DNA from: Sphaerochaeta associata | GTDB lineage: Bacteria; Spirochaetota; Spirochaetia; Sphaerochaetales; Sphaerochaetaceae | Assembly (NCBI RefSeq): GCF_022869165.1 | Contig: NZ_CP094929.1 | Coordinates: 2,108,001 to 2,172,000, forward strand | Direction: 5' to 3' | DNA: 64,000 nucleotides | In this document: positions 1 to 64,000 of the stretch, piece after piece | Layout: each line of letters begins with the position of its first letter | Position numbering within the stretch: position 1 is the stretch's first letter | Position numbers and translations under genes: made by a program | Notes under the pieces: generated by a model | What the model saw: the letters and a program-made list of their open reading frames with translations, nothing else | Told to the model about the DNA's origin: nothing | Databases searched by the model: none

Positions 1-2085
1 AAGTGAAAGAGAGGTCGCAGAACTGGTGAGCGTAAGTGTCGGAGAGAGGCCTGCCTTGAGAACCTCCACCACCTTTGCCTTGCCGTCGACCAGACCCTCG
101 AAGCGCCAGGATACCTCCTTGCTCCCCCAGTTGCCTACATAGGTAGTGAACAGACGCACTGCATCACTATAGTTCTTGCGGTGTCTTGCGAGAAAGAAAC
201 CCATCTTGAGGGTATCGAAAAGCGTCAGTTTTACGGCCTGCCTGCCCACCTTGCCAAGAAGGCGGGAGAGGCTCTTTCTCTGTCTTGCATTCAGGTAAGA
301 TTCAGCCTTGAGCCGGTCACCGATGAAGTCGCCGATGATGACCGGGGGATGGGCGAGGTGGGGGAATTGCTTATAGTCGGGATAAAAAACTCCAACCACC
401 TCATCATTGAACCATAGCCGCACCGCTTCGCAGTTGGTGGCCACAACAGCCTGATCCAGGCAGGCATTGGGGTGGTCTCCCCCTTCCATGCTGGAAAGCA
501 CACACAGCATGGGTTGCTGCTCCATCTGGCTTATGTAGGCATATGCGGCGGCTTTGGGATTACGAGCCAAATCGATAACCCCATGGTAGCAAATCTGGTC
601 ACCGCTTCCGAAATTCGCATGCGTATAGTAGTCATGCATGCACCAACCGATTGCTCCCGACAGTCCGGTGGTGGCTCTTGCAGCATCGAGAATGTGAAAA
701 TGCCTGAGTGCATGCTCGCTTCTCATCATCGGCGGGTCGAATCGCTTACAGGGGTAGATGTGCCCGCAGTATTCGGTGACCAGATAAGGGAAACCCGAAG
801 CACATATTTTCGTTTTTTTCTCCAATCCCCTGCCCTTGCCCGCATACGAAAAGTCGTTATAGGTGTAGACATCCTCCAGGAATTGACTGTGCTTGATGTT
901 GCGCACACCCCCTGTCTGCCGATGGGGATCGATGTGACGAGCCAGTGCATTCGTGGCTTTGTAGAGTTGCTCGTCATCCGGTGACTCATTGATTCTCACC
1001 CCCCACAGGATGATGCAGGGATGGTTGCAGTCGCGCTCGATCATACAGCGGGTATTCTCAAGGCAGGCCTTTCTCCAGACCTCCCCGCTTCCGATATGCT
1101 GCCAGCCTGGGATCTCCTCGAAGACCAGCAACCCCATTTCATCACACGCATCAAGAAAGCTGGGATCCTGCGGGTAATGGCTGGTTCGTACCAGATTCAC
1201 CCCCAGCTGCTTGAGCAACAGGGCATCATGGCGCTGCAGGCTTGGAGGGGCCGCATACCCAAGATACGGGTAGTCCTGATGGCGGTTCAAACCGACAAGC
1301 GTCAGCTTCCGTCCGTTGAGATAAAACCCGTCGGCTTTGAATTCCGCATGCCTGCTGCCGAAACGAACGACTCTTTCCTCCGCATCTGCAAGCGTCACAC
1401 GAATCGTATATAGATAGGGATCGTCCAAGCTCCACTGCCTGAGCTGCAAGGCATCGAAGACAAGATGAAACAAGCCGTTTTCAACCACGGTCTCAGCGCT
1501 CGCCACCAAGGACTCACCATCCAGCAAGGAGGCTGTCACCCGCAACGAATCACTGTGCACCGCCCTTGCATGAAGTTCTGCACGATCTTTGGTGCTGCTT
1601 GTCACCGAGAGAAAGGTGATGTGCTCCTTCTCTCTGACAATCATCGTTGCCTGGCGGTAGATGCCGCAGAAGGCAAGGTAGTCCACGCTCCCCCCGAATG
1701 GGGGGAATGCGGGGTCTTCGGTCGCATCGACAACTACGGTAAGGTCGAACTCATCCATCGAACCCAGCTCAAGCGTAAAGGGAAGATAGGTGCCGAAGCT
1801 GCTGCCGACCTGCTCTCCGTTGCAGTAAAACCGTGCACTGTTTGCGATGCCGTCGAACCGGATGGAGAGCAATTGATGTGCTTCCTTTTTGACCGAGAAT
1901 CTTCGTTTGTACGTCGATAATTGCTGATATGAGAGTTCTTTACGATACCCGATCTCAAACTGGTGGGGGCTGTGCGGCAGATCCACCCGCTTCCAGGAGG
2001 AACAATCATACTCGATTTGGAGGAACGCATCCTCAAAACCTGGATAAAAACGCCAGCTATCATTGACAGCAATCTCTTGGTACAT
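1..2085 (-). CDS. Glycoside hydrolase family 2 beta-galactosidase-like enzyme (3' end beyond window)
   Basis: Partial: 695 codons from an ATG at 2085 run open to the left edge. The protein has a GH2 jelly-roll N-terminus with no signal peptide, an immunoglobulin-like middle domain and a TIM barrel. The barrel carries RINESPDD, whose Glu367 is the expected acid/base, and LVTEYCGH, whose Glu438 is the expected nucleophile; both are the GH2 retaining-mechanism residues. 'LNGRKLTLVGLNRHQDYP' is the usual GH2 sugar-binding stretch. It probably hydrolyses a beta-galactoside, although beta-glucuronidases share the fold, so the substrate is inferred. A GGGGG-rich Shine-Dalgarno precedes the start. 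It is divergent from the PPi-phosphofructokinase gene and has its own promoter at 2104-2132. Confidence 0.85.
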   Translation of the reverse strand, partial: MYQEIAVNDSWRFYPGFEDAFLQIEYDCSSWKRVDLPHSPHQFEIGYRKELSYQQLSTYKRRFSVKKEAHQLLSIRFDGIANSARFYCNGEQVGSSFGTYLPFTLELGSMDEFDLTVVVDATEDPAFPPFGGSVDYLAFCGIYRQATMIVREKEHITFLSVTSSTKDRAELHARAVHSDSLRVTASLLDGESLVASAETVVENGLFHLVFDALQLRQWSLDDPYLYTIRVTLADAEERVVRFGSRHAEFKADGFYLNGRKLTLVGLNRHQDYPYLGYAAPPSLQRHDALLLKQLGVNLVRTSHYPQDPSFLDACDEMGLLVFEEIPGWQHIGSGEVWRKACLENTRCMIERDCNHPCIILWGVRINESPDDEQLYKATNALARHIDPHRQTGGVRNIKHSQFLEDVYTYNDFSYAGKGRGLEKKTKICASGFPYLVTEYCGHIYPCKRFDPPMMRSEHALRHFHILDAARATTGLSGAIGWCMHDYYTHANFGSGDQICYHGVIDLARNPKAAAYAYISQMEQQPMLCVLSSMEGGDHPNACLDQAVVATNCEAVRLWFNDEVVGVFYPDYKQFPHLAHPPVIIGDFIGDRLKAESYLNARQRKSLSRLLGKVGRQAVKLTLFDTLKMGFFLARHRKNYSDAVRLFTTYVGNWGSKEVSWRFEGLVDGKAKVVEVLKAGLSPTLTLTSSATSLSL

Positions 2086-2103
2086 AGTCCGCCCCCTGTC
2101 TCC

Positions 2104-2132
2104 TGTATACCAGCCTCTTGGCCGCCAAGCAA
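2104..2132 (-). promoter_or_regulatory. Promoter for the GH2 beta-galactosidase-like gene
   Basis: On the minus strand TTGCTT (2127-2132) lies 17 bases before TATACA (2104-2109), which is preceded by TGG as in an extended -10. Predicted transcription starts about 12 bases before the ATG at 2085. Confidence 0.5.
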
Positions 2133-2142
2133 GTGTTTATGC

Positions 2143-2172
2143 TTGAAACACACCGCCGTTTTGTTCTATGGT
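2143..2172 (+). promoter_or_regulatory. Possible promoter for the PPi-phosphofructokinase gene
   Basis: TTGAAA (2143-2148), an 18-base spacer and TATGGT (2167-2172). The match is moderate. It would give a leader of about 30 bases containing the Shine-Dalgarno AGGAG before the ATG at 2209. Confidence 0.35.
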
Positions 2173-2208
2173 TAGCTTGTTCTGATACTTACATTATAGG
2201 AGTTCATT

Positions 2209-3867
2209 ATGGACATTTCCCCTTTGCAGAAGGTTCGCTATGCGTACCAGCCAAAACTGCCCGCAATTCTCAGGAAGGATATCACCAGCATCGAAGCCGT
2301 GTATGGAGAACCAACCGGTGCAGCGACCGATGCTGATGCCGTCAAGGCACTGTTCCCGCATACCTATGGCATGAGCAGAGTCTCCTTTACCGAAGGCGAC
2401 AACAAAGCCGTTACTGCTCAGCGAAATGTCGGCGTCATCCTCAGTGGTGGACAGGCTCCCGGAGGACACAATGTCATCAGCGGCTTGTTCGACGCCCTCA
2501 AGGCTGCAAATCCCGAGAACACCTTGTACGGGTTCAAAGGCGGCCCGTCCGGCATTCTACAGGACTCCTACCAGATCATCACCGACGAATTCCTCGCCCC
2601 GTACCGCAACACCGGTGGATTCGACATCATCGGCAGCGGCCGCACCAAGCTCGAGACACAGGAGCAGTTCGAAGTCTGCGCCCAGGTATGCAAGAAACAC
2701 AACATCAGCGCCTTGGTCATCATCGGCGGTGACGACTCAAACACCAATGCAGCCGTGCTTGCCGAGTATTTCTTGGAGAAGCAGCACGGTATCCAAGTCA
2801 TCGGTTGCCCAAAGACCATCGACGGGGACCTGAAGAATGAATCCATTGAAATATCGTTCGGGTTCGATACCGCCACCAAGACGTACAGCGAGCTGATCGG
2901 CAACATCGAGCGCGATGCAAACAGTGCCAAGAAGTACTGGCACTTCATTAAACTGATGGGTCGCAGTGCAAGTCACATCGCATTGGAGTGCGCTCTTCAG
3001 ACCCAGCCGAATGTATGTCTGGTCAGTGAAGAGGTCGAGGCCAACAAGCAGAGTCTGGTCAGCATTGTTGAGTATATCGCCAAGACGGTGAGCGATCGTG
3101 CACTGGATGGAAACAACTTCGGTGTGGTGCTTATTCCCGAAGGCCTGGTTGAGTTCATCCCGGAGATCAAGGCTTTGATCGACGAGATCAACCACCTCCT
3201 GGCAAAGGAAGAGGTTGCTTTCAACGCCTTGACCGACAGTGCCCAGCGCGTAGCGTTCGTCGGCAGTCGTTTGAGCAAGAGCTCGCAAACCGTGTTCTCC
3301 ATTCTTCCCGATGAAATCCAGAAGCAGCTGTTGATGGACCGCGACCCCCATGGAAACGTCCAGGTATCGCGTATCGAGACCGACAAGCTGCTCTCCACCA
3401 TGGTCGAAACCCGCCTCAAGCAGATGAAGGCTGAAGGAAGCTATACCGGGAAATTCAGCGCGATGACCCACTTCTTCGGCTATGAAGGACGCTGTGCCTT
3501 CCCGACCAACTTTGATGCCGATTACTGCTACAGTCTCGGTTACAATGCCTTCTGCCTCATTGGATCCGGCCTGAGCGGCTACCTGAGTTCAGTCACAAAC
3601 CTTTGCGCACCTGCTGAGCAGTGGAATGCAGGCGGCATCCCCATCACCATGATGATGAACATGGAAGTCCGCCACGGATCGAAGAAGCCCGTCATCAAGA
3701 AGGCGTTGGTTGAACTGGAAGGCAAGCCGTTCGCCTACTTTGCCGAGCATCGCGCTCAGTGGGCACGCAAGACCTGTTTCACCTACCCTGGAGCCGTACA
3801 GTATTTCGGACCTGCCGAGGTGTGTGACCGAACCACCGTCACCTTGGCCCTGGAGCAATCCAAATAG
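2209..3867 (+). CDS. pfp: Pyrophosphate-fructose-6-phosphate 1-phosphotransferase (PPi-PFK, long form)
   Basis: This 552-aa cytoplasmic enzyme interconverts fructose-6-phosphate and fructose-1,6-bisphosphate using pyrophosphate instead of ATP. The phosphate-binding loop [10 protein letters not shown] is near residue 79. [10 protein letters not shown] is near residue 171, with the second Asp typical of PPi enzymes. [10 protein letters not shown] is near residue 200, where Lys replaces the Gly of ATP-dependent enzymes (PGTIDND). Length and motifs match the long PPi-PFK clade found in spirochaetes and plants. The start follows ATAGGAG, and the gene ends just before a hairpin terminator. It appears monocistronic. 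PPi dependence is inferred from the two diagnostic residues. Confidence 0.95.
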
Positions 3868-3879
3868 GTGACAACCGAC

Positions 3880-3912
3880 ACAAGACCGGGTTCTCAAGCC
3901 CGGTCTTGTATT
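3880..3912 (+). terminator. Intrinsic terminator after the PPi-PFK gene
   Basis: An 11-bp perfect stem, ACAAGACCGGG (3880-3890) paired with CCCGGTCTTGT (3899-3909), with an 8-base loop and a short T-rich tail (ATTT). Confidence 0.7.
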
Positions 3913-3914
3913 TC

Positions 3915-5300
3915 TCACCCGGTGGTACATATCCGCCCCTTGCCTTCCAGCTTGGCCCGATAGAGCCTGCGATCGGCAGTTTCTATCAGTGCATCCACCT
4001 GCTTTCCCTCTTCTGATAGGGCGACGCCCATGCTGATCGCCACTTCGACTTGTATTCCCTCAAGTTCGACACGGGTATGGCGAATGGCTTGGAACAGCCT
4101 TCTGCAGAATTCTGCATTGGTGCAATCGTGAAAGAGGATGATGAATTCATCGCCGCCGAATCGTGCAATGCCATCACTCATGCGGATATGCTTCTTGAGG
4201 CTTTCGACCAACGAAAGCAGGGCCTTATCCCCGTTCAGGTGTCCATAGGTATCGTTGATTTCCTTGAAGTTGTCGATATCGATCAAGGCAACGGCGAAGG
4301 CTTGCTCCTCCTTGCAGGTCTGGTGAAGCAGCTTTTCAAACTCCCTTCGGTTGAGCAGACCGGTAAGGCTGTCGGTGCGTGAACGGGTCTTGATCATCTG
4401 GAACTTGATCTGGTTGAGATACACAAAAACCCCGACACCCAGAGATACAAAACTTCCGACGATTCCATACAATAGAAGCGGGATGGAAAATTCAATCCAT
4501 GACCCTTGCGGGGCGATCTGCATCCGCCATTGAAGCAGGGAGTAGGAGAGATCCATGACTACCGCTTCCGCTTTGGTCGTTGCTGCTTCACCCCAATCGA
4601 AGTGTTGCTCGTCAGATCCGTGGACAAAGGTGAAAAACAATGTATACCCTTCACGCACATCCTCGACTCCCGCCTCCAACAGTATCTGGCGGAAATTGAA
4701 ATGCAGGGTCAACAAACCCCAGACGCCGTTGTTGTCATGCAAGGCGTATCTGCTTACCAGATAGGAAGTGTCATCCCCTGCATCGAGTGGTCCGTCAAGA
4801 GTGACTTGCTGTACCTGCAAAGTATAGCCGATGTGATCCTCATACTGTGCCAGGGTCCTCAAATCGAATCCAACCTCATGCAGGACCTGTTTCGGGTAGG
4901 TATCGACAACCACATTCTCCCTTGCAATTGTTGCAAAGGCAAAGGAAGGGTGGATCTGCTCCAGGTAATCCAGATACGAGGAAACCTCGGCCAGGCTCAC
5001 ATCAAAGCCCGCGGCAAGGCTTTCTTCCAGTCTCTGGCCGAACAAGGCGGTGAACATCTCCTGGTTTCCCATCAGCAAAAAGAGATTTTTCCGTATTCCC
5101 AGCAGTTCGGTCCGCCCTGCCTGCCTTCCCTTTTCCACAAGCCGCTCGCGCCACCCTTGGTAGAGCGTAAAGGTTATCAGCAATAGAACGATGGTAATGA
5201 GAAGGGCTTGCAGAAAAGCCATGAGAATGTGAGACTTTCTTTGCATACCGAGTATCTCATGTTGTGAGACAGGATCGTTCGATTCCGGCTTTCCCCTCAT
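3915..5300 (-). CDS. Membrane-anchored diguanylate cyclase (GGDEF) with extracytoplasmic sensor region
   Basis: A c-di-GMP synthase. From an ATG at 5300 it has 461 aa: a short cytoplasmic start, a membrane helix (about 28-48, LLITIVLLLITFTLY), a roughly 200-residue extracytoplasmic region of unassigned sensor type, a second helix (about 280-302) and a C-terminal GGDEF domain. FGGDEF is intact, so the cyclase is probably active. RMSD, five residues upstream, is the RxxD inhibitory site for product feedback. The start at 5300 lies exactly 6 bases after a TATACT -10 box, implying a leaderless mRNA. An alternative ATG at 5246 (MQRKSH) has only a weak Shine-Dalgarno. The open frame extends to 5378, but that start lies upstream of the promoter. 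The gene is divergent from the beta-mannosidase gene. The ligand is unknown. Confidence 0.85.
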   Translation of the reverse strand: MRGKPESNDPVSQHEILGMQRKSHILMAFLQALLITIVLLLITFTLYQGWRERLVEKGRQAGRTELLGIRKNLFLLMGNQEMFTALFGQRLEESLAAGFDVSLAEVSSYLDYLEQIHPSFAFATIARENVVVDTYPKQVLHEVGFDLRTLAQYEDHIGYTLQVQQVTLDGPLDAGDDTSYLVSRYALHDNNGVWGLLTLHFNFRQILLEAGVEDVREGYTLFFTFVHGSDEQHFDWGEAATTKAEAVVMDLSYSLLQWRMQIAPQGSWIEFSIPLLLYGIVGSFVSLGVGVFVYLNQIKFQMIKTRSRTDSLTGLLNRREFEKLLHQTCKEEQAFAVALIDIDNFKEINDTYGHLNGDKALLSLVESLKKHIRMSDGIARFGGDEFIILFHDCTNAEFCRRLFQAIRHTRVELEGIQVEVAISMGVALSEEGKQVDALIETADRRLYRAKLEGKGRICTTG

Positions 5301-5306
5301 GGCACA

Positions 5307-5335
5307 AGTATAGGTTGCAGTACCGTCGGTCACAA
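5307..5335 (-). promoter_or_regulatory. Promoter for the diguanylate cyclase gene
   Basis: On the minus strand TTGTGA (5330-5335) is followed after 17 bases by TATACT (5307-5312). Six bases then lead to the ATG at 5300, so transcription would start at the A of the start codon. Confidence 0.6.
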
Positions 5336-5363
5336 GCTTTTTCGACGCAGGCTGCTTTCTGTG

Positions 5364-5372
5364 TGGTATACT
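5364..5372 (+). promoter_or_regulatory. Extended -10 promoter for the beta-mannosidase gene
   Basis: TGG followed by TATACT (5367-5372), with no convincing -35. The Shine-Dalgarno GGAGG (5381-5385) precedes the ATG at 5393. This element is divergent from the diguanylate cyclase promoter 30 bases away. Confidence 0.45.
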
Positions 5373-5392
5373 CTGCAATCGGAGGCGCCTTC

Positions 5393-7891
5393 ATGCTTAC
5401 ACTCGATATCAACGGAGTCTGGAATCTCTCTCCTCTTTCGCAAGAGACCATTGCTCCTTTTACCAAATATTTTCACACTCATCCGCACATACCCTGCACC
5501 CTTCCGGGCGATATTCACTCCGCCTTATTGGAAAGCGGTGTCATCAACGATCCCTATGTAGGAACACAGGAACTGCAGATTCAGTGGGTCGGCCGCAGTG
5601 ATTGGGTGCTTGAGAGAACCTTCGAGGTACCGGAGCAGGCACTCTCGGATACGATGGCGGTTCTCACCCTTACCATGGCCGACACCATCATCAGTGTGTG
5701 GGTGAACGACAGGCAGGTCGGGTTTTGCGACAACCAGTTCAGACGATGGCGCTTTGATGTCAGCGAGGCGCTGACAAGCGGACAAAACACCATCAAGCTG
5801 GTCTTCACCAGTGCAGAGTCACATGCCATAGCGCTTGCTGAGAAGCTTCCCTACCCGATTCCTTACTCGGTTTATCCGGTTTCTGCAAAACATCGGAACC
5901 TGGTTCGAAAAACCCAATGCCACAGCGGCTGGGATTGGGGTCCCTGCATATTGAGTTTCGGCATTTACGAACCGATTCAACTCGCGTTCGTCGACGAAGG
6001 TCTTATCGAGAGCGTCACATGCGACACAAAATCTCGTCCTGATGACAGCTGGGACCTTATTGTCGAAGTGGTTTTCAATGCCCGGCGTGTGCAGAACCTT
6101 CAGTGCACTGCAGACTGTGCCGGCGCAACACAGCAGGGAAGTGTAGAAACCAAGGTCGGCCTGAATAAAATCACCTTTCATTTAGTGTGCAACAAGGTGC
6201 ACCGATGGTGGCCCAATGGAGAAGGCAAAGCGGTACTCTATCAGCTGGAGCTGGCCATAGGAGCTCAGAAGGTGACCAAACGCATCGGCTTCAGGACGCT
6301 TGAGGTCAAGACGGAGGAGGATGCCGAGGGTGGAAAAGGCATGGTGTTCTCGGTCAACGGAAGGGATATCTTCGCCAAGGGAGCCAATTGGATCCCCCTT
6401 GATGCGTTCATGGGAAGACTGACCAGAGAACGCTACGAACAACTGCTCCAGTATGTCATGGATGCGAATATGAACATGCTCCGCGTCTGGGGCGGCGGGT
6501 TGTATGAGAAAGAGGATTTCTACGAGCTGTGTGACGAGAAGGGCATCCTGCTGTGGCAGGACTGCATGTTCAGCTGCTCCATGTACCCTTCCGATCGGGC
6601 CTTCCTTGCGAGCGTTGAAGCGGAGCTACGGTATCAGGTGCCTCGTCTGCACGATCACCCCAGCCTTGCCCTGTGGTGCGGAAACAATGAGGATTTGGGA
6701 GCCATCAGCTGGTACGAGGAGTCGGCCAAGAACCGCGACCGCTATGTCATCGATTACGACCGGCTCAACGAAGGAGTCGTCGGCAAGGTCATCAAGGAAC
6801 TCGATCCCGGCCGCACTTGGTGGCCAAGCAGTCCCTCGGCCGGAGAAGGGGATTTCTCGGACAACTGGCACAGCGACAAGCGCGGGGATATGCACTTCTG
6901 GTCGGTCTGGCACGAGGGCAGAAGCTTTGAAGAGTACTACTCGATTAAGCCCCGGTTCGTCAGTGAGTTCGGCTACCAGAGTTTCCCCTCGCTGTCCACC
7001 GTCGCGACCTATGCCCAACCATCGATGTGGAACCTGACCAGCGTCGAGATGGAACACCATCAGAAGAATCCACGGGGAAACTCGATCATCATCGAGAACT
7101 TCAGCCGCTACTACCGTTTCCCCTCCAGCTTCGAGCAGATGCTCTACCTCAGCCAGGTGCAGCAGGCTGTCGCGATGAAGATGGCTATTGAATACTGGAG
7201 AACCACCATGCCCCATTGCATGGGAACGTTGTTCTGGCAACTCAATGACAACTGGCCGGTGGCCTCCTGGTCGTCCATCGACTATACCGGAAAGTGGAAA
7301 CTGCTTCACTATGCAGCAAAGCGCTTCTATGCACCCGCCCTTCCGATCGCCTATCAGAAGGAAGACGGCAAGGTCGAGGTCTACATCGTCAACGATGGGC
7401 CGAAGGCCATAGAGGATGCCAAACTCTCGGTGAAGTTCAGCACCTTTGATGCACAGAAACTCGGCAAGCAGGAGTATCGTCTTACCATCGAAGCAAAGAG
7501 CAGCACCCACATGTGCACCATCGATTTGAAGAAGAAGCCCAAGCTGGACCGAAACAAAACCTTCATCTATCTCAAGCTCAAAAGCGACGACCTGTACATG
7601 GAGAACTGCCTGCTTCTGGACAAGCCGAAAGCCTGCGAGCTTGTCGACCCCCAGCTGCAGATGCAGGTCGAGAAGGCAAGCGGAGGCTTTGCCGTTACAG
7701 TCAGCTGCACCTACCCTGCTTTCGAAGTAGCCCTCGATGCGCAGGACTTGAAGGGTGTGTTCAGCGACAACCTCTTTGCCATCCGGCCTACTGCGCAGAA
7801 GGTGGTCTTCTTCAAGACCCATGAGAAGGTGACACTCAAGCAGTTCAAGGAGAAGTTGAAGGTGTATGATTTGTACGGCAGCAGCAAATAA
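5393..7891 (+). CDS. Beta-mannosidase, glycoside hydrolase family 2
   Basis: This 832-aa exo-hydrolase releases beta-mannose from the non-reducing ends of mannan or N-glycan fragments. No signal peptide is seen, so it should act in the cytoplasm on imported oligosaccharides. It has an N-terminal sandwich domain, then FAKGANWIPLDAF and RVWGGGLYE, then the acid/base Glu in WCGNNED (about residue 431), then the nucleophile Glu in VSEFGYQSF (about residue 524). GNNE, rather than the GNE of beta-galactosidases, marks the mannosidase branch. ATG 5393 is chosen because GGAGG stands 7 bases upstream; an in-frame ATG at 5264 would lie ahead of the promoter. Exact substrate is inferred. Confidence 0.9.
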   Translation: MLTLDINGVWNLSPLSQETIAPFTKYFHTHPHIPCTLPGDIHSALLESGVINDPYVGTQELQIQWVGRSDWVLERTFEVPEQALSDTMAVLTLTMADTIISVWVNDRQVGFCDNQFRRWRFDVSEALTSGQNTIKLVFTSAESHAIALAEKLPYPIPYSVYPVSAKHRNLVRKTQCHSGWDWGPCILSFGIYEPIQLAFVDEGLIESVTCDTKSRPDDSWDLIVEVVFNARRVQNLQCTADCAGATQQGSVETKVGLNKITFHLVCNKVHRWWPNGEGKAVLYQLELAIGAQKVTKRIGFRTLEVKTEEDAEGGKGMVFSVNGRDIFAKGANWIPLDAFMGRLTRERYEQLLQYVMDANMNMLRVWGGGLYEKEDFYELCDEKGILLWQDCMFSCSMYPSDRAFLASVEAELRYQVPRLHDHPSLALWCGNNEDLGAISWYEESAKNRDRYVIDYDRLNEGVVGKVIKELDPGRTWWPSSPSAGEGDFSDNWHSDKRGDMHFWSVWHEGRSFEEYYSIKPRFVSEFGYQSFPSLSTVATYAQPSMWNLTSVEMEHHQKNPRGNSIIIENFSRYYRFPSSFEQMLYLSQVQQAVAMKMAIEYWRTTMPHCMGTLFWQLNDNWPVASWSSIDYTGKWKLLHYAAKRFYAPALPIAYQKEDGKVEVYIVNDGPKAIEDAKLSVKFSTFDAQKLGKQEYRLTIEAKSSTHMCTIDLKKKPKLDRNKTFIYLKLKSDDLYMENCLLLDKPKACELVDPQLQMQVEKASGGFAVTVSCTYPAFEVALDAQDLKGVFSDNLFAIRPTAQKVVFFKTHEKVTLKQFKEKLKVYDLYGSSK

Positions 7892-7895
7892 AAGC

Positions 7896-7931
7896 AAAAC
7901 ACCTGTCGGGCAACTTGCAGGTGTTTGTTTT
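7896..7931 (+). terminator. Intrinsic terminator after the beta-mannosidase gene
   Basis: AAACACCTG (7897-7905) pairs with CAGGTGTTT (7918-7926), followed by GTTTT. The insertion sequence landed a few bases downstream, leaving this terminator intact. Confidence 0.7.
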
Positions 7932-7934
7932 AAC

Positions 7935-7942
7935 ACGTATAA
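7935..7942. repeat. Target-site duplication, left copy
   Basis: ACGTATAA directly abuts the left inverted repeat and is repeated exactly at 9563-9570 after the right inverted repeat. Confidence 0.85.
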
Positions 7943-8031
7943 CTCAAAGTTCGCATACTGCTAGGCCCTAGAATTTTGGATGAAAAGCAAAGGAAAAATT
8001 TGGAGATTAATTAATAATTACATATAATATA

Positions 8032-8060
8032 TAGACATAAGCTCGAATATCTCGTATAAT
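8032..8060 (+). promoter_or_regulatory. Transposase promoter
   Basis: TAGACA (8032-8037), a 17-base spacer and a perfect TATAAT (8055-8060). Transcription would start near 8067, which excludes the in-frame ATG at 8063. Confidence 0.65.
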
Positions 8061-8095
8061 GGATGTACTATAAACCTATACAAGACAAGGAGCTT

Positions 8096-9544
8096 ATGCC
8101 TAACATGTTGAGGGATTTTACCAACAATACCGATGCCATTACAAGTCAAGTCAGTGTTTTTTCCCAGAGATTTAAAGTCGGAGCCATCCTTCGCCATTGT
8201 GGTGCACACAAACAAAAGGGCATAGAAGTCCGGAAGGTCTTCTCCTACCTGTCTACCCTGCTGTTCTGTGGAATATCCATGAACAGGGATCAAAAAACCC
8301 GCAAGTACGGGAACATGGTGAAAAAGGATACATGCCATCGGTTCCTCCAATCCATGAAGATGGACTGGAACCGGTTCCTTTCCCTGCTGGCCAAAGAGAT
8401 CATCGACAAGGATTTCCGCCCGATATGCCGCAACGATTGCAAGGGAGTGCAAAAGCCTTTTTTCCTGGTGGCCGATGACAGCAGCTACTGTCGCAACAGG
8501 TCCAAGAAGGTGGAGCTGAGCGCCAAGAACTGGGACCATGCCCTCAAACGCTACTACAAGGGATTCAGGATGCTTACCCTTGCCTGGACCGATGGCGTAT
8601 CGGTCCTTCCCGTATCTTTTTGCAATATGAGCACATGCGACGATACGAAGGTGCTCAGGGGATCCAAAGGGCTTACCGCCAAAGAAAAGGAAACCTTTGG
8701 CTTCAAGATACGCAAGCTGGCAAAACAGAAGATGAACGACACGCTGCTGGACCTTCTGGATGTCGCTGCAGCGGCGAATCTCCAGGCCCGGTACCTGCTG
8801 TGCGACAAGTGGTTCGCCAACCCCGTCACCATCTTCGCCATCAGAGACAAGGGATACGAGGTGATCTGCATGCTGAAAAACTCCTCCACCTATTATCTCT
8901 ACAAGGGAGAAAGGAGAAAGCTCAGCCAGATTTTCCGCATGTGCGCCAAGGAGGAGAGGCTCCAGCGCAAACTGGACCGAAAGGCCGGAAATGACGACTC
9001 GAAAGGCAGGAAATTCCTGTTCTCCGCTGCCATCTCACTGATCAACAAGGATGAGAAACCCAACCAAGAATCGAAAATCGTGTTCGTCAGGAACAGGAAC
9101 AAGAAGAGTGAATACCTGGCGATTCTCTGCACAGACAACAGCCTGTCAGAGGACCAGATAGTTGAATATTACTGCAGCCGATGGGGGATAGAAACAATGT
9201 TCCATACCTGCAAGTCATTCCTGCGCCTGCAAAAGAGCACCCAATCGCTGGATTATTCAGAAATCCATGCCAGCACCGCCATAGTCATGTTCCAATATGC
9301 GATGCTCTCCTGGCTGAACCGCCAGAACTCTGATGAAATAGGTTTCGGTGAACTGTTCTACCAACTCCTGGAAGAGGTCCAAGATACTGCTCTCTTTCAT
9401 GCCATTGAACTGGTGTTGACATTGTTCGTCGAGACCCTCGCTTCTGAATATGCCATGCCACCGGGAAAGCTCAATGAAGCGATGAACAAATTCCTCAAGC
9501 AACTGCCTGAGAGGCTGAAAACCTGTCTGGATCTAGCTGCTTAG
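8096..9544 (+). CDS. IS4-family DDE transposase
   Basis: A full-length, uninterrupted transposase of 482 aa. The catalytic triad is visible: first Asp in LVADDSSYC, second Asp in LLCDKWFANP, and Glu in YCSRWGIETMFHTCK. That last stretch is the IS4 signature Y-(2)-R-(3)-E-(6)-K. ATG 8096 follows AAGGAG at a short 3-base spacing; ATG 8105 (MLRDF) is the alternative, at 12 bases. The gene fills the element between the inverted repeats. The RNase H-like DDE core is interrupted by the beta-strand insertion usual in this family. Confidence 0.9.
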   Translation: MPNMLRDFTNNTDAITSQVSVFSQRFKVGAILRHCGAHKQKGIEVRKVFSYLSTLLFCGISMNRDQKTRKYGNMVKKDTCHRFLQSMKMDWNRFLSLLAKEIIDKDFRPICRNDCKGVQKPFFLVADDSSYCRNRSKKVELSAKNWDHALKRYYKGFRMLTLAWTDGVSVLPVSFCNMSTCDDTKVLRGSKGLTAKEKETFGFKIRKLAKQKMNDTLLDLLDVAAAANLQARYLLCDKWFANPVTIFAIRDKGYEVICMLKNSSTYYLYKGERRKLSQIFRMCAKEERLQRKLDRKAGNDDSKGRKFLFSAAISLINKDEKPNQESKIVFVRNRNKKSEYLAILCTDNSLSEDQIVEYYCSRWGIETMFHTCKSFLRLQKSTQSLDYSEIHASTAIVMFQYAMLSWLNRQNSDEIGFGELFYQLLEEVQDTALFHAIELVLTLFVETLASEYAMPPGKLNEAMNKFLKQLPERLKTCLDLAA

Positions 9545-9562
9545 GCATGTGCGAACTTTGAG

Positions 9563-9570
9563 ACGTATAA
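9563..9570. repeat. Target-site duplication, right copy
   Basis: ACGTATAA, identical to 7935-7942, immediately follows the right inverted repeat. Confidence 0.85.
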
Positions 9571-9603
9571 AACTAAGAAAAAATGTTTCCTTACTCGGCG
9601 GAT

Positions 9604-9635
9604 AAAAAGCAGGAAGGCCATTACAACCTTCCTGC
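9604..9635 (-). terminator. Intrinsic terminator of the sugar ABC operon
   Basis: On the minus strand GCAGGAAGG pairs with CCTTCCTGC across a 9-base loop (9609-9635), followed by five T residues (9604-9608). It lies about 20 bases after the solute-binding protein stop codon. Confidence 0.85.
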
Positions 9636-9655
9636 CTTGCAATCAAAACAAACAG

Positions 9656-11014
9656 TTACTGATTCTTCTTCCAGGTATCCCAAGCTTTCTGGACTTCAGC
9701 AGCCACCTGCATCGGAGTCTTTGAGCCAAGACCGATTTCCTGCAGCCCTACGTTGATTACGTTGTACACATCGCTGTGCAGAACACCGTCAACAACCGGG
9801 GTGATCGGGGTATGCGCGGCGTAATAGGCAGCTCTCTTGGCAATGAACGGCTCAAGATTCTTCTCTTTTACGACTTTTTCAACATCAACGTTGAGGTTGG
9901 AGGGGAAGGAAGCACCGGTTGAGAGGCGGTAGGTCTGTACATACTCGCCCTGCAGGTACTTGATCAATCTCCAGGCAGCCTCTTCCTTGGCGGAGCCGGC
10001 GGGAATGTTGGCACTCATGCCCCAGCCGGTTCCCATGACACCGCTGTTGGAGTTATGGATGACTTCACCGGGAAGATTGGGAATAACCATCAACTCGAAA
10101 TCACTCTGCTGCAATGCGGGGCTGATCATAGCCTTGCCGGTGGTGATATCGGTCTGGAATGCACCGGTGGACCAGTCACCGTCGATGTAGAACGCAGCCT
10201 TGCCTGTAGCAAAACTACCACGGGATGAACCGTAGGGGCTGGTCAGGCTGTTGCGGTTGATCATACCGGACTTGTACATGTCCTCGATCAAGGCAAGAGA
10301 TTTGACGAACCATTCATCGGTGAAGGAAATCTTGCCGGCAGCAAGTCTGTCGTACCAGTCGACGCCGCCGAAGCGACCGACTACCATGGAGAAGAGACAG
10401 CTCTGCATTACCCAAGCGTCCATGTTGTCCATGGCGATCAAGTCGATGCCCTTTGCCTTCAGAGGGGCAACCATTGCCTTCATGTCAGCATAACTCTTGG
10501 GCATGGCAAGACCGTTGTCGCGAAGCACCTTGGTGTTGACATAGAGCATGTGCGTTGTGGTAACACCGTTGGGCAGCATGGCTAGGTAGCCGGCGAACTG
10601 CGGAGCAACCGTTGCGGGATTGTACTGGTCGAACAGGCCGTCCTTCTCGAGGAAGGGCTTGAGATCCTTCACACTCCTGGTGGTGTGCAGGCTGGTCGAA
10701 CGCCCACTGGGCCACATGTACAGTACATCGGGCACCTGACCGCTGGCAACATACGCTTCGGTCTTCTGATGGAAGGGTTCGTTGAACAGATCCTCACGAA
10801 CGATCTTGATATCAGGGTTCTCAGCTTCGAACTTGTCCCAAACCATCGTAATGTCATTTGCGCTGTTTGGTTCAGACATGTCGATGTAGTTCAGCACGGT
10901 CAGCTCAATCTGCTTGCCTGCTGCTGCATCTTCCTTCGTTCCCTGTGCAAATACCGATGTCACGACCATCAGTAATGCAAGAGCCAATACGGAAACTCTC
11001 TTGAATCCAGTCAT
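9656..11014 (-). CDS. ABC transporter extracellular sugar-binding protein (family 1)
   Basis: A 452-aa periplasmic binding protein of the carbohydrate type. The signal peptide (residues 1-23) ends in SVFAQG and has no lipobox Cys. The mature protein shows the family-1 lobe pattern, with VWDKFEAENPDIKIV near the start and GWGMSANIPAGSAKEEAAWRL in the C-terminal half. It is the last gene after a ROK repressor and two permeases, but a 161-bp gap holds its own promoter and operator, so it may be made in excess of the permeases. An AGGAGGT Shine-Dalgarno precedes the start. The divergent hexosaminidase under the same operator suggests N-acetylhexosamine-containing oligosaccharides as ligand. That is inference. 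Confidence 0.9.
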   Translation of the reverse strand: MTGFKRVSVLALALLMVVTSVFAQGTKEDAAAGKQIELTVLNYIDMSEPNSANDITMVWDKFEAENPDIKIVREDLFNEPFHQKTEAYVASGQVPDVLYMWPSGRSTSLHTTRSVKDLKPFLEKDGLFDQYNPATVAPQFAGYLAMLPNGVTTTHMLYVNTKVLRDNGLAMPKSYADMKAMVAPLKAKGIDLIAMDNMDAWVMQSCLFSMVVGRFGGVDWYDRLAAGKISFTDEWFVKSLALIEDMYKSGMINRNSLTSPYGSSRGSFATGKAAFYIDGDWSTGAFQTDITTGKAMISPALQQSDFELMVIPNLPGEVIHNSNSGVMGTGWGMSANIPAGSAKEEAAWRLIKYLQGEYVQTYRLSTGASFPSNLNVDVEKVVKEKNLEPFIAKRAAYYAAHTPITPVVDGVLHSDVYNVINVGLQEIGLGSKTPMQVAAEVQKAWDTWKKNQ

Positions 11015-11108
11015 TTCTACCTCCTAATGACCTACTCTACCTGCGTTTGGAAGCATCCTCACGCTTTCTCTATTCCACCACCCCATACAGGGTGAAGTAC
11101 CAAAATTC

Positions 11109-11135
11109 ATTAGTTCATACTTTGTACAAACTAAT
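11109..11135. promoter_or_regulatory. ROK-type operator (site A) upstream of the sugar-binding protein gene
   Basis: ATTAGTT and AACTAAT form an inverted repeat around the core GTTTGTACA-N6-GAAC (minus-strand reading, 11113-11131). The same 19-base core occurs at 14200-14218 and 14267-14285. It overlaps the -10 and predicted start of the promoter at 11134-11162, the expected position for repression. It resembles XylR-type ROK operators (GTTTGT...ACAAAC). Confidence 0.7.
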
Positions 11136-11162
11136 GCTACCATGCCCAACATAGGCTGTCAA
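11134..11162 (-). promoter_or_regulatory. Promoter for the sugar-binding protein gene
   Basis: On the minus strand a perfect TTGACA (11157-11162), a 17-base spacer ending in TGG and TAGCAT (11134-11139). Operator A begins at the -10. Confidence 0.65.
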
Positions 11163-11175
11163 ACAAATTCCTTTG

Positions 11176-12027
11176 TCAGCCCTTCACCGCTCCTGCGGCA
11201 ACTCCCTTGGTTATCTCTTTTCGGAAGGTCAAGTAGAAAACAAGCATGGGGACCAGACCGATGACCAAGGCTGCAAACTGTTTTCCAAAGTCACTTGAGA
11301 GCGCCCCTGCAAACTTTTGGACACCAACAGGAAGGCTCTTCAATGCATCGCTGCTGGTCAAAATATTGATCAGCATGAACTCATTCCACGTCCCGGTCAC
11401 CGTCATGATGGCGACGGTAACCGCAACGGGTGCCGCCATGGGAACGATAATGGAAATGAATATTTTCAGATAGGTCGCCCCGTCGATTCTTGCCGATTCG
11501 ACCAACGCATCGGGAATCGATTTGATGAACTCCGTACCAAGATAAATGCCCATCGGCATGGCGATTCCGATGTACGGAATCAGGACGCCCAGGGTTGTAT
11601 TGTACAACCCCACCCAATTGATGATGAGAAAGAGAGGCACCATGATCGACTGCAGTGTCAGCAGCAGCCCGATGACAAACGAGCCGTGAAGGAATTTGGT
11701 TGCACGGTTGGGAATCTTGGCAAACGCAAACCCGGCCATGAAGGAGAACACCAAGGTTGCAACCATCGTGATGCCGGTGTAGATGAAGCTATTGAGGATC
11801 AAGCGGGGAAACTTACCGCGAATCCAGGCATCCTTGTAGTTGACCAGCACCCAGTCCTTGGGGAAACCCAACTTGTTCATCTGAAACTCGGTGGTGGTCT
11901 TAAAGGAGTTCATGACCAACCACAGCAGTGGGTAGATCGCCATCACCGTGAAGAAAATCATTACTGCGTAGGTAAAAACCATATTGATTTTTGCACCAAC
12001 TGATTTCGTATCCTTGATATCGTTCAT
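11176..12027 (-). CDS. Carbohydrate ABC transporter permease (MalG type)
   Basis: This inner-membrane protein of 283 aa has six predicted helices and the cytoplasmic EAA loop ESARIDGATYLKIFISIIVPM, where the shared ATPase docks. It pairs with the MalF-type permease just upstream (3-base gap) to form the sugar channel. No ATPase gene is present, so a shared MsiK/UgpC-like ATPase encoded elsewhere is presumed. The N-terminus MNDIKDTKSVGAK is cytoplasmic. Confidence 0.92.
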   Translation of the reverse strand: MNDIKDTKSVGAKINMVFTYAVMIFFTVMAIYPLLWLVMNSFKTTTEFQMNKLGFPKDWVLVNYKDAWIRGKFPRLILNSFIYTGITMVATLVFSFMAGFAFAKIPNRATKFLHGSFVIGLLLTLQSIMVPLFLIINWVGLYNTTLGVLIPYIGIAMPMGIYLGTEFIKSIPDALVESARIDGATYLKIFISIIVPMAAPVAVTVAIMTVTGTWNEFMLINILTSSDALKSLPVGVQKFAGALSSDFGKQFAALVIGLVPMLVFYLTFRKEITKGVAAGAVKG

Positions 12028-12030
12028 ACC

Positions 12031-12939
12031 CTACTCCTTCCCACCAAATTTGTGTTCCACCCACTTGGTAAGACCGATGAGGGAGAAGCTGATGATCACC
12101 ATGACCGTACTGATTGCATTGGCCAACGGATAGTTCGGAGCGCCCTTGAAAGCCTTGTCGAACATATAAATGGAGAGGACGGTGGTCCGGTTCGCCGGTC
12201 CCCCGCCGGTCATGACATAGATCAGGTCGAAGCTCTTCAGCGACCCGCTGATGGCAAGGATCGCCGATACGACCAGTACCCCCGATAGGGCCGGAAGGAT
12301 GATGTAGCGCAACGTCTGCCCCTCGGAAGCCCCGTCGATGCGAGCAGCCTCGATGACTGCGCTGTCGATCTTCTGCAGATTGGCGATGAATATGATCATA
12401 TACATGCCGGTGTACATCCAAAGAATTACAAAAAGCACGGGAAGGAGGGGATTGCTGCTGATCCCAAACTCATAGCCGGGGTTGAACAGCCGTACCAACT
12501 CGGGAAAGGCTCCATACGGGGCGAAGAAAGACTTCCACAAAATACCGATGACGACGGTGGAAATAACAGTGGGAAGGTAGATCATCGTCTGAAAGAAATC
12601 CCCCTTCCTCACCAGACCCCGATGCAACACATAGGCAAGAAAAAAGCCCAGGGGAATCTGGCCGAAAACGGAAACACAGACAATCCAAAGATTATTCTTC
12701 AAAGCAAGGTAGAAATATTCATCCACAAACAGCCGGCCGTACCATTTGAAACCAACGATCGAGACAGGCTTTCCACCGAAGAGCCTGCCTCCATTGTAGT
12801 CGGTCAGACTGAGAATAACGGAAAATATGGTAGGAAAAGCCATGACCGAGATATACACCAAAAAGCCGGGGAGAACGAGGGTCCAATACGCTCTCCTCTG
12901 CTCCTTTTTCGCGTCAGCAAGCGTATGCACTTTAGGCAT
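12031..12939 (-). CDS. Carbohydrate ABC transporter permease (MalF type)
   Basis: A 302-aa membrane protein with the EAA motif EAARIDGASEGQTLRYIILPAL in the loop between helices 4 and 5. It starts with GGAGG upstream, and its ATG overlaps the stop of the ROK regulator (ATGCCTAA), so the two are translationally coupled. It partners the MalG-type protein encoded next. The substrate is unproven; N-acetylhexosaminides are suggested by regulation and neighbours. Confidence 0.92.
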   Translation of the reverse strand: MPKVHTLADAKKEQRRAYWTLVLPGFLVYISVMAFPTIFSVILSLTDYNGGRLFGGKPVSIVGFKWYGRLFVDEYFYLALKNNLWIVCVSVFGQIPLGFFLAYVLHRGLVRKGDFFQTMIYLPTVISTVVIGILWKSFFAPYGAFPELVRLFNPGYEFGISSNPLLPVLFVILWMYTGMYMIIFIANLQKIDSAVIEAARIDGASEGQTLRYIILPALSGVLVVSAILAISGSLKSFDLIYVMTGGGPANRTTVLSIYMFDKAFKGAPNYPLANAISTVMVIISFSLIGLTKWVEHKFGGKE

Positions 12940-14140
12940 TCCTAACCTCCAAACGTGGTTTTCTATACGTTTTTTTCATGGGATACGCTTGAGCGATCAC
13001 ATCCTCCCAATCAAAATGAGTACGACTTTCAATCTCGGAAAGCTCGGGAACTGCAAACAACTTTTGCAAAAACATCATGGCAGCTCCTTTTGCAACCACA
13101 GACTCATCCTGGGTATCGAAAATGAGCTTGCAGTTGACCTTCTTCAAGACATCCAGGAACTGCGGGCAGGAATCACAGAGCAAGTCCCGGATCTTCTGTT
13201 CATCCGAGAAAGGTTTGCCGTGAATAAAGAACACCCTGGGATCGAAGACCGAGAGAACAGGTACAAGAGAACTGAAAAGGTCGATCATCCAGACTTTCCA
13301 TGCCTGCTCATCGGAAACCGAGCGGATCAACAGGTCCTCGGGCAAACCTGTCTGCCCGATGTTGTGGCCGCGCCAGCTCAAGGTGCAAATTTCACCGCTG
13401 CTGTGGTGGGATCCATGATACACCTTGCCACCGATCGAGAGGCCGAGTCCAACACCGATACCGGCACGATCGCCGAATTGATAGCTTCCTTCATGGTAGT
13501 CGGCTATCATGCACATGAAATCACCCAGGTTAACATTTCGGTTTATGGTCATCTCCAGCCACGCAGTACAGTTGGCGTCATTCTCAACAAAGACCAATAC
13601 ATCATAATTCTTCGTAAAAAAGGAGTAGAAATCGTAGTTCCTGAGGTCGAACGGTTCAGCATAGATGATCATCCCGTTCTCAGCATCAACAATACCGGGA
13701 ATGCCCGCCACTACTGCCAGAAGAGGAATGCCGAGCTTGTCGATCTGCTTCAGGACAATATCCATCAAGTAGGTGATGATACCATCGAAATCCACCTCGG
13801 GGAGTTTTCCCTTGTCTTGAAACAAGAGGCTGCCGGTAATGTCGAGGATGACGGCACGGTAATGGGACGGCTGGATGTCAAATCCGACCACACACCCGAA
13901 TTTCTCATTGAGCCTGAGGATGATAGGCTTGCGTCCGCCACGGCTCATACCGCTTCCTTCCTCCCCTTCATAGACGACTTCATCGTCGATGAGGGCGGAA
14001 ATGATGTTGGTCACCGTCGAACGATAGAGGTTCAACTCACGCGCGATGTCGACCCTGCTGATTCCTGGACTCTTCCAGATGAGCTGAGCAACCAATGAGG
14101 TGTTAGCATTCTTTTGGAAATTGTTGTTGTTGATTCTCAT
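12932..14140 (-). CDS. ROK-family transcriptional repressor
   Basis: This 402-aa regulator has an N-terminal winged helix-turn-helix (about 15-75, including RELNLYRSTVTNIISALIDD) followed by a ROK sugar-kinase-like domain (VVGFDIQPSHYRAVILDITG, then GVGLGLSIGGKVYHGSHHSSGE). It lacks the CXCGXXGCXE zinc motif of NagC/Mlc, reading GEICTLSWRGHNIGQTG in that area, so the zinc site is altered. It heads the operon with the two permeases and faces the GH20 hexosaminidase gene. Three copies of GTTTGTACA-N6-GAAC at its own promoter, the hexosaminidase promoter and the binding-protein promoter are the likely targets, implying autoregulation and sugar induction. The effector is inferred. Confidence 0.9.
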   Translation of the reverse strand: MRINNNNFQKNANTSLVAQLIWKSPGISRVDIARELNLYRSTVTNIISALIDDEVVYEGEEGSGMSRGGRKPIILRLNEKFGCVVGFDIQPSHYRAVILDITGSLLFQDKGKLPEVDFDGIITYLMDIVLKQIDKLGIPLLAVVAGIPGIVDAENGMIIYAEPFDLRNYDFYSFFTKNYDVLVFVENDANCTAWLEMTINRNVNLGDFMCMIADYHEGSYQFGDRAGIGVGLGLSIGGKVYHGSHHSSGEICTLSWRGHNIGQTGLPEDLLIRSVSDEQAWKVWMIDLFSSLVPVLSVFDPRVFFIHGKPFSDEQKIRDLLCDSCPQFLDVLKKVNCKLIFDTQDESVVAKGAAMMFLQKLFAVPELSEIESRTHFDWEDVIAQAYPMKKTYRKPRLEVRNA

Positions 14141-14199
14141 AAGCCTCGGTATACTTGGTCTAAGACCTAGGTGGTTGCGAAAAACACTTCAAATAGTTT

Positions 14200-14218
14200 G
14201 TTCGCTCTCTGTACAAAC
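14200..14218. promoter_or_regulatory. ROK-type operator (site B) at the repressor promoter
   Basis: On the minus strand the core reads GTTTGTACA, six bases, GAAC, matching site A base for base outside the spacer. It starts 2 bases downstream of the -10 at 14221-14226, as in site A. Confidence 0.65.
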
Positions 14219-14220
14219 AA

Positions 14221-14249
14221 AGCCTACCATCGGCCAAAGCTCCTGTCAA
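14221..14249 (-). promoter_or_regulatory. Promoter for the ROK repressor-permease operon
   Basis: On the minus strand TTGACA (14244-14249), a 17-base spacer ending in TGG and TAGGCT (14221-14226). Layout is the same as at the binding-protein promoter. Confidence 0.6.
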
Positions 14250-14266
14250 GCAGATTCTCTTTACCA

Positions 14267-14285
14267 GTTTGTACAACGTTTGAAC
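14267..14285. promoter_or_regulatory. ROK-type operator (site C) at the hexosaminidase promoter
   Basis: The plus-strand core GTTTGTACA, ACGTTT, GAAC is followed by TTGACT, so this copy abuts the -35 rather than overlapping the -10. Confidence 0.6.
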
Positions 14286-14314
14286 TTGACTTGCAGCCAA
14301 AGCCATGGTACCAA
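14286..14314 (+). promoter_or_regulatory. Promoter for the GH20 hexosaminidase gene
   Basis: TTGACT (14286-14291), a 17-base spacer ending in TGG and TACCAA (14309-14314). The ATG at 14321 is only 6 bases beyond the -10, implying leaderless transcription. Confidence 0.45.
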
Positions 14315-14320
14315 GAATCC

Positions 14321-15796
14321 ATGCATACACATCATAGCTATAAAGCAAGCGACCTCATCGTTCCCCAACCCACTCGAATCGAGGACAGGGAAGGCAGCTT
14401 CCGCCTTCATCCCCGCATCGCCATCGCAGCAGAGAAAGGATTTGAAGAGGTGCACCGCTTCGCCCTCGAACTTTTCGGCTGCAAGGCGGGCGGTGAGGAT
14501 ATACTTTTCAAGTACCAACCAGACATGCAGCAGGAAGCGTACATCCTGACCATCAGCAAAGTTCAGATTGTGATCAAGGCTTCCACCGACGAGGGAGCTT
14601 TCAGGGGTTTGAGCACCGTTCGAAAATTAGCCCTGCTCTCGGGTAATCAACTGCCGTGTTGCAAGGTAGAGGACCAACCGGAATTTGTGTGGCGAGGATT
14701 CATGATCGACTGCAGCAGGCATCAGTTCACCCCGAAATTCTTGAAAAAACTCATCGACGTTGCTTCCCTGTTCCATCTCAACCGCTTTCATTGGCACCTC
14801 ACCGACGACCAAGGCTGGCGAATCCCTCTTGACGGGTGGCCCAAATTGGAGAGCATTGCCAGCAAGAGGAAAGAGTTGAATTATTCCGACGGCAGGACAT
14901 ACGGAAGGTTGTACAGCAAAGAGGAAATCCTTGATGTCCAGGAGTATGCACATAAGCGTCATATAGTGGTGGTTCCCGAGATCGAGACTCCAGGCCATGC
15001 ATCAGCATTGCTGGCAGCCTATCCTGAGTTTGGATGCACCGGCGGTCCGTACGAAACACAGGACCGCTGGGGCATTTTCGATGAGGTCATGTGTGCCGGC
15101 AGCGATGAGGTCATTGATTTTCTTTCGGATGCAATCAGCCAAATCGCCGAACTCTTCAGTGATCCATACATTCACATCGGCGGTGACGAGTGCCCTCATA
15201 CGGCATGGGAGGAGTGCCCCCGCTGTCAAGCGCGTATGAAACAGCAGGGTCTGACCGATGCTCGGTTCTTGCAAAGCTGGATGACAAGCAAGGTATGCGA
15301 GATGGTACACAAAGCAGGCAAACGCCCCATCGGTTGGGACGAGGTGCTCGAAGGAACCGAGCAGCTCGGCCTTCCCAAGGATCTGATAGTCATGTCATGG
15401 CGGGGTCTCGAAGGAGGACTTGAGGCAAGCAGGCGCGGCCATGAGGTGATCATGTGTCCCAATACCGCCGGCTGTTATTTCGACTACAAGCACCAGGACA
15501 GTGAGGAGGAGATGGGAAACCTGGGGGTGAGCACCCTCAGGCAGGTTGCCGGATTTTCCTGCACACCGGATTCCATGGACGCGCAAACCAGAGCAAATGT
15601 GCTCGGCTCGCAGGGAAATTTATGGACCGAGAAGGTCACCACATCCCGTCAGGCCGAGTACCTTCTCTTCCCCCGTCTCATGCTTTTGGCCCAACAGCTG
15701 TGGAAGAAGGAGGACGCAGAGAAGCTGCTGCAGAAACGACCCATATTGATAAAGCTGTGCGATATGCTCGACATTGCGTGTTATCGTGGAGAATAA
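14321..15796 (+). CDS. Beta-N-acetylhexosaminidase, glycoside hydrolase family 20
   Basis: A 491-aa enzyme that removes terminal beta-linked GlcNAc or GalNAc by substrate-assisted catalysis. It has a GH20b-like N-terminal domain (about 10-125), then a barrel with FHWHLTDDQGWRI, HIGGDECPHTAWEECP (Asp289-Glu290 are the catalytic pair) and PIGWDEVLEG. No signal peptide is seen, so it probably acts on imported sugars. ATG 14321 gives a normal family N-terminus (LIVPQPTRIED); the frame is open from 14171 but that start precedes the promoter. No Shine-Dalgarno is present. Operator C places it in the ROK regulon with the divergent ABC importer. Confidence 0.9.
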   Translation: MHTHHSYKASDLIVPQPTRIEDREGSFRLHPRIAIAAEKGFEEVHRFALELFGCKAGGEDILFKYQPDMQQEAYILTISKVQIVIKASTDEGAFRGLSTVRKLALLSGNQLPCCKVEDQPEFVWRGFMIDCSRHQFTPKFLKKLIDVASLFHLNRFHWHLTDDQGWRIPLDGWPKLESIASKRKELNYSDGRTYGRLYSKEEILDVQEYAHKRHIVVVPEIETPGHASALLAAYPEFGCTGGPYETQDRWGIFDEVMCAGSDEVIDFLSDAISQIAELFSDPYIHIGGDECPHTAWEECPRCQARMKQQGLTDARFLQSWMTSKVCEMVHKAGKRPIGWDEVLEGTEQLGLPKDLIVMSWRGLEGGLEASRRGHEVIMCPNTAGCYFDYKHQDSEEEMGNLGVSTLRQVAGFSCTPDSMDAQTRANVLGSQGNLWTEKVTTSRQAEYLLFPRLMLLAQQLWKKEDAEKLLQKRPILIKLCDMLDIACYRGE

Positions 15797-15815
15797 ACAA
15801 AATATATTGTGAGAA

Positions 15816-15860
15816 TCCACCGTGTGTGCTATGAATTGAATACACCTTCTGGTGGATTTT
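15816..15860 (+). terminator. Possible terminator after the hexosaminidase gene
   Basis: TCCACC (15816-15821) pairs with GGTGGA (15851-15856), followed by TTTT. The long interior contains a GTGT/ACAC pairing. A second hairpin follows. Confidence 0.4.
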
Positions 15861-15866
15861 CTCTAT

Positions 15867-15908
15867 GCAGGCCCTGCCTCCGTTGGACGGCGGGCCTGCG
15901 TTGTATTG
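15867..15908 (+). terminator. Second terminator-like hairpin after the hexosaminidase gene
   Basis: GCAGGCCC (15867-15874) pairs with GGGCCTGC (15892-15899) with extra CCG/CGG pairing inside; a weak tail GTTGTATT follows. Confidence 0.5.
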
Positions 15909-15911
15909 CGA

Positions 15912-15949
15912 GCAAAACAAAGGCACCAGAGTTTTCGCCCTGATGCCTT
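15912..15949 (-). terminator. Terminator of yhbY (minus strand)
   Basis: On the minus strand AAGGCATCAG pairs with CTGGTGCCTT (one G-T pair), followed by TGTTTTG. Confidence 0.6.
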
Positions 15950-15970
15950 ATAATTGTTCCTGAGCCTTCC

Positions 15971-16276
15971 CTACTCGCCCTTTTTCAGCAAGTCCTTGGG
16001 AATATGAATCAAATGGTCCTCGCTCTCCCGATACATGGTTGCAATGAAGCCGATGATGCTGACCAATTCACTCTTGGTCTTCACCGCCAGCTCTTCTGCG
16101 AGGGGACGTATCTCATCCTTGAAGGCTTGAAACTTCACTTTGACCAGCTCATGACTGCCCAAGGCCTCGTCCATGGCTGCTATCACCCGCTCTTCCAAAC
16201 CACTCTTGCCGACCATGACGACCGGCTTGAGGGTGTGAGCCTGTGCCTTCAGAAAACTTCGTACACTGCTGTTCAT
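15971..16276 (-). CDS. yhbY: YhbY-family RNA-binding protein (CRM domain)
   Basis: The protein is a single 101-aa CRM domain. It has the family features: a start like FLKAQAHTLKPVVMVGKSGL with the GxxG-type loop GKSG, a central ELVKVKF strand and a C-terminal Y-R strand. E. coli YhbY associates with pre-50S ribosomal particles, so a role in ribosome assembly is likely. It lies 14 bases after the acyl-CoA synthetase stop but has a promoter of its own inside that gene's 3' end. The -10 is 7 bases before the ATG and no Shine-Dalgarno is present, suggesting a leaderless transcript. Confidence 0.9.
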   Translation of the reverse strand: MNSSVRSFLKAQAHTLKPVVMVGKSGLEERVIAAMDEALGSHELVKVKFQAFKDEIRPLAEELAVKTKSELVSIIGFIATMYRESEDHLIHIPKDLLKKGE

Positions 16277-16283
16277 AGTTGAT

Positions 16284-16313
16284 ACTATACTTAGTCCTTG
16301 TACTTTTGTGCAA
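16284..16313 (-). promoter_or_regulatory. Promoter for yhbY within the end of the acyl-CoA synthetase gene
   Basis: On the minus strand TTGCAC (16308-16313), an 18-base spacer and TATAGT (16284-16289), then 7 bases to the ATG at 16276. Confidence 0.5.
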
Positions 16314-18030
16314 CTACGAAGCGCTTTACTTTTTTCGTACTCGTCATTTCAAGCGGTTCATCGATGACATTTACACGGGTGATCTTCTTATAGGACTGCA
16401 GCTCCTTGTTCACCTCGGCGACAATCTGGTTGATGCGTTCCTCAATCTTCTGCTTCGCCTGATCGCCATGCTGCTTTGCCATCTCGTCGGTCCACTTCTG
16501 CGCCGGGTAGACCAGAGCACGGATACCTTCACTCTTGGTCTTCTTGTCGGTCAGATAGCCCAGGACACAGATGGTCTCGATTTCACTGTAGAGCTGGAAG
16601 TGGTCCTCGATCTCCTCGGGGAATACATTCTTACCGCCGTCGGTGACAATGATATTCTTTGCACGCCCGGTCAGGTACAGGTACCCCTGGGCGTCCTGAT
16701 GTCCGACATCACCGGTATTGAGCCAACCATCCTCAAGCACCTCTGCGGTAGCCTCGGGATTATTGTAGTACCCCTGCATGACCATGGGTCCCTTGAGATA
16801 AATGATACCATTGCCATCACTATCGGGATTTACAATCTTCACTTCAACCTGAGGTACTTTCTTGCCGACCGAAGTCTCGATATAGGCCTCCACCGGATTG
16901 AGATGGGTGATCGGGCTGGTTTCGGTCAAGCCGTAGCCCTGAACGAAGTCGATGCCCAGCTGGTTGAACATCTTGAAGGTGCTGGCAGGCAGCGGACCGC
17001 CGCCGCTGATACAGATGCGGTTCTTATCCAATGAAAGTTTCTTGAGCAGGAAACCGAACATCTTCTTGCCTACATTCACCTTGAAAACCTTCTTCAGCAA
17101 TCCCGAAACACTCATCAGGAAACGGATGATGCCATACAGAACAATATCCTTTTCCCGTACACCGTTCATCAAGGCTGCAATCATCTTGTTGAAGAGCATG
17201 GGAACGGCAAGGAACATGGTAACCTCGCCTTCCTTCAATTCCTTGAGCACCTGGCTGATGATCAGCTTCTTGCCAAAGACAATGGAAGCTCCTACGCTGA
17301 TGGCCTCAAAGAAAACAGCCATCATGGTATAGGCATGGTGGATGGGGAGAATGGCATAGAATACATCGGTGGGATACAGGGTCATGTTGCCCTGGGCCAG
17401 GTAGCAATCGCTCACCATGTTGCGATGGCTGAGCATGACTCCCTTGGGAGTGCCGGTTGTTCCGCTGGTGAACAGGATGGCAGCAGTGTCTTCGCTTTGA
17501 GCCTTGTGACGTTTTACTTCCTTCGCATCCAGGTCCAGCACAAATGGATACTCTTTCGTCGGCTCCAAGCTGATGGTATCAGTCAAGCCGAGCTTGTTGT
17601 CACTATCGAAATTATCCAGCCTTTCAGGATCTGCGAACAGGATCTTCACCCCGGCAAAATCCATCAGCTTGATCATGTCCTTATCGCTCAGGGTACTGTC
17701 AAGGGGAACCACAATCGCTCCACTGAACAGGATGCCGAGATAGGCAATCGCCCACTCGGGGCTGTTCTTGCCCGAGACTGCAACCTTGACATCCTTTCCC
17801 ACTCCTTTGGAAGCGAGGTAGTTGGCCACCTTCACTACATGCTGATGCGCTTCGGTGTACGTGAATGATTCCTTCTTGGGAACGAAGGCTGTGAAGCATG
17901 TATTAGCAGGATAGCGACGTACCGAAATTTCAAACATTTCCACAATAGTGGGCCATTGACCTTGGAAAGCCGTACCGCGGTACTCGTCCAGAAAATCCCA
18001 CGGTTTGGGCGCAAGTTTCTGCTGTGCCAT
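16291..18030 (-). CDS. Long-chain-fatty-acid-CoA ligase-like AMP-forming synthetase
   Basis: This 579-aa ANL-superfamily enzyme activates a carboxylic acid, probably a fatty acid, to acyl-AMP and then acyl-CoA. The P-loop AAILFTSGTTGTPKG is near residue 180, QGYGLTETSP near 370, GWLNTGDVG near 440 and KNIIVTDGGKNVFPEEIE near 460, which is the full ANL set in order. The start is placed at ATG 18030 because GAGGAG stands 8 bases upstream; in-frame ATGs at 18036 and 18057 are less well placed. Chain-length preference cannot be read from the sequence. Confidence 0.9.
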   Translation of the reverse strand: MAQQKLAPKPWDFLDEYRGTAFQGQWPTIVEMFEISVRRYPANTCFTAFVPKKESFTYTEAHQHVVKVANYLASKGVGKDVKVAVSGKNSPEWAIAYLGILFSGAIVVPLDSTLSDKDMIKLMDFAGVKILFADPERLDNFDSDNKLGLTDTISLEPTKEYPFVLDLDAKEVKRHKAQSEDTAAILFTSGTTGTPKGVMLSHRNMVSDCYLAQGNMTLYPTDVFYAILPIHHAYTMMAVFFEAISVGASIVFGKKLIISQVLKELKEGEVTMFLAVPMLFNKMIAALMNGVREKDIVLYGIIRFLMSVSGLLKKVFKVNVGKKMFGFLLKKLSLDKNRICISGGGPLPASTFKMFNQLGIDFVQGYGLTETSPITHLNPVEAYIETSVGKKVPQVEVKIVNPDSDGNGIIYLKGPMVMQGYYNNPEATAEVLEDGWLNTGDVGHQDAQGYLYLTGRAKNIIVTDGGKNVFPEEIEDHFQLYSEIETICVLGYLTDKKTKSEGIRALVYPAQKWTDEMAKQHGDQAKQKIEERINQIVAEVNKELQSYKKITRVNVIDEPLEMTSTKKVKRFVVAQKYKD

Positions 18031-18065
18031 ATTCATCTCCTCGCTATTACAATACAACTTACTAT

Positions 18066-18095
18066 ACTATAGGCGGAAGAATTGCATAAAATCAA
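18066..18095 (-). promoter_or_regulatory. Promoter for the acyl-CoA synthetase gene
   Basis: On the minus strand TTGATT (18090-18095), 18-base spacer, TATAGT (18066-18071). It gives a leader of about 30 bases with GAGGAG. Confidence 0.55.
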
Positions 18096-18251
18096 GATTA
18101 TCGTGACAGAAATTCATTATGCGTCATTGTGTAATGCTCAAATCGTTTTCTCCCTGCATCTTTTTATCGTAACAGCAGAAACGCTGCGGTTGTACATCCA
18201 AGCAGCCGCTCAATTCGGCCGGACGGAGGAAAATACTCTCTTTCAGCCGAT

Positions 18252-18269
18252 ATCGCCCTCGGCGATTTT
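18252..18269 (+). other. Short terminator-like hairpin in the folC upstream region
   Basis: ATCGCC, loop CTC, GGCGAT and then TTTG. The rest of the 338-base gap 18031-18368 holds the two divergent promoters and a direct repeat. The small open frame at 18082-18276 shows no coding features. Confidence 0.35.
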
Positions 18270-18274
18270 GGGCT

Positions 18275-18318
18275 GATTCTCCCCATTTGCGAGAAAGCTC
18301 CGATTCTCTCCATTTGCG
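18275..18318. repeat. Two 17-bp direct repeats next to the folC promoter
   Basis: GATTCTCCCCATTTGCG (18275-18291) and GATTCTCTCCATTTGCG (18302-18318) differ at one base and are offset by 27 bases. The second copy abuts the -35 of the folC promoter, suggesting an activator-binding site. Confidence 0.55.
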
Positions 18319-18347
18319 TTGACCAAAACAGGAGTTGCGTCTACAGT
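18319..18347 (+). promoter_or_regulatory. Promoter for the folC-rqcH operon
   Basis: TTGACC (18319-18324), a 17-base spacer and TACAGT (18342-18347). It gives a leader of about 15 bases containing GAGG before the ATG at 18369. Confidence 0.5.
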
Positions 18348-18368
18348 TTACGACGAGGTATATACTAC

Positions 18369-19736
18369 ATGGTAATTTCGTGCTTTCACGATGTAGTCCG
18401 CTTCATGGAGAGTTTTACCAATCTAGAGAAGCAGACGACGCATTATACAACCAGAACGTACCGCTTGGACCGCATGCACTCCCTGCTTGCCTACCTGGGT
18501 CACCCTGAGCTGTCATTCAAGAAAATCCATCTGGCTGGATCAAAAGGCAAGGGCTCGACTGCAAGCTACCTTGCCAGTGCACTGACTGCTTTGGGCTATA
18601 AGACAGGCCTCTATCTCTCCCCCCACCTGGTGGACTACCGCGAGCGTTTCAGCCTCAGTGGAACATTTTTCAACGACGACCTGCTGGTGCAGACCGGAAT
18701 AGAACTGCAGGAACAGTTGAATGGATTTCATTTTTCAGACCAGTGGGGAGAGACCGATCCGACTACCTTCGAACTCTACACCGCCTATGCCTATCTGCTC
18801 TTCAAGAACAGCGGCTGTGAATGGGCTGTCATCGAAACCGGCTTGGGCGGACGGTTGGATGCAACCAACACCATTGTTCCCGAGGCATGCGTGCTCTGCC
18901 CAATCGAGCTCGAACATACCAAAATCCTGGGCGATACCATCGAGAAAATTGCAGCAGAGAAAAGTAAAATCATAAAAGCGGGAGTGCCCGTGTTCATCGG
19001 ATTTGAAGAGGATGCGGCCATGTCGGTCTTCCTTGCCGAAGCACAAGCGCAAAAGAGTGAAACCCACCTGCTTTGCGACGCCATCGAATCGCTTTCGAGC
19101 AAGACCACCACCGAGGGTGAGCTTGTGCAGTATGCATGGAAGGATGGAAGAAAGGAGCAATTGCTGCTTTCGATGCGCGGCGGTGTACAGGCACAAAACA
19201 GCGCCCTCGCCCTGCTCGTGCTCAGGACCTTGGGACTGTATAGCGACAAGGTCCTGCCGGCCATCGAGAAGAACCAGATTCCCGGCCGCTTCCAGCAGCT
19301 GGCCGTCTCTCCCTGCCTGTATGTAGACGGGGCTCATACCACCCACTCGCTGCAGGCGCTGCTGCAGAGTTTCAAATCATTGCATGGCTCTTCTGATAAG
19401 AATACCATCATCTACGGGGCTCTGGAGGACAAGGACCACCGGCATATGGCAAACCTTGTACTCGACCATTTCCAGCAAATAATCATCAGCAGACCCGGAA
19501 CCTATAAAAAGAGTGACATCACCGGCATGTTTGCGTTGTTCAACACCCTGGCGGAGCAACGGTCCCACAGCTATCAGATTCTGTTGATCGAAGACAACAT
19601 GGAAGCGCTCAAGGCTGCGTACAAGATGACTGCGGATACCGATGCCATCCTGGTTTGCGGATCATTCTACCTCGCCGGCGGGGTGAAAGCCGCCTTTGAG
19701 CAGATACGGAGTGCCTATGAGTCTCAACTGGCGTGA
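18369..19736 (+). CDS. folC: Bifunctional dihydrofolate synthase / folylpolyglutamate synthase
   Basis: This 455-aa Mur-ligase-fold enzyme ATP-dependently adds glutamate to dihydropteroate and folates. HLAGSKGKGSTASYLASAL is the ATP loop, GLYLSPHLVDYRERF the folate loop, and ETGLGGRLDATN the conserved central motif. YVDGAHTTHSLQALL marks the C-terminal domain. ATG 18369 is preferred since FHDVVRFMESFTNLEK matches the usual family N-terminus. It is the first gene of a four-gene run; the following gene starts inside its last 20 bases. Confidence 0.93.
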   Translation: MVISCFHDVVRFMESFTNLEKQTTHYTTRTYRLDRMHSLLAYLGHPELSFKKIHLAGSKGKGSTASYLASALTALGYKTGLYLSPHLVDYRERFSLSGTFFNDDLLVQTGIELQEQLNGFHFSDQWGETDPTTFELYTAYAYLLFKNSGCEWAVIETGLGGRLDATNTIVPEACVLCPIELEHTKILGDTIEKIAAEKSKIIKAGVPVFIGFEEDAAMSVFLAEAQAQKSETHLLCDAIESLSSKTTTEGELVQYAWKDGRKEQLLLSMRGGVQAQNSALALLVLRTLGLYSDKVLPAIEKNQIPGRFQQLAVSPCLYVDGAHTTHSLQALLQSFKSLHGSSDKNTIIYGALEDKDHRHMANLVLDHFQQIIISRPGTYKKSDITGMFALFNTLAEQRSHSYQILLIEDNMEALKAAYKMTADTDAILVCGSFYLAGGVKAAFEQIRSAYESQLA

Positions 19737-21150
19737 AATAGCGCTCATCCTTGAGGAGCTTCCCTTGGTCGGAAGTTCGCTTCAGCAAACCATCCAACAC
19801 GATTTCCACTCGCTGAGTTGGAACTTCTACCACCAACAGGCTGGTCGGTGGACGCTCTACACTGAGCTTGGAACTCCTTTTTCCCGTCTGCATCTGGCAA
19901 GCGAGGCCCTGAGCATCGCCCAACAAGGGAAAACGGCCAAGCTGCAGCGATTCATCCAGTTTCTCAGAGCCAATGTGGAAGGTTCCAAGGTGATCGAGGT
20001 CTCCCAGCATGGCTGTGACCGCCTTGTGTTTCTCAAGCTGGACAACCATGGTACGATTCTGCATCTCTATCTGCGTTTCTACAGCGGTCCGGGGGCCAAC
20101 ATCATCATCACCGATGAGCAAGACATCATTTTGGAGCTCCTCTACCGCCGTCCCGGCAGAGGGGAGCAGAACGGACTGCCGTTCTTGTTGGGAGAGCCAA
20201 AAACAGATGTCGACGACTCCTTCACCGTCAGGCCTCGTACCGACTCCTCGTTCAATCGCCAGATCGAGCAGGAGTACGGCAGCCAAAGCAACGAGCTGAC
20301 CTTTCAGGAACTCCAGCACAAGGTGCAGGCCAAGCGCGACCGCGAGCTGAAAACACTCAGAACCACCTTGGCCAGTCAGATGCACACACTCAAAGCCAGT
20401 GAAGGGTATGAGCGGCATAAACAGACGGCTGACCTGCTCAGCGCCTACCAACATCTTTTGCAGGACAACCAGAGCAGTATAGAACTTGAGGATTGGGAAA
20501 CCGGGTATACACGGGTCATTGAACTTGAACCCAAACTCAAGGGAAGGGAGAACATCCTTCTCTACTACGATAAGTATCAGAAAGCCAAGGGTGCATATGA
20601 GAATGCCCTGACCGAGGTTGAGAAGGCGAAAGAACAGCTTGATGAGTGCGAAGCTCACTATGCTCGACTTCTCGACCCTTCCATGGAGCAACAGGCGGCC
20701 GTCAGGGCGATGAAGCGCGAACTTGCAGGATCCCTGACCAAGCAGCAGGATGCACATCAGACTCCGGGCCTGACCATCCAAAGCGGACAGTTCACCCTGC
20801 TGGTCGGCCGAAATGCAAAGGAGAACGACGAATTGCTCCGCCGCTATGCCAGAGGCAATGATTACTGGATGCATACCCGCGATGTCCCCGGAGGGTATGT
20901 TTTCATTAAATACCTCAAGAATAAAACAGTTCCCTTGGAGGTCCTCCTCGATGCTGCAAATCTGGCCATCGTATTCAGCAAGGCGAAAAAAGAGGGAAAA
21001 GCCGACCTCTATTACACCCAGGTCAAACACCTGAGAAGGGCGAAAGGCGGAAAGACCGGCTTGGTGTTGCCAACCCAGGAAAAAAACTTAAGTGTAACAC
21101 TGGACGAAACCAGGCTGGCACGATTACTTTTGGAAGATGACAATGCTTGA
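19717..21150 (+). CDS. rqcH: RqcH/Rqc2-type NFACT ribosome-quality-control protein
   Basis: A 477-aa NFACT protein. Family members bind stalled 50S subunits carrying peptidyl-tRNA and recruit tRNA-Ala to add C-terminal alanine tails. The NFACT-N domain (1-170) carries the Asp-Arg pair D101-R102 in GCDRLVFLKL, equivalent to the pair needed for tailing in B. subtilis RqcH. A coiled-coil section with many E and K residues (about 190-330) follows, then the NFACT-R domain with YWMHTRDVPGGYVFIK and VKHLRRAKGGKTGLVL. At 477 aa it is shorter than the roughly 570-aa Bacillus form. ATG 19717 follows GGAG; it overlaps folC by 20 bases. Confidence 0.9.
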   Translation: MSLNWREIALILEELPLVGSSLQQTIQHDFHSLSWNFYHQQAGRWTLYTELGTPFSRLHLASEALSIAQQGKTAKLQRFIQFLRANVEGSKVIEVSQHGCDRLVFLKLDNHGTILHLYLRFYSGPGANIIITDEQDIILELLYRRPGRGEQNGLPFLLGEPKTDVDDSFTVRPRTDSSFNRQIEQEYGSQSNELTFQELQHKVQAKRDRELKTLRTTLASQMHTLKASEGYERHKQTADLLSAYQHLLQDNQSSIELEDWETGYTRVIELEPKLKGRENILLYYDKYQKAKGAYENALTEVEKAKEQLDECEAHYARLLDPSMEQQAAVRAMKRELAGSLTKQQDAHQTPGLTIQSGQFTLLVGRNAKENDELLRRYARGNDYWMHTRDVPGGYVFIKYLKNKTVPLEVLLDAANLAIVFSKAKKEGKADLYYTQVKHLRRAKGGKTGLVLPTQEKNLSVTLDETRLARLLLEDDNA

Positions 21151-21991
21151 ATCCCAACACCACATGATTTTTTACCCGGAAGACCGTACAAAGCTTGATG
21201 CATGCACAAAAAGAAGAGCTTGCACGACCGAAAAACGCTCGTTGCCAACCGCTATCCTGATACCTCACGCTTCCTACTCCATGGCTTGTGAGGCACTGCA
21301 TCGGTCATTCGAGCAGGCCCAGGATCTCAAGCCTTCAACGGTTGTTTTTCTCGGTCCTTTGCATCAGGAAGTGCTGGCTGAGCATGAGCCCGCCTTCCTC
21401 TTCACCCCTCAGTCGGAAAGCATCGCCATTGCCTCTCATATCCATCACTTTGACATCACGCTGGCTGCCGACCTCAACACTCGATTTGCCGGCCATGTGA
21501 TGAGCGAGGACAGTTATTTCACCGAAGAGCCGGCACTCGAGCTGACCCTCCCCTTCATACAAAGCTATTTTCCGGATGTTCCGGTGCTTGCCCTTCTCTG
21601 CGGCAACTGCGATAAGGAGAGACTTGCCACGTATGCAAAGGTGCTTGAACATTGTACCAATGCACAGAACAATGTGCTGTTCATCGTATCGGCCAATGCA
21701 AACGCCCTTCTGCCCGCAACCGAGGCTGCAAAGCATGCTGCGGCATTTATAGAAACACTGAAGCAAGGATCCAGCCTAAGAGAGGGTCTTCGCATGCACA
21801 CCATCAGCAGCTGCAACACCGCCGGTTTGGATGCAATCGGCAGGCAGAGGTGGGGCCGACAAGGTTGGAATATCTTGGGGATGTTCTTACGTGGAAGAGA
21901 GCATGCAAGCATCAGTGCAGAACCCGATGAGAATGAAAAACGCGTCTGGCACATCAGTGCCGTACTAGGAGCCCACCATGCGAACCAATGA
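21143..21991 (+). CDS. Memo-family protein (AmmeMemoRadiSam system protein B-like)
   Basis: A 282-aa member of the Memo family, a fold related to class III extradiol dioxygenases but of uncertain function. Candidate metal-site residues are His in LIPHASYSMACEAL, His in FLGPLHQEVL and Cys in SSCNTAGLDAIG. EEPALELTLPFIQ is the other conserved patch. In many genomes Memo sits with AMMECR1 and a radical SAM gene; neither is next to it here. ATG 21143 has GGAAG 7 bases upstream and overlaps the rqcH stop; the family is divergent, so the assignment is fairly but not fully sure. Confidence 0.75.
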   Translation: MLESQHHMIFYPEDRTKLDACTKRRACTTEKRSLPTAILIPHASYSMACEALHRSFEQAQDLKPSTVVFLGPLHQEVLAEHEPAFLFTPQSESIAIASHIHHFDITLAADLNTRFAGHVMSEDSYFTEEPALELTLPFIQSYFPDVPVLALLCGNCDKERLATYAKVLEHCTNAQNNVLFIVSANANALLPATEAAKHAAAFIETLKQGSSLREGLRMHTISSCNTAGLDAIGRQRWGRQGWNILGMFLRGREHASISAEPDENEKRVWHISAVLGAHHANQ

Positions 21992-23453
21992 AACCTTTGA
22001 ACACGAAATAGATGGAAAACCCATGCGCCTGATCGTCATCGGCGGACAGAGTATGGAACTGCCCACCTATCTTTTACAAGGGGAAAAGGCGCAAGGGTAT
22101 GTATACAAAGATGGAGCACTGAAAAGCTGGTTTTGGAAAGGTTTGACGGTGGTCGACGGCAAGCGCTGCCTCTATTTCGATCCGTTGGACATCTTCGCTT
22201 TCGAGCAGATTGCCAGTACAAAGCGAGACCGTGCCCTACATTTGGTACGAGATTTGGCAAAGGCCCTGATGCTCCTGCCCTCCTCCTTTCTGGACCTGAG
22301 CAGCGGCATCCTTCCGCTGTGGAGAATATGGGGCGTCGAGGATGGAAGCCTGCTCATTCTACCCCAGGATGTAGCAGACCTCTTTGCATCCTGTGCCGAC
22401 GAACAGATGCGCTTCTTCCATATCGGAGCTTGGGTTCACCATGGCATACACGCCCCCTTCTCCCTAATCGACCAACTCACGTCCTTTCTCTACTTTGCCG
22501 CCACAGGATTTCCTCCCTTCGCCGATAAGAACACCCGTGAGGATGCCTTCCGGCCGCTTCCGCTCAATCTATGCCCGGTCAACCTCGATAAAGCCACCAC
22601 CGCCTTCATCGACAAGACGTTGTCCTTGAGCCTGACAAAAATGCGTGATTTCACCGGTAATCAAGAGAGTCAGAAAGCGCTCTCGCACTTCCTTGAGCAA
22701 ACCGAGCGGCTGGAGTGGAACCTTCCAAACCTGGAGCACGCCAAAAAGCGGGAGGATTTATATGAGGTGGGGGCATGCGCTTCATTTTTGGATGCCCAAA
22801 AGAAGCGGGCGAAACGCAAGATATTCTGGAGAAAGAAAGGTTGGATCGTCATCACCGTGGCGGTTAGTGTTTTCGCAATAGCATACTTCACCACCAGCCG
22901 CATCCGCATCGCACTCACTCCCCCGTATACAGCCGGCATGAGCCCTATTACCTTGATCGAGGAGTTCTATGCCGGCCAAAATGCACTGGATCTGCAGAAA
23001 ATGGAAGCCTCGCTTGCAAAGAAGACAAAAAACCCGGCAAGCATGGAGGTGACCAATCTGTTTGTCACCCGACAGACAAGACAGGCTTATGAGGGGATCA
23101 ACACCCAGATAGATCCGAACCGCTGGATCAGCGAAGGAAAGCCTGCCATCCTTGAAGGAACCTTCCTCTATGGGGTTGCCGACATCTCTGTACGAGCAAT
23201 CAATGAAAGCACCTACCTTGCGACCGGCGTTCTTTACACCCCTTACTCCTACCAGGATGAGAGCGAGAGAGCCGAGCAAACGGAAAAAGGCATACCAATA
23301 TACACCTACCGTCTCGAGCAACAATTCACCATCGAGATGGGTAAGCGCGGGTGGTATGAGATTACGGACATCAGCTCTGTCGGGGTTCAGTCATTGGGAA
23401 AAATCGTGGTTCCTACCTATTCGAGAACTGAAGGTAGCGCTCAATCTCGTTGA
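21978..23453 (+). CDS. Single-pass membrane protein of unknown function, possible degenerate kinase-like N-domain
   Basis: 491 aa. Residues 1-270 are cytoplasmic, a basic stretch KKRAKRKIFWRKK precedes one membrane helix (about 288-306), and the C-terminal 185 residues are extracytoplasmic. The N-domain looks faintly like a protein-kinase C-lobe: RALHLVRDLAKALMLL, then ILPQDVADLFASC, then LYFAATGFPPFADKNTRED, which resembles the Y-x-L-x-T-G-x-x-P-F stretch. HRD and DFG motifs are absent, so it would be a pseudokinase if the match is real. The start follows AGGAG and overlaps the Memo-like gene by 14 bases; the end overlaps miaA convergently by 41 bases. Function not recognised. Confidence 0.7.
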   Translation: MRTNETFEHEIDGKPMRLIVIGGQSMELPTYLLQGEKAQGYVYKDGALKSWFWKGLTVVDGKRCLYFDPLDIFAFEQIASTKRDRALHLVRDLAKALMLLPSSFLDLSSGILPLWRIWGVEDGSLLILPQDVADLFASCADEQMRFFHIGAWVHHGIHAPFSLIDQLTSFLYFAATGFPPFADKNTREDAFRPLPLNLCPVNLDKATTAFIDKTLSLSLTKMRDFTGNQESQKALSHFLEQTERLEWNLPNLEHAKKREDLYEVGACASFLDAQKKRAKRKIFWRKKGWIVITVAVSVFAIAYFTTSRIRIALTPPYTAGMSPITLIEEFYAGQNALDLQKMEASLAKKTKNPASMEVTNLFVTRQTRQAYEGINTQIDPNRWISEGKPAILEGTFLYGVADISVRAINESTYLATGVLYTPYSYQDESERAEQTEKGIPIYTYRLEQQFTIEMGKRGWYEITDISSVGVQSLGKIVVPTYSRTEGSAQSR

Positions 23454-24373
23454 GAATCGAACTCTTATCTTCGGGATCGAACCACTTTGCATCAGTAAAA
23501 CTCTTGAAGAACGTCATCTGCCGCTTCGCATAGAAGCGGCTGTTTCGTTCAATCTGGTCGGCAATGATGGAATGAGACCACTCGCCGTGTTCCATGGCCT
23601 GGAAAAAATTCACGATATCCTATTCCTTGAAGGCCGGGCCACCAAGACTCTGCACCCATTCTTAACAGGCCACGGATCTCATCAACCAGACCCTCGTCGA
23701 ACATGGCTTGCACCCGGAGGTTGAGCCTGTGCCTAAGAACCTCGCTCTGGCGATAGAGGCCTATGACCAAGGGCCGCATGCCATTGCGTGGCGTGGTAGG
23801 AAGGGAAAAACTGCTCAGCGGCCGACGGCAAGTCTCCCAGACCTCGAGAGCACGGCTTACCCGGTACATATCACTGGGGTGGATGCGCCCGGCACTGACG
23901 GGATCGACGTGCTGCAGGTATTGGTACGCCCAGGTCCTGCCTTCCTGTTCAATACGTTGAGCCAATGCATTGCGAATGGTTTCATCACTGGGAGGGGCTT
24001 CACTGAGCCCGTAGAGAAAGTGCTTGAAGTAGTAGGCGGTTCCCCCGCTGATCACAGGAATTTTTCCCTGCTCGTGAATCAGAAGACAGGCCTTGTCGGC
24101 TTCCTCGATGAAGTTGCCGACCGAGAACTGCTGCCAGGGGTCGCGAATGTCGATCAAGTGGTGTTCAATGGCACAGCGGACCGCCTGGGATGCCTTGGCG
24201 GAACCAATATCGAGATAGCGGTAGACTTGAATCGAATCTGCATTGATAACAGAAAACCTCTGCGGATCAAGATCCAGCAGAAGTTCTGTCTTTCCGACCC
24301 CCGTGGGGCCGAAGATGAAAATACTGTGTTCGAATGCGTTACTCTTCGTCGGGTGTTTCGAAATGGATTTCAC
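23413..24373 (-). pseudogene. miaA: tRNA dimethylallyltransferase gene with a frameshift
   Basis: MiaA transfers a dimethylallyl group to A37 of tRNAs that read U-starting codons. The first frame, from a GTG at 24373, has FIFGPTGVGKTE, INADSIQVYR, GSAK, PVISGGTAYY and GLQGIGYREF. It then runs off family sequence (to a stop at 23549) at a run of six A on the plus strand, 23603-23608. Removing one base restores the normal C-terminus (FQAMEHGEW, then RNSRFYAKRQMTFF, ending at 23413). The gene overlaps the 3' end of the omega subunit gene by 35 bases. Either the protein is truncated by about 66 residues, or slippage at the homopolymer or a sequence error explains it. Confidence 0.85.
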
Positions 24374-24542
24374 CTTTCAGAGCTCTCGTGAGGACTTCAC
24401 TGACAATCTTGCCATTGTTCTCCTCGATTTCTTTTCCGCCGCATCCGGGATTGCTCAGGATATTCGCCTCTTTGATCGCCACGCAAGTAATCTGATAGAT
24501 ATTGCCCTCATAATCAATAAGGCTGTTCAATGGAATGCTCAC
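24339..24542 (-). CDS. rpoZ: DNA-directed RNA polymerase omega-like subunit, spirochaete type
   Basis: This short 67-aa protein has the omega-like pattern IPLNSLIDYEGNIYQITCVAIKEA followed by EENNGKIVSEVLTRALKGEI, in which the KIVS-ALxE element matches the conserved omega helix. Omega helps assemble and stabilise the beta-prime subunit. It is preceded by AAGGAG and runs directly into miaA. The assignment rests on recall of spirochaetal omega proteins and on size, so it is less certain than for canonical RpoZ. Confidence 0.6.
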   Translation of the reverse strand: MSIPLNSLIDYEGNIYQITCVAIKEANILSNPGCGGKEIEENNGKIVSEVLTRALKGEIHFETPDEE

Positions 24543-24621
24543 CGTTCAACTCCTTGTCCCTAAAAGACGGTAATAATACAACTCTCTTATCATAGAGATT
24601 TTCCCTAAAAATGTACAGACC

Positions 24622-25089
24622 TTAGAAAACCTGACGGTAGCCGAAGCGTACATACTGCCTGACCATGTCCTGAACCACCGGATCGACTGCCGTTCCTTGA
24701 GCGGTTATCCAAGGCAGATACGAGCCCTCCACAAAGACAATTCCCCTGGAGAAGAGGAACTCATAGGAAAGTGAAAGAGCAAACCCCAACCCCAGCTCAT
24801 AGCCGACGTCCGACTCCCATCCTATGCGGGCCTTCATACCCAGGCCGATCATCACCGGAGAGAGATGTGCGAGCCTGTAGAGCATCGTCGTCTCTACGCT
24901 GGGAGTCTTGAAGGACGGCTGGGTCGTCGGCAGACTCAAAGCCAAGTTCTGCTCAAAGGTTCTGCTGAGCATTCCCACCTCCACGCCGGTTGACATCAAC
25001 GATTGGGAAACTCCTGCATAGGGTCTTGCCCATAGGCTGAAACTTCCCAGAAGGAGGATGATGACAAGCGTAGTTCTAGCGTGCTTCAC
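24622..25089 (-). CDS. Small exported protein, probably outer-membrane associated
   Basis: 155 aa. A signal peptide (VKHARTTLVIILLLGSFSLWA) precedes a region rich in alternating hydrophobic residues and glycine (IGLGMKARIGWE, YELGLGFALSLSYEF), ending in aromatic FGYRQVF, which is typical of small beta-barrel proteins. GTG 25089 is chosen because GGAGG stands 9 bases upstream and the signal peptide then starts at the N-terminus; an ATG at 25122 would add a non-signal extension. It overlaps the kinase gene by 14 bases. No specific function recognised. Confidence 0.65.
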   Translation of the reverse strand: MKHARTTLVIILLLGSFSLWARPYAGVSQSLMSTGVEVGMLSRTFEQNLALSLPTTQPSFKTPSVETTMLYRLAHLSPVMIGLGMKARIGWESDVGYELGLGFALSLSYEFLFSRGIVFVEGSYLPWITAQGTAVDPVVQDMVRQYVRFGYRQVF

Positions 25090-25600
25090 GGGCCCTGGCC
25101 TCCTTGATGATGAGCCGGGCAACTTCCTCGGCTTCCAATGCGGAGGTATCGATCACCATGTCCGCAAACGATGTGTCGCTGTTGTCGATGTCGTACAGCC
25201 GCTTGTACCGTGCACTGTCGTTGGCGTCACGACGCCTTGTCTGTTCGAGGCGCTCTTCAAGGGAGCCTCCCTCCCGTTGGGTAATCCTGCGGGCCCGCTC
25301 GAGTGAACTTGCAGTGAGGTAGATCTTCAAGTCCGCCTCCTTGAGCATCCAGATGGCCAACCGGCTGCCCAATACACAATTCGGCTGGGCCAAGGCCATC
25401 TCAACCTGCCGCCGGTCCACTTCAAGGTCGAACTCATCACTCTCCTCTGCCATTCTGCAGAATGTCCAGAACTCTATGCCCTTCTCTTCGCTGAGTGTAC
25501 GGAAAGTAAAATTTATCATGGGATACCCCAGTTCTTCAGCCACCATGTGCGAGACCGTGGTATTTCCACAACCGCTCTTTCCACTAATAGCAATACGCAC
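25076..25600 (-). CDS. cmk: Cytidylate kinase-like protein (short form)
   Basis: This 174-aa P-loop kinase has GKSGCGNTT at residues 7-15, the DRR-containing VDRRQVEMALA segment, GSRLAIWML and an RARRITQREGG lid. It matches the compact Cmk type (AAA_33/cytidylate kinase-like) that phosphorylates CMP/dCMP, as in archaea and many spirochaetes. The GKSGCGNTT loop has Asn where Lys/Ser is usual, a known variation in this group. It sits 11 bases after yicC in the murC-yicC-cmk run. Nucleotide preference is inferred from family. Confidence 0.8.
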   Translation of the reverse strand: MRIAISGKSGCGNTTVSHMVAEELGYPMINFTFRTLSEEKGIEFWTFCRMAEESDEFDLEVDRRQVEMALAQPNCVLGSRLAIWMLKEADLKIYLTASSLERARRITQREGGSLEERLEQTRRRDANDSARYKRLYDIDNSDTSFADMVIDTSALEAEEVARLIIKEARAREAR

Positions 25601-25611
25601 ACAATCCCCCG

Positions 25612-26481
25612 TTACTCAATGTTCCGAATTTGTTCGCGAATATTCTCCAGGCCGTCCTTCATCTTGACCACCTGGATGTTCAGTTCAACCATCTGGCTCT
25701 TGCTGCCGATGGTATTGATCTCCCTATTCATCTCCTGACAGAGAAAGTCAAGGCGCTTGCCTACCGGTTCTTCTTTTTCAAGCAACGAGAAGTACTCCTT
25801 CAAGTGTACCCCCAGGCGCTTGATCTCCTCATGCACCGAATACTTTACAAGCATGACCGCCACTTCCTGCAGAATCCTGTTCTCGTCATAGTTCTGGTCG
25901 CCCAGCATCTCGTTGAACCGAGCACGCAAGGTATCCTTGACCATCTGCTCCAACTCATTCGCATGGCTCTTGACCACTTGAAGACCGTCGTTGACGATGC
26001 CTCCCAACCGGGCGAGATCACGCTTGGTGGACTCACCCTCCCGCAGCTTGCTCTCATTGAACTGAGATAAGGCAGTCTCGAGTGTTTGAAAGAGAACCAG
26101 GCGATACCGTTCGCTGTCGTTGCCCTTCAAACTTACCAGCACTCCCTCGCTGCCCAGGTAATCGGCAAGTTGGGGTTTGAGAGCCTTGCCCGAGAGAGCG
26201 GCAATCGTTGCAAAGGCTTGGGTGTAGTTCTTCACCGCCTGCTCATCCACGTGCAACGCTACATCGCTTGACAGGTTCTTGACACGGATGTTGACTTCCA
26301 CATGGCCCCTACTGGCGACCTTGGCGATGTATTTGTCGATTTCCATCTCATAGGGGGCAAGCATGTATGGAATATTGTGATTGATATCCAAGTAACGATT
26401 GTTGTACGACTTCAGCTCCACGGCAAGCTGGAACTGCTCGCCTACGGATTCACTGTAACCGTACCCGGTCATGCTCTTCAT
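25612..26481 (-). CDS. yicC: YicC-family endoribonuclease
   Basis: A 289-aa protein with the conserved YicC start MKSMTGYGYSE, then VELKSYNNRYLDINHNIP, and the C-terminal KRLDFLCQEMNREINTIGSKS stretch that defines the family. Members studied in E. coli are endoribonucleases. ATG 26481 has GGAG upstream and overlaps the murC stop as ATGA, indicating coupling. Its location between murC and a cytidylate kinase is similar to the common yicC-gmk pairing. Confidence 0.93.
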   Translation of the reverse strand: MKSMTGYGYSESVGEQFQLAVELKSYNNRYLDINHNIPYMLAPYEMEIDKYIAKVASRGHVEVNIRVKNLSSDVALHVDEQAVKNYTQAFATIAALSGKALKPQLADYLGSEGVLVSLKGNDSERYRLVLFQTLETALSQFNESKLREGESTKRDLARLGGIVNDGLQVVKSHANELEQMVKDTLRARFNEMLGDQNYDENRILQEVAVMLVKYSVHEEIKRLGVHLKEYFSLLEKEEPVGKRLDFLCQEMNREINTIGSKSQMVELNIQVVKMKDGLENIREQIRNIE

Positions 26482-27926
26482 GAAAGACTCCTTCTCTGAC
26501 GGGCGATACGCTCGCACAGGCTGCGGTTATTGCCCGCACCCATCGTAATACACAACCACCGCTCTTGCAACCAGAGGGAGGCTAGGCTCATGGCTGTATA
26601 GTCGTCTTTTGCGTAGGAACTTATACAGGACGCCTGGCAGGCGAGAACCTCGGCGGGGTCCATGCCCGATGGACCATCACCTCGAGCCGAGGCATACGTA
26701 GCCTGCACAATGAGGGCATCGCACCGAGACAACGCCCGTGCAAACTCATGTGAAAAAGCAAGCGTCCGGCTTGCGGTATGAGGGCAGAAGATCACCAGGA
26801 CCTTATGGTCGGGATAGCGTTGGTGAAGCTCATCCAAGGAGGTTCGGATTTCCGTAGGGTGATGGGCGTAATCGTCGATGTAGACCACCCCATCCTGCTG
26901 CAATAGCACTTCGGTTCTGCCGGTGCAGGCGGTGTAGGAGCTCAGATGGCGTGAAAGGCTTGCCGCCAAGGTCGGCAGTATCTCATCGGTGATAAGGCTC
27001 TGGTCCTGCATGTAGAGCCTGGGCTTAGGACGGTCGAGCAGCATGGCAAGAGAAAGGACCAGAGCCCCGATATGATCGCATACCAGCGCTTTTGCCTTGG
27101 CCCTGACAACAAAGGGACGGTCCTGTAGGAGAGCAAGCGTATACAGGTCCGGCCCGTTTTGCATGATCCGAAATGGAGGAGGGGCTGAAAAACCATAGGC
27201 AAGAACGGTCAGGTCCCTTCGATGGGTTGCGACATACTCTGACAGGCCGCAAGCTCCCTCATCATCTGCACAGTAGATGAAAATTCCCCCTCCTTTGAGC
27301 CTATCGATCAGAGCCTCGAAACTACGCTTGACGTCCTCCAACGAACGGAAGTAGTCAGGATGGTCAAATTCAATGGATGTCACCAAAACCGCCCTCAGAT
27401 CATAACCAAGGAAGTGGTCTTGATACTCGCAAGCCTCAAAAAGCGCGCATTCGCTGCCGTAATAAGGAAAGTACTGCCCGCCGGTTTGTGATGAACCGTA
27501 GACTGCATAGAAAGGAAAATCAGAATCCGAGGCCTCCCTCAATAGATGGGACGCAACCGAACATGTGGTGGTTTTCCCATGGGTGCCCGCAACAGCATAA
27601 CTGTCTTGAAGGCTGGTGAGTTCCGCTATGAAAGCCGGATACGAATACAGAGGAAGGTTTCTTTTCTTTGCGGCTTGGAGAACGGGGGTGTCAAGCGGAT
27701 AGGCACTGCTGTAAATAACCAGGGAGGTGTCGCTTTCCAACAGATTCTCAGAGAATCCGATGTCACATATCAGGCGCTCCTGGTCCAGTATGGCATCGGT
27801 GAAAAATACTTCATCGCGGTCGCAACCTCGTACACGGCAACCCATGCGGGCGAGCAGGACTGCAAGACTGGCCATACCTGTGCCCTTCATTCCTACCAGA
27901 TAACAATGCTGTGCATGCAAGTCCAT
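26478..27926 (-). CDS. murC: UDP-N-acetylmuramate-L-alanine ligase
   Basis: This 482-aa cytoplasmic Mur ligase adds L-Ala to UDP-MurNAc in peptidoglycan precursor synthesis. HCYLVGMKGTGMASLAVLL is the N-terminal UDP-binding motif and VAGTHGKTTTCSVASHLL the ATP loop. FEACEYQDHFL and the C-terminal DDYAHHPTEIRTSL are both MurC signatures. ATG 27926 follows GGGAG. An upstream in-frame ATG at 28040 lies across a terminator and is rejected. The related murE, ddl and uppP genes lie within 10 kb. Confidence 0.92.
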   Translation of the reverse strand: MDLHAQHCYLVGMKGTGMASLAVLLARMGCRVRGCDRDEVFFTDAILDQERLICDIGFSENLLESDTSLVIYSSAYPLDTPVLQAAKKRNLPLYSYPAFIAELTSLQDSYAVAGTHGKTTTCSVASHLLREASDSDFPFYAVYGSSQTGGQYFPYYGSECALFEACEYQDHFLGYDLRAVLVTSIEFDHPDYFRSLEDVKRSFEALIDRLKGGGIFIYCADDEGACGLSEYVATHRRDLTVLAYGFSAPPPFRIMQNGPDLYTLALLQDRPFVVRAKAKALVCDHIGALVLSLAMLLDRPKPRLYMQDQSLITDEILPTLAASLSRHLSSYTACTGRTEVLLQQDGVVYIDDYAHHPTEIRTSLDELHQRYPDHKVLVIFCPHTASRTLAFSHEFARALSRCDALIVQATYASARGDGPSGMDPAEVLACQASCISSYAKDDYTAMSLASLWLQERWLCITMGAGNNRSLCERIARQRRSLS

Positions 27927-27947
27927 TGCGGCTCCCGGTTCAAAATG

Positions 27948-27976
27948 AAAAAAAAGACTGCCACACAGGACAGTCT
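27948..27976 (-). terminator. Intrinsic terminator between the 58-aa Cys-pair gene and murC
   Basis: On the minus strand AGACTG (27971-27976) pairs with CAGTCT (27955-27960), with CC/GG pairing inside, followed by eight T residues (27948-27955). murC would need read-through or an unseen promoter. Confidence 0.75.
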
Positions 27977-27994
27977 CATTTCCAACAGTTTCCC

Positions 27995-28171
27995 TTATTT
28001 GGATGCAGTTGCCTTGAGGTGTGCATTGCAAGGCTTGCAAATCTTGGTTTTCTGACCGTCAATGGTCACTTCATACATAACCTTGACTTCGGTTCTTTTG
28101 CAAACGGGGCACTGACCACGTCCATGGTTCACTTCGCTCCTGATCCCACTGCCTCTATGTGCTTTGGACAT
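27995..28171 (-). CDS. 58-aa protein with two CxxC motifs (zinc-ribbon-like)
   Basis: The protein is MSKAHRGSGIRSEVNHGRG, then CPVCKRTEVKVMYEV, then an ICKPCNAHLKATASK end. Two CxxC pairs 27 residues apart and a basic N-terminus suggest a small zinc ribbon that binds nucleic acid or the ribosome. It has GGAG 9 bases upstream, a near-consensus promoter (28211-28239) and a strong terminator, so it is probably highly expressed from a monocistronic mRNA. It lies 69 bases before murC. Similar short proteins occur in spirochaetes as far as I recall, without known function. Confidence 0.8.
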   Translation of the reverse strand: MSKAHRGSGIRSEVNHGRGQCPVCKRTEVKVMYEVTIDGQKTKICKPCNAHLKATASK

Positions 28172-28210
28172 ATACTCTACTCCTTACAGGTTCAAACGTT
28201 CTACCGTTTG

Positions 28211-28239
28211 ACTATATAGTGGTCATACGTGTGTGTCAA
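28211..28239 (-). promoter_or_regulatory. Strong promoter for the 58-aa Cys-pair gene
   Basis: On the minus strand perfect TTGACA (28234-28239), 17-base spacer, TATAGT (28211-28216). The leader is about 33 bases and contains GGAG. Confidence 0.75.
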
Positions 28240-28250
28240 GTAGAGTAATT

Positions 28251-29327
28251 CTACAGAATCAAGGTGGCGCCGACGAGCAAAACAGCCTGCTCTGCTGTCG
28301 GAATTTTGGTGTACCACGCAGTGGGCCAGCTGGAGGCAAGCGTGAACTTGAATGTGTCAAGGCGGACATCGAGGGCGATTGTCTGTCTGCCTTGGGCGAA
28401 TGAGAATTTCAGGAGATCCGAAGGAGTCGGCTTAGTCTCACGATATCCCATCTGCAGGCTGACCGACCAGGTGGGCAGCAACTGCAACTTTGCCGAGACG
28501 CCCAGCCTCACCTCTCGATCGATATCGGAACCAAGGTTGACAAAGTCCAACGCTCCCTGGAACTTCAGCAGATGCAGCTGATTGGTTTCATCGTAGGTTG
28601 CCGAACTGAATGAGAACCCCCAATCGAGAGTCTTCAGCAAGGAATCCACACTGACCACCAACGATTGTTCAGCGCTGCCATAAGCCAGCTGATCGCTGAC
28701 CACTCCCATTTTGAACCACTGGTAATCCACCAATATCCCTAAGCCGAAAGTGACGCTGGACACATCGTCCACGGCTTCGTACCGGCCGACGGTGGTCTCG
28801 ACAAAGTAATCCAGCAGAATCCTGTCATCCTTGATGCTGACCAGGCTTCGTTCACTGGAGGCTACGGCGCGCCCTGTCACGCCGAAGGAGAAAATTGAGC
28901 GGGACGTAGCCCAATCGAACTGGAACAGTGTATTTCTTATGCCCGTATATTCAGAAGCATTTGCAAATTGCTGACGATCCTCAAGTGAGTTTCGGTTCTG
29001 GATCGAGAAAGCGAGACTCCCCGAGATAAAGGAAATCGCCCAGTCGGCGACAGGCCTCTCCAACCGCAAAGCGAACGGGGAGAGGGTATAGTTGGAAAAG
29101 TCGAGAGAATCCTGAAAGCGAAGAGATGTCAAAAAAGATGTTTCCTTGTCCTTCTCCAAACCAAGCAAGGCAGGGTTTGCGAGGAAGGAGTCGCTCTCAT
29201 AGTCAAGGGAGAGGCCTGCATCGGCCATACCCCAGGCCGAGCCGGAGGCTAAATCCAAAGGGAGCGAAAACGCTTTTGGTATGCACAGCATCATGAAAAG
29301 CAGCATAAGCAGCACCTTTTTGGACAT
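28251..29327 (-). CDS. Outer-membrane beta-barrel-like protein
   Basis: 358 aa. The signal peptide MSKKVLLMLLFMMLCIPKAFS precedes PLDLASGSAWGMADAGLSLDYESDSFLANPALLGLE. This start (a glycine-rich segment, then 'NPA' near residue 50) resembles the PorV/UPF0164-type barrel family, which often supports secretion or surface assembly. The rest alternates hydrophobic and polar residues as in barrel strands. ATG 29327 follows GAGG by 7 bases; the ATG at 29333 is too close to it. It is divergent from murE and monocistronic, ending 12 bases before the next promoter. Family placement is tentative. Confidence 0.7.
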   Translation of the reverse strand: MSKKVLLMLLFMMLCIPKAFSLPLDLASGSAWGMADAGLSLDYESDSFLANPALLGLEKDKETSFLTSLRFQDSLDFSNYTLSPFALRLERPVADWAISFISGSLAFSIQNRNSLEDRQQFANASEYTGIRNTLFQFDWATSRSIFSFGVTGRAVASSERSLVSIKDDRILLDYFVETTVGRYEAVDDVSSVTFGLGILVDYQWFKMGVVSDQLAYGSAEQSLVVSVDSLLKTLDWGFSFSSATYDETNQLHLLKFQGALDFVNLGSDIDREVRLGVSAKLQLLPTWSVSLQMGYRETKPTPSDLLKFSFAQGRQTIALDVRLDTFKFTLASSWPTAWYTKIPTAEQAVLLVGATLIL

Positions 29328-29385
29328 CGTCATACCTCACTGTTACCAAGCATAGCAAAAAAAGAAACAACAAGCCACCAGTTGT

Positions 29386-29414
29386 TTGCAAAGCTTCTGA
29401 ATGTGAAGTACCAT
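29386..29414 (+). promoter_or_regulatory. Promoter for the murE-ddl-dinB operon
   Basis: TTGCAA (29386-29391), 17-base spacer, TACCAT (29409-29414), then six bases to ATG 29421, so the mRNA would be leaderless. Confidence 0.5.
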
Positions 29415-29420
29415 ACACTC

Positions 29421-30902
29421 ATGAAAACCCTTGCGAGCCTATTGGAAGTCATCGGCATCGAAGACTCGATGCAAAGCGAATCCATACAAATCCAAACCAT
29501 AAGCCAACACTCAAAGCAATGTACTCCGAACTCCGTGTTTTTCGCCTTCAACGGTCTACGCACCGATGGGAATCTTTTTATCCAAGAGGCGATCAATCAA
29601 GGAGCTGTCTGCATCATCAGCGGGCAGGACCTCTCTCGTCTGCCGCTTCCATCCCACATCCTGTGGTACCAAGTCGAGAAACCCCACACGGCATTCGCCC
29701 GGATGTGTTCAGCCCTGTATGACCGGCCGCAGGACAATCTGGGAATCATCGGGGTAAGCGGCACCGACGGCAAGAGCACCACATGCGACTATCTCTACCA
29801 GCTTCTTTGGATGAACGGGGTGAAAGCAGGATTGCTCACCACCGTAAGCATGGACGACGGATCGGGCAAGGTCGACTCTCCTTATCGACAAAGCACTCCC
29901 GAACCCGACCAATTGCATGCCTTCTTGCATCGCTGCGTACAGAACAACGTAAAAAAGGTTGTTTTGGAATGTACCAGCCATGCCTTGAGCAACACATTCG
30001 ACCGGTTGGCGGGCATCGAGTTCGAAGCCGCCATCGTCACCAAGGTAACCAGCGAGCATCTGGAGTTCCACCACAGTCTTGAGGAGTACACCCAGGCGAA
30101 GGTCAATCTGGTTCGATCGCTGAAGGATGGAGGCTTATTTCTCACCAGTACAGACAATGCCAAACTAGAAGCTTTCACCACTGCACTCCGGCCCACCACA
30201 CATGCGCTCATACTGGGCAAGGACATACCCCTTCGCATCGAGTCCTTGGGCTATCAGGGGGTGGTGGTCGATGTATCGGGCCAACGCATACAGACGCCCC
30301 TGTTGCTTCCCAGTCTTGCAACAAACGCCCTTCTGGCTGTCTTTTGTGCAAGTCATCTGACAGGGCTCGAGACCAAGACCCTGCTTCCCCTGATCAAGTC
30401 GCTGAAGCCGGTGAAAGGAAGAATGCATCTCATCGAAAATTCCCTGGGTTTGAGGGTCATCATAGACTTCGCCCATACCGCCGATGCCTACGAAGGAATT
30501 TTCTTTTTTGCCAAACGGACGTGTGAGGGCGGAGACCTTATTGCAGTCTTCGGTTGCGCCGGCGAGAGGGATACCTCCAAGCGCTCGCCGATGGGCAGGA
30601 TTGCAAACAAGTATTGCTCGACCATCATCCTTACCGAGGAGGATCCGCGCAGGGAAGGCAACCAGGCAATCTTCTCCGACTTGCGCTTTCTCATGGACAA
30701 TCCAAGCTGCAGGGTGTGGGAAATTGAGAGCCGGAGGGAAGCGATCCGAAAGGCCGTTTCAATCGCCCAGAGCGGCGACACCCTGCTCTTCTTGGGGAAA
30801 GGTCATGAGAAAACCATCGAGCGAATGGATGAGAAAATCAGCTGGGACGAAGTAGAGGAAGTCAGGGAGGCACTGCGCCTCGCACAGGAGAAGCAACCAT
30901 GA
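29421..30902 (+). CDS. murE: UDP-N-acetylmuramyl-tripeptide synthetase
   Basis: A 493-aa Mur ligase that adds the third residue (a diamino acid) to UDP-MurNAc-L-Ala-D-Glu. IIGVSGTDGKSTTCDYLYQLL is the ATP loop, VLECTSHAL the family motif and DFAHTADAYEGI the C-domain motif. The substrate-selecting loop reads EEDPRREGN, keeping Pro-Arg of the DNPR (meso-DAP) type with Glu-Asp in place of Asp-Asn. The diamino acid (DAP, ornithine or lysine) cannot be settled by eye. Its ATG is preceded by no Shine-Dalgarno, and it ends in an ATGA overlap with ddl. Confidence 0.9.
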   Translation: MKTLASLLEVIGIEDSMQSESIQIQTISQHSKQCTPNSVFFAFNGLRTDGNLFIQEAINQGAVCIISGQDLSRLPLPSHILWYQVEKPHTAFARMCSALYDRPQDNLGIIGVSGTDGKSTTCDYLYQLLWMNGVKAGLLTTVSMDDGSGKVDSPYRQSTPEPDQLHAFLHRCVQNNVKKVVLECTSHALSNTFDRLAGIEFEAAIVTKVTSEHLEFHHSLEEYTQAKVNLVRSLKDGGLFLTSTDNAKLEAFTTALRPTTHALILGKDIPLRIESLGYQGVVVDVSGQRIQTPLLLPSLATNALLAVFCASHLTGLETKTLLPLIKSLKPVKGRMHLIENSLGLRVIIDFAHTADAYEGIFFFAKRTCEGGDLIAVFGCAGERDTSKRSPMGRIANKYCSTIILTEEDPRREGNQAIFSDLRFLMDNPSCRVWEIESRREAIRKAVSIAQSGDTLLFLGKGHEKTIERMDEKISWDEVEEVREALRLAQEKQP

Positions 30903-31981
30903 CCATCGCCCTTGTCTATGGAGGAAGGTCAACCGAACATGAGGTTTCCATCTCCAGCGCCAAAGCGATGCATCAAGCCCTCAAACAGGCAGGCTTCTCG
31001 GTCCTTCTCATCGCAATCACCCTCGAGGGGCGTTGGTATGTGCAGCATGGAGAGGTCAGCAAACACATTTCAACCGACAAGAGCATTCATGCAGTACCCG
31101 GCCTTGGTCTGTTTGTGGATGATGTCAAGCTGCCTATAGACGCGGTATTCGCCACCACCCACGGCTATGGGGGTGAGGACGGCAACCTGCAGGGGCTTTG
31201 CATGCTCTGCAAGCTCCCTCTTTGCGGGTGCGATACCGTCTCCAGCGCATTGGGAATGCATAAGCACCTGGCTTCCAGCCTGTTTGCAAACGAACATATT
31301 CCTACGGTCCCTACCTTGCTTGTGACTAAAGAGGTACTGCAGCAGGGCAGTTTCGACCAGATATATGCACAAGCTCGCAGTTCTTTTGGGTCCGACCTGT
31401 TCGTAAAACCCGAGAACAGCGGATCATCGGTCGGCGTCAGTGCCTTGAAGAACTGTGAAATCGCAGCGTTTGGGCGTGCCGTTGAACTGGCAGGCTGCTA
31501 CAGCGAACGGGTGTTGGTGCAACCACTCATCCATCCCCTGATGGAGGTCGAAACAGCTGTGCTGAGAACACAGGACAACGACTTGCTCGTCGCCGGACCC
31601 GGTTTGGTGGTGGATCCCGGCAAGGAACATGTCGGGTTTCTCAGTTATGAGCATAAATACGGGCAGATCGATACCGCACATTTGAGAATACCCAGCGGCT
31701 TGGATGCAGAAACTGAAGAGACCATCAGAGAGTATGCACGCAAAGCCTTCCTTGCCATAAAGGGCGACGGGTATGCCCGCGTAGATTTCTTTGTGTGCGG
31801 CACCCGGATATACCTCAATGAGATCAACACATCACCGGGCATGACCGAAACAAGCCATTACCCCGCCCTGATGGCCGGTATAGGGTATGACCTTTCGCAG
31901 GTCTGCAGACATTTGGTTGCCGATGCTCTGAAGCGAAGCAAAGAGGAACGGCAACGAATCTACACACCCCCTTCTCCGTAA
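30899..31981 (+). CDS. ddl: D-alanine-D-alanine ligase
   Basis: This 360-aa ATP-grasp enzyme makes the D-Ala-D-Ala cap of the cell-wall stem peptide. Visible motifs are YGGRSTEHEVSISSA (N-domain), THGYGGEDGNLQG, VKPENSGSSVGV (ATP-binding) and YLNEINTSPGMTETSHYPAL (Mg-binding Asn-Glu and the C-terminal catalytic loop). It is coupled to murE by ATGA and followed after 5 bases by dinB. A D-lactate-specific variant cannot be excluded by eye. Confidence 0.93.
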   Translation: MTIALVYGGRSTEHEVSISSAKAMHQALKQAGFSVLLIAITLEGRWYVQHGEVSKHISTDKSIHAVPGLGLFVDDVKLPIDAVFATTHGYGGEDGNLQGLCMLCKLPLCGCDTVSSALGMHKHLASSLFANEHIPTVPTLLVTKEVLQQGSFDQIYAQARSSFGSDLFVKPENSGSSVGVSALKNCEIAAFGRAVELAGCYSERVLVQPLIHPLMEVETAVLRTQDNDLLVAGPGLVVDPGKEHVGFLSYEHKYGQIDTAHLRIPSGLDAETEETIREYARKAFLAIKGDGYARVDFFVCGTRIYLNEINTSPGMTETSHYPALMAGIGYDLSQVCRHLVADALKRSKEERQRIYTPPSP

Positions 31982-31986
31982 CGCCT

Positions 31987-33183
31987 ATGGAAACCGTAAT
32001 TTTTCATGTGGACATGGATGCGTTCTATGCAGCGATTGAAGTATTGGACAACCCATCATACCAAGACAAGTGCCTGCTTATCGGGGGGCTCGGCAAACGG
32101 TCGGTGGTAGCTACGGCCAGCTATGCAGCCCGGGCGTACGGGGTGCACTCGGCGATGCCCATGGTCCAAGCCCTGCGGCTATGCCCTCAGGCCATCGTGG
32201 TGAAACCCCGCATGGAGCGGTACAGCCAGATGAGCAAGCAGGTGATGGAAATCCTGAAATCATTTTCCAGTGATGTCCAGCAGATTTCCATCGATGAGGC
32301 ATTCTTGGATATGAGTGGAACCTTTCGTCTCTTCGGGCTTCCAAGGGAAGCGGGAAAGCTCCTCAAGGAGAAGGTAAAAAGCCAGACGGGCCTGACCATA
32401 TCCGTAGGAATAGGACCAAGCAGATTCATCGCTAAAATGGCCAGTGATTTCAACAAACCCGACGGACTGTGCAGGGTTTCGGTCGGCAAGGAGATAGCAT
32501 TCATCGATGCTGTCGGACTGAAGAAACTGTGGGGTGTGGGCAAGGTAACCCAACAACTTCTGGCAAAGCATCACATTACCACCACACAAGAGCTGAGAAC
32601 CTACAGCGAACAAACCCTGCAGACATTGTTCGGGCGCAGCATGGGACATTTTCTCTACCTTGCCTGTCGCGGCATAGACCCGGGAATTTTCAAGGAGGAG
32701 GCGAAAAGCCACTCCATCTCCACCGAAACAACTTTCATCGAGGATGTCACCACTTCCCAGGTTCTCGAGCAGACGCTCTTGTGGATGAGCCACGAAATCA
32801 TGTTCCGTTCGCTTGAGGAGAAACAGATGGGCCGTACGGTCGGTTTGAAACTGCGGTTTCCCGACTTCACCACATTGACGGTACAGATAACACCGCAATC
32901 GACCATCTACAGCGCCGAGCAGATTTTCCAGTTTGCGAAAATGCTGTTGTTGCAGAAATGGAGTGAAGGCAAGCCGGTGCGCCTCATAGGCCTTGGGCTC
33001 CATCAGCTGTACAGCGGTGATCGTCCGTTGCAGGAAGAGCTTTTCGAGGATCCTTTTGAGAAGAAAAGAAAATTGGAACAAGTGGTATTGAAGCTGCAGA
33101 AAGAGGGGAAACAAGTGATCAAGGCAACCAATCTGGAACGCAGGAACGAGCTGGAAGACAATTCCTCCAGGTCACAAGAGTAA
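31987..33183 (+). CDS. dinB: DNA polymerase IV (Y-family translesion polymerase)
   Basis: 398 aa. The catalytic palm begins FHVDMDAFYAAIE and includes QISIDEAFLDMSG, which together provide the metal-binding Asp and Glu residues. GIGPSRFIAKMASDFNKPDG and the helix-hairpin-helix (GVGKVTQQLL) follow, then the little-finger domain. The final residues are charged, with no clear QLxLF clamp-binding motif. It is the third gene of the murE-ddl run with no Shine-Dalgarno, so translation is probably coupled. No LexA-type box was recognised. Confidence 0.95.
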   Translation: METVIFHVDMDAFYAAIEVLDNPSYQDKCLLIGGLGKRSVVATASYAARAYGVHSAMPMVQALRLCPQAIVVKPRMERYSQMSKQVMEILKSFSSDVQQISIDEAFLDMSGTFRLFGLPREAGKLLKEKVKSQTGLTISVGIGPSRFIAKMASDFNKPDGLCRVSVGKEIAFIDAVGLKKLWGVGKVTQQLLAKHHITTTQELRTYSEQTLQTLFGRSMGHFLYLACRGIDPGIFKEEAKSHSISTETTFIEDVTTSQVLEQTLLWMSHEIMFRSLEEKQMGRTVGLKLRFPDFTTLTVQITPQSTIYSAEQIFQFAKMLLLQKWSEGKPVRLIGLGLHQLYSGDRPLQEELFEDPFEKKRKLEQVVLKLQKEGKQVIKATNLERRNELEDNSSRSQE

Positions 33184-33338
33184 GTCCTGGATTGCCGGCT
33201 GCCTGGCATTCACTCTATCTTGCAAGGAACGTTTGCCATACAGGCACGAATTCTTAATTCTTAGTACTTTACTATTATTAATTATTTCCTATATTATTAG
33301 ATGAAACTATCCTAAACGTCATATTTGGAGTAATTCAC

Positions 33339-33746
33339 TTGGTTAAGAATAAAGCACTACGAATCTTACTTGCTGCACTGGGCCTTCTCTGTGTCGCCCT
33401 TGGATTTCTTGGAATCCTGCTGCCCATCCTGCCCACCACCCCGTTCATTCTGCTTGCGGCCGTTCTCTTCTCGTTCTCCAACCGGGGACTGGGACTCTGG
33501 CTTGAAAAGAACAAGACATTCGGACCATACCTGAAGCATTGGAAAGAGGGAACCGGCATACCCAGGGCTGTGAAAGTAAAAGTGTTATCCATGCTTTGGG
33601 TAAGTTTGACCATCACATTCTTTCTCTTGCAGAAGCCCCTGCTCATCGCCATGCTTGCGGCCATCGGGACGAGCGTGAGCATCTACATCATCAGCATCAA
33701 ACCTAAGACAACAGTAAAACCAAGTACAATTTCTTGCAATCCTTAA
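33339..33746 (+). CDS. DUF454 (YbaN-like) small membrane protein, copy 1
   Basis: 135 aa with about four membrane segments and the family motif GFLGILLPILPTTPFILLAA. A TTG start at 33339 is supported by GGAG 8 bases upstream and by the lack of a suitable ATG. It is followed 33 bases later by a paralogue (copy 2) with the same motif layout. Function of DUF454 proteins is unknown. The 155-base AT-rich gap before it (33184-33338) shows no clear promoter. Confidence 0.8.
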   Translation: MVKNKALRILLAALGLLCVALGFLGILLPILPTTPFILLAAVLFSFSNRGLGLWLEKNKTFGPYLKHWKEGTGIPRAVKVKVLSMLWVSLTITFFLLQKPLLIAMLAAIGTSVSIYIISIKPKTTVKPSTISCNP

Positions 33747-33779
33747 CCTATCATGTTCTACTGGGACAGAGGAGGATGC

Positions 33780-34208
33780 ATGCTGAAACGATGGCTTTTC
33801 ATTATCCTGGGCCTGCTTTCTCTGGCGGTAGGGGGTATCGGGGTGGTAATCCCCATTCTTCCCACCACCCCGTTCGTCCTTCTCTCAGCCCTGCTCTTTT
33901 CAGTTTCAAGTCCCAAGTTGGCCAAAACATTGGAGAACAACCATATGTTCGGTCCCTACATCACCCACTATAGAAACAAGACAGGGGTGCCGATGAGGAC
34001 AAAAAAGGAAGCTTTGATATGGCTGTGGAGCTCGCTCGGCATTTCTGCAATCCTCATGAGAAGGCCTGTTGTTATGCTCATCCTTCTGGTTGTAGGAATC
34101 GGTGTAAGCAGCCACATCCTTCTTTTGAAAACACAATCAGAGGGTATGGACCTTCGTCAGGCGGTCGAGCAGGAGCATGCACAGAAAGAGCAACAGCAGG
34201 ATGCATAA
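33780..34208 (+). CDS. DUF454 (YbaN-like) small membrane protein, copy 2
   Basis: 142 aa, clearly paralogous to copy 1: VIPILPTTPFVLLSALLFSVSS matches LLPILPTTPFILLAAVLFSFSN, and both have FGPY and a W-x-SL helix. ATG 33780 has AGGAGG four bases upstream. The last 72 bases overlap the 3' end of the convergent MFS gene (34137-34208). This C-terminal part (VEQEHAQKEQQQDA) is charged and lies beyond the family core. Confidence 0.8.
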   Translation: MLKRWLFIILGLLSLAVGGIGVVIPILPTTPFVLLSALLFSVSSPKLAKTLENNHMFGPYITHYRNKTGVPMRTKKEALIWLWSSLGISAILMRRPVVMLILLVVGIGVSSHILLLKTQSEGMDLRQAVEQEHAQKEQQQDA

Positions 34209-35285
34209 CTGCATCAGCGGCATCCACTGCAAGCCGATCCCAGATCCCAGCAAACCAAACAGTGGAGGAGTCAGCGTACTTCCTGCATATGCCGAGGCCA
34301 TCTGCAGGCCGATGATGCGTTGACTTGCCTCGATGGAGAATCTTCGGGGTGTCTCGTGTATCATGCTGGGAAAGATCGGAGCGCATCCCAATCCCAGTAC
34401 CAGGAGTGAATACCCTGCAAACGAGAGAGGAGATATACACAGCAGGAACAAAGCGACCAAACACAGCGCCAAACCAATATAGATCAACTTGGTATTGGAA
34501 AGTTGCATCGATACAAACCCGCTGAGAATTCTGCCCCCCGTAATCCCCAGGAAGAAAAACGAGCCGTACAGAGCGGCTTGGGTCGCAGCCAGGCCTTTCA
34601 CCTCTACGAGATAGCTTACCGCCCAAAGGCCGGTGGACACCTCCAAGGCGCAATACAAGAAGAAACCCAACAGGGCAAACGGTAGGGCCTTGTGCTTGAT
34701 GCCTTTTGCCTTGCTGCTCTTGTGTACCGTTTCATCGTGTTGTTTCGGTCGTTCAAACAAGGGAATGGAGGCAAGCAAGGCAAAGACCAACAGCATCTGC
34801 AACGCAGCAAGGGTACGGTACCCCGCCCTATAGCTCAGATTCAGGGAGAGAACCAGAGCCATCACCATAGGCCCTGAAGTTGCACCCAGTCCCCAGAAGG
34901 AGTGCAGCCAATTCATGTGCCGTGCCTCATAGTGCAATGCCACATAGTTGTTCAGCGCCGAGTCAACAGAACCCGCTCCAAGACCTAGCGGAATTGCACA
35001 GAGCATGAGAGCCGGCAGTGTCGAGGAAATCGAATATCCGAACAAAGCCAAGGACGTCATCAATACACTGACAAGAGTTACTTTCGCTGTTCCGAATCTG
35101 TTTATCAGGCGGTAGCTGAGCAGAGCCGATGCAACCGTCCCAATGGAACCGACGGCACCCAGCAAACCCGCACTCGCCAAGGGAAGCCCCAGTTCAAGAC
35201 GCATGACCGGCCAGACACTTCCCAGGACACCGTCTGGAAGGCCGAGACTGATGAACGCAAGGTAGATGAGTATGAGCAGCAGCAT
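34137..35285 (-). CDS. Major facilitator superfamily transporter
   Basis: 382 aa with 12 predicted helices. It resembles the short FucP-like sugar:proton symporter group: GLPDGVLGSVWPVM at the start and GLGAGSVDSALNNYVALHY after helix 4, where a conserved N-Y is typical. FYCALEVSTGLWAVSYLVE opens the second half. The gene follows uppP by one base, suggesting cotranscription. Its 3' end overlaps DUF454 copy 2. Substrate unknown. Confidence 0.85.
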   Translation of the reverse strand: MLLLILIYLAFISLGLPDGVLGSVWPVMRLELGLPLASAGLLGAVGSIGTVASALLSYRLINRFGTAKVTLVSVLMTSLALFGYSISSTLPALMLCAIPLGLGAGSVDSALNNYVALHYEARHMNWLHSFWGLGATSGPMVMALVLSLNLSYRAGYRTLAALQMLLVFALLASIPLFERPKQHDETVHKSSKAKGIKHKALPFALLGFFLYCALEVSTGLWAVSYLVEVKGLAATQAALYGSFFFLGITGGRILSGFVSMQLSNTKLIYIGLALCLVALFLLCISPLSFAGYSLLVLGLGCAPIFPSMIHETPRRFSIEASQRIIGLQMASAYAGSTLTPPLFGLLGSGIGLQWMPLMQLCILLLLFLCMLLLDRLTKVHTL

Positions 35286-35286
35286 A

Positions 35287-36111
35287 CTAGGCTCCCACCG
35301 TTAGAAAAAAGGCAACAACCACGATGGAAAGGGCTATTCGGTAGATGCCGAAGACCGAGAAGTCGTGCTTGCGCACATAGGCGATCAGGACTTTGATACA
35401 GAGTAGAGAGACGATGAACGAACTGACAAAGCCTACGGCGAGCAAGACATACTCCTGTACAGAATAGGAGAAACCGAGCTTGAGCAGCTTCAACAGAGAA
35501 GCTCCAGCCATAATCGGGATGGCCATGAAGAAAGAGAATTGGGCCGCTGCCTGCCGTTCCAAGCCAATGACGATCCCGCCCAGTATGGTTGAACCGGAGC
35601 GGCTGGTTCCGGGGACCAAGGCAAGCATCTGGAAGCAGCCAAGCATCACAGCATCCCTATACGTAAGCGATGTAAGGTCCGTCACCCGCTTTGAAGCCCT
35701 GCCAATGCTGCTCTTTTCCAAAAATAAATAAAGCACCCCGTAGGCAAACAAGGCAGATGCAATCACCGGCCAACGATACAGATGAGCCTCCATGTAGTCG
35801 TCCAGCAAAACCCCTGCGATCCCTGCGGGTATGGTAGCAATAAGGACTTTTACCCAAAGCAGGTAGGTTGCGTTGCGCTGCTGCTTGTCCTTATGTGGTG
35901 TAAAGGGATTGAGCGTAGAGAAATAGAGCACGACGACAGCTAAAATGGAGGCAAGCTGGATGATGACCATGAAGAGCTCCCTGGCATCGTCGCCAAGACT
36001 GATGTGAAGCACCTCGTCCAGCAGCAGCAGATGGCCTGTCGAGCTGATCGGCAGCCACTCGGTTATTCCCTGTACAATACCCAATACCAGTGCTTTCAGC
36101 ATCTCAGCCAT
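35287..36111 (-). CDS. uppP: Undecaprenyl-diphosphatase
   Basis: A 274-aa membrane enzyme of the BacA/UppP type that recycles the lipid carrier for wall polymer synthesis. GIVQGITEWLPISSTGHLLL is the first signature (Glu and Ser-Ser-Thr-Gly-His) and LVPGTSRSGSTI the second (Gly-Thr-Ser-Arg-Ser-Gly). ATG 36111 follows GGAGG by 7 bases. It starts the uppP-MFS pair. In E. coli overexpression gives bacitracin resistance. Confidence 0.95.
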   Translation of the reverse strand: MAEMLKALVLGIVQGITEWLPISSTGHLLLLDEVLHISLGDDARELFMVIIQLASILAVVVLYFSTLNPFTPHKDKQQRNATYLLWVKVLIATIPAGIAGVLLDDYMEAHLYRWPVIASALFAYGVLYLFLEKSSIGRASKRVTDLTSLTYRDAVMLGCFQMLALVPGTSRSGSTILGGIVIGLERQAAAQFSFFMAIPIMAGASLLKLLKLGFSYSVQEYVLLAVGFVSSFIVSLLCIKVLIAYVRKHDFSVFGIYRIALSIVVVAFFLTVGA

Positions 36112-36134
36112 AGCTGCACCTCCAAACTGAAGCA

Positions 36135-36163
36135 AGTCTAGAACAAACCTCCTTGCTTTACAA
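36135..36163 (-). promoter_or_regulatory. Promoter for uppP
   Basis: On the minus strand TTGTAA (36158-36163), 17-base spacer, TAGACT (36135-36140). Confidence 0.5.
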
Positions 36164-36198
36164 GGTTGATAATTGATACAGCTCTAAGTCAGACCACC

Positions 36199-36227
36199 TT
36201 GTACTGATTCCCCGCAAGTGGTAGATT
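36199..36227 (+). promoter_or_regulatory. Promoter for the trmL-proC-serS-pncB operon
   Basis: TTGTAC (36199-36204), 17-base spacer ending in TGG, and TAGATT (36222-36227). The leader is about 12 bases and contains GGGGGAGG. Confidence 0.45.
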
Positions 36228-36245
36228 TGCCGTAGGGGGAGGCCC

Positions 36246-36746
36246 ATGGCTCTGCATATCGTCCTGTTTGAACCAGAAATACCACAGAACACCGGCAATA
36301 TAGCCCGTACCTGCGCAGCAGTCGGGGCGACTTTGCATCTGGTCCATCCTTTGGGCTTCAGTCTCTCCGAGAAACACCTCAGGCGGGCAGGCCTCGACTA
36401 CTGGCCGCTGTTGACGTTGTGCGAGTATGCTCACATCGATGAGTTCATGGAGCGGAAGGGATCTGAAAACCTTTTCTTCTTCACCACCAAGGCGCGGCAT
36501 TCCTATACCGATGTCTCATACCCTGAAGAAACCTACCTGGTTTTCGGCAAGGAGAGCGCGGGCATCCCCGAATCCATTCTTGTCAATCACCAAGGCACCT
36601 GTGTACGCATTCCCATGCGTTCAGAGGCGCGCAGCTTGAACTTGTCCAACAGTGTGGCCATCGCGACCTACGAATATCTCAGGCAGGCACAGTTTCCCCA
36701 ACTTAGCGCAACGGGAACGCTGCATCGCCTTTCCTGGAAGGAGTGA
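36246..36746 (+). CDS. trmL: tRNA (cytidine/uridine-34-2'-O)-methyltransferase, SPOUT family
   Basis: This 166-aa SPOUT-fold methyltransferase methylates the wobble ribose of tRNA-Leu isoacceptors, using S-adenosylmethionine. VLFEPEIPQNTGNIARTC is the family start, YLVFGKESAGIPESIL and RIPMRSEARSLNLSNSVAIATYE form the trefoil-knot cofactor site. It is the first gene of a four-gene run, with proC starting 3 bases later. Confidence 0.93.
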   Translation: MALHIVLFEPEIPQNTGNIARTCAAVGATLHLVHPLGFSLSEKHLRRAGLDYWPLLTLCEYAHIDEFMERKGSENLFFFTTKARHSYTDVSYPEETYLVFGKESAGIPESILVNHQGTCVRIPMRSEARSLNLSNSVAIATYEYLRQAQFPQLSATGTLHRLSWKE

Positions 36747-36748
36747 GC

Positions 36749-37564
36749 ATGCAGAAGCTCGGAATCATCGGATGCGGGAACATGGGGGGAGCAATCGCCC
36801 GAAGCCTTCCCGGCAAAGCGATTGTGTATGACAGCGACCCTCGCAAGGTGGAAGACCTCAACAAGCTCGCCGATATTGAAGCGGCATCCAGCCTAGAGGA
36901 TCTGCTGGCAAACGTTGAGTGCATCCTGCTCGCCGTAAAGCCGCAGATACTCCCCTCCCTCTATCCCTTGCTGAGGAAGCAGCAAAGCAGTAAAAAGGCA
37001 TGGATATCCATTGCAGCAGGAGTACCTCTTTCGGTCTTGGCGAAGGAGCTTGAAAGCGAACAGGTTGTTCGATTCATGCCCAATATCGCCGCATCCCAGA
37101 AAGCGGCGGTGACTGCATATGCAGCCCATCAAAACTGCTCTGAGGAGCATATCGCCTATGCAAGGAGCATTGCCCAGTCCTTCGGACAAGCCTTTGCACT
37201 GAACGAGAACCAGTTCTCCGCCTTCATCGGCATCAGCGGTTCGGCCATCGCCTTCATGCTTCAGTTCTGCCATGCACTGAGCATGGGAGGAGTCAAGGGA
37301 GGAATTCCCTATTCCCAGGCCCTCGAGATCGTCAGTGCTACGATGAACAGTACCAATGCCCTGCTCTCAAGCTCAAAGAGCCATCCAGTGGAGCTTGCCA
37401 CCATGGTGTGCTCGGCCGGAGGAACCACCATCGAGGGCATGCAGGCACTTTCCGAAGGAGCTTTCGACGCGGTGGTCATGCATGCGGTACAATCGAGTTG
37501 TGAGAAATCAAAAGCGATGGAAGACAGGGCATTGCTTGCACAAGAAATTTCAGAGAAGAGGTGA
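36749..37564 (+). CDS. proC: Pyrroline-5-carboxylate reductase
   Basis: This 271-aa NAD(P)H-dependent enzyme catalyses the last step of proline synthesis. KLGIIGCGNMGGAIARSL is the dinucleotide-binding motif, VRFMPNIAA the central motif and GISGSAIAFMLQF plus SAGGTTIEGMQALSEGAFD the dimerisation/catalytic C-terminal part. ATG 36749 has AAGGAG 5 bases upstream; a GTG at 36743 overlaps it. The other proline genes (proA-proB) are in the facing operon about 6 kb away. Confidence 0.95.
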   Translation: MQKLGIIGCGNMGGAIARSLPGKAIVYDSDPRKVEDLNKLADIEAASSLEDLLANVECILLAVKPQILPSLYPLLRKQQSSKKAWISIAAGVPLSVLAKELESEQVVRFMPNIAASQKAAVTAYAAHQNCSEEHIAYARSIAQSFGQAFALNENQFSAFIGISGSAIAFMLQFCHALSMGGVKGGIPYSQALEIVSATMNSTNALLSSSKSHPVELATMVCSAGGTTIEGMQALSEGAFDAVVMHAVQSSCEKSKAMEDRALLAQEISEKR

Positions 37565-37574
37565 AAGAAACAGC

Positions 37575-38855
37575 ATGATTGATTTGAAAGAGCTGAAAAG
37601 CAGACGTGATGAGATAGAGCGGAACATCCGTGTACGAAATATGAACGTCGATATCGATGCAATCATCGAGTTGCAGGAGCGACGTTCGGCCTTGATGATG
37701 GAAGCGGAGAGTCTGAGGGCGAAGCGCAATGAAAATGCCCAAAAAATGAAGGGTAAGCTTGATCCCCAGGACAGAGCGGTCCTTATCGCTGAAGGGAAAG
37801 GCTTGAAGGAGAGCATCGCATCGGTAGAAGAACAGCTGAATGCAGCCGAGCAGGCTTTCAGCGAACAAGCGCGGACCATACCCAACTACGCCCATCCCGA
37901 TGCCCCGGTTGGAAAAGAGGACAAGGATAACACCGCCATCAAATTCTCAGGCACCATCCCTCGCTTCACCTTCAAGGCCAAGGACCATGTGCAGCTTGGG
38001 GAGACGTTGGACCTCATCGATTTCGACACCGCCACCAGGGTTTCCGGACCGAAATTCTATTACCTCAAGCGTGAGGCTGTCATTCTGCAGATGGCCCTGG
38101 AGCGATATGCCATGGACATCGTGATAAAACATGGTTTCACCCCTTTCATCACCCCGGATATCGCCAAGGAAGAGATTCTTTCGGGCATTGGTTTCAATCC
38201 CCGCGGCGAGGAGAGCAACATCTATACCATTGAAGGCACCGGGTCATGTCTGGTAGGGACTGCCGAGATTACCTTGGGCGGGTACTATGCCGACCAGATT
38301 CTCGAACGCGAACAGCTGCCGATCAAAATGGCAGGGCTCTCCCACTGTTTCCGTCGTGAAGCCGGTGGCGCCGGACAGTACTCCAAGGGTTTGTACCGAG
38401 TACACCAGTTCTCCAAGCTTGAGATGTTCATCTACTGCCTGCCCGAGCAATCGGATGCATACCACCAGCAGCTGCTGGCCATCGAAGAGGAGATTTTTTC
38501 CGGATTGGGACTTGCGTATCGCATCGTCGATACCTGTACCGGAGACCTGGGGGCTCCTGCGTATCGCAAATTTGACATCGAGGCCTGGATGCCTGGTCGC
38601 GGTGAGAACGGCGAATATGGCGAAGTAACCTCCACCAGCAACTGCACCGACTACCAAGCCCGCTCCCTCTCCATCCGATACCGTGATGAAAATGGGAAAA
38701 CGCAGTTCGTCCATATGCTCAACGGAACGGCAATCGCCCTCAGTCGAGCCATGGTCGCCATCCTGGAAAACTACCAAACCGAGGATGGTTCGGTGCTCAT
38801 TCCCAATTCCTTGGTGCCGTATACCGGTTTCACCAAGATCGAGGCAAGAGCCTGA
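37575..38855 (+). CDS. serS: Seryl-tRNA synthetase
   Basis: A 426-aa class II synthetase. An N-terminal coiled coil (about 25-105) contacts the tRNA variable arm. Motif 2 (LSHCFRREAGGAGQYSKGLYRVHQF) and motif 3 (NGTAIALSRAMVAILENYQ) are intact, and TSTSNCTDYQARSLSIRYRD is the serine-specific stretch. GAGG lies 14 bases before ATG 37575. It sits between proC and pncB on the same strand. Confidence 0.96.
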   Translation: MIDLKELKSRRDEIERNIRVRNMNVDIDAIIELQERRSALMMEAESLRAKRNENAQKMKGKLDPQDRAVLIAEGKGLKESIASVEEQLNAAEQAFSEQARTIPNYAHPDAPVGKEDKDNTAIKFSGTIPRFTFKAKDHVQLGETLDLIDFDTATRVSGPKFYYLKREAVILQMALERYAMDIVIKHGFTPFITPDIAKEEILSGIGFNPRGEESNIYTIEGTGSCLVGTAEITLGGYYADQILEREQLPIKMAGLSHCFRREAGGAGQYSKGLYRVHQFSKLEMFIYCLPEQSDAYHQQLLAIEEEIFSGLGLAYRIVDTCTGDLGAPAYRKFDIEAWMPGRGENGEYGEVTSTSNCTDYQARSLSIRYRDENGKTQFVHMLNGTAIALSRAMVAILENYQTEDGSVLIPNSLVPYTGFTKIEARA

Positions 38856-38866
38856 GGAAAGAAACA

Positions 38867-40318
38867 ATGCATACAAGCGCCTTGATAACCGATTTCTATG
38901 AATTGACCATGATGCAAGGGTATTACTTGAACAAGCACAACCCCGAGGTTGTCTTCGACATGTTTTACCGCACCAACCCCTTCGAGGGCGGCTACGTGGT
39001 GTTTGCCGGCCTGCACGACCTGGTCGACAAGCTTGAGTCCCTGCAATTCAGTGACACGGATATCGAGTATCTGGGCGGCTTGGGCATGTTCGACCCATCC
39101 TTTCTCGAGTATCTGAAGACTTACCGATTCAACGGTGATATTTTCGCCATCGAGGAGGGAACGGTGGTATTTCCCGGCGAGCCCCTGCTCAGGGTGCATA
39201 CCAACCTCATCGAGGCCCAGCTCATCGAGGGCTTGCTGCTCAACACCTTGAATTTTCAAAGCCTGATAGCCACCAAAGCCTCCCGAATGGCACTGGCCAG
39301 CAAGCGCGGCAGCCTGATGGAATTCGGACTGAGGAGGGCGCAGGGAAACGACGGCGCGCTTTCGGCCAGCCGGGCCGCCTTCATCGGTGGCTGTCAGGTC
39401 ACCAGCAATACGCTTGCGGGCAAGACCTTCAATATTCCGGTGGCCGGGACCATGGCTCACTCATGGATCATGAGCTTCCCCAGTGAATTGGAGTCCTTTC
39501 GTACGTATGCAAGACTCTATCCTGACAATGCAGTCCTGCTCATCGACACCTACGATACGCTGGGGTCGGGTATCGACAACGCCATCATCGTCGGTCTTGA
39601 GCAACAAAAGAAAGGAAAATCCATCGGAGTGCGCATAGACAGCGGAGACCTCTCCTACCTTCCACGGGTGATCAGGAAGAAACTCGATGACGCCGGCCTT
39701 ACCGATGCAAGAATCGTGGTGTCAAACGACCTGACCGAAGAAATCGTACAAACATTGGTGCACGACGAAGTACCCATCGACAGCTGGGGAATCGGAACGC
39801 ATCTGGTCACCGGCGGCAGCCAGGCTTCGCTGAACGGCGTCTACAAGCTTGCTTCCAAGCAGAAAGAGGATGGAAGCATCGTTCCTACGATGAAAATCTC
39901 CAACAGCTTCGAGAAAACCACAAACCCCGGAATCAAGCAGGTCTATCGATTCTATGATGCTGAAGGCGGGGCGTTGGCCGACCTTGTCACCCTGGATAAC
40001 GAGCAAATTACTGCCGGTAGGAAGTACACCTTCTACCATCCTTTCGCCGAAGCCGATTTCTTTGAGATGCAAAGCGATAAATATGCACGGTGTGAACCGT
40101 TGCTGAAAATGGTCATGCAGGAAGGCAGGCGATTGGTCGAGAAACCGTCTCTGCAACAAATCCAGGCATACGCCCAGAAGAGCCTTGAAACGTTCCACAA
40201 GAGTTACTTGCGCCAGATTAATCCGCATATCTACAAGGTAAGCCTCTCGTCCAAACTTAAAAAGCTGAAAATGGACCTGTTGGTCGCCCAGCGCAGAAAG
40301 ACCAAGGAAGAACAATAA
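38867..40318 (+). CDS. pncB: Nicotinate phosphoribosyltransferase
   Basis: This 483-aa NAD-salvage enzyme joins nicotinate and PRPP. TDFYELTMMQGYY is the family start. FGLRRAQG, GTMAHSWIMSF, LIDTYDTLGSG, GVRIDSGDL and GIGTHLVTGGSQASL cover the phosphoribosyl and pyridine site. GAGG lies 9 bases before the ATG. It is the last gene of the trmL-proC-serS-pncB run; the next gene is convergent one base later. Confidence 0.95.
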   Translation: MHTSALITDFYELTMMQGYYLNKHNPEVVFDMFYRTNPFEGGYVVFAGLHDLVDKLESLQFSDTDIEYLGGLGMFDPSFLEYLKTYRFNGDIFAIEEGTVVFPGEPLLRVHTNLIEAQLIEGLLLNTLNFQSLIATKASRMALASKRGSLMEFGLRRAQGNDGALSASRAAFIGGCQVTSNTLAGKTFNIPVAGTMAHSWIMSFPSELESFRTYARLYPDNAVLLIDTYDTLGSGIDNAIIVGLEQQKKGKSIGVRIDSGDLSYLPRVIRKKLDDAGLTDARIVVSNDLTEEIVQTLVHDEVPIDSWGIGTHLVTGGSQASLNGVYKLASKQKEDGSIVPTMKISNSFEKTTNPGIKQVYRFYDAEGGALADLVTLDNEQITAGRKYTFYHPFAEADFFEMQSDKYARCEPLLKMVMQEGRRLVEKPSLQQIQAYAQKSLETFHKSYLRQINPHIYKVSLSSKLKKLKMDLLVAQRRKTKEEQ

Positions 40319-40319
40319 C

Positions 40320-40916
40320 TTACAGCGCTGCAACGGGAAATCTGATGACCGTCCTCAGCAGTTCGGATTGCGTATGCCTGTTTTTATCCAGATAGATTTC
40401 CCTGTGCGAAGTCCCGACCCTTTTCAGGTCGTGTTCATCGCAGAATATTTGCATCCTTTCCATGGTTGCACCTTCATCCTCGTAGGAACCTGTATGCATC
40501 GCGGTGACACACAGGCCCTCCTCCAGTAAACCGAGGTAAGCCGAACCTGTATACAGGCCTTGCTTGAAGGCAACCTGATCGCGCACCTGAAGGAAAAGCT
40601 CCTCGCTGAGCCACTCGGGTTGGGCGATCATGGCAGACCAACGCCAGGTTTGGCGGTTCTCAACCTCCAATGGCGACCACAGACACTCAAGCGGAGAAAT
40701 GGTAAAGCTTTGGTACAACCGGTGCCTGCCGAACTGGGCATGCAAGGTGTTGCTCATTGCAAAGAGCAGTTGGACTGCCAGCTCATACGATTCCTCCTCA
40801 GCCTTGCCTTCTCCATCGACAATGCAGAAAAGCTGTTGAGGAACCTGAACCAGAGTGGGTTCCTTGTCGGGGGAGTAGAGGGAACCAAGTGTTCTTCTCA
40901 CATCATAGTCGCGCAA
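40320..40916 (-). CDS. GyrI-like small-molecule-binding domain protein
   Basis: 198 aa. The pattern YSPDKEPTLVQVPQQLFCIVDGEG followed by SPLECLWSPLEV and a second half repeat (TGSYEDEGATMERMQIFCDEH) fits the GyrI-like/AraC effector-binding fold. Such proteins sense or sequester hydrophobic small molecules. The start is TTG at 40916, supported by AAGGAGG 5 bases upstream. It lies 13 bases after the amidase gene and probably belongs to the proA operon. Ligand unknown. Confidence 0.75.
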   Translation of the reverse strand: MRDYDVRRTLGSLYSPDKEPTLVQVPQQLFCIVDGEGKAEEESYELAVQLLFAMSNTLHAQFGRHRLYQSFTISPLECLWSPLEVENRQTWRWSAMIAQPEWLSEELFLQVRDQVAFKQGLYTGSAYLGLLEEGLCVTAMHTGSYEDEGATMERMQIFCDEHDLKRVGTSHREIYLDKNRHTQSELLRTVIRFPVAAL

Positions 40917-40929
40917 AAGAACCTCCTTT

Positions 40930-41673
40930 TCAGAGGCAAAGCTCGACGGCTGTTGCCAAAGCCTGTGCTACACGCTGACGGTATTGGGGTGAAACAAGGT
41001 TGCGCGCATCCTCCTCGTTCGTCAGGAAACCCACTTCCACCAAGACCGCCGGCATTCTACTGGCATTCAGAACAAAAATGTCCCGCTCCTTTACCCCCCG
41101 ATTTCGACTGGTGATCAGCCTTTCGGACAAGGTCTTCTCAAAGTTGGAAGCCACTACAAGATTACGATGATTGAGCAATCGGTTGAGCGAGAGCAGTGAA
41201 TGTGATGAGAAAAGGCTTATGTTCTCAATCGGTGTTTTCTCGTCGAGAAAAGTCACGCGCTTGTTCTGAGCCTTGGTAAGAATCTCAAATCCTGAGGCCT
41301 CCCCGGCCTGGGCGCTGTTGACGTGGATGGAAACAAAGAGAGCGCTGCTTTGCGGTCTGAGAGGAAGGGAGTATGCTTTGGCGCAACGTTCTTCCAAGGT
41401 GAGGTAGGTATCGTCGGTCCGAGTCATGACTAACTGCAGATCAGGGTGAGAGACGGCCAACAACGCATACAGGCGCTTGGTGATGTCCAGTGTAAGGTCG
41501 CGCTCATAGACCGTTCCTCCTGCAAAGCTCCATGCATAGGAGGTTCCCGGATCGTGACCACCATGTCCGGCATCCAGAATGACAGTTTTCACCGGATAGG
41601 CAAAGGGATCGGAAGCGGCAGAAAGCAGGGCGCACACCACAAGCAAGCCTATCAACGCTAAAACCTTCTTCAC
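40930..41673 (-). CDS. N-acetylmuramoyl-L-alanine amidase (Amidase_3)
   Basis: 247 aa with a signal peptide (VKKVLALIGLLVVCALLSAAS), so it acts outside the inner membrane on peptidoglycan. VILDAGHGGHDPGTS supplies the first zinc His, VYERDLTLDITKRL a zinc Glu, VSIHVNSAQAGEASGFE the second His, and AVLVEVGFLTNEED the catalytic Glu. The GTG start at 41673 has AGGAGG four bases upstream and overlaps the previous stop as GTGA. An in-frame ATG at 41700 lacks a site. Confidence 0.9.
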   Translation of the reverse strand: MKKVLALIGLLVVCALLSAASDPFAYPVKTVILDAGHGGHDPGTSYAWSFAGGTVYERDLTLDITKRLYALLAVSHPDLQLVMTRTDDTYLTLEERCAKAYSLPLRPQSSALFVSIHVNSAQAGEASGFEILTKAQNKRVTFLDEKTPIENISLFSSHSLLSLNRLLNHRNLVVASNFEKTLSERLITSRNRGVKERDIFVLNASRMPAVLVEVGFLTNEEDARNLVSPQYRQRVAQALATAVELCL

Positions 41674-42590
41674 ACATCCTCCTTGGGCCAACGGGCGCAC
41701 AGTCCGGCAAAGTCAAGTTTCTGCAACCAGAGCATCCGTTTCTTCACTTCGGTCTGATAAACATCCTTGTCGACAAAGCCCTTGTACTTCCTTGCTAAAT
41801 TCTTTGTATTGATTTGTTGTACGGAGAGGGCCTTGGTATAACACCTCAGGTACCCTTCCGCCTCGCTGCGGTCTTCTATGACACTTTCGCGATCGGGAAA
41901 CTGCATCATCAAGGCACTGTTGATTGCAACCGTGTATCCGAGCAGGTGACAACGAAGCCCCCAATCCAAGGCCTGCCAGTATTCACTGTGAATAGCCTCG
42001 TCAAAACCCCGAAGCCGCTGAAACAAGGCCCTGTCGTACAGACCAAGGCACATGAAAGGATAGAGCGAGGGAAGACTTACACTCTCCTCCAGACTGGGAA
42101 AACCGGAATCGGGATCCAATTCACGTTCGACCAAGCGCGGCATCCTCCGACACGGGATGATTTCCCGGTAGGCATTGGCAACAACAGCAGCAAACGCAGC
42201 CGGATGGTCGCTTTGCGCCATTGCGTCCAACAGAGCGGGACCATCGAATTTCACCAACAGCAAGTCGGACCGAACGATGAGAAAGAGGTTTGTCCTGCAC
42301 TCATTGGCAACTGCATTGACCTTTTCACCGGTGAATGTATGGCTGGTAAAAACCAGGAAGGTCACATCCTTGTACGCTTCCTGCATACCGGTCAAGTCAA
42401 AACGCCCTTCCTGGGTGACGACATGCAGGCTGAAATTCATTTCGCTTGTGTACCAATCCAAGCAGCTGGTCAACTGCTCCAGACTACCTGTATCGAGAAT
42501 ACCGACGGCAAGCTGCTCGGTATTATGCAACCGGGTTATTCGCCTTCCGAGCTCTTGCTTTCTGCGGTAAATCCGATAGTTATTCAACAT
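41670..42590 (-). CDS. Glycosyltransferase-like protein (GT-A/GT2 C-terminal pattern)
   Basis: 306 aa, cytoplasmic. The N-terminal 110 residues look like a Rossmann-type sugar-nucleotide fold (LAVGILDTG...LHVVTQEG...VTFLVFTSHTF). The middle segment FMCLGLYDRALFQRLRGFDEAIHSEYWQALDWGLRCHLLGY matches the conserved GT2 pattern of Gly-Phe-Asp-Glu followed by an acidic-Trp pair. No classic DxD is obvious; 'IVRSDLLLVKF' could serve. It overlaps proB by 11 bases and amidase by GTGA. The acceptor is unknown. Confidence 0.6.
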   Translation of the reverse strand: MLNNYRIYRRKQELGRRITRLHNTEQLAVGILDTGSLEQLTSCLDWYTSEMNFSLHVVTQEGRFDLTGMQEAYKDVTFLVFTSHTFTGEKVNAVANECRTNLFLIVRSDLLLVKFDGPALLDAMAQSDHPAAFAAVVANAYREIIPCRRMPRLVERELDPDSGFPSLEESVSLPSLYPFMCLGLYDRALFQRLRGFDEAIHSEYWQALDWGLRCHLLGYTVAINSALMMQFPDRESVIEDRSEAEGYLRCYTKALSVQQINTKNLARKYKGFVDKDVYQTEVKKRMLWLQKLDFAGLCARWPKEDV

Positions 42591-43704
42591 CGTCGAGCAA
42601 CACCAAATCCTCAGGACGGAAAATCATGTCCTTGTAACCGGTTCCCAGAATCCGTTGGATATCCTTGCTGCTGTGCCCGGCAACACTTGCAATATCGGTA
42701 CTGTTCAGATAGGGCACAGCCTTGGCGAACGGCTTCCCGTCAGCAGAGCACACCTGAATCACATCTCCTTCGGAGAAAACCCCATGCACCCGAACCACCC
42801 CTTTGGGCAGCAGGCTCTTCTTGGAGAGCAGGGCTTGTTTCGCACCATCATCAACCTCGATGGAGCCCTGGTGGGAGTTGTTGAGAATCCAACGCTCACG
42901 TTGGCTGAGCCGTTTGGCCGGATGAATATAGGTTCCCAGCGTTTCCGCCTCCATCAGCCTGAGCAAGGCATTCTTCTCATACCCGCTGGCGATGATGGTT
43001 GCACAGCCGGCAACCGCCGCGATTTTGGCGGCGAGCAGCTTGGTCTTCATACCACCGGTTGAATACGTCGAGCCCGCCCCTCCTGCATACGCGAGGATGT
43101 CCTCATCCAACACCTCGATCTCCGAGAGAAGTTCAGCCTTGCTGTCCTTTTTCGGATCGGCGGTATACAGCCCCGGGATATCGGTGAGTATGATCAAAAG
43201 ATCGGCATCAATTTTGCTTGCAACCATGGCGCTCATACGGTCATTGTCCCCGAAGGCCGAACCGATTTCTGCAGTGCTGACCACGTCGTTCTCATTGAAA
43301 ATGGGTATAACCCCCAGCTCCAAAAGCGTGAAAACACTATTGCGCAGGTTCACATAGGTATGACGGTTGTTCAGATCCTTGCGGGTAAGCAGAATCTGCG
43401 AACATACCAGACCATGCTTCTTGAATGCCCTGCGGTAGCTGGACATCAGAAGCAGCTGCCCGATGGAGGCGCAGGCCTGACGCATGGCAACCTGCTTGAC
43501 CGGGCCCTTCAGATGCAACTCCTTCGCACCCATGCCGATGGCTCCGCTGGTCACCAAGAGCACTTGGTAGTTCTTCTGCATCAAAAGGGCGATCTGCTCG
43601 ACGATTGAGTCGATGCAGAGCTCGTCGATACCGTCTTTTGAACTGAGCAGGTTGGTACCCACTTTCAGCACTATACGCTTTACATCCTGCAACTCACGGC
43701 TCAT
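42580..43704 (-). CDS. proB: Glutamate 5-kinase
   Basis: This 374-aa enzyme makes gamma-glutamyl phosphate from glutamate and ATP, the first step of proline synthesis. It has IVLKVGTNLLS, VTSGAIGMGAKEL, FNENDVVS, FGDNDRMSAMVA and GGMKTKLLAAK, plus a C-terminal PUA domain (about 290-370), as in the longer ProB form. ATG 43704 has AGGAGAG upstream and overlaps the proA stop as ATGA. ProB kinases of this type are usually feedback inhibited by proline. Confidence 0.95.
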   Translation of the reverse strand: MSRELQDVKRIVLKVGTNLLSSKDGIDELCIDSIVEQIALLMQKNYQVLLVTSGAIGMGAKELHLKGPVKQVAMRQACASIGQLLLMSSYRRAFKKHGLVCSQILLTRKDLNNRHTYVNLRNSVFTLLELGVIPIFNENDVVSTAEIGSAFGDNDRMSAMVASKIDADLLIILTDIPGLYTADPKKDSKAELLSEIEVLDEDILAYAGGAGSTYSTGGMKTKLLAAKIAAVAGCATIIASGYEKNALLRLMEAETLGTYIHPAKRLSQRERWILNNSHQGSIEVDDGAKQALLSKKSLLPKGVVRVHGVFSEGDVIQVCSADGKPFAKAVPYLNSTDIASVAGHSSKDIQRILGTGYKDMIFRPEDLVLLDDVE

Positions 43705-45029
43705 AGCTGCTCTCCTGTCAGCATGGAGAGACCCTCGCATGAGAGCTCTTCATGCAGAAAAGGCTTGGGAACCGAACCTGCATAGGTGGAAACCACCTGC
43801 CCGCATCCGCTTAGTAGATACTTGGTGCTCATCAAACCTTCCAAACCCACCGGGCCGCGGGCGTGTATTTTTGCCGTGCTGATACCTACTTCCGCCCCGA
43901 GACCGAATCGATATCCGTCGGAAAATCTGGTCGAGCAGTTTGCAAAAACATCAGCGCTGTCGACTTGGGAGAAGAAGGTCCTGACCGCCTGGGAATCTTC
44001 GCTGACGATCACATCGGTATGGTGAGACCCATATGCTTCAATATGATCGATCGCTCGCTCAAGCGAGTCCACAATATGAATATTAACCTCGTTCTGCAGG
44101 TACTCCCGCCGCCAATCGCCCTCTTCATATGGAATGGCATGGATGTAGGAGCAGACGGCGCTGTCACCATGGATGACCACATTGCCCTCCGATAATCGCT
44201 TTGCCAAACTCTGGAGCACCTTATCGGCTACCTTCTCATGCACAAGGATGGTTTCCACTGCATTACATGCGGCAGGATACTGGGTCTTCGAGTCGAAGGC
44301 GATTTCAACAGCCTTCTGAAGATCGGCTTTCTCGTCGATGTAGAGGTGACAAATCCCATCGGCATGGCCGAGAACGGGAATCGATGTGTGCTCCATCACA
44401 TACTTGACGAATTGGTTGCTGCCTCGGGGGATGAGCAGGTCGATCTCATCGTCCATTCCCAGGATCTGATCCACATCGCTGTGGCTTTCCAGAAGAGTCA
44501 ACCATGCATCTCCCAGATGTGAGTCTATACAGCTGTGCTTGATGACATCGACCAAAACAGTATTGGTTCGCTGAGCCTCCCTCCCCCCTTTGAGGATAAT
44601 CCCGTTGCCGCTCTTCAGGCAAAGAGACACTATCTGGATGAGAGCATCGGGTCGTGCTTCAAAAATCATACCGATGACCCCGATGGGGAAGGTGACTTGT
44701 TCGAGCAACAGACCGGTATCGAGCAGCCTGCGCAGCTTCACCTTCCCGATGGGATCTGCAAGCTGCGCCACCTGGCGTATGCCGGCAAGCGAAGCTTCCA
44801 ACTTCTCCTCGGAGAATATGAGGCGTTTGATCAACGACTCTTTTTGTCCGCTTTCCCGTGCAGCCTTGACATCTGCATCGTTTGCGGATGCGATAGCGGG
44901 GTATGCTGTTCGCAGATTCTCGGCAATGGTGAGCAAAAGAGCGTTTCTCTCTTGTTCGGAGCTGGCGGCCAAATGCTTGGAACTCGCCCTAAGAGCACGA
45001 ATCCGCTGATGTAATGCGTGTTTCTCCAT
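43701..45029 (-). CDS. proA: Gamma-glutamyl phosphate reductase
   Basis: 442 aa, the second step of proline synthesis (NADPH-dependent reduction to glutamate semialdehyde). It has PIGVIGMIFEARPDALIQI, LKGGREAQRTN, IPRGSNQFVKYV, and the catalytic-Cys region TQYPAACNAVETIL. It is the first gene of proA-proB-glycosyltransferase-like-amidase-GyrI-like. A weak GAAGA precedes the ATG. Confidence 0.95.
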   Translation of the reverse strand: MEKHALHQRIRALRASSKHLAASSEQERNALLLTIAENLRTAYPAIASANDADVKAARESGQKESLIKRLIFSEEKLEASLAGIRQVAQLADPIGKVKLRRLLDTGLLLEQVTFPIGVIGMIFEARPDALIQIVSLCLKSGNGIILKGGREAQRTNTVLVDVIKHSCIDSHLGDAWLTLLESHSDVDQILGMDDEIDLLIPRGSNQFVKYVMEHTSIPVLGHADGICHLYIDEKADLQKAVEIAFDSKTQYPAACNAVETILVHEKVADKVLQSLAKRLSEGNVVIHGDSAVCSYIHAIPYEEGDWRREYLQNEVNIHIVDSLERAIDHIEAYGSHHTDVIVSEDSQAVRTFFSQVDSADVFANCSTRFSDGYRFGLGAEVGISTAKIHARGPVGLEGLMSTKYLLSGCGQVVSTYAGSVPKPFLHEELSCEGLSMLTGEQL

Positions 45030-45121
45030 TCTTCAGGTCCTTTATATCACTGACTATAACAGTAAACTGAATGGCAAAAGGTATCAAGGTGAAAAGAGCG
45101 CGTCATATGGGCGAAATCCGA

Positions 45122-45150
45122 TTGCACTTTTAAAAATACAATGGTAAAAT
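45122..45150 (+). promoter_or_regulatory. Promoter for the iron/cobalamin-type ABC operon
   Basis: TTGCAC (45122-45127), 17-base spacer ending in TGG, TAAAAT (45145-45150). The leader is about 25 bases and contains AAGGAG. Confidence 0.6.
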
Positions 45151-45181
45151 GCAACCATTCGCAACACCAAGGAGTCTTCCC

Positions 45182-46285
45182 ATGAAGAAAAGTTCCCTGC
45201 TTCTGCTCGTACTGCTGCTGCCCGCTTTGCTTTTCGCACAAGCCGCCGCTGAGTCGAGCATGCTTAATTCCGACTACTACATGGCCACCGATGCCAATAA
45301 CAGAACACTTAAGCTCGAAAAAAAACCGTCTCATCTCCTGATTGCCGGCAAGGCGGGAAATATGCCTGCAAATGCCCTGTTCCTGTTCGAAGAAGTACAA
45401 TCGATGGATCTTACCCTTCCCAAGACCGATCAGGGTCTGGGTGACTTCTTTGCCTTCATCAGACCCGACCTTGACCAGAAACCTCGCATCAGTCAAACTG
45501 CCGGCGCCGAGGAGATAGCCAGCAGGAACAGCGACCTGGTACTCATGAAAGCAACCCATTTTGAATCCACAGCTAAAAAACTCGACCAGCTGGGCATCCC
45601 CAACTATACCATGAACCTTGAAAGTTATGAGGATTGGAAAGCAGAATTGTCTGAGTTGGGAAAACTGTTGAAGAACACCAGCCGCGCACAGCAGTTGATA
45701 CAATTGTATGAGACACGGGTGAAATTCATCACCGACAGGGTTGCGTCGCTGAAGCCCCAAGACAAGAAAACCGTCCTGCTGCTGCAGGCGGAGCGTTCAG
45801 ACGCCGCCTATGCATACAAGATCGCCCCGGATTCCTGGATGCAGACATGGATGGTGGAAACCGCCGGGGCGATACCTGTGTGGAAGGGTTCCAACAAAGC
45901 CGCCAACGGCTGGTCTACGGTAAGTTTTGAACAAATTGCGGCCTGGAATCCCGATCTGGTGATTCTGCTCAGTTACAAGGATGCAAGCGATATCTATCTG
46001 AAGGCCGTCCAAACATCCGAGCTTTGGTCTCTTTTGGATGCATTCAAGCAAGGAAATGTGAAAGCCAGTCCGCATGATATGATGAACTACATCCAACCGG
46101 TAGCCTCATGGATACTGGGCCTGCAATGGTTGGCAAAAGAAGCCTACCCTGCCTTGTTTGCAGACGTGGATATGGAGTATGAGGTACAACGTTTCTACCA
46201 AGAGTTCTACAATATCCATGACCGAGCGAAACTGGATGTTCTGCTAGACTTGTACCGCACATCGGTAGCATCCAATACCCTATGA
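45182..46285 (+). CDS. ABC transporter substrate-binding protein (iron/haem/cobalamin type)
   Basis: 367 aa. The signal peptide (residues 1-23, ending FAQAAA) precedes a class III binding protein fold of the BtuF/FepB type: an N-lobe with LIAGKAGN and EEIASRNSDLVLMK, a long backbone helix, and a C-lobe with WSTVSFEQIAAWNPDLVIL and HDMMNYIQPVASWIL. It is coupled by ATGA to a FecCD permease gene and then an ATPase gene. The ligand (haem, siderophore or corrinoid) cannot be read; no Fur box was recognised. Confidence 0.88.
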   Translation: MKKSSLLLLVLLLPALLFAQAAAESSMLNSDYYMATDANNRTLKLEKKPSHLLIAGKAGNMPANALFLFEEVQSMDLTLPKTDQGLGDFFAFIRPDLDQKPRISQTAGAEEIASRNSDLVLMKATHFESTAKKLDQLGIPNYTMNLESYEDWKAELSELGKLLKNTSRAQQLIQLYETRVKFITDRVASLKPQDKKTVLLLQAERSDAAYAYKIAPDSWMQTWMVETAGAIPVWKGSNKAANGWSTVSFEQIAAWNPDLVILLSYKDASDIYLKAVQTSELWSLLDAFKQGNVKASPHDMMNYIQPVASWILGLQWLAKEAYPALFADVDMEYEVQRFYQEFYNIHDRAKLDVLLDLYRTSVASNTL

Positions 46286-47298
46286 ATGCCAGACAGGCCT
46301 ATGCAGCCGAGCAAAGAAGACGAAGGATTCGATTATCCTTCTTGTTGTTGATCACCTTCCTGCTCTCCACACTCTTTCTCTTCGCCGGCCGCTATCCCAA
46401 AGCCGGCTTCACCTTCCCATCCAACCTGGCCGACCCGATGGTCAACACCATACTGCTGCAAATCCGTCTTCCAAGAATCCTGCTGGCACTGCTGGCAGGG
46501 GCCATGCTCAGTGCAAGCGGCTTCACATTTCAGATGCTGTTCTCCAACCCTTTGGTTGAACCAGGGTTCTTGGGTGTTAGCCAAGGTTCTGCGTTTGGAG
46601 CGGCGTTGATGATCGTGTTGGGCACGGCCAGCAGCGTTCTTGTCCAAGTCAGTGCTACAGTCTTTGGACTGGGCGCCCTGTTGGCTTCCTATCTTTTGGC
46701 ACAGCGCTTCCGTTTTGGAGGCGCTTTGCTTCGCCTCGTTCTCAGCGGCATTGCCGTTTCAGCCATCTTCTCCAGTGCATTGGGCGTCGTGAAATTGGTG
46801 GCCGAACCAACCAAGGACCTGCAGGACATCACCTTTTGGATGATGGGTGGACTTTGGAACGCATCATGGAACCAAATCCTGTCGATTCTCAGTGTCGTCG
46901 CTGCGTGTCTGGTCATCCTGTTCTGCTATCGATGGAAACTCAATCTGCTTTCGCTGCAGGAGAAAACATCCTTCAGCGTCGGGTTGAACCCCAAACGTGA
47001 TCGAGTTCTTTTGCTTGTTGTGGCTACAATCGGAACCACGCTCACCATCTCGATTACCGGGCTTATCGGCTGGGTAGGATTGATCACCCCGCATCTGGGA
47101 CGAAAACTCTTCGGATCGGACAGTTCCTACAGCTTTCCCGGTTCCATGATTCTCGGCTCCCTCTTTCTGCTGGTTTGTGATACCATCGGCAGAACGTTGC
47201 TGCCCACAGAGATCCCGATAGGCTTGTTGACCAGTTTTCTGGGAGCCATCATCTTCATCGTCATTCTCTCCCTCAAGCATCAGGAGGGTAAGGCATGA
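46282..47298 (+). CDS. FecCD-family ABC transporter permease
   Basis: A 338-aa inner-membrane permease with about ten helices. RLPRILLALLAGAMLSASGFTFQMLFSNPLVEPGFLGVSQGSAFGA is the BtuC/FecCD signature region and GLIGWVGLITPHLGRKLFG is the conserved ATPase-contact loop. ATGA couplings link it to the binding protein and ATPase genes. Works as a homodimer in this family. Confidence 0.93.
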   Translation: MNARQAYAAEQRRRRIRLSFLLLITFLLSTLFLFAGRYPKAGFTFPSNLADPMVNTILLQIRLPRILLALLAGAMLSASGFTFQMLFSNPLVEPGFLGVSQGSAFGAALMIVLGTASSVLVQVSATVFGLGALLASYLLAQRFRFGGALLRLVLSGIAVSAIFSSALGVVKLVAEPTKDLQDITFWMMGGLWNASWNQILSILSVVAACLVILFCYRWKLNLLSLQEKTSFSVGLNPKRDRVLLLVVATIGTTLTISITGLIGWVGLITPHLGRKLFGSDSSYSFPGSMILGSLFLLVCDTIGRTLLPTEIPIGLLTSFLGAIIFIVILSLKHQEGKA

Positions 47299-48050
47299 AA
47301 GCACTTGAGCTTGACCGGATAAGCTATACCTATCCAGGAGGGACAAAAGCACTCGATTCAGTCTCCTTCAGTGTCGAAGAAGGAGAGTCGGTCGCCATTC
47401 TCGGCTCCAATGGAGCCGGCAAGTCCACACTGCTCGACCTCCTGCTGGGATGGAACAAAGGCAAAGGCATCACGCTCTTCGGCAAGGACCTCGCCGACTA
47501 CGGACGCAAGGAGTTGGGAAGGAACCTTGCACTGGTCCCCCAAAGCGAACACTACAACTTCTCCTTCACCTTGCTTGAGTACACGCTCTTCGGACGCAGC
47601 CCCTATCTCTCGCAGATGGGAACCCCGACAGAAAAGGATGCAGAGATTGCTGTACAAGCGCTGAAAGATGTGGGGCTTGAATCCTATCAGGACCGCCCGA
47701 TCACCAGTCTCTCGGGAGGAGAGCACCAGCTGTTGCTGCTGGCACGCTCAATCGCCCAGCAGAGTCGCATCCTGTTGTTGGATGAACCGACCAGTGCACT
47801 CGACCCTGCCAACCGCATGCGCGTCATCTCCATTCTCAAAGACCTTTCTCAGAAAGGAAAAACGCTTCTTTTCACTACGCACGATGCTAATCTGGCCTAT
47901 GAGCTGGCCACCCATGTGGCCATGCTCAAGAAGGGACACTTGCTCTGCTACGGGACGAAAGAGGAGACGGTGACGTCTGAAATGCTTACCACCCTCTATG
48001 AAACACCCTTATACGTTGGCTCCATAGAGGGAAGAACCCTTATTTATTGA
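47295..48050 (+). CDS. ABC transporter ATP-binding protein (FecE/BtuD type)
   Basis: 251 aa with Walker A ILGSNGAGKSTLLDLLLGW (about residues 34-52), the Q-loop VPQSEHYNFSF, the signature LSGGEHQLLLLARSI and Walker B RILLLDEPTSALD. It powers the FecCD-type permease. The last 11 bases overlap the convergent adenine deaminase gene, with no terminator between them. Confidence 0.93.
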   Translation: MKALELDRISYTYPGGTKALDSVSFSVEEGESVAILGSNGAGKSTLLDLLLGWNKGKGITLFGKDLADYGRKELGRNLALVPQSEHYNFSFTLLEYTLFGRSPYLSQMGTPTEKDAEIAVQALKDVGLESYQDRPITSLSGGEHQLLLLARSIAQQSRILLLDEPTSALDPANRMRVISILKDLSQKGKTLLFTTHDANLAYELATHVAMLKKGHLLCYGTKEETVTSEMLTTLYETPLYVGSIEGRTLIY

Positions 48051-49785
48051 GCTCAAGCTGAACAAACGAGAAGGAGCGGACATCGAAAAGACCCATATCG
48101 GTGAGTTTATAGGCGGGTATCACCGGAAGTGACATGAAGCACAGCGTCATGAACGGGTCTACCTTGTTGCTGACGTGCAGCTCTTTGGTGGCGATATGGT
48201 GAAGGTTCTCCAGATTCCTGGCGATGGCCGGTCCGTCCTCCATGCTGATCAACCCGGCTACCGGCTGTGCGAAGAAGGCAAGAACGGCTCCGTGCTTGGC
48301 GATAACCATTCCCCCTCCACTCTCAATCAAATGGGAGACGCACAAGCTCATATCTTCGTCGTTGTCACCTGCAACGATGATATTGTGTGAGTCATGGGCA
48401 ACCGAGGTGGCCATCGCCCCACCCTTCAGGCCATACCCGCGAAGCAGAGCGACCGCAACATTCCCGGTCCCCTTGTGCCGCTCGATCACCGCAAGCTTCA
48501 CAATGTCCTGAGCTGGATCATGCACCCATACCCCATCCTCTACGGTGACCACGGCCTCTCCCGCTTCGGTGACCACCCCACCCGGGACAATGTCGATGAC
48601 CCGCACATGAGAGTCCGAAAGTTTCAGTCTCAGCCGCTCTTGGGTGAAGTCCTTTACATCCATTCGACCCAGAACCCGCTGATCCGGATGGCTTTCGTCA
48701 TTGACCAGCATGGCTCCATCCTCGGCCACCAAGCGGCCGCCGATATAGACCTGATGCATCGCAAACTCGGTCAGGTTGTTGCAAAGGCTGAAATCGGCAC
48801 GAAGCCCTGGAGCAATGGCTCCCCTGTCACCGAGATGATAGCAATCACAGCTGTTGATTGTAGCCATGCAGATTGCCTCGATCGGGTCCAATCCGGCAGC
48901 AACGGCGAGCCGGACATTATTGTTGATATGGCCTTCACTGAGAATGCTCATGGGCTGACGGTCATCGGTACAGAAAATGCAGCGTCTGTTGTTACGCCCA
49001 TTCACCCCTCCCAGGAGGGCGAGTACGTTGTTGCAGGCAGAACCTTCACGCAGCATCACATACATGCCGCGTCTGACCCGCTGCTGCAGCTCTTGTGCTG
49101 TTTCACACTCATGGTCGGTCCTGATTCCGGCAGCGCAGTATGCATCCAAATCCGAACCGTGGATGGCGGGACTGTGACCGTCGATGATTTTCTTCGCTTT
49201 CTTTGCTTCCCACAACTTGTCCAGAACCAAGGAAGAACCGCTGATCACAGCGGGGTAATCCATCATCTCACCCAACCCGAGCACCCGTTCATGCTGCAAA
49301 GGCTTGACCAGGTCGGGAGCGAGCATTACCGCTCCACTGTGTTCGAAAGTGGTTGCTGGAACACAGGAAGGAACAACAAAAAAGGCTTGCAAGGCTGTCT
49401 TTTCCGAGGCGTCCAACATATAGGAAAGTCCATCAAGTCCGCAGACGTTGCAAATCTCGTGGGGATCGGCGATGACGGTGGTTGTTCCACAGGGAACAAC
49501 AAGATTGCTGAACTGCTGCGGGGTTGCATGGCTGGACTCTATGTGGACATGGCTGTCTATGAATCCTGGGACCATATAACGCCCTTTTGCATCCACAATT
49601 GTGTGTGCACGCCCCTTTCCAGGCTTGGCATATCCGGTAAAACGCCCTTCACTTACCAGGACATCAGCTTCAAACCACTCTTTGTTATATACATCCAAAA
49701 CATGGGCATTGGTAATACAGAGTTGGGCTTCTTTTCGCAGTGAGGCAGCAGCGATCACCTCTTTGAGCATATCCAGTGAATCCAT
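48040..49785 (-). CDS. ade: Adenine deaminase
   Basis: 581 aa. It hydrolyses adenine to hypoxanthine and ammonia. It has VPGFIDSHVHIESSHATPQQF (metal-binding His pair), VIADPHEICNVCG, LREGSACNN, CIFCTDDRQP and AHDSHNIIVAGDND, all characteristic of the ade type amidohydrolase rather than adenosine deaminase. ATG 49785 has GGAAAG upstream. It is divergent from the purine permease gene. Confidence 0.95.
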   Translation of the reverse strand: MDSLDMLKEVIAAASLRKEAQLCITNAHVLDVYNKEWFEADVLVSEGRFTGYAKPGKGRAHTIVDAKGRYMVPGFIDSHVHIESSHATPQQFSNLVVPCGTTTVIADPHEICNVCGLDGLSYMLDASEKTALQAFFVVPSCVPATTFEHSGAVMLAPDLVKPLQHERVLGLGEMMDYPAVISGSSLVLDKLWEAKKAKKIIDGHSPAIHGSDLDAYCAAGIRTDHECETAQELQQRVRRGMYVMLREGSACNNVLALLGGVNGRNNRRCIFCTDDRQPMSILSEGHINNNVRLAVAAGLDPIEAICMATINSCDCYHLGDRGAIAPGLRADFSLCNNLTEFAMHQVYIGGRLVAEDGAMLVNDESHPDQRVLGRMDVKDFTQERLRLKLSDSHVRVIDIVPGGVVTEAGEAVVTVEDGVWVHDPAQDIVKLAVIERHKGTGNVAVALLRGYGLKGGAMATSVAHDSHNIIVAGDNDEDMSLCVSHLIESGGGMVIAKHGAVLAFFAQPVAGLISMEDGPAIARNLENLHHIATKELHVSNKVDPFMTLCFMSLPVIPAYKLTDMGLFDVRSFSFVQLELNK

Positions 49786-49825
49786 TTGCTTTCCTTTGTG
49801 CAACATATTGCAACGTATTTTTCTT

Positions 49826-49853
49826 AGTGTACCACCTCGACAGGATTCTTCAA
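49826..49853 (-). promoter_or_regulatory. Promoter for ade
   Basis: On the minus strand TTGAAG (49848-49853), 16-base spacer ending in TGG, TACACT (49826-49831). The rest of the gap to 50076 is AT-rich. A weak -10 (TAGAAT, 50037-50042) may serve the permease; no purine-riboswitch core was found. Confidence 0.5.
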
Positions 49854-50076
49854 GCGAAAAATAAAACGTTTATCGCTCTCTTCATATAAGAATTCGTCTC
49901 GATAGTAATCCTAGGTATTTTTAAGTATATAGTAAAATATTGGAATTATATTTATCCACATCGCTGAAAATGTACTAGTAAATTGGGTTAAATAACAAAT
50001 CCGACGATTTTTCTGTACGAGACGCAGCATTTGCGCTAGAATACTCATATTCAAAACATCTGCAAGGAGTGCATCG

Positions 50077-51363
50077 ATGGAAAAGTTTTTCAAGCTCAAG
50101 GAACGAAAAACGACCGTCAAGACTGAAGTTATGGCAGGCATCACCACCTTCCTCACCATGGCTTACATTCTTGCCGTCAACCCTGGCATCCTTTCCGACG
50201 CCGGAATGGATTTCTCAAAGGTATTCGCAGCAACAGCCATTGCCTCTGCAATTGCCACCCTGCTCATGGCCCTCTTGGCCAACCTGCCGTTCGCCCTCGC
50301 CCCAGGCATGGGTCTGAACGCCTTCCTTGCCTACACCGTTGTGTTGGGTATGGGATACAGCTGGCAGTTCGCCCTTACCGCAGTATTCGTGGAAGGTATC
50401 ATCTTCCTGATTCTTACTGCTGTAAACATCCGCGAAGCCATCGTCAACAGCATCCCTGCAAACTTGAAGCGAGCAATCGGTGTTGGTATCGGCCTCTTCA
50501 TAGCCTTCATCGGCATGCAGAATGCCGGCATCATCGTTGATGGAGCCACCTTGGTCTCCCTCAATCCCGGCTGGTTCAAGGGAGCCCCCGGTCTTGCCAT
50601 GATCGGCCTTCTGATCACCGGTATCCTGCTCGCTTACAAGGTAAACGGCGCTCTTTTGATCGGTATTGCCATCACCACCATCATCGGCATTCCTTTCGGA
50701 ATCACCAAGTATGCAGGCGGTTCGTATATTCCTCCCGCCCCCTACTTCTTCCCCTTCGAATTTTCAAACATCCTGAGCATCGACTTCATCGTCATCATGT
50801 TCACCTTCCTCTTTGTCGATATGTTCGACACCGTTGGAACCTTGATCGGATGCGCAACCAAAGCCGACATGATCCAGAAAGACGGCTCAATCCCCAACTG
50901 CAAGGAAGCCTTGTTCGCTGACGCAGTCGGTACCACCGTTGGGGCCATCCTTGGTACCTCCACCGTAACGACATTCGTTGAGTCCTCCGCCGGCGTCGTC
51001 GAAGGCGGTCGCACCGGACTTACTGCACTGGTTGTGGCAGTTCTGTTCGCTCTCTCACTGTTCCTCGAACCGCTGTTCGGTTCGATCCCCAGTGCTGCCA
51101 CCGCTCCGGCTTTGATCATCGTCGGTGTCATGATGATGAGCCCGGTCAAGGAGATCGAATGGAACGAGATGACCGAAGCAATCCCTGCCTTCCTCACCAT
51201 CATTTTCATGATCGTTGCCTACAGCATCGCCGATGGTATCATGTTCGGTATCGTCTCCTACGTGTTGCTCAAGCTGTTGACCAAGAAAACCAACGAGATC
51301 CCGAAAATGACTTGGGTTGTATTCGGCTTGTTCGTGCTCAAGATTATTTTTGGCGCTCTCTAA
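50077..51363 (+). CDS. NCS2-family purine permease (AzgA/GhxP-like)
   Basis: This 428-aa protein has 12-14 membrane helices of the AzgA-like branch of NCS2, which imports adenine, guanine or hypoxanthine. It has TEVMAGITTFLTMAYILAVNPGIL, FALAPGMGLNAFLAYTVV, FLFVDMFDTVGTLIGCATKA and GTSTVTTFVESSAGVVEGGRTGLTA, which are the family's substrate-site motifs. AAGGAG lies 6 bases before the ATG. Its divergence from adenine deaminase gives an uptake-deamination pair. The exact purine is inferred. Confidence 0.92.
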   Translation: MEKFFKLKERKTTVKTEVMAGITTFLTMAYILAVNPGILSDAGMDFSKVFAATAIASAIATLLMALLANLPFALAPGMGLNAFLAYTVVLGMGYSWQFALTAVFVEGIIFLILTAVNIREAIVNSIPANLKRAIGVGIGLFIAFIGMQNAGIIVDGATLVSLNPGWFKGAPGLAMIGLLITGILLAYKVNGALLIGIAITTIIGIPFGITKYAGGSYIPPAPYFFPFEFSNILSIDFIVIMFTFLFVDMFDTVGTLIGCATKADMIQKDGSIPNCKEALFADAVGTTVGAILGTSTVTTFVESSAGVVEGGRTGLTALVVAVLFALSLFLEPLFGSIPSAATAPALIIVGVMMMSPVKEIEWNEMTEAIPAFLTIIFMIVAYSIADGIMFGIVSYVLLKLLTKKTNEIPKMTWVVFGLFVLKIIFGAL

Positions 51364-51385
51364 GAGCCTCCGCCCTGTTCTTGAC

Positions 51386-51415
51386 GGACCTCCTGCATGG
51401 GAGGTCCTTCCTTTT
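51386..51415 (+). terminator. Intrinsic terminator after the purine permease gene
   Basis: GGACCTCC (51386-51393), 6-base loop, GGAGGTCC (51400-51407), then TTCCTTTT. Confidence 0.85.
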
Positions 51416-51470
51416 GCCTCTACCCATCTCGATTCTTCTACGGTACAATACCAAGGCCAAGGAGCAATGC

Positions 51471-52475
51471 ATGCGTACCAACCTTCTCTCACTCGATACA
51501 AACAAGACATACCTAGTCACCGGCTCAGCCGGTTTCATCGGCTTTCATTTGACCCGCAGGTTATTGGAACAAGGATGCTCGGTCATCGGGCTTGACAACC
51601 TGAATGATTACTACGAAGTGAGTCTCAAGGAGGAAAGACTGCGGCAGCTGGCCTGCGACCACTTCTATTTCTACAAGGCCGATCTCGCCGACAAGAAAGA
51701 GTTGGACAATATTTTCGAGACGCATTCGATTGATTATGTCATCAACCTTGCCGCTCAAGCCGGAGTGAGGTACAGCATCGACAATCCGTATGCTTATCTG
51801 CAGTCGAATCTGGTTGGTTTTCTCAATATCCTGGAAGCCTGCCGGCACCATCAGGTCAAGCACCTGGTCTATGCTTCCTCCTCCTCGGTATATGGACTGA
51901 ACAGCAAGATTCCCTACTCCACCACCGACCAGGTGGACCATCCGGTAAGCCTCTATGCAGCAACGAAGAAGTCCAATGAATTGATGGCACATGCATATAC
52001 CCATCTCTACCAAATTCCTTCCACCGGACTGCGTTTCTTCACCGTCTACGGCCCCTTCGGAAGGCCGGACATGGCCTACTTCTCCTTTGCCAAACGCATC
52101 ATGGAAGGCAAGAGCATCAAGGTGTTCAACCACGGGGACATGTGGCGTGACTTCACCTATGTCGATGACATCATCGCCGCCATCGAGCGAATCATTCCCA
52201 ACCCACCGCCGGAGAATAAGGCAAAGGACCGCTACAAGGTATACAACATCGGCAACAACAAGCCGGTCAGGCTGAGCTCATTCATTGAGATTCTTGAATC
52301 TTGTCTAGGCCGCGAAGCAGTGAAGGAGTACCTTCCCATGCAAAGCGGTGATGTTTACCAAACCTATGCCGATGTCTCCGACCTCATGGAGGACTTTGAT
52401 TTCAAGCCGGACACTCCGCTCGAGCAGGGACTGACATCATTTGTGCGCTGGTTCAAGAGCTACTACCAGCTCTGA
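51471..52475 (+). CDS. NAD-dependent nucleotide-sugar epimerase (UDP-glucuronate 4-epimerase-like)
   Basis: 334 aa, extended SDR fold. It has YLVTGSAGFIGFHLTRRLLEQG (NAD loop), GLDNLNDYYEVSLKEERL, which is typical of UDP-glucuronate epimerases, AAQAGVRYSIDNPYAYLQSN, the catalytic Ser-Ser-Ser and Tyr-x-x-x-Lys (SSSSVYG, LYAATKKSNE) and FFTVYGPFGRPDMAYF. It would supply UDP-galacturonate for surface polysaccharide. AAGGAG stands 6 bases upstream of ATG 51471. The 3' end overlaps the convergent outer-membrane gene by 13 bases. Confidence 0.88.
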   Translation: MRTNLLSLDTNKTYLVTGSAGFIGFHLTRRLLEQGCSVIGLDNLNDYYEVSLKEERLRQLACDHFYFYKADLADKKELDNIFETHSIDYVINLAAQAGVRYSIDNPYAYLQSNLVGFLNILEACRHHQVKHLVYASSSSVYGLNSKIPYSTTDQVDHPVSLYAATKKSNELMAHAYTHLYQIPSTGLRFFTVYGPFGRPDMAYFSFAKRIMEGKSIKVFNHGDMWRDFTYVDDIIAAIERIIPNPPPENKAKDRYKVYNIGNNKPVRLSSFIEILESCLGREAVKEYLPMQSGDVYQTYADVSDLMEDFDFKPDTPLEQGLTSFVRWFKSYYQL

Positions 52476-53044
52476 TAGCCTATACCGACAAGAACAGCAA
52501 AGGCGGAGCCGGTATAACGGTATTTGACTATGCCAGTATCGGCACTGACTCTTCCCCACAGCGGCTTGGAGTATTCCAAGCCCAAGGAAAACTGTAAACC
52601 ATCAAAGGAAGTCTGAATGAAACGGAGTCCGATTCGAAGGTGGTCTACCCTGCTTTCATCCCCGTTGTATTGCAGATATGCAGAATCGTAGCCGACACTG
52701 ACCTCCGCTGCAGATCCATCTGTAAACGGTACTTGGATTGCATTGCCCGCCCCGTAGAACCAGCCCAGCGGAACGGATGAGACATCTATATCAGAGCCAT
52801 TGCTTGTATAGGAGAGAGCCTTGGTGAAGCCTCCGAAAAAGTTGAAGACATACAAGTCATCCACCACCGTCCTACTGGTAAGCAAGAGCTCCAACTCAGT
52901 CCCTTGGTAGTCGGACGTACCAAGATATGAACGTACAGTACCTCTCTTGCTCCGATAGAGCGTCTCCACAGCAAGCCCGCTTCCACCAAAAGCGGAGAAT
53001 AGGATCATACTCGAGAATAGAAATACCATCACAATTCTCTTCAT
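52463..53044 (-). CDS. Small outer-membrane-type protein of unknown function
   Basis: 193 aa with a signal peptide (MKRIVMVFLFSSMILFSAFG). The mature part alternates polar and hydrophobic residues (ELELLLTSRTVVDDLYVF, RIGLRFIQTSFDGLQFSLGLEYS) and ends in aromatic GIGYQSW, as do outer-membrane barrels. The ATG lies 7 bases after a TATATA -10 and lacks a Shine-Dalgarno, suggesting a leaderless message. No family recognised. Confidence 0.65.
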   Translation of the reverse strand: MKRIVMVFLFSSMILFSAFGGSGLAVETLYRSKRGTVRSYLGTSDYQGTELELLLTSRTVVDDLYVFNFFGGFTKALSYTSNGSDIDVSSVPLGWFYGAGNAIQVPFTDGSAAEVSVGYDSAYLQYNGDESRVDHLRIGLRFIQTSFDGLQFSLGLEYSKPLWGRVSADTGIVKYRYTGSAFAVLVGIGYQSW

Positions 53045-53051
53045 AGCTTGC

Positions 53052-53080
53052 TATATACCACCAGGTTGACCAAGACACAA
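53052..53080 (-). promoter_or_regulatory. Promoter for the small outer-membrane-type protein
   Basis: On the minus strand TTGTGT (53075-53080), 17-base spacer ending in TGG, TATATA (53052-53057), then 7 bases to the ATG at 53044. Its -35 overlaps that of the divergent promoter. Confidence 0.5.
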
Positions 53081-53100
53081 GAGAGCGACTCTGCTAGACT
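53072..53100 (+). promoter_or_regulatory. Promoter for the HI0933-like flavoprotein gene
   Basis: AAGACA (53072-53077), 17-base spacer, TAGACT (53095-53100), then 6 bases to ATG 53107. Confidence 0.4.
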
Positions 53101-53106
53101 ATATAT

Positions 53107-54312
53107 ATGTACGATGTAATCATCATTGGAGGAGGAGCTGCAGGGCTCTTCGCCGCAGCAAACCTCAAGACGGAACACGCAATCCTGCTTGATCACTCAC
53201 ACGAAGTGGGTATAAAGCTGTTGATCACTGGAAGTGGTCAGTGCAATCTTACCAACACCCTGCCTGTCGAGGCTTTCCTCTCTCATTTCGGGAACAAGCA
53301 ACAACGCAACTTCCTCCTGCCGGCCTTGCAAAATCTCACTACTAAAATTCTGTATGAGTGGTTTGAGCAAAGAGGGTTTCCCCTGATTGTCCGTGCAGAT
53401 GGCAAGGTGTTCCCCAAGAGCCTCGACGCCCACGACGTACGTGACTTCCTGGTCAGCCATTCCATGGCACACATCCGCACCAATATGCAAATCACAGCCA
53501 TTACAGCCTTGCATCCGGGATTCAGGATAACCACCACCGATGCAGCCTATGATACACGAAACCTCATCATCGCCACCGGTGGGATGAGTTATCCACGAAC
53601 CGGCAGTGATGGAAGCGGGTATGACTTGGCCAAGACACTCGGACACAGCATAGTGCCGCCAAAACCGGCCTTGGTTGCCCTCAGCATCGAGGAGTATCCA
53701 TTCAAACACCTGGCAGGAAACTCTGTCCGCGATGCTTGGGTATCCTTGTATCACAACGAGGAAAAAGCCGCGTATGAACAGAGAAAGGGCGATGTGCTGT
53801 TTACCCATGACGGGCTCTCAGGCCCTGCTATTCTCAGCTGCTCACGCTTTGTCAGGAAACAGGATGTGATCAGGCTGTCTCTCATTGGAGGTGCGAACCA
53901 CCACGAAGCTGAAGAAATCCTGCTTCGGGCTCTCAGCGCTCCGAAGAAACTCATAACCACAGCACTGAAGGAGACCGGGATAATTTCCAGCCTTGCCCAA
54001 ACGCTGGTCGATATGGCAGGCATTGAAAGAGATACAACCACAGCAACCCTGGATAAAACAAAGCGAAAAGCCTTGGCTAATCTGGTAAGCGCCCTGCCCC
54101 TGCGGGTGTCCGGATCGAAAGGATTTCAATCGGCAATGGTTACCAGCGGAGGAGTCGCTCTTTCAGAAGTCAACCGAAAAAGCATGGAGTCGAACCTCAA
54201 TGAAGGGCTCTTCTTCTGCGGCGAGATGCTCGATTATGATGGGGAAAGCGGCGGGTATAACCTGCAGGCAGCCTTTTCGACTGCATATCTTGCAGTGCAG
54301 CATATACGGTAG
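53107..54312 (+). CDS. HI0933/YhiN-family FAD-dependent oxidoreductase
   Basis: This 401-aa flavoprotein opens directly with the FAD-binding MYDVIIIGGGAAGLFAAANL. It then shows KLLITGSGQCNLTN, the second family signature, LIIATGGMSYPRTGSDGSGYDLAK, and a C-terminal GVALSEVNRKSMESNLNEGLFFCGEMLDYDGESGGYNLQ. These mark the HI0933-like (BaiN-type) family, whose physiological substrate is mostly unknown. The ATG has no Shine-Dalgarno, and the FAD loop begins at residue 3, so this start is secure. It is followed after 9 bases by a VOC gene. Confidence 0.9.
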   Translation: MYDVIIIGGGAAGLFAAANLKTEHAILLDHSHEVGIKLLITGSGQCNLTNTLPVEAFLSHFGNKQQRNFLLPALQNLTTKILYEWFEQRGFPLIVRADGKVFPKSLDAHDVRDFLVSHSMAHIRTNMQITAITALHPGFRITTTDAAYDTRNLIIATGGMSYPRTGSDGSGYDLAKTLGHSIVPPKPALVALSIEEYPFKHLAGNSVRDAWVSLYHNEEKAAYEQRKGDVLFTHDGLSGPAILSCSRFVRKQDVIRLSLIGGANHHEAEEILLRALSAPKKLITTALKETGIISSLAQTLVDMAGIERDTTTATLDKTKRKALANLVSALPLRVSGSKGFQSAMVTSGGVALSEVNRKSMESNLNEGLFFCGEMLDYDGESGGYNLQAAFSTAYLAVQHIR

Positions 54313-54321
54313 GAGGATACC

Positions 54322-54684
54322 ATGGAATTCTTATGGGCAACGATTACAGTTCGCAACATGAAAGAAAGCTTGGAGTTTTACCAGGAAATAGTAGGCCTTT
54401 CACTGAACAGGCGGGTACAGAGTAATGAAACCACCGAACTAGCCTTCCTCGGTGACGGACAAACACAGATCGAGCTGATCCATCACAGTGGCAGGCAGGC
54501 GCCGGAGACGGGCAAGGGCATCAGTCTGGGGTTTGCCGTTGAGGATCTTGAACTGATGATGGAAAAAATCAAGGAGAAGGGTCTGACGATGTATGATGGA
54601 CCCTTCGCTCCCAATCCCCATGTGCGATTCTTTTACGTCCTCGATCCCAACGGTTTGAAAATCCAATTCGTTGAACAACGCTGA
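54322..54684 (+). CDS. VOC-superfamily (glyoxalase/dioxygenase fold) protein
   Basis: 120 aa with the two beta-alpha-beta-beta-beta halves: WATITVRNMKESLEFYQEIVGL and ISLGFAVEDLELMMEKIKEKG, ending FFYVLDPNGLKIQFVE. A glyoxalase I-like role is possible, but residues alone do not fix the reaction. It has AGGAGG 6 bases upstream, forms a pair with the flavoprotein gene and ends before a terminator. Confidence 0.85.
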   Translation: MEFLWATITVRNMKESLEFYQEIVGLSLNRRVQSNETTELAFLGDGQTQIELIHHSGRQAPETGKGISLGFAVEDLELMMEKIKEKGLTMYDGPFAPNPHVRFFYVLDPNGLKIQFVEQR

Positions 54685-54692
54685 AAAACAGT

Positions 54693-54722
54693 GAGCCGGG
54701 ATTTCTCCCGGCTCGTTTCATA
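54693..54722. terminator. Bidirectional terminator between the VOC gene and ygeW
   Basis: GAGCCGGG (54693-54700) pairs with CCCGGCTC (54707-54714). GTTTCAT follows on the plus strand; TTTTT follows within five bases on the minus strand. Confidence 0.7.
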
Positions 54723-54742
54723 CAGACTCAGCAGCAACTGAC

Positions 54743-55942
54743 TTATTTGATTCTCTTCACTGCAGATTCAAGCAGCTCATCCAGCTTTGCAGAGGGGTTC
54801 TGGAACTTGGAGAGGAAGATCATGGAAGCAATGATGTACGGCTTGAAACTGGCTTCCTTGTAGAGGGGCACCAGATAACGGTCGAACACAGAAGCCTCTA
54901 CCTCGCCTTCCTTGCAGGAAACACCGGTGATGTCGGCAGGCAGGCAGTGCATGTACAGGGCCTTTCCTTCCTTGGTCAACTTCATCAAGTCTTCAGTGCA
55001 GGTCCATTCCTTGAATTTGGCATTGTTGGCAAGACAGGTCTTCTCAAGAGCCTTCAGGGCATCCTGATCCCCATGCTCGACAATCTTGGTTCTCTCTTCC
55101 ATCACGGCAAAAGGAGCCCAGCTCTTCGGATAGACAATATCGGCATCCTTGAAAGCTTCAGCCATGGAATCGACACGCTTGTAGGAACCACCGCTCTTCT
55201 TTGCGTTCTCCTTGGCGACTTCCTCGATCTCAGGCATTACATTGTACCCCTCGGGGTGTGCAAGCACGACATCCATGCCAAAACGGGTGAACAGGCCGAT
55301 GATTCCCTGGGGAACGGAAAGCGGCTTGCCGTAGGAGGGGCTGTAAGCCCAGGTCATGGCAATCTTCTTGCCCTTGAGGTTCTCGACTCCACCGAAATGA
55401 TTGATGACATGCAGCATGTCTGCCATGCTCTGGGTCGGGTGATCGATATCGCACTGGAGGTTCACCAAGGTGGGTCTCTGCTCAAGAACGCCGTCGTCAT
55501 AACCATCCTGAACAGCCTCGGCAACAGTCTTCATGTAGGTATAGCCCTTGCCGATATACATATCGTCGCGGATACCGATGACGTCGGCCATAAAACTGAC
55601 CATATTGGCGGTCTCGCGAACCGTCTCACCGTGGGCGATCTGGCTGGTCTTCTCGTCAAGGTCCTGAACCTCGAGACCAAGGAGATTACAGGCACTGGCG
55701 AAACTGAAACGTGTTCTGGTGGAGTTATCGCGGAATACGGAGATTCCAAGGCCACTATCAAACACTTTGGTGGAAATGTTGTTCTCGCGCATGGCACGCA
55801 GAACTTCAGCTACCTGGAATACAGCAGCAATTTCGTCATCGGACTCCTTCCAAGTATGGAAAAAGTCATTGAGATACATGTTGTCGGTTTTGAGGGTCTT
55901 AAGCTCCTCAATCATCTTCTTAATAGTGGCTTTGTCCTTCAT
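54743..55942 (-). CDS. ygeW: YgeW-type knotted carbamoyltransferase
   Basis: This 399-aa member of the aspartate/ornithine transcarbamylase fold belongs to the knotted YgeW branch, with the carbamoyl-phosphate loop FRDNSTRTRFSFASA, the family insertion YIGKGYTYMKTVAEAVQDGYDDG, and HCLPAD near the C-terminus. Its acceptor is not settled; in E. coli it belongs to the purine-degradation/selenium-linked cluster, and its reverse action could capture carbamoyl phosphate for ATP. ATG 55942 has GGAGG 9 bases upstream. A strong terminator separates it from xdhD, so its expression may be attenuated. Confidence 0.92.
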   Translation of the reverse strand: MKDKATIKKMIEELKTLKTDNMYLNDFFHTWKESDDEIAAVFQVAEVLRAMRENNISTKVFDSGLGISVFRDNSTRTRFSFASACNLLGLEVQDLDEKTSQIAHGETVRETANMVSFMADVIGIRDDMYIGKGYTYMKTVAEAVQDGYDDGVLEQRPTLVNLQCDIDHPTQSMADMLHVINHFGGVENLKGKKIAMTWAYSPSYGKPLSVPQGIIGLFTRFGMDVVLAHPEGYNVMPEIEEVAKENAKKSGGSYKRVDSMAEAFKDADIVYPKSWAPFAVMEERTKIVEHGDQDALKALEKTCLANNAKFKEWTCTEDLMKLTKEGKALYMHCLPADITGVSCKEGEVEASVFDRYLVPLYKEASFKPYIIASMIFLSKFQNPSAKLDELLESAVKRIK

Positions 55943-55967
55943 GTTGTGGAACCTCCATTGGTTTTGT

Positions 55968-56020
55968 TCAAAAAAAAATCCAGACAATGGCACTATACCA
56001 TGACGGAGTGCCGTTGTCTA
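55968..56020 (-). terminator. Strong terminator or attenuator between xdhD and ygeW
   Basis: On the minus strand AGACAACGGCACT pairs with AGTGCCATTGTCT (56007-56019 with 55982-55994, one mismatch), followed by T9 at 55970-55978. No promoter is evident between it and ygeW, so ygeW probably depends on read-through. Confidence 0.85.
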
Positions 56021-56052
56021 GATTTAATGTTGCAGTTTGTTGCAAGAATCCT

Positions 56053-58932
56053 CTAGATTCTTCCCATCTCCTTCAGGATTTTCTCCGGTGTAAAGGGCCA
56101 GTTCCGCATCCAAACACCCACAGCATCATGGATGGCGATGGCAATGGCGGGAGCCGCCCCGTTGGTTGCAATCTCACTGATGGATTTGGCTCCGTAAGGG
56201 CCGACCTCATCATTGATGTCGATCAAGACTGCCTTGAAATCCTCCGGCTTCTCACTGATCATGGGTACCCCGTAATCGCTGAGCGTCGGATTGAGACAGA
56301 CACCGTTCTCATCCAGGATCATCTGCTCATACAGCGTATGACCGATGGATTTGAGAACAGCACCATACATCTGGCAGAGTGCAAGTTCCGGGTTGATCGG
56401 AGTGCCTGCATCCTGCAGTGCATAGAATTTCTGCACCTTTATTTGTCCGGTGCGTACATTCACGGCGACCTGGGCAAAGTGAGCACCGTAGGGGATGGAG
56501 TTGTGGTTTGTGGTGAAGGAAGCCTTACCCATAACCTGTCCACGGCCTGTACCGGTGAGTGCATCATGACTGAGCTTTGCGTAGCTGAGCGTCTTGCCGG
56601 TCTTGGTGCTGTACACCTCCCCGGGAGCTCGAAGCACCAAATCCTCGACGCTTTCCTGCATCTGATATGCAGCTTCATCAAGGAGATTGTTCTTCAAGTC
56701 CTGGGCGGCCTTGTAGGATGCTCCGCCGCTGAAGTAGGTCCCGCTGGAAGCATAGGCTCCGGTGTCGAACGTACAGCTGTCGGTATCACCGCTGGTGACG
56801 GTCACCTTGTCGAGGGGAACACAGAAGGCCTCGCTGATCATCTTTGCACTGATGGTATCCAAACCGGTTCCAAGGTCTGCACCACCGCTGAAAATCTGGA
56901 AGGTGCCATCGGTGAGCAGTTTCGCCCATGCGTTGGAGTGGTCGAGTCCGGGAAGTCCGCTTCCCTGCTGGATCATGGCAAATCCCTTGCCGATTTTCCA
57001 ATCAGGATCGTCGGAAGTCTCCTTTTTGCCCCATCCAATCATCTCGGCACCCTTGACCAGGGCTTCGTCAAGACCACACGAACCGACCGGCACGACATTG
57101 CCTTCCCTTCCCTCTCCGAGGCCCTTGAGAATTTCAAGCATATAGCCTGGTTCGACCTTGTTCTTCATCGCCATCTCGTAGTAATCAACACCCAATTGTT
57201 CGGCAAGCTCTGCCATGCATGTCATCAGCGCATAACTGCCCTTGGGAGCACCGTAGCCCTGATAGGCTCCGGTAGGAGCGATATTTGTATAGTAGGTAAT
57301 GACATCGAACTTCATGTTGTCGACTTTCAGCAGCGGCAGGGTCTTGGAGCATGCATTCATCGGCACGGTCAGGCAGTGGTTGCCGTAAGGACCGGTGTTG
57401 GCACGCACGTCCATATAGACGGCGGTAATCGTTCCATCCTTCTTGCCGCCCATCTTCACCGTCACACGCATAGGGTGACGGGTGGAGTTGGCGATGAACT
57501 CCTCTTCGCGGGTATTGCGATAGAGAACAGGCTTGCCCGTAATCCAAGTTGCATAGCCGACCAAATCCTCGACCAGGATATCCTGCTTGCTGCCGTATCC
57601 GCCACCGACACGCTCCTTGATGACGCGGATCTTGTTCTCGGGAATCTGGCATACCCATGCAACGATACGCCGCACGTGATAGGGAACCTGGGTGGAAGCA
57701 TGAAGCACCAACCTTCCACCGTCGATCTTGGCATAACAGATATGCGGCTCGAGGGGTGTACATTGGATTTGGCTGGTCTGATACGCCCGTTCAACAACCA
57801 CATCCGCTTCCTTGAATCCCTTCTCTACATCACCAATCTGGCCATGGGCGGCACTGGCGATGTTGCGCCTGATATCACTATGCAGGGGGAACTGATAAAT
57901 TACCTTCCCATCCCTTGGATCGGCTTTCTTGTTGTACTCGTCCAAATCCTTGGGAGCTCCTGCGCGATACTCGACAATGCCGTTGTGAATCAGGGGAGCG
58001 CCCTCTTCCATCGCCTCCTCAACGGTCAGCACGGGTTTGAGAACTTCATACTCCACCTTGATTGCATCGCGGGCGGCTCTGGCCTGCTCTTCGGTCTCGG
58101 CCACGATGGCCGCCACCCGGTCCCCGACGTGGCGGACCTTGCGGTTGAAAAGCCTGCGGTCGTGCGGACTTGGTTCAGGATTTCCCTGACCCGCCTGCAT
58201 GTAGAAGACATCAGGACAATTTTCGTGGGTGATGATAGAAACTACGCCATCCATCTTCAGAGCTTCACAGGTGTCGATCTTGGTGATGTATGCATGAGCA
58301 TAGGGGCTGCGCAGCAACACCATTGCATGATATCCGGGAAGCACCCTGTCCTCGACAAAACTCGGCTCGCCGGCTACCAGCTGCGGACCGTCCACCTTAG
58401 ATTTGGGTTTGCCGACATAGGTAAGCTCCTCTCGGAAGGATGGGGAGATTTCACTCTTGTAGGAACCGGTCTGCATCCGCTCGACAGCCAGCTTGACCGC
58501 CAGGTAGTAGTGTTCATACCCAGTATCGCGAATGAAAATTCCGCTGAGCACCTCATCGATCTGTGCCTTGGAAGGATTATCCACCCTCTCAAGCAACCAG
58601 GTGAGTAACAAGGCGGCTGCCGGTGCATTGTAGGCGCTCTGCACCACACCTGCATCGATCATGGCCTGTTGGACGATGTTGAGGTTCCTGCTCGTTCCCA
58701 GGCCTTCAGCGGTGCGGATGTCCGCCCCGTCTGCCTGTAGAGCCAGCATAAGGTTGGCATACACCGGGACATCATCAACAATGACGGTATCACTTCCTGC
58801 AAACCCCTCTCGGTCGTCGCTGTCGCGTACGCTGTTATACCCGAGGCGAACGAGGACCGAACGCAGTGACTCATTAACCTCACAGGTTGTTGTATGCTTT
58901 TTTCCGTTTACGGTAAAGACTACCTTGTTCAT
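56053..58932 (-). CDS. xdhD: Xanthine dehydrogenase family molybdenum hydroxylase (XdhD type) with cysteine-free ferredoxin-like N-domain
   Basis: 959 aa. Residues 1-150 are the [2Fe-2S] ferredoxin-like domain, but the ligand Cys are gone: VRDSDDREGFAGSDTV and QSAYNAPA stand where C-motifs should be, and only Cys17 remains. Residues 180 onward are the molybdopterin-binding subunit: RERVGGGYGSKQDI, YQGYGAPKGSYALM, GGADLGTGLDT and GAKSISEIATNGAAPA, with the catalytic Glu of the last motif. The E. coli XdhD has the same feature as I recall. A selenium-dependent purine hydroxylase is likely (hypoxanthine or xanthine). It starts with GGGAGG and overlaps ygfM as ATGA. Confidence 0.9.
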   Translation of the reverse strand: MNKVVFTVNGKKHTTTCEVNESLRSVLVRLGYNSVRDSDDREGFAGSDTVIVDDVPVYANLMLALQADGADIRTAEGLGTSRNLNIVQQAMIDAGVVQSAYNAPAAALLLTWLLERVDNPSKAQIDEVLSGIFIRDTGYEHYYLAVKLAVERMQTGSYKSEISPSFREELTYVGKPKSKVDGPQLVAGEPSFVEDRVLPGYHAMVLLRSPYAHAYITKIDTCEALKMDGVVSIITHENCPDVFYMQAGQGNPEPSPHDRRLFNRKVRHVGDRVAAIVAETEEQARAARDAIKVEYEVLKPVLTVEEAMEEGAPLIHNGIVEYRAGAPKDLDEYNKKADPRDGKVIYQFPLHSDIRRNIASAAHGQIGDVEKGFKEADVVVERAYQTSQIQCTPLEPHICYAKIDGGRLVLHASTQVPYHVRRIVAWVCQIPENKIRVIKERVGGGYGSKQDILVEDLVGYATWITGKPVLYRNTREEEFIANSTRHPMRVTVKMGGKKDGTITAVYMDVRANTGPYGNHCLTVPMNACSKTLPLLKVDNMKFDVITYYTNIAPTGAYQGYGAPKGSYALMTCMAELAEQLGVDYYEMAMKNKVEPGYMLEILKGLGEGREGNVVPVGSCGLDEALVKGAEMIGWGKKETSDDPDWKIGKGFAMIQQGSGLPGLDHSNAWAKLLTDGTFQIFSGGADLGTGLDTISAKMISEAFCVPLDKVTVTSGDTDSCTFDTGAYASSGTYFSGGASYKAAQDLKNNLLDEAAYQMQESVEDLVLRAPGEVYSTKTGKTLSYAKLSHDALTGTGRGQVMGKASFTTNHNSIPYGAHFAQVAVNVRTGQIKVQKFYALQDAGTPINPELALCQMYGAVLKSIGHTLYEQMILDENGVCLNPTLSDYGVPMISEKPEDFKAVLIDINDEVGPYGAKSISEIATNGAAPAIAIAIHDAVGVWMRNWPFTPEKILKEMGRI

Positions 58933-59762
58933 TTTACGCCTCCCTTCAGAAACTCGGCAAAGAGCTGGCCGATGCCTTCACTGGCGATATAGCGCTTGTA
59001 ATCTGCGCTGCCGATGCTGTCATCACCAGCTTTAAGGGCGTGCTGCACAGCCAGTTGGACATCTTCGCGGGTTGTCAATTCGCCGTTCTCGATGGCATTC
59101 TCTACGTTGCTGAGCCGCTGAACGCCGCTTCCGTGTACTGCGGCGAACACCCGTACATGGTCGATGACCTGCTCGCTGTTCAGGGTCGCCCCGAAGCCCA
59201 CATGCACCGCACTGCGGTTCTGTACACTGGTGGCATACCTTTTGGAACCGACGAACCGGATATCCTTGGAGAGACTTACCGCCAGCAACAGCGTGCCGCT
59301 GAACTGCTGATGATAGGTATGGTATTCCCTGATGGGGATGTTGTCCTCGCTGTACGCACCGCCTTCGGTAAGGTTGGCTGTCAGCAATCGGCAGCGTGAG
59401 GCAAGCAAAGCCGGCGCGAGATAGGAGTGGTCGCTCATCAGGGCAAGGTTGCCGCCGATGGTGGCCATGTTTCTGCGGGTGAAAGAACCACAGGTCGATG
59501 CTGCGTCCTTGAGCCACTGGGGAATAAGATCCGATTCGATCAGTTGTTGCAGTGTAACCATGCTGCCGATACGGATGGTTGAACCTTCGTCGGTAATGGT
59601 ATCCAAGCCTAGCTTCGCCAGGCTGATGGCACACTTTACCTCGACAGTGGAATTGAGCCTATTGATCTCCGTTCCTCCGGCGTACCATACACTCTTCACT
59701 TTATTACGCTTCAGTCTGAGGGCTTCCTCGGTATCCGTAGCAATGAGAAATTCCTGAATCAT
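58929..59762 (-). CDS. ygfM: FAD-binding subunit of a molybdenum hydroxylase (YgfM type)
   Basis: 277 aa, FAD_binding_5 family. VKSVWYAGGTEINRL is the FAD loop, followed by GSMVTLQQLIES, AASTCGSFTRRNMATIGGNLAL and a C-terminal CO-dehydrogenase-flavoprotein-like domain. It would pass electrons from XdhD. ATG 59762 overlaps the upstream aminohydrolase stop as ATGA and its own stop overlaps xdhD's start, so all three genes are translationally linked. Confidence 0.9.
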   Translation of the reverse strand: MIQEFLIATDTEEALRLKRNKVKSVWYAGGTEINRLNSTVEVKCAISLAKLGLDTITDEGSTIRIGSMVTLQQLIESDLIPQWLKDAASTCGSFTRRNMATIGGNLALMSDHSYLAPALLASRCRLLTANLTEGGAYSEDNIPIREYHTYHQQFSGTLLLAVSLSKDIRFVGSKRYATSVQNRSAVHVGFGATLNSEQVIDHVRVFAAVHGSGVQRLSNVENAIENGELTTREDVQLAVQHALKAGDDSIGSADYKRYIASEGIGQLFAEFLKGGVK

Positions 59763-61147
59763 ACAATCTCTCCTCTGGCAGCCATTTCCATCATCCGCTT
59801 GCTGATCGCATTCGCTTTCTGGGCAAGCTCCTGTTCGTCGAAGCCGACCAGCTGCCCGCGGTCGACTACAACCTTCCCATTGATGATCGTATAGTCGGTA
59901 TTGTGATTGGTTCCGCAGAAAAGCAGACTGGCCACCGGGTCGCTCTGGCTTCCTGCATACGGAAGTGTCGATACATCGAAAATTGCCAGGTCTGCAGCCC
60001 ATCCCTTCTCAAGTCTTCCGACCTTTCCAAAGTTGAGCAGTTTTGCTCCCCCCTCGGTTGCCATCGAGAAGGCCTGGCTTGCAGTAAGTGCGTCAGATCC
60101 GTAGCGGACGCGCTGCAGCAACATTGCCTGACGAACTTCCGCAAGCATGTCGGAACTGTCGTTGCTTGCACTGCCATCGACGGCAACAGCAACGTTGATC
60201 CCCATGCCAAGCATCTCCTTGACCCTGCAGATGCCGCTTCCCAATCTCATGTTGGAGGAAGGACAGTGTGCAATGTGAGTCTTGGTCTGTTGAAGAATCT
60301 TCAGTTCCTCGTCATTGAAGTGGATGCCATGGGCGTACCATACATCCTCACCGATAAGTCCGCACTCCTGCATCAAGGCGACCGGACGCATGCCGTACAT
60401 CTCCTGGCAGAAATCGGCTTCGTCGTATGTCTCGCAGAGGTGGGTATGGAGCCGCACCCCGTACTTGCGGCCAAGTGCTGCAGTCTCCTTCATCAAGCCC
60501 TTGGTTACGCTGAACGGACTGCAGGGGGCTAGTGCAATTTTATGCATGGCATCCGGGGCGTTGTCATGATAGGTCTTGATGCACCGCTCACTGTCCATAA
60601 GAATCTCATCTTCGGTCTGTACGACGCTATCGGGAGGCAGCCCTCCATCCTTTTTACTCAAGCTCATCGAGCCTCGGGTGGGACTGAAACGCATGCCAAG
60701 GGTATCGGCCGCTTCAAACTGCAGACCCATCAGATCCCCTTTGAATGAGCGGGGATAGAGGTAGTGATGATCGGTGGTAAGCGTGCAACCGGTCTTCATC
60801 AGCTCTGCCATAGCCAAGAGCGATGAATGATACACGGCGTCTTCGTCGACGTATTTCCAAACCTCATAGAGAAATTTCAGCCAATCAAAAAGCTTTGCAT
60901 TCTGCACAGCGGGATGGTTGCGGGTAAGCGTTTGGTAAAAATGGTGATGGGTGTTTACCAGGCCCGGGATGACCACATGCTTGGAACAATCAATCGTACG
61001 AACTTTCCCTATGGCTTGCAGGTTCCCGGTGGGAGCGATGGCCTCCACCTTGTTCCCAACAATCAAAAGGTCGGCACCATGATACTGGGGACCGTCGAAT
61101 GTGGGTTGGAGGCAGTAGATGTTTTTCAATAGAAGCGAGGAACTCAT
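59759..61147 (-). CDS. 8-oxoguanine deaminase-like aminohydrolase (AtzB/TrzN group)
   Basis: This 462-aa amidohydrolase has NTHHHFYQTLTRNHPAVQNAKLFDWL (metal His pair and substrate loop), TTDHHYLYPR, FSPTRGSMSLSKKDGGLPPDSVV, which is diagnostic of 8-oxoguanine deaminases, HTHLCET, HGIHFN and AVDGSASNDSSDM (catalytic Asp). It likely turns 8-oxoguanine into urate; guanine or a related purine is possible. It begins the tightly coupled trio with ygfM and xdhD. GGAG lies 10 bases before ATG 61147. A long structured leader precedes it. Confidence 0.78.
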   Translation of the reverse strand: MSSSLLLKNIYCLQPTFDGPQYHGADLLIVGNKVEAIAPTGNLQAIGKVRTIDCSKHVVIPGLVNTHHHFYQTLTRNHPAVQNAKLFDWLKFLYEVWKYVDEDAVYHSSLLAMAELMKTGCTLTTDHHYLYPRSFKGDLMGLQFEAADTLGMRFSPTRGSMSLSKKDGGLPPDSVVQTEDEILMDSERCIKTYHDNAPDAMHKIALAPCSPFSVTKGLMKETAALGRKYGVRLHTHLCETYDEADFCQEMYGMRPVALMQECGLIGEDVWYAHGIHFNDEELKILQQTKTHIAHCPSSNMRLGSGICRVKEMLGMGINVAVAVDGSASNDSSDMLAEVRQAMLLQRVRYGSDALTASQAFSMATEGGAKLLNFGKVGRLEKGWAADLAIFDVSTLPYAGSQSDPVASLLFCGTNHNTDYTIINGKVVVDRGQLVGFDEQELAQKANAISKRMMEMAARGEIV

Positions 61148-61424
61148 GCCTTCGAATCTCCTTTGATAGGCAGGATGCGGCTGTATCCAATGCTTTGTGA
61201 AACCATGGAGAGCCGATCATGCTGTTACTCGGCTTCGGCATGCGGGCGTTCCGCAAGGAAGGAGTGGAGAGTAAGGGGTCCAATCCACTACCTTGGTTCT
61301 CTCGATACCGCCACATCAGGCAGAGCCCCTTCTGCGTCTGAACGGCGTTCCCCATTGTCTCTTGTAAAATACAACGGAGAGACTCAAACTTCAATCAGCC
61401 ACAAGGTGCGTACCTTGTGGCTGT
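61148..61424 (-). ncRNA. Structured 5' leader of the 8-oxoguanine deaminase operon (candidate regulatory RNA)
   Basis: The 318-base gap 61148-61465 is full of inverted repeats and has no coding signal. In plus coordinates: AGCCGA/TCGGCT (61211-61216, 61229-61234); TGCGG/CCGCA (61241-61255); CAAGG and AGTGGA pairing with TCCACT and CCTTG (61254-61295); CGCC and GCAGA pairing with TCTGC and GGCG (61309-61347); GTCTC-TTGTA pairing with TACAA-GAGAC (61357-61383). A perfect 12-bp hairpin (61396-61423) lies at the predicted 5' end. It matches no riboswitch I recognise, so a purine- or cofactor-sensing role is inference. Confidence 0.5.
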
Positions 61425-61433
61425 AGTATACCA
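61425..61433 (-). promoter_or_regulatory. Extended -10 promoter of the 8-oxoguanine deaminase operon
   Basis: On the minus strand TGG then TATACT (61425-61430), with no good -35. It would start the RNA within the perfect 12-bp hairpin 61396-61423, which could alternatively be the terminator of the preceding ygeY gene. Confidence 0.4.
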
Positions 61434-61465
61434 TATCAAGCTTTCCGGTTATACCGTCGAGCTTG

Positions 61466-62680
61466 CTACTTCTCCAACGAGTAAGGAAGCATGGCGTAGA
61501 AAGCGGCACAAATCTCCAGGTCGTCGACACGGTTGATCTCGTTCGGCGCATGAGCCTGGGCCTCATCACCAGGGCCGAAACCAATGGCGGGAATCTTATG
61601 TCGACCGGTGGTTGCAACCAAGTTGGTCGAGAAGGTCCACTTATCCACGACCGGTTTCTTGCCGAACAGTGCTTCGTGTCCTGCCACGCCGGCGACTACC
61701 AACGGATGGTCGGCATCGATTTTCCAGGTCGGGAAGTACAACTCCTGGGAGTACTCCTTCTTGGTCCAACCGATCTTCTCATAGTTGGGCATCTCAACGA
61801 CGATGGCCGATGGATCGTCACCGGTTGCCTTGCTGATATAGTCGCGGACCTGGCTGATGGCCAAATCTGCATCCTCACCCCAGGTCAAACGACGGTCGAG
61901 GTAGAGCATGGCATAGTCGGCAACCGCGCACTGGCTGGGCCCCTTCACATCCATCTGGCTGACAGTGATGGTTCCCTTGCCGAGGAACTTCTCGGCATCC
62001 GGCTGCAGGTCCTTGTTAAGCTGCTCGATGGCCAAGGCTGCCTTTGCCGCCTTGTAGGCTGCGCTGACTCCGCGTTCCGGGGCGCTGCCGTGGCAGGAGA
62101 TGCCCTTGAGGATGGCACGGATTTCCATACGACCGCGGTGTCCGCGATAGAGGCGGCAGCTGGTAGGCTCGGTGGAAACCACCAAGTCGGGGCGGAAGTT
62201 CTCCTCTTCAATCAGGTACTTCCAGCACATGCCGTCACAATCCTCTTCCATGACGGTGAAGGTGAAATAGACACTATACTCACCACCATAGCCGAGTTCC
62301 TTGAGGATTCGTCCGGCGGTGATCATGGAAGCTGCACCACCCTTCTGATCGCTTGATCCACGTCCCCACACCTTTCCGTCCTTGATCTCTCCACTGAACG
62401 GATCGAAATCCCAGTTCTTCAGGTTGCCGACTTCAACGGTATCGATATGCGCATCGAAGGCGAGTTTCTTCGGACCGTTGCCCACGCGGCCGATCACCGA
62501 ACCAAGTCCATCAATACGAACTTCGTCAAACCCAGCTTCTTCACAGAGGGTGACGATAAGGCGGCAGACATCCTCTTCCTGGGAGCTATAGCTCTTGGTC
62601 TGTACCATTTTCGAGAGATTGAGAGCCGTGTAATCACGATACTCGGCAGCTTTTGCCCTGATCTGTTCCTGAATTGTCAT
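61466..62680 (-). CDS. ygeY: YgeY-type M20 peptidase/deacylase (selenium-linked cluster)
   Basis: This 404-aa M20-family metallohydrolase has LAFDAHIDTVE (zinc His/Asp), VWGRGSSDQKGGAASM, VMEEDCDGMCWKYLIEE (catalytic/zinc Glu pair), STEPTSCRLYRGHRGRMEI and GFGPGDEAQAHAPNE at the C-terminus. It matches YgeY of the E. coli ygeW-xdhD region, proposed to cleave an intermediate of purine breakdown. It lies 47 bases after ssnA with an AGGGG ribosome site. The substrate is not established here. Confidence 0.9.
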   Translation of the reverse strand: MTIQEQIRAKAAEYRDYTALNLSKMVQTKSYSSQEEDVCRLIVTLCEEAGFDEVRIDGLGSVIGRVGNGPKKLAFDAHIDTVEVGNLKNWDFDPFSGEIKDGKVWGRGSSDQKGGAASMITAGRILKELGYGGEYSVYFTFTVMEEDCDGMCWKYLIEEENFRPDLVVSTEPTSCRLYRGHRGRMEIRAILKGISCHGSAPERGVSAAYKAAKAALAIEQLNKDLQPDAEKFLGKGTITVSQMDVKGPSQCAVADYAMLYLDRRLTWGEDADLAISQVRDYISKATGDDPSAIVVEMPNYEKIGWTKKEYSQELYFPTWKIDADHPLVVAGVAGHEALFGKKPVVDKWTFSTNLVATTGRHKIPAIGFGPGDEAQAHAPNEINRVDDLEICAAFYAMLPYSLEK

Positions 62681-62727
62681 CTTGCATTTCCCCTTTGACC
62701 ATAGGTCATATCATCATCCTCGCCCGC

Positions 62728-64000
62728 TCAGGGAGCGATTTTATCCACTTTTTCCCATACCCGCTTGGCAACCTTGGCAGCCTCGGCGTAGATTCTCGGT
62801 ACATCCAGATGCGGAAACTGACGGTTTTCCATCACCAGCTTCCCATTCACCATAACACTCTCGACACAATTGCTGCTCATTCCCCACACAAAATGGCTTG
62901 CTGCATTTCCCGCCACCAAGGGGGTGGGAGCATGGTAGTCGCAGATGGTGAGGTCGGCCTTGTATCCGGCTTCCACTTTTCCAAAACTCCCATCAAAATA
63001 TGCTTCCACCAATTGGTTGCCACGATTCAGGGCCGCAACGTAATCACTTGGCCACCATGAACCGCCGCCGTCCTTGTGCTTGAAGAAGGCAAGCTTCAGC
63101 TCCTCGAACATATTGCCGCCGCAGCCATCGGTACCGATGACCAGGTTCTTCACCTTCTGGATGTTCTTGCAGTACCCCACATTGTTGTTCATGTTGCTGC
63201 GACCGTTGTGGGCGAAGAAACAGTTGTGCTCGTTGAGCTTAACAATCTCTCGCTCGTTGAGATGCAGGCCGTGTACCAAAAGCGTGTTGTCGGTGAGCAG
63301 GTCGAACTTTTCAAGTCGGTCTATGATATCCATATTGTACTTGTGATGGCTGAATACCACATCGTACTTGTCTTCGGCGACATGCAGATGCATGCCGGCC
63401 TTTGATTCGCGCATGGCATCGCCCATCATCCTCAATCCCTCATCGGGAATGGTGAAGGGAGCGTGACCGCCGATCATACCGCGTACAAGCGGCTTGTTTT
63501 TGGCGGCCATGGCAAATCGGAGGTTCTCTTGCACCCCGGCTTCCACTTCCGCCATGCCGCCGTTGCGATCGGTCACCTCGTAACAAGTGCTGCCACGAAC
63601 CCCGACTTCCTCCATGCCGTTGGCAATCGTATCAAGACTGCCTGCGATGTAGGAAGGGCTTGCATGGTGGTCGATGCAGGTGGTGGTCCCGCTTGCGATT
63701 GCATCGATGGAGCAGATCAGGGAGCTGTAGTAGCAAGCTTCCTCATCAAGACCTCGGTCGAGGCGCCACCACCACTCCTTCAGGACCTGGATGAAATCCT
63801 CCTGCGGTCCTGCTGAAATCAACATGCCTCTTGAAAGCCCACTATAGTAGTGGTGATGTGAACATACATTGCCTGGGATTACAGTCTTGTTCTTCCCGTC
63901 GATTACCTTGTCAGCCTTCAGATTCAATGCAGCATCCTTACCCACCTTGGTGATGACATCGTCAACTATGACAATATCAACACCTTCAGACACGGTAAAA
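62728..64000 (-). CDS. ssnA: SsnA-type aminohydrolase (5' end beyond window)
   Basis: Partial: 424 codons remain, beginning FTVSEGVDIVIVDD at the right edge; the E. coli protein has about 18 residues before this point, so the GTG at 63993 is not the true start. VCSHHHYYSGLSRG (metal His pair), CIDHHASPSYIAGSLDT, HLHVAEDKYDV, HGLHLNE and LVIGTDGCGGNMFEELKLAFFKH are the SsnA pattern. SsnA is a putative purine-ring deaminase/hydrolase in the anaerobic purine pathway. It leads the run ssnA-ygeY. More of the cluster should lie to the right. Confidence 0.93.
   Translation of the reverse strand, partial: FTVSEGVDIVIVDDVITKVGKDAALNLKADKVIDGKNKTVIPGNVCSHHHYYSGLSRGMLISAGPQEDFIQVLKEWWWRLDRGLDEEACYYSSLICSIDAIASGTTTCIDHHASPSYIAGSLDTIANGMEEVGVRGSTCYEVTDRNGGMAEVEAGVQENLRFAMAAKNKPLVRGMIGGHAPFTIPDEGLRMMGDAMRESKAGMHLHVAEDKYDVVFSHHKYNMDIIDRLEKFDLLTDNTLLVHGLHLNEREIVKLNEHNCFFAHNGRSNMNNNVGYCKNIQKVKNLVIGTDGCGGNMFEELKLAFFKHKDGGGSWWPSDYVAALNRGNQLVEAYFDGSFGKVEAGYKADLTICDYHAPTPLVAGNAASHFVWGMSSNCVESVMVNGKLVMENRQFPHLDVPRIYAEAAKVAKRVWEKVDKIAP

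Follow-up and report, generated by a model that had tools for sequence, protein, structure and literature searches.

The window analysed here is a 64,000-nucleotide stretch of the Sphaerochaeta associata genome (contig NZ_CP094929.1, positions 2,108,001 to 2,172,000), and the junction of interest lies on its minus strand, between xdhD and ygeW. Curated protein models assign names to an xdhD-type subunit, YgeW, SsnA, YgeY, an 8-oxoguanine deaminase and YgfK (TIGR03315) in this neighbourhood, and the genes so named are those of the reductive uric acid pathway. By eye, ygfK shares its strand with ssnA and xdhD and lies upstream of both. The genome also has a carbamate kinase gene, which lies away from the xdhD-ygeW cluster. 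At locus L042, beyond the two PALP-type genes that adjoin ygfK, there is an ORF (7511-8623) that we take to be transposase-like. On the minus strand, 110 nt separate the xdhD stop codon from the ygeW start (55942). The features that concern us are listed below in window coordinates.

56053..58932, minus strand: gene for the xdhD-type Mo/Fe-S subunit (TIGR03313), directly upstream of ygeW, with its stop codon at 56053-56055
56028..56044, minus strand: direct repeat TGCAACA-AAC-TGCAACA, a probable regulator site; it lies 8 nt past the xdhD stop codon, with 7 nt between it and the -35 downstream
56015..56020, minus strand: -35 hexamer TAGACA, within the 5' arm of the hairpin
55992..56000, minus strand: extended -10, TGG-TATAGT, located in the loop and at the beginning of the 3' arm
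55982..56019, minus strand: terminator-type hairpin of the RNA arriving from xdhD, a 13-bp stem with one mismatch and a 12-nt loop
55985, minus strand: where the ygeW transcript is predicted to begin, 7 nt past the -10
55970..55978, minus strand: T9 tract after the stem, directly downstream of the hairpin
55952..55956, minus strand: GGAGG, the probable ribosome binding site of ygeW, read from the sequence
54743..55942, minus strand: ygeW, knotted carbamoyltransferase (TIGR03316), by match to a curated model
54693..54714, minus strand: terminator-like hairpin after ygeW, from the consensus terminator scan
49799..49815, plus strand: second repeat copy of the window, with 2 mismatches, flanked by a possible promoter and the adenine deaminase start (minus strand)

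The stem and the T9 tract between xdhD and ygeW are as the original prediction described them. The plus-strand sequences of the arms are AGACAATGGCACT (55982-55994) and AGTGCCGTTGTCT (56007-56019), with the hairpin itself read on the minus strand. As a 44-nt segment the hairpin folds at -22.0 kcal/mol, and 34 of the 25584 sliding 44-nt windows taken from both strands of the 64 kb are at least as stable. The surrounding 121 nt, folded as the plus strand, gave a z of -3.86, while the 73 nt that follow the repeat on the transcribed strand gave a z of -5.5, with none of 200 shuffles folding as well. The hairpin is absent from the output of the consensus terminator scan, whose limit of 3-8 nt on loop length is the probable reason. 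A stable stem-loop lies directly downstream of xdhD and a U tract directly after the stem, as in an intrinsic terminator, and the hairpin probably ends the xdhD gene group by a predicted termination event.

The stem covaries within the genus (g1). Across 23 congeners (18 distinct rows in the alignment), 89.3% of pair cells are paired and both sides have changed in 7 of the 15 stem pairs. Cells with double changes number 16, compared with 5.2 in shuffles, none of the 500 reaching 16, and with 3-6 in the slid control, and a consensus fold predicted on the same alignment recovers the same stem. The 9 nt past the stem contain 5-8 T in all 23 congeners. The bases GACA of the -35 and their pairing partners TGTC are invariant among the 23, a pattern that would fit polymerase fixing GACA and pairing fixing TGTC.

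The original prediction also held that no promoter lies between the terminator and ygeW. This holds for 55942-55970 in our scan, but a promoter-like site at 56020-55992 overlaps the stem. The site consists of TAGACA (56020-56015), a 17-nt spacer and TATAGT (55997-55992) with TGG before the -10, in agreement with the definition of a sigma-70 extended -10 promoter (a TGn-TATAAT-like -10, a spacer of 16-18 nt and a -35). It resembles other promoters of this class in its TGn-TATAGT, spacer and TAGACA, and differs from the usual ones in that both hexamers also belong to a covarying RNA hairpin in genus g1. With 10 of 12 matches and TG before the -10, it has the top count in the 14 kb scanned. It also ties for the top score (listed second) among 3645 candidates on both strands of the window, under a score of our own that adds hexamer matches, TG and spacer. 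The 14-kb scan overall returned 10 sites against a shuffle mean of 9.6, which is no excess, so the case for the ygeW promoter rests on conservation and not on the scan.

Initiation at 55985 would give a predicted 43-nt leader without the stem. Since the predicted start lies inside the 3' arm, the ygeW RNA would lack the 5' arm and could not form the hairpin. RNA coming from xdhD should therefore be able to form it and ygeW RNA should not. At the level of sequence, terminator and promoter share bases: the -35 is in the 5' arm and the -10 (55992-55997) is in the loop and 3' arm. The 3' arm could also pair with ygeW codons (pair I3). The idea of slippage at an initial T run was dropped because the T9 itself varies among relatives and is not conserved.

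Conservation was assessed in 90 upstream regions from the 124 genomes with a ygeW match (30 given loci and 60 picked by us, leaving out truncated genes and two dozen or so more), counts across related genomes not being independent. The genus is represented by 23 of its 26 genomes; G097 and G104 have no ygeW match and ygeW is truncated in G101. The repeat reached at least 13 of 16 positions in 76 of the 90 regions, one of the 76 (G085) being a chance match within coding sequence in a genome whose real repeat is upstream of ygeY. Among these 76 loci, the best -10 is preceded by TG in 75, the spacer is 17 nt in 69, and the -35 is located 5-8 nt from the repeat in 70; the mean promoter score is 11.2, compared with 7.5 (sd 1.0) for shuffled sequence. 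The -35 of G028 lies by eye 18 nt from the repeat, outside the 0-15 nt scan, and our script misplaced the -10 of G102 in the congener leader analysis. Fourteen of the 90 regions fell below the 13-of-16 threshold. The repeat is degenerate in G057 (12 of 16), is found upstream of ygeY and not of ygeW in G024 and G120, and has a reverse-orientation copy approximately 1.5 kb upstream of ygeW in G133. Repeat and promoter persist before ygeW where xdhD is not directly upstream. None of 49 loci outside the spirochetes reaches 12 of 16 for a repeat before ygeW, and the system therefore looks lineage-bound.

These features are likely, in our judgement, to represent an overlap of terminator and promoter between two co-directional units, with the promoter probably driven by an activator through the repeat. 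Polymerase arriving from xdhD would transcribe both arms, form the hairpin with its U tract and stop. Judging from the geometry, polymerase that begins at the extended -10 promoter of ygeW would start in the 3' arm, and its RNA, without the 5' arm, would escape termination. A protein bound to TGCAACA-N3-YGCAACA just upstream of the -35 probably activates the ygeW promoter. The best candidate for it is a WYL-type regulator that most genomes of the order encode and that has this repeat at the promoter of its own gene. The original prediction had named an unseen promoter overlapping the stem as one of its alternatives, and this is the option that the conserved extended -10 promoter supports. Its suggestion that carbamoyltransferase is uncoupled from hydroxylase levels may be half right at most. 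With an apparent promoter of its own and a terminator-like hairpin of its own (54714-54693), ygeW can differ in dosage from xdhD, but its repeat is common to the ygfK promoter.

To follow the repeat beyond ygeW, we used the consensus TGCAACA-N3-YGCAACA. Allowing at most 1 mismatch, it occurs 98 times in the 26 genus genomes, compared with once for the backward pattern, and 25 of the 26 genomes have it. In the S. associata genome, a search allowing at most 2 mismatches yielded 9 places (two of which overlap) against 3 for the backward control. These include ygeW, carbamate kinase/GntR, ygfK, adenine deaminase and xdhA, while the remaining places are near SDR-/phosphate-dikinase-like genes, within an ORF and ahead of a binding-protein-like gene; some of these names are our assumption from the gene sequences. 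The only other perfect copy found in this genome is between carbamate kinase and a GntR/FCD gene. These two genes diverge around the copy (L033 1442-1619), which covers the likely -35 region of carbamate kinase.

The position of the repeat differs between genes. By eye, the repeat at ygfK is reversed and some 7 nt away from the -35, and that of a diaminopropionate-lyase-like gene in G098 is similarly placed. As the ygeW and ygfK promoters carry the same repeat approximately 7 nt from the -35, one regulator should govern both. At adenine deaminase and at the gene of the candidate regulator itself, the repeat is past the -10, in a repressor position, so a single simple activator role does not cover all sites. 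A copy similar to the repressor-like one at adenine deaminase is found in G093 (L083).

We also inspected 40 chosen repeat loci from 14 genomes of other genera. A recognised pathway gene adjoins the repeat in 28 of them: carbamate kinase in 12, ygfK in 8, an NCS2-type purine permease in 3 (two of these matches being only 31-32% identical to the query), adenine deaminase in 2, a ygeY-type gene in 2 and xdhA in 1. The other 12 have none, a count that includes three weak hits (24-26% identity).

Two further kinds of site were seen. A weaker copy of the repeat (window 45150-45166) sits just before the start of a gene that presumably encodes an ABC-type binding protein, and a relative precedes a similar gene in G091 (L077); the copy may link a transporter to the regulon. 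A repeat-like site between genes that we take to be SDR-type and pyruvate-phosphate-dikinase-like is present in several congeners (L035, L074, L075, L076) and has no evident purine tie.

The candidate regulator (gene at G000:C1:106067-107032, minus strand) is a protein of 322 aa with HTH_11 and WCX domains above cut-off. It thus has the N-terminal HTH and WYL/WCX regions of this family, and WYL structures lead its fold search. The WYL Pfam model itself is not among its domain matches, and no NCBIfam model matched. Its predicted model, which is of moderate quality (mean pLDDT 67), is closest to DriD and PafBC (Foldseek E 3.6e-10 and 2.9e-9), with a loose overlap over full-length chains (query-normalised TM-score of at most 0.36, rmsd of at least 13). 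A profile comparison pairs residues 242-314 with WYL/DriD-type chains (E 1e-4). The WYL-type activators DriD and PafBC serve DNA-damage responses, unlike the candidate described here, which is linked to purine breakdown.

Of the order's 139 genomes, 125 have a match to the candidate at E 1e-30 or better, always a single one apart from two fragments in G125. In its own promoter, the repeat lies just past the -10 in all 29 loci with upstream sequence (23 congeners and 6 others). Best scores there are 13-15 of 16, and 455 of 580 random windows from the same loci have a best score of 9 or 10; 20 of the 580 reach at least 13, any windows that overlap the real site being included in this count. Among 24 chosen genomes, all 19 with the regulator gene have repeats and 4 of the 5 without it have none. 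G120 has 6 repeats and no regulator match at E 1e-30. In three genomes that are 68-82% complete (G095, G097 and G102) repeats are present and no regulator was found, and in G104 (81% complete) the regulator is present and no repeat was found. The WYL-type protein is the best candidate for the regulator of a uric acid degradation regulon, and its binding to the repeat is predicted.

It is possible, if doubtful, that the repeat is bound by another factor, such as the GntR/FCD protein, a PucR-type HTH_30 protein or some other. The sole other perfect copy in the S. associata genome adjoins the GntR/FCD gene, and our survey covered the GntR/FCD and HTH_30 families. Against this, the GntR/FCD protein beside carbamate kinase has matches in just 10 of 139 genomes at E 1e-30, and the PucR/HTH_30 protein in 55 of 139 at E 1e-5, compared with repeats in 25 of the 26 genus genomes. 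Both were rejected as order-wide regulators.

The distribution of the hairpin was compared with the room available after xdhD. With the end of xdhD about 10 nt or less from the repeat, the promoter region has a fold z of -3 or lower in 29 of the 30 junctions, made up of 23 of 23 in genus g1 (gaps of 5-10 nt) and 6 of 7 in g7, g10, g13 and g14. None of the 10 promoter regions with the xdhD end 31-95 nt from the repeat folds at this threshold, nor does any of the 36 in which xdhD is not directly upstream. For 7 of the 10 roomy junctions, the segment running from the final 20 nt of xdhD up to the repeat folds well (at most 9 of 200 shuffles as good), and in the other 3 (G021, G022 and G124) no well-folding separate hairpin was detected against shuffles. 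Genus g13 has both forms, nested in G078, G079 and G081 and separate in G080. Two more tight junctions, both xdhD-ygeY, have no strong hairpin: G085 (gap 0) and G120 (gap 13; an A+T-rich one only). With these two added, the totals for tight junctions are 29 of 32 overall and 6 of 9 outside g1, compared with 0 of 10 roomy ones. The Fisher and Mann-Whitney values for the junction comparison count related genomes as if they were independent. A universal rule by which every tight junction has a nested hairpin is failed by G085, G120 and G023, the last being weak (z -2.1) despite its tight junction. Since the fold follows the spacing of xdhD, the hairpin tends to track the need to end the xdhD RNA and, where there is no room, is squeezed into the ygeW promoter. 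The sequences of the hairpins are unrelated between several genera.

By eye, the hairpins outside genus g1 have no clear U tract, which suggests that they may stabilise 3' ends or act with Rho. Extended to the junction studied here, this would make the hairpin a 3'-end stabiliser or a Rho-associated end of the xdhD mRNA and not an intrinsic terminator. In another spirochete, Borrelia burgdorferi, ends that are likely Rho-mediated are more numerous than predicted intrinsic terminators, according to the relevant passages of PMC10319736. We nevertheless regard such a role as unlikely here, as the T-rich tail is kept in every one of the 23 congeners.

The dyad could alternatively be a DNA operator, on which a dimeric repressor would bind both arms, across the -35 and -10, and control ygeW. 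The arms do flank the -10, a typical repressor position. Arm sequences, however, change with compensation and differ between genera (the latter by eye), which is not expected of an operator, and the presence of the hairpin tracks xdhD spacing and not the presence of ygeW. This makes an operator very improbable. Attenuation, in which the sole source of YgeW would be xdhD transcripts that get past the terminator by forming another pairing, as in the regulated read-through first proposed, has the hairpin and T9 close behind xdhD in its favour but can hardly be upheld: a conserved promoter whose RNA should start past the 5' arm overlaps the stem, repeat and promoter are kept where xdhD is not directly upstream, 55600-56400 has no match to an Rfam family at E up to 1, and an anti-terminator pairing is not consistent across the 23 congeners, in whose minimum-energy folds a varying 0-9 of the 13 nucleotides of the 5' arm pair upstream.

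There is also a broader proposal that we hold about as readily as we doubt it. A WYL-type protein would be the master regulator of the anaerobic breakdown of purines and uric acid in Sphaerochaetales, activating ygeW, ygfK and the diaminopropionate-lyase-like gene through the repeat beside the -35 and repressing adenine deaminase and its own gene from sites beyond the promoter. Where xdhD and ygeW are crowded together, evolution would repeatedly have built a new terminator inside the regulated promoter.

Terminator-promoter overlap, including that of tufB-secE in Salmonella, was reportedly the subject of a 2019 study by Brandis, Cao and Hughes. The sections of PMC7055797 on that subject describe inter-operon overlaps of this kind in Salmonella, for tufB-secE as well as for other pairs. 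As in tufB-secE, so far as those sections describe it, the terminator of one operon here shares sequence with the promoter of the next co-directional operon. In contrast to tufB-secE, where the same sections place ancient translation and RNA-polymerase operons, the junction here is catabolic, with a covarying stem, unrelated hairpins in several genera and a conserved repeat at the downstream promoter. A phrase search for inter-operon terminator-promoter overlaps returned only PMC7055797, a result that says little on the wider literature. Because the Salmonella overlaps are already described, the ygeW junction is a further case of a known kind, to which a regulon proposal that is new is added.

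The reductive uric acid gene cluster is treated in PMC12507026, passages of which state that E. coli YgeW cleaves the ureido group with phosphate to give carbamoyl phosphate, that carbamate kinase belongs to the cluster, and that a Crp-binding site lies between ygeV and ygeW in E. coli. As in the cluster described in those passages, S. associata has xdhD, ygfK, ssnA, ygeY and ygeW, with carbamate kinase elsewhere in the genome. The word "regulator" is absent from the main text of PMC12507026. Unlike the cluster as presented in the passages cited, the genes here are tied by a shared repeat to a candidate regulator. A search of the open-licence literature found no paper on such a regulator in spirochetes.

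If this reading of the junction is right, a single stretch of 50 bases could serve as the end of one gene group and the start of the next, and the new RNA would not terminate itself. Covariation and the natural contrast of tight and roomy junctions support the reading. The repeat and the WYL-type protein, for their part, provide a regulon that can be tested and a candidate for the regulator of uric acid breakdown in anaerobes.

Follow-up and report, generated by a model that had tools for sequence, protein, structure and literature searches.

The Locus Among Described Systems

In Escherichia coli, the reductive urate pathway proceeds through XdhD-YgfM, which converts urate to yanthine by reduction, with SsnA and YgeY acting downstream, and the corresponding cluster comprises xdhD-ygfM, ygfK, ssnA, hyuA, and ygeW/X/Y (PMC12507026). 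Two kinds of leader RNA are also relevant for comparison: riboswitches such as the purine, xanthine/urate (NMT1), and molybdenum-cofactor (RF01055) classes, which are conserved structured cis leaders preceding metabolic operons, and transcription attenuators, which are hairpin-rich leaders before catabolic operons. The text of PMC12507026 mentions neither riboswitches nor Sphaerochaeta, and literature searches combining Sphaerochaeta with riboswitch, or riboswitches with xanthine dehydrogenase, returned no papers.

The window analyzed here is a stretch of 64,000 nt from the 3.55 Mb genome of Sphaerochaeta associata (GCF_022869165.1, contig NZ_CP094929.1), and all positions refer to it. An intergenic gap at 61148-61465 separates ygeY (61466-62680, minus strand) from the gene encoding 8-oxoguanine deaminase (Table 1); as both flanking genes lie on the minus strand, the leader RNA is read from that strand, and the gene order is ssnA, ygeY, the leader (61465-61148), the deaminase gene, ygfM, and xdhD. 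The homologues of ssnA, ygeY, ygfM, and xdhD around the leader resemble the E. coli urate cluster (PMC12507026), whereas the extra 8-oxoguanine deaminase and the loss of xdhACB are particular to the present spirochaete locus. Because the flanking genes match the reductive urate pathway, a purine or urate intermediate is a reasonable first candidate ligand, and nothing more than that.

Within the gap lie an extended -10-like element, a hairpin of 12 bp at the predicted 5′ end of the RNA, and a strong fold reaching the Shine-Dalgarno sequence AAGGAG. The first-pass annotation, made from the sequence alone, had placed a hairpin-rich leader before the deaminase gene, and the gap indeed folds strongly on the minus strand. 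Its location before a purine operon holds insofar as the leader precedes deaminase-ygfM-xdhD; however, it is internal to the ssnA-ygeY-leader-deaminase-ygfM-xdhD cluster rather than at its head, and a separate extended -10-like element immediately precedes it. The leader shares with riboswitches a pseudoknot and a possible competing Shine-Dalgarno pairing, but in contrast to those classes it is limited to one target and one genus, matches nothing in Rfam 15, and has a core akin to a former coding sequence. Unlike transcription attenuators, it has neither a conserved terminator nor a conserved leader peptide.

Table 1. Features of the leader and the first downstream gene, in window coordinates.
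Feature	Position	Strand	Remarks
Extended -10-like element TATGGTATACT	61425-61435	-	near-invariant columns in 16 species; present also before xdhA in G111
P1, 12-bp 5′-terminal hairpin CAGCCACAAGGU/ACCUUGUGGCUG	61396-61423	-	99% of cells paired; 4 pairs changed on both sides
P2, hairpin CCGUUGU..ACAAUGG	61352-61377	-	94% of cells paired; 3 pairs changed on both sides
P3, hairpin UCAG-AC-GCAG / CUGC-CUGA, with invariant GGGGCUCU in loop	61316-61341	-	lower stem paired in 17-18 of 18
Pseudoknot 5′ strand AAGGGG, in P3 loop	61326-61331	-	pairs with CCCCUU in 18 of 18 sequences
Pseudoknot 3′ strand CCCCUU, in P4 loop	61273-61278	-	partner of AAGGGG
S + P4, hairpin AAGGU..GUGGA / UCCAC..CCUU	61259-61294	-	includes half of invariant CCUUCCUUGCGGAAC; two P4 pairs covary significantly
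P5, hairpin UGCGG-AACGC-CCGCA	61241-61255	-	invariant in 16 species; UGCGC/GCGCA in G098 and G102
Invariant UGCCG	61236-61240	-	directly 3′ of P5
P6, predicted hairpin	61170-61222	-	immediately 5′ of Shine-Dalgarno; folds in all main clades, sequence differs
Shine-Dalgarno AAGGAG of deaminase gene	61158-61163	-	AAGGAGAT invariant in 16 species; alternative partner is core UUCCUU
8-oxoguanine deaminase gene	59759-61147	-	first gene 3′ of leader; NCBIfam NF006055, 605 bits (cutoff 532)

Structure, Covariation and Conservation of the Leader

The TATGGTATACT element is a putative leader promoter; a sigma-70 two-hexamer scan found no promoter. Just upstream of this element, clade-specific inverted repeats (CGGTATAACCG, CCGGTATTACCGG, GGTGTCnnnGACACC) occur in the window (61446-61456, minus strand) and in the same place in loci L009, L010, and L019-L021, for which an operator or a weak ygeY terminator are candidate readings. 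The predicted fold of the minus strand reached -117.5 kcal/mol (z -3.97, a fold matched by none of 100 shuffles), the plus strand folded less strongly (z -3.12), and the mean z of 21 homologous leaders was -3.6. The perfect 12-bp hairpin reported in the first-pass annotation is present as P1 at the 5′ end of the minus-strand leader, while its series of at least five nested or adjacent inverted repeats over 61211-61383 was reproduced only loosely; the helices supported by evolution are P2-P6. Because the loop of P1 varies between 3 and 10 nt among species while its arms hold, we read P1 as an RNA hairpin and rejected a protein operator.

Comparison of related Sphaerochaeta leaders preceding the same gene, the check that had been suggested for this locus, yielded covarying helices with compensatory changes. 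On an alignment built from sequence only, RNAalifold predicted 45 pairs, 16 of them with compensatory change; once the pseudoknot had been added, the paired fraction of structure cells was 90.9%, compared with 44-52% when the partners were slid, and the covariation score was matched by none of 500 shuffles. For P1 and P2 together, 97% of cells were paired. In a hand alignment of 18 cores, all six pairs of the pseudoknot AAGGGG:CCCCUU were kept in 18/18, including the variants GAGGGG:CCCCUC and GAGGAG:CUCCUC, with exchanges from A-U to G-C and from G-C to A-U and one significant pair. The lower stem of P3 showed several standard pair types and two significantly covarying pairs. A tree-based null was made by replaying inferred substitutions along the gene tree; on the hand alignment, significance was reached by 5 of 29 structure pairs and by 7 of 9287 other pairs. 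This alignment had been drawn up knowing the structure, and the counts from the sequence-only alignment are therefore the more secure evidence of covariation. A variant core occurs in L147 (G102) and L148 (G098), where the pseudoknot strand GAGGAG lies beside a CCGC/GCGG hairpin and not in its loop; the P6 region is very short in L148, and in L147 the contig ends at this region.

A DNA search of 139 genomes of the family found matches in 21, all within the genus Sphaerochaeta. Across species, ygeY lies on one side of the locus in all cases and the deaminase gene on the other in all but one (L023). Searches with R1, a covariance model built on the core, returned one true copy per genome and added the divergent members G098 and G102; there was no R1 match in other genera among 395 genomes of the class. 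In about 45 more distant loci, the sequence ahead of the deaminase gene contained no homologue, and a phage collection gave no match. Candidate second genomic copies (L143-L146 and L149) were weak, lay inside coding genes where examined, and were rejected.

In ygeY and the deaminase gene, fourfold degenerate sites have reached saturation, with 9/256 invariant across 16 species and a pairwise divergence from this genome of 0.32-0.60. In the leader, 92/345 columns are invariant in 16 species, with runs of 8, 15, 10, and 8, among them GGGGCTCT, CCTTCCTTGCGGAAC, and CCGCATGCCG. Conservation of the leader is thus shown to be well above neutral. No reading frame is conserved across the homologous leaders, in agreement with the earlier finding of no protein-like frame in S. 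associata; frames and stops differ between homologues, a conserved leader peptide was rejected, and the constraint on the leader is therefore not on a peptide. The leader had no match in Rfam 15 at any useful score, nor a covariance-model match to known riboswitch families, in line with the earlier remark that it does not match the purine, TPP, cobalamin, or molybdenum-cofactor riboswitch cores; at permissive thresholds, the only hits were chance ones to eukaryotic, bacterial sRNA, or CRISPR families.

Relationship of the Core to xdhB and the Second Scar

In two Sphaerochaeta species (G111 and G093), intact xdhA, xdhC, and xdhB stand in this order between the P1-P2 segment and the deaminase gene, and in outgroup genera the order is likewise xdhA-xdhC-xdhB-deaminase, with the genes intact. 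These three genes are absent between P1-P2 and the deaminase gene in S. associata, and a close xdhB orthologue was found in only 2 of 26 genomes of the genus. The P3-P5 core is similar in sequence to the 3′ end of xdhB: compared with the G111 gene, z values were 4.6-6.7, and none of 200 shuffles scored as high in any of the eight Z/W-clade species tested. The core gave 36-48 against xdhB, while control windows of another gene gave at most 22.5. The P5 region aligns with xdhB codons ..SFLA..SPHAMPEY.., and locus L022 retains SPHAVPMYCRTAAEQ beside SPHAMPEYRRTSTKR. With ordinary local alignment, the similarity was borderline for most species. In the intact 3′ end of xdhB in G111 (L180), nine-base complementary arms CAGAAGGAC/GTCCTTCTG, resembling P6, lie inside the coding sequence; they are absent in G093.

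The origin of the leader RNA thus seems to lie in what was left of a deleted xanthine dehydrogenase gene, and the sequence comparisons provide good evidence for the descent of the leader from the lost gene. A decayed gene had been named in the first-pass annotation as a finding against a regulatory RNA. The core does align with a decayed xdhB 3′ end, collinear with the gene that is intact at the same place in relatives (not significantly so in the short core of G098), but its evolution is not neutral and the RNA is structured and conserved; the alternatives of a riboswitch-like RNA and a decayed gene are each partly right.

A separate xdh loss was found in G105, G106, and G097, where a longer, conserved, and structured scar shows clear xdhB similarity. 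This second scar is 76-88% invariant near its 3′ end, with fourfold sites of G105 differing from those of G106/G097 by 0.41-0.43. Its last 180 nt are conserved and contain compensatory changes, for example GGAUAC/GUAUCC to GGAUGC/GCAUCC and GCUGCC/GGCAGC to GCUGUC/GACAGC. In the second scar, a short open frame (MAIWPIGQPICSD..) follows P2 in loci L027, L028, and L167; it resembles the beginning of xdhA and is probably what is left of the gene for the large subunit.

A rooted tree built from ygeY and the deaminase gene placed the clade with intact xdh genes within leader-bearing clades, and two basal clades are long-branched. With protein data, a single xdh loss was rejected (AU 0.0095, from a smaller number of replicates than is advised); with codon positions 1+2 it was not (0.074). 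Either a single loss of xdhACB was followed by its regain, or the root was drawn to the two long-branched basal clades, a possible long-branch attraction. The sequence evidence for the origin of the leader is independent of which loss history holds.

Proposed Function and Alternative Readings

The pseudoknotted leader RNA is real, conserved, without an Rfam family, and most likely regulatory. We consider it probable that it is a cis-acting structured mRNA element helping to control the expression, most likely the translation initiation, of deaminase-ygfM-xdhD. In the mechanism proposed, xdhACB would have been deleted from between the promoter-P1-P2 segment and the deaminase gene, and what remained of xdhB would have been co-opted, or retained, as a folded RNA. 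Within the pseudoknotted core, the invariant CCUUCCUU would be held by pairing of its first half with AAGG; opening of the core would free UUCCUU to pair with the Shine-Dalgarno AAGGAG, and core stability would then set ribosome access and hence translation.

The state with UUCCUU paired to the Shine-Dalgarno is predicted to cost about 3-10 kcal/mol in 16 of 17 leaders, pseudoknot energy excluded, and in the remaining one (L010) the alternative pairing is favored; the six-base pairing is absent from the second scar. The predicted Shine-Dalgarno partner differs between clades, therefore no single switch is conserved, and a universal Shine-Dalgarno switch was rejected; competition between core and Shine-Dalgarno is possible in most leaders. 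No conserved terminator precedes the deaminase gene among the homologous leaders, nor, outside L022, was a clear example found before this first gene of the terminator hairpin with a U tract that characterizes attenuators. Of the riboswitch or attenuator layout originally proposed, the conserved, covarying cis leader RNA before the same gene is supported and the attenuator is not. In L022 (G103), the P6 loop, between the core and the Shine-Dalgarno, contains a terminator-like hairpin, GCTGCTGAGCAGCC, with a run of seven T after it; the hairpin is clear only in this locus, weaker in L025, and not conserved elsewhere.

We consider less likely a passive leader, in which the remnant left after gene loss would serve only to stabilize the mRNA and leave the start of the deaminase gene open to ribosomes, its structure being maintained with nothing sensed. 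The strong 5′-terminal hairpin P1 also stands before intact xdhA, and both separate scars kept a hairpin beside the Shine-Dalgarno, as such a passive role would predict; however, the nucleotide identity of the loops and of CCUUCCUUGCGGAAC is conserved more than stability alone requires. Another reading is a metabolite-binding riboswitch of an undescribed class, with the P3-P4-P5 core as aptamer and a purine-pathway compound or cofactor governing Shine-Dalgarno access. The leader is a conserved structured RNA in the 5′ leader of its gene, as riboswitches are, and its compact pseudoknot with invariant loop bases (GGGGCUCU, GGAAC, UGCCG), its single cis location ahead of a catabolic operon, and two competing folds a few kcal/mol apart all speak for this reading. 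Nevertheless, we regard this riboswitch as rather doubtful, given its restriction to one operon in one genus, the absence of a clearly conserved expression platform, and a core that resembles former coding sequence, so that an aptamer would need to be of recent origin.

The RNA element may also predate the gene loss: a control element of the deaminase gene would already have lain across the 3′ end of xdhB and been retained in the scars, an explanation compatible with the functional readings above. Two independent xdh losses each retained the xdhB 3′ end, and synonymous differences between the intact genes are fewer in the last 50 xdhB codons (15/34 versus 115/183; p 0.056, suggestive only). 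We hold this older origin only tentatively, since there are just two intact sequences, the p value is not significant, and the sequence motifs of the core are missing from G093, whose xdhB matches few leaders. A plain pseudogene remnant with hairpins arising by chance would account for the alignment of the core with xdhB, yet it is very improbable in view of the invariant blocks despite saturated neutral divergence and the significant covariation. The boldest possibility seems to us unlikely: a class of riboswitch, built de novo out of what was left of a deleted xanthine dehydrogenase gene, would respond to a ligand belonging to that same purine/urate pathway, and the congeners with intact genes would represent the "before" state.

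The origin of structured regulatory RNAs is largely open because their precursors are seldom visible. In this genus, a single locus offers an intact gene, a separately decayed scar, and a conserved RNA for comparison, and the emergence of a structured leader out of a dead gene is therefore directly testable. For Sphaerochaeta, the leader also suggests that an anaerobic operon for purine/urate degradation carries a regulatory element.
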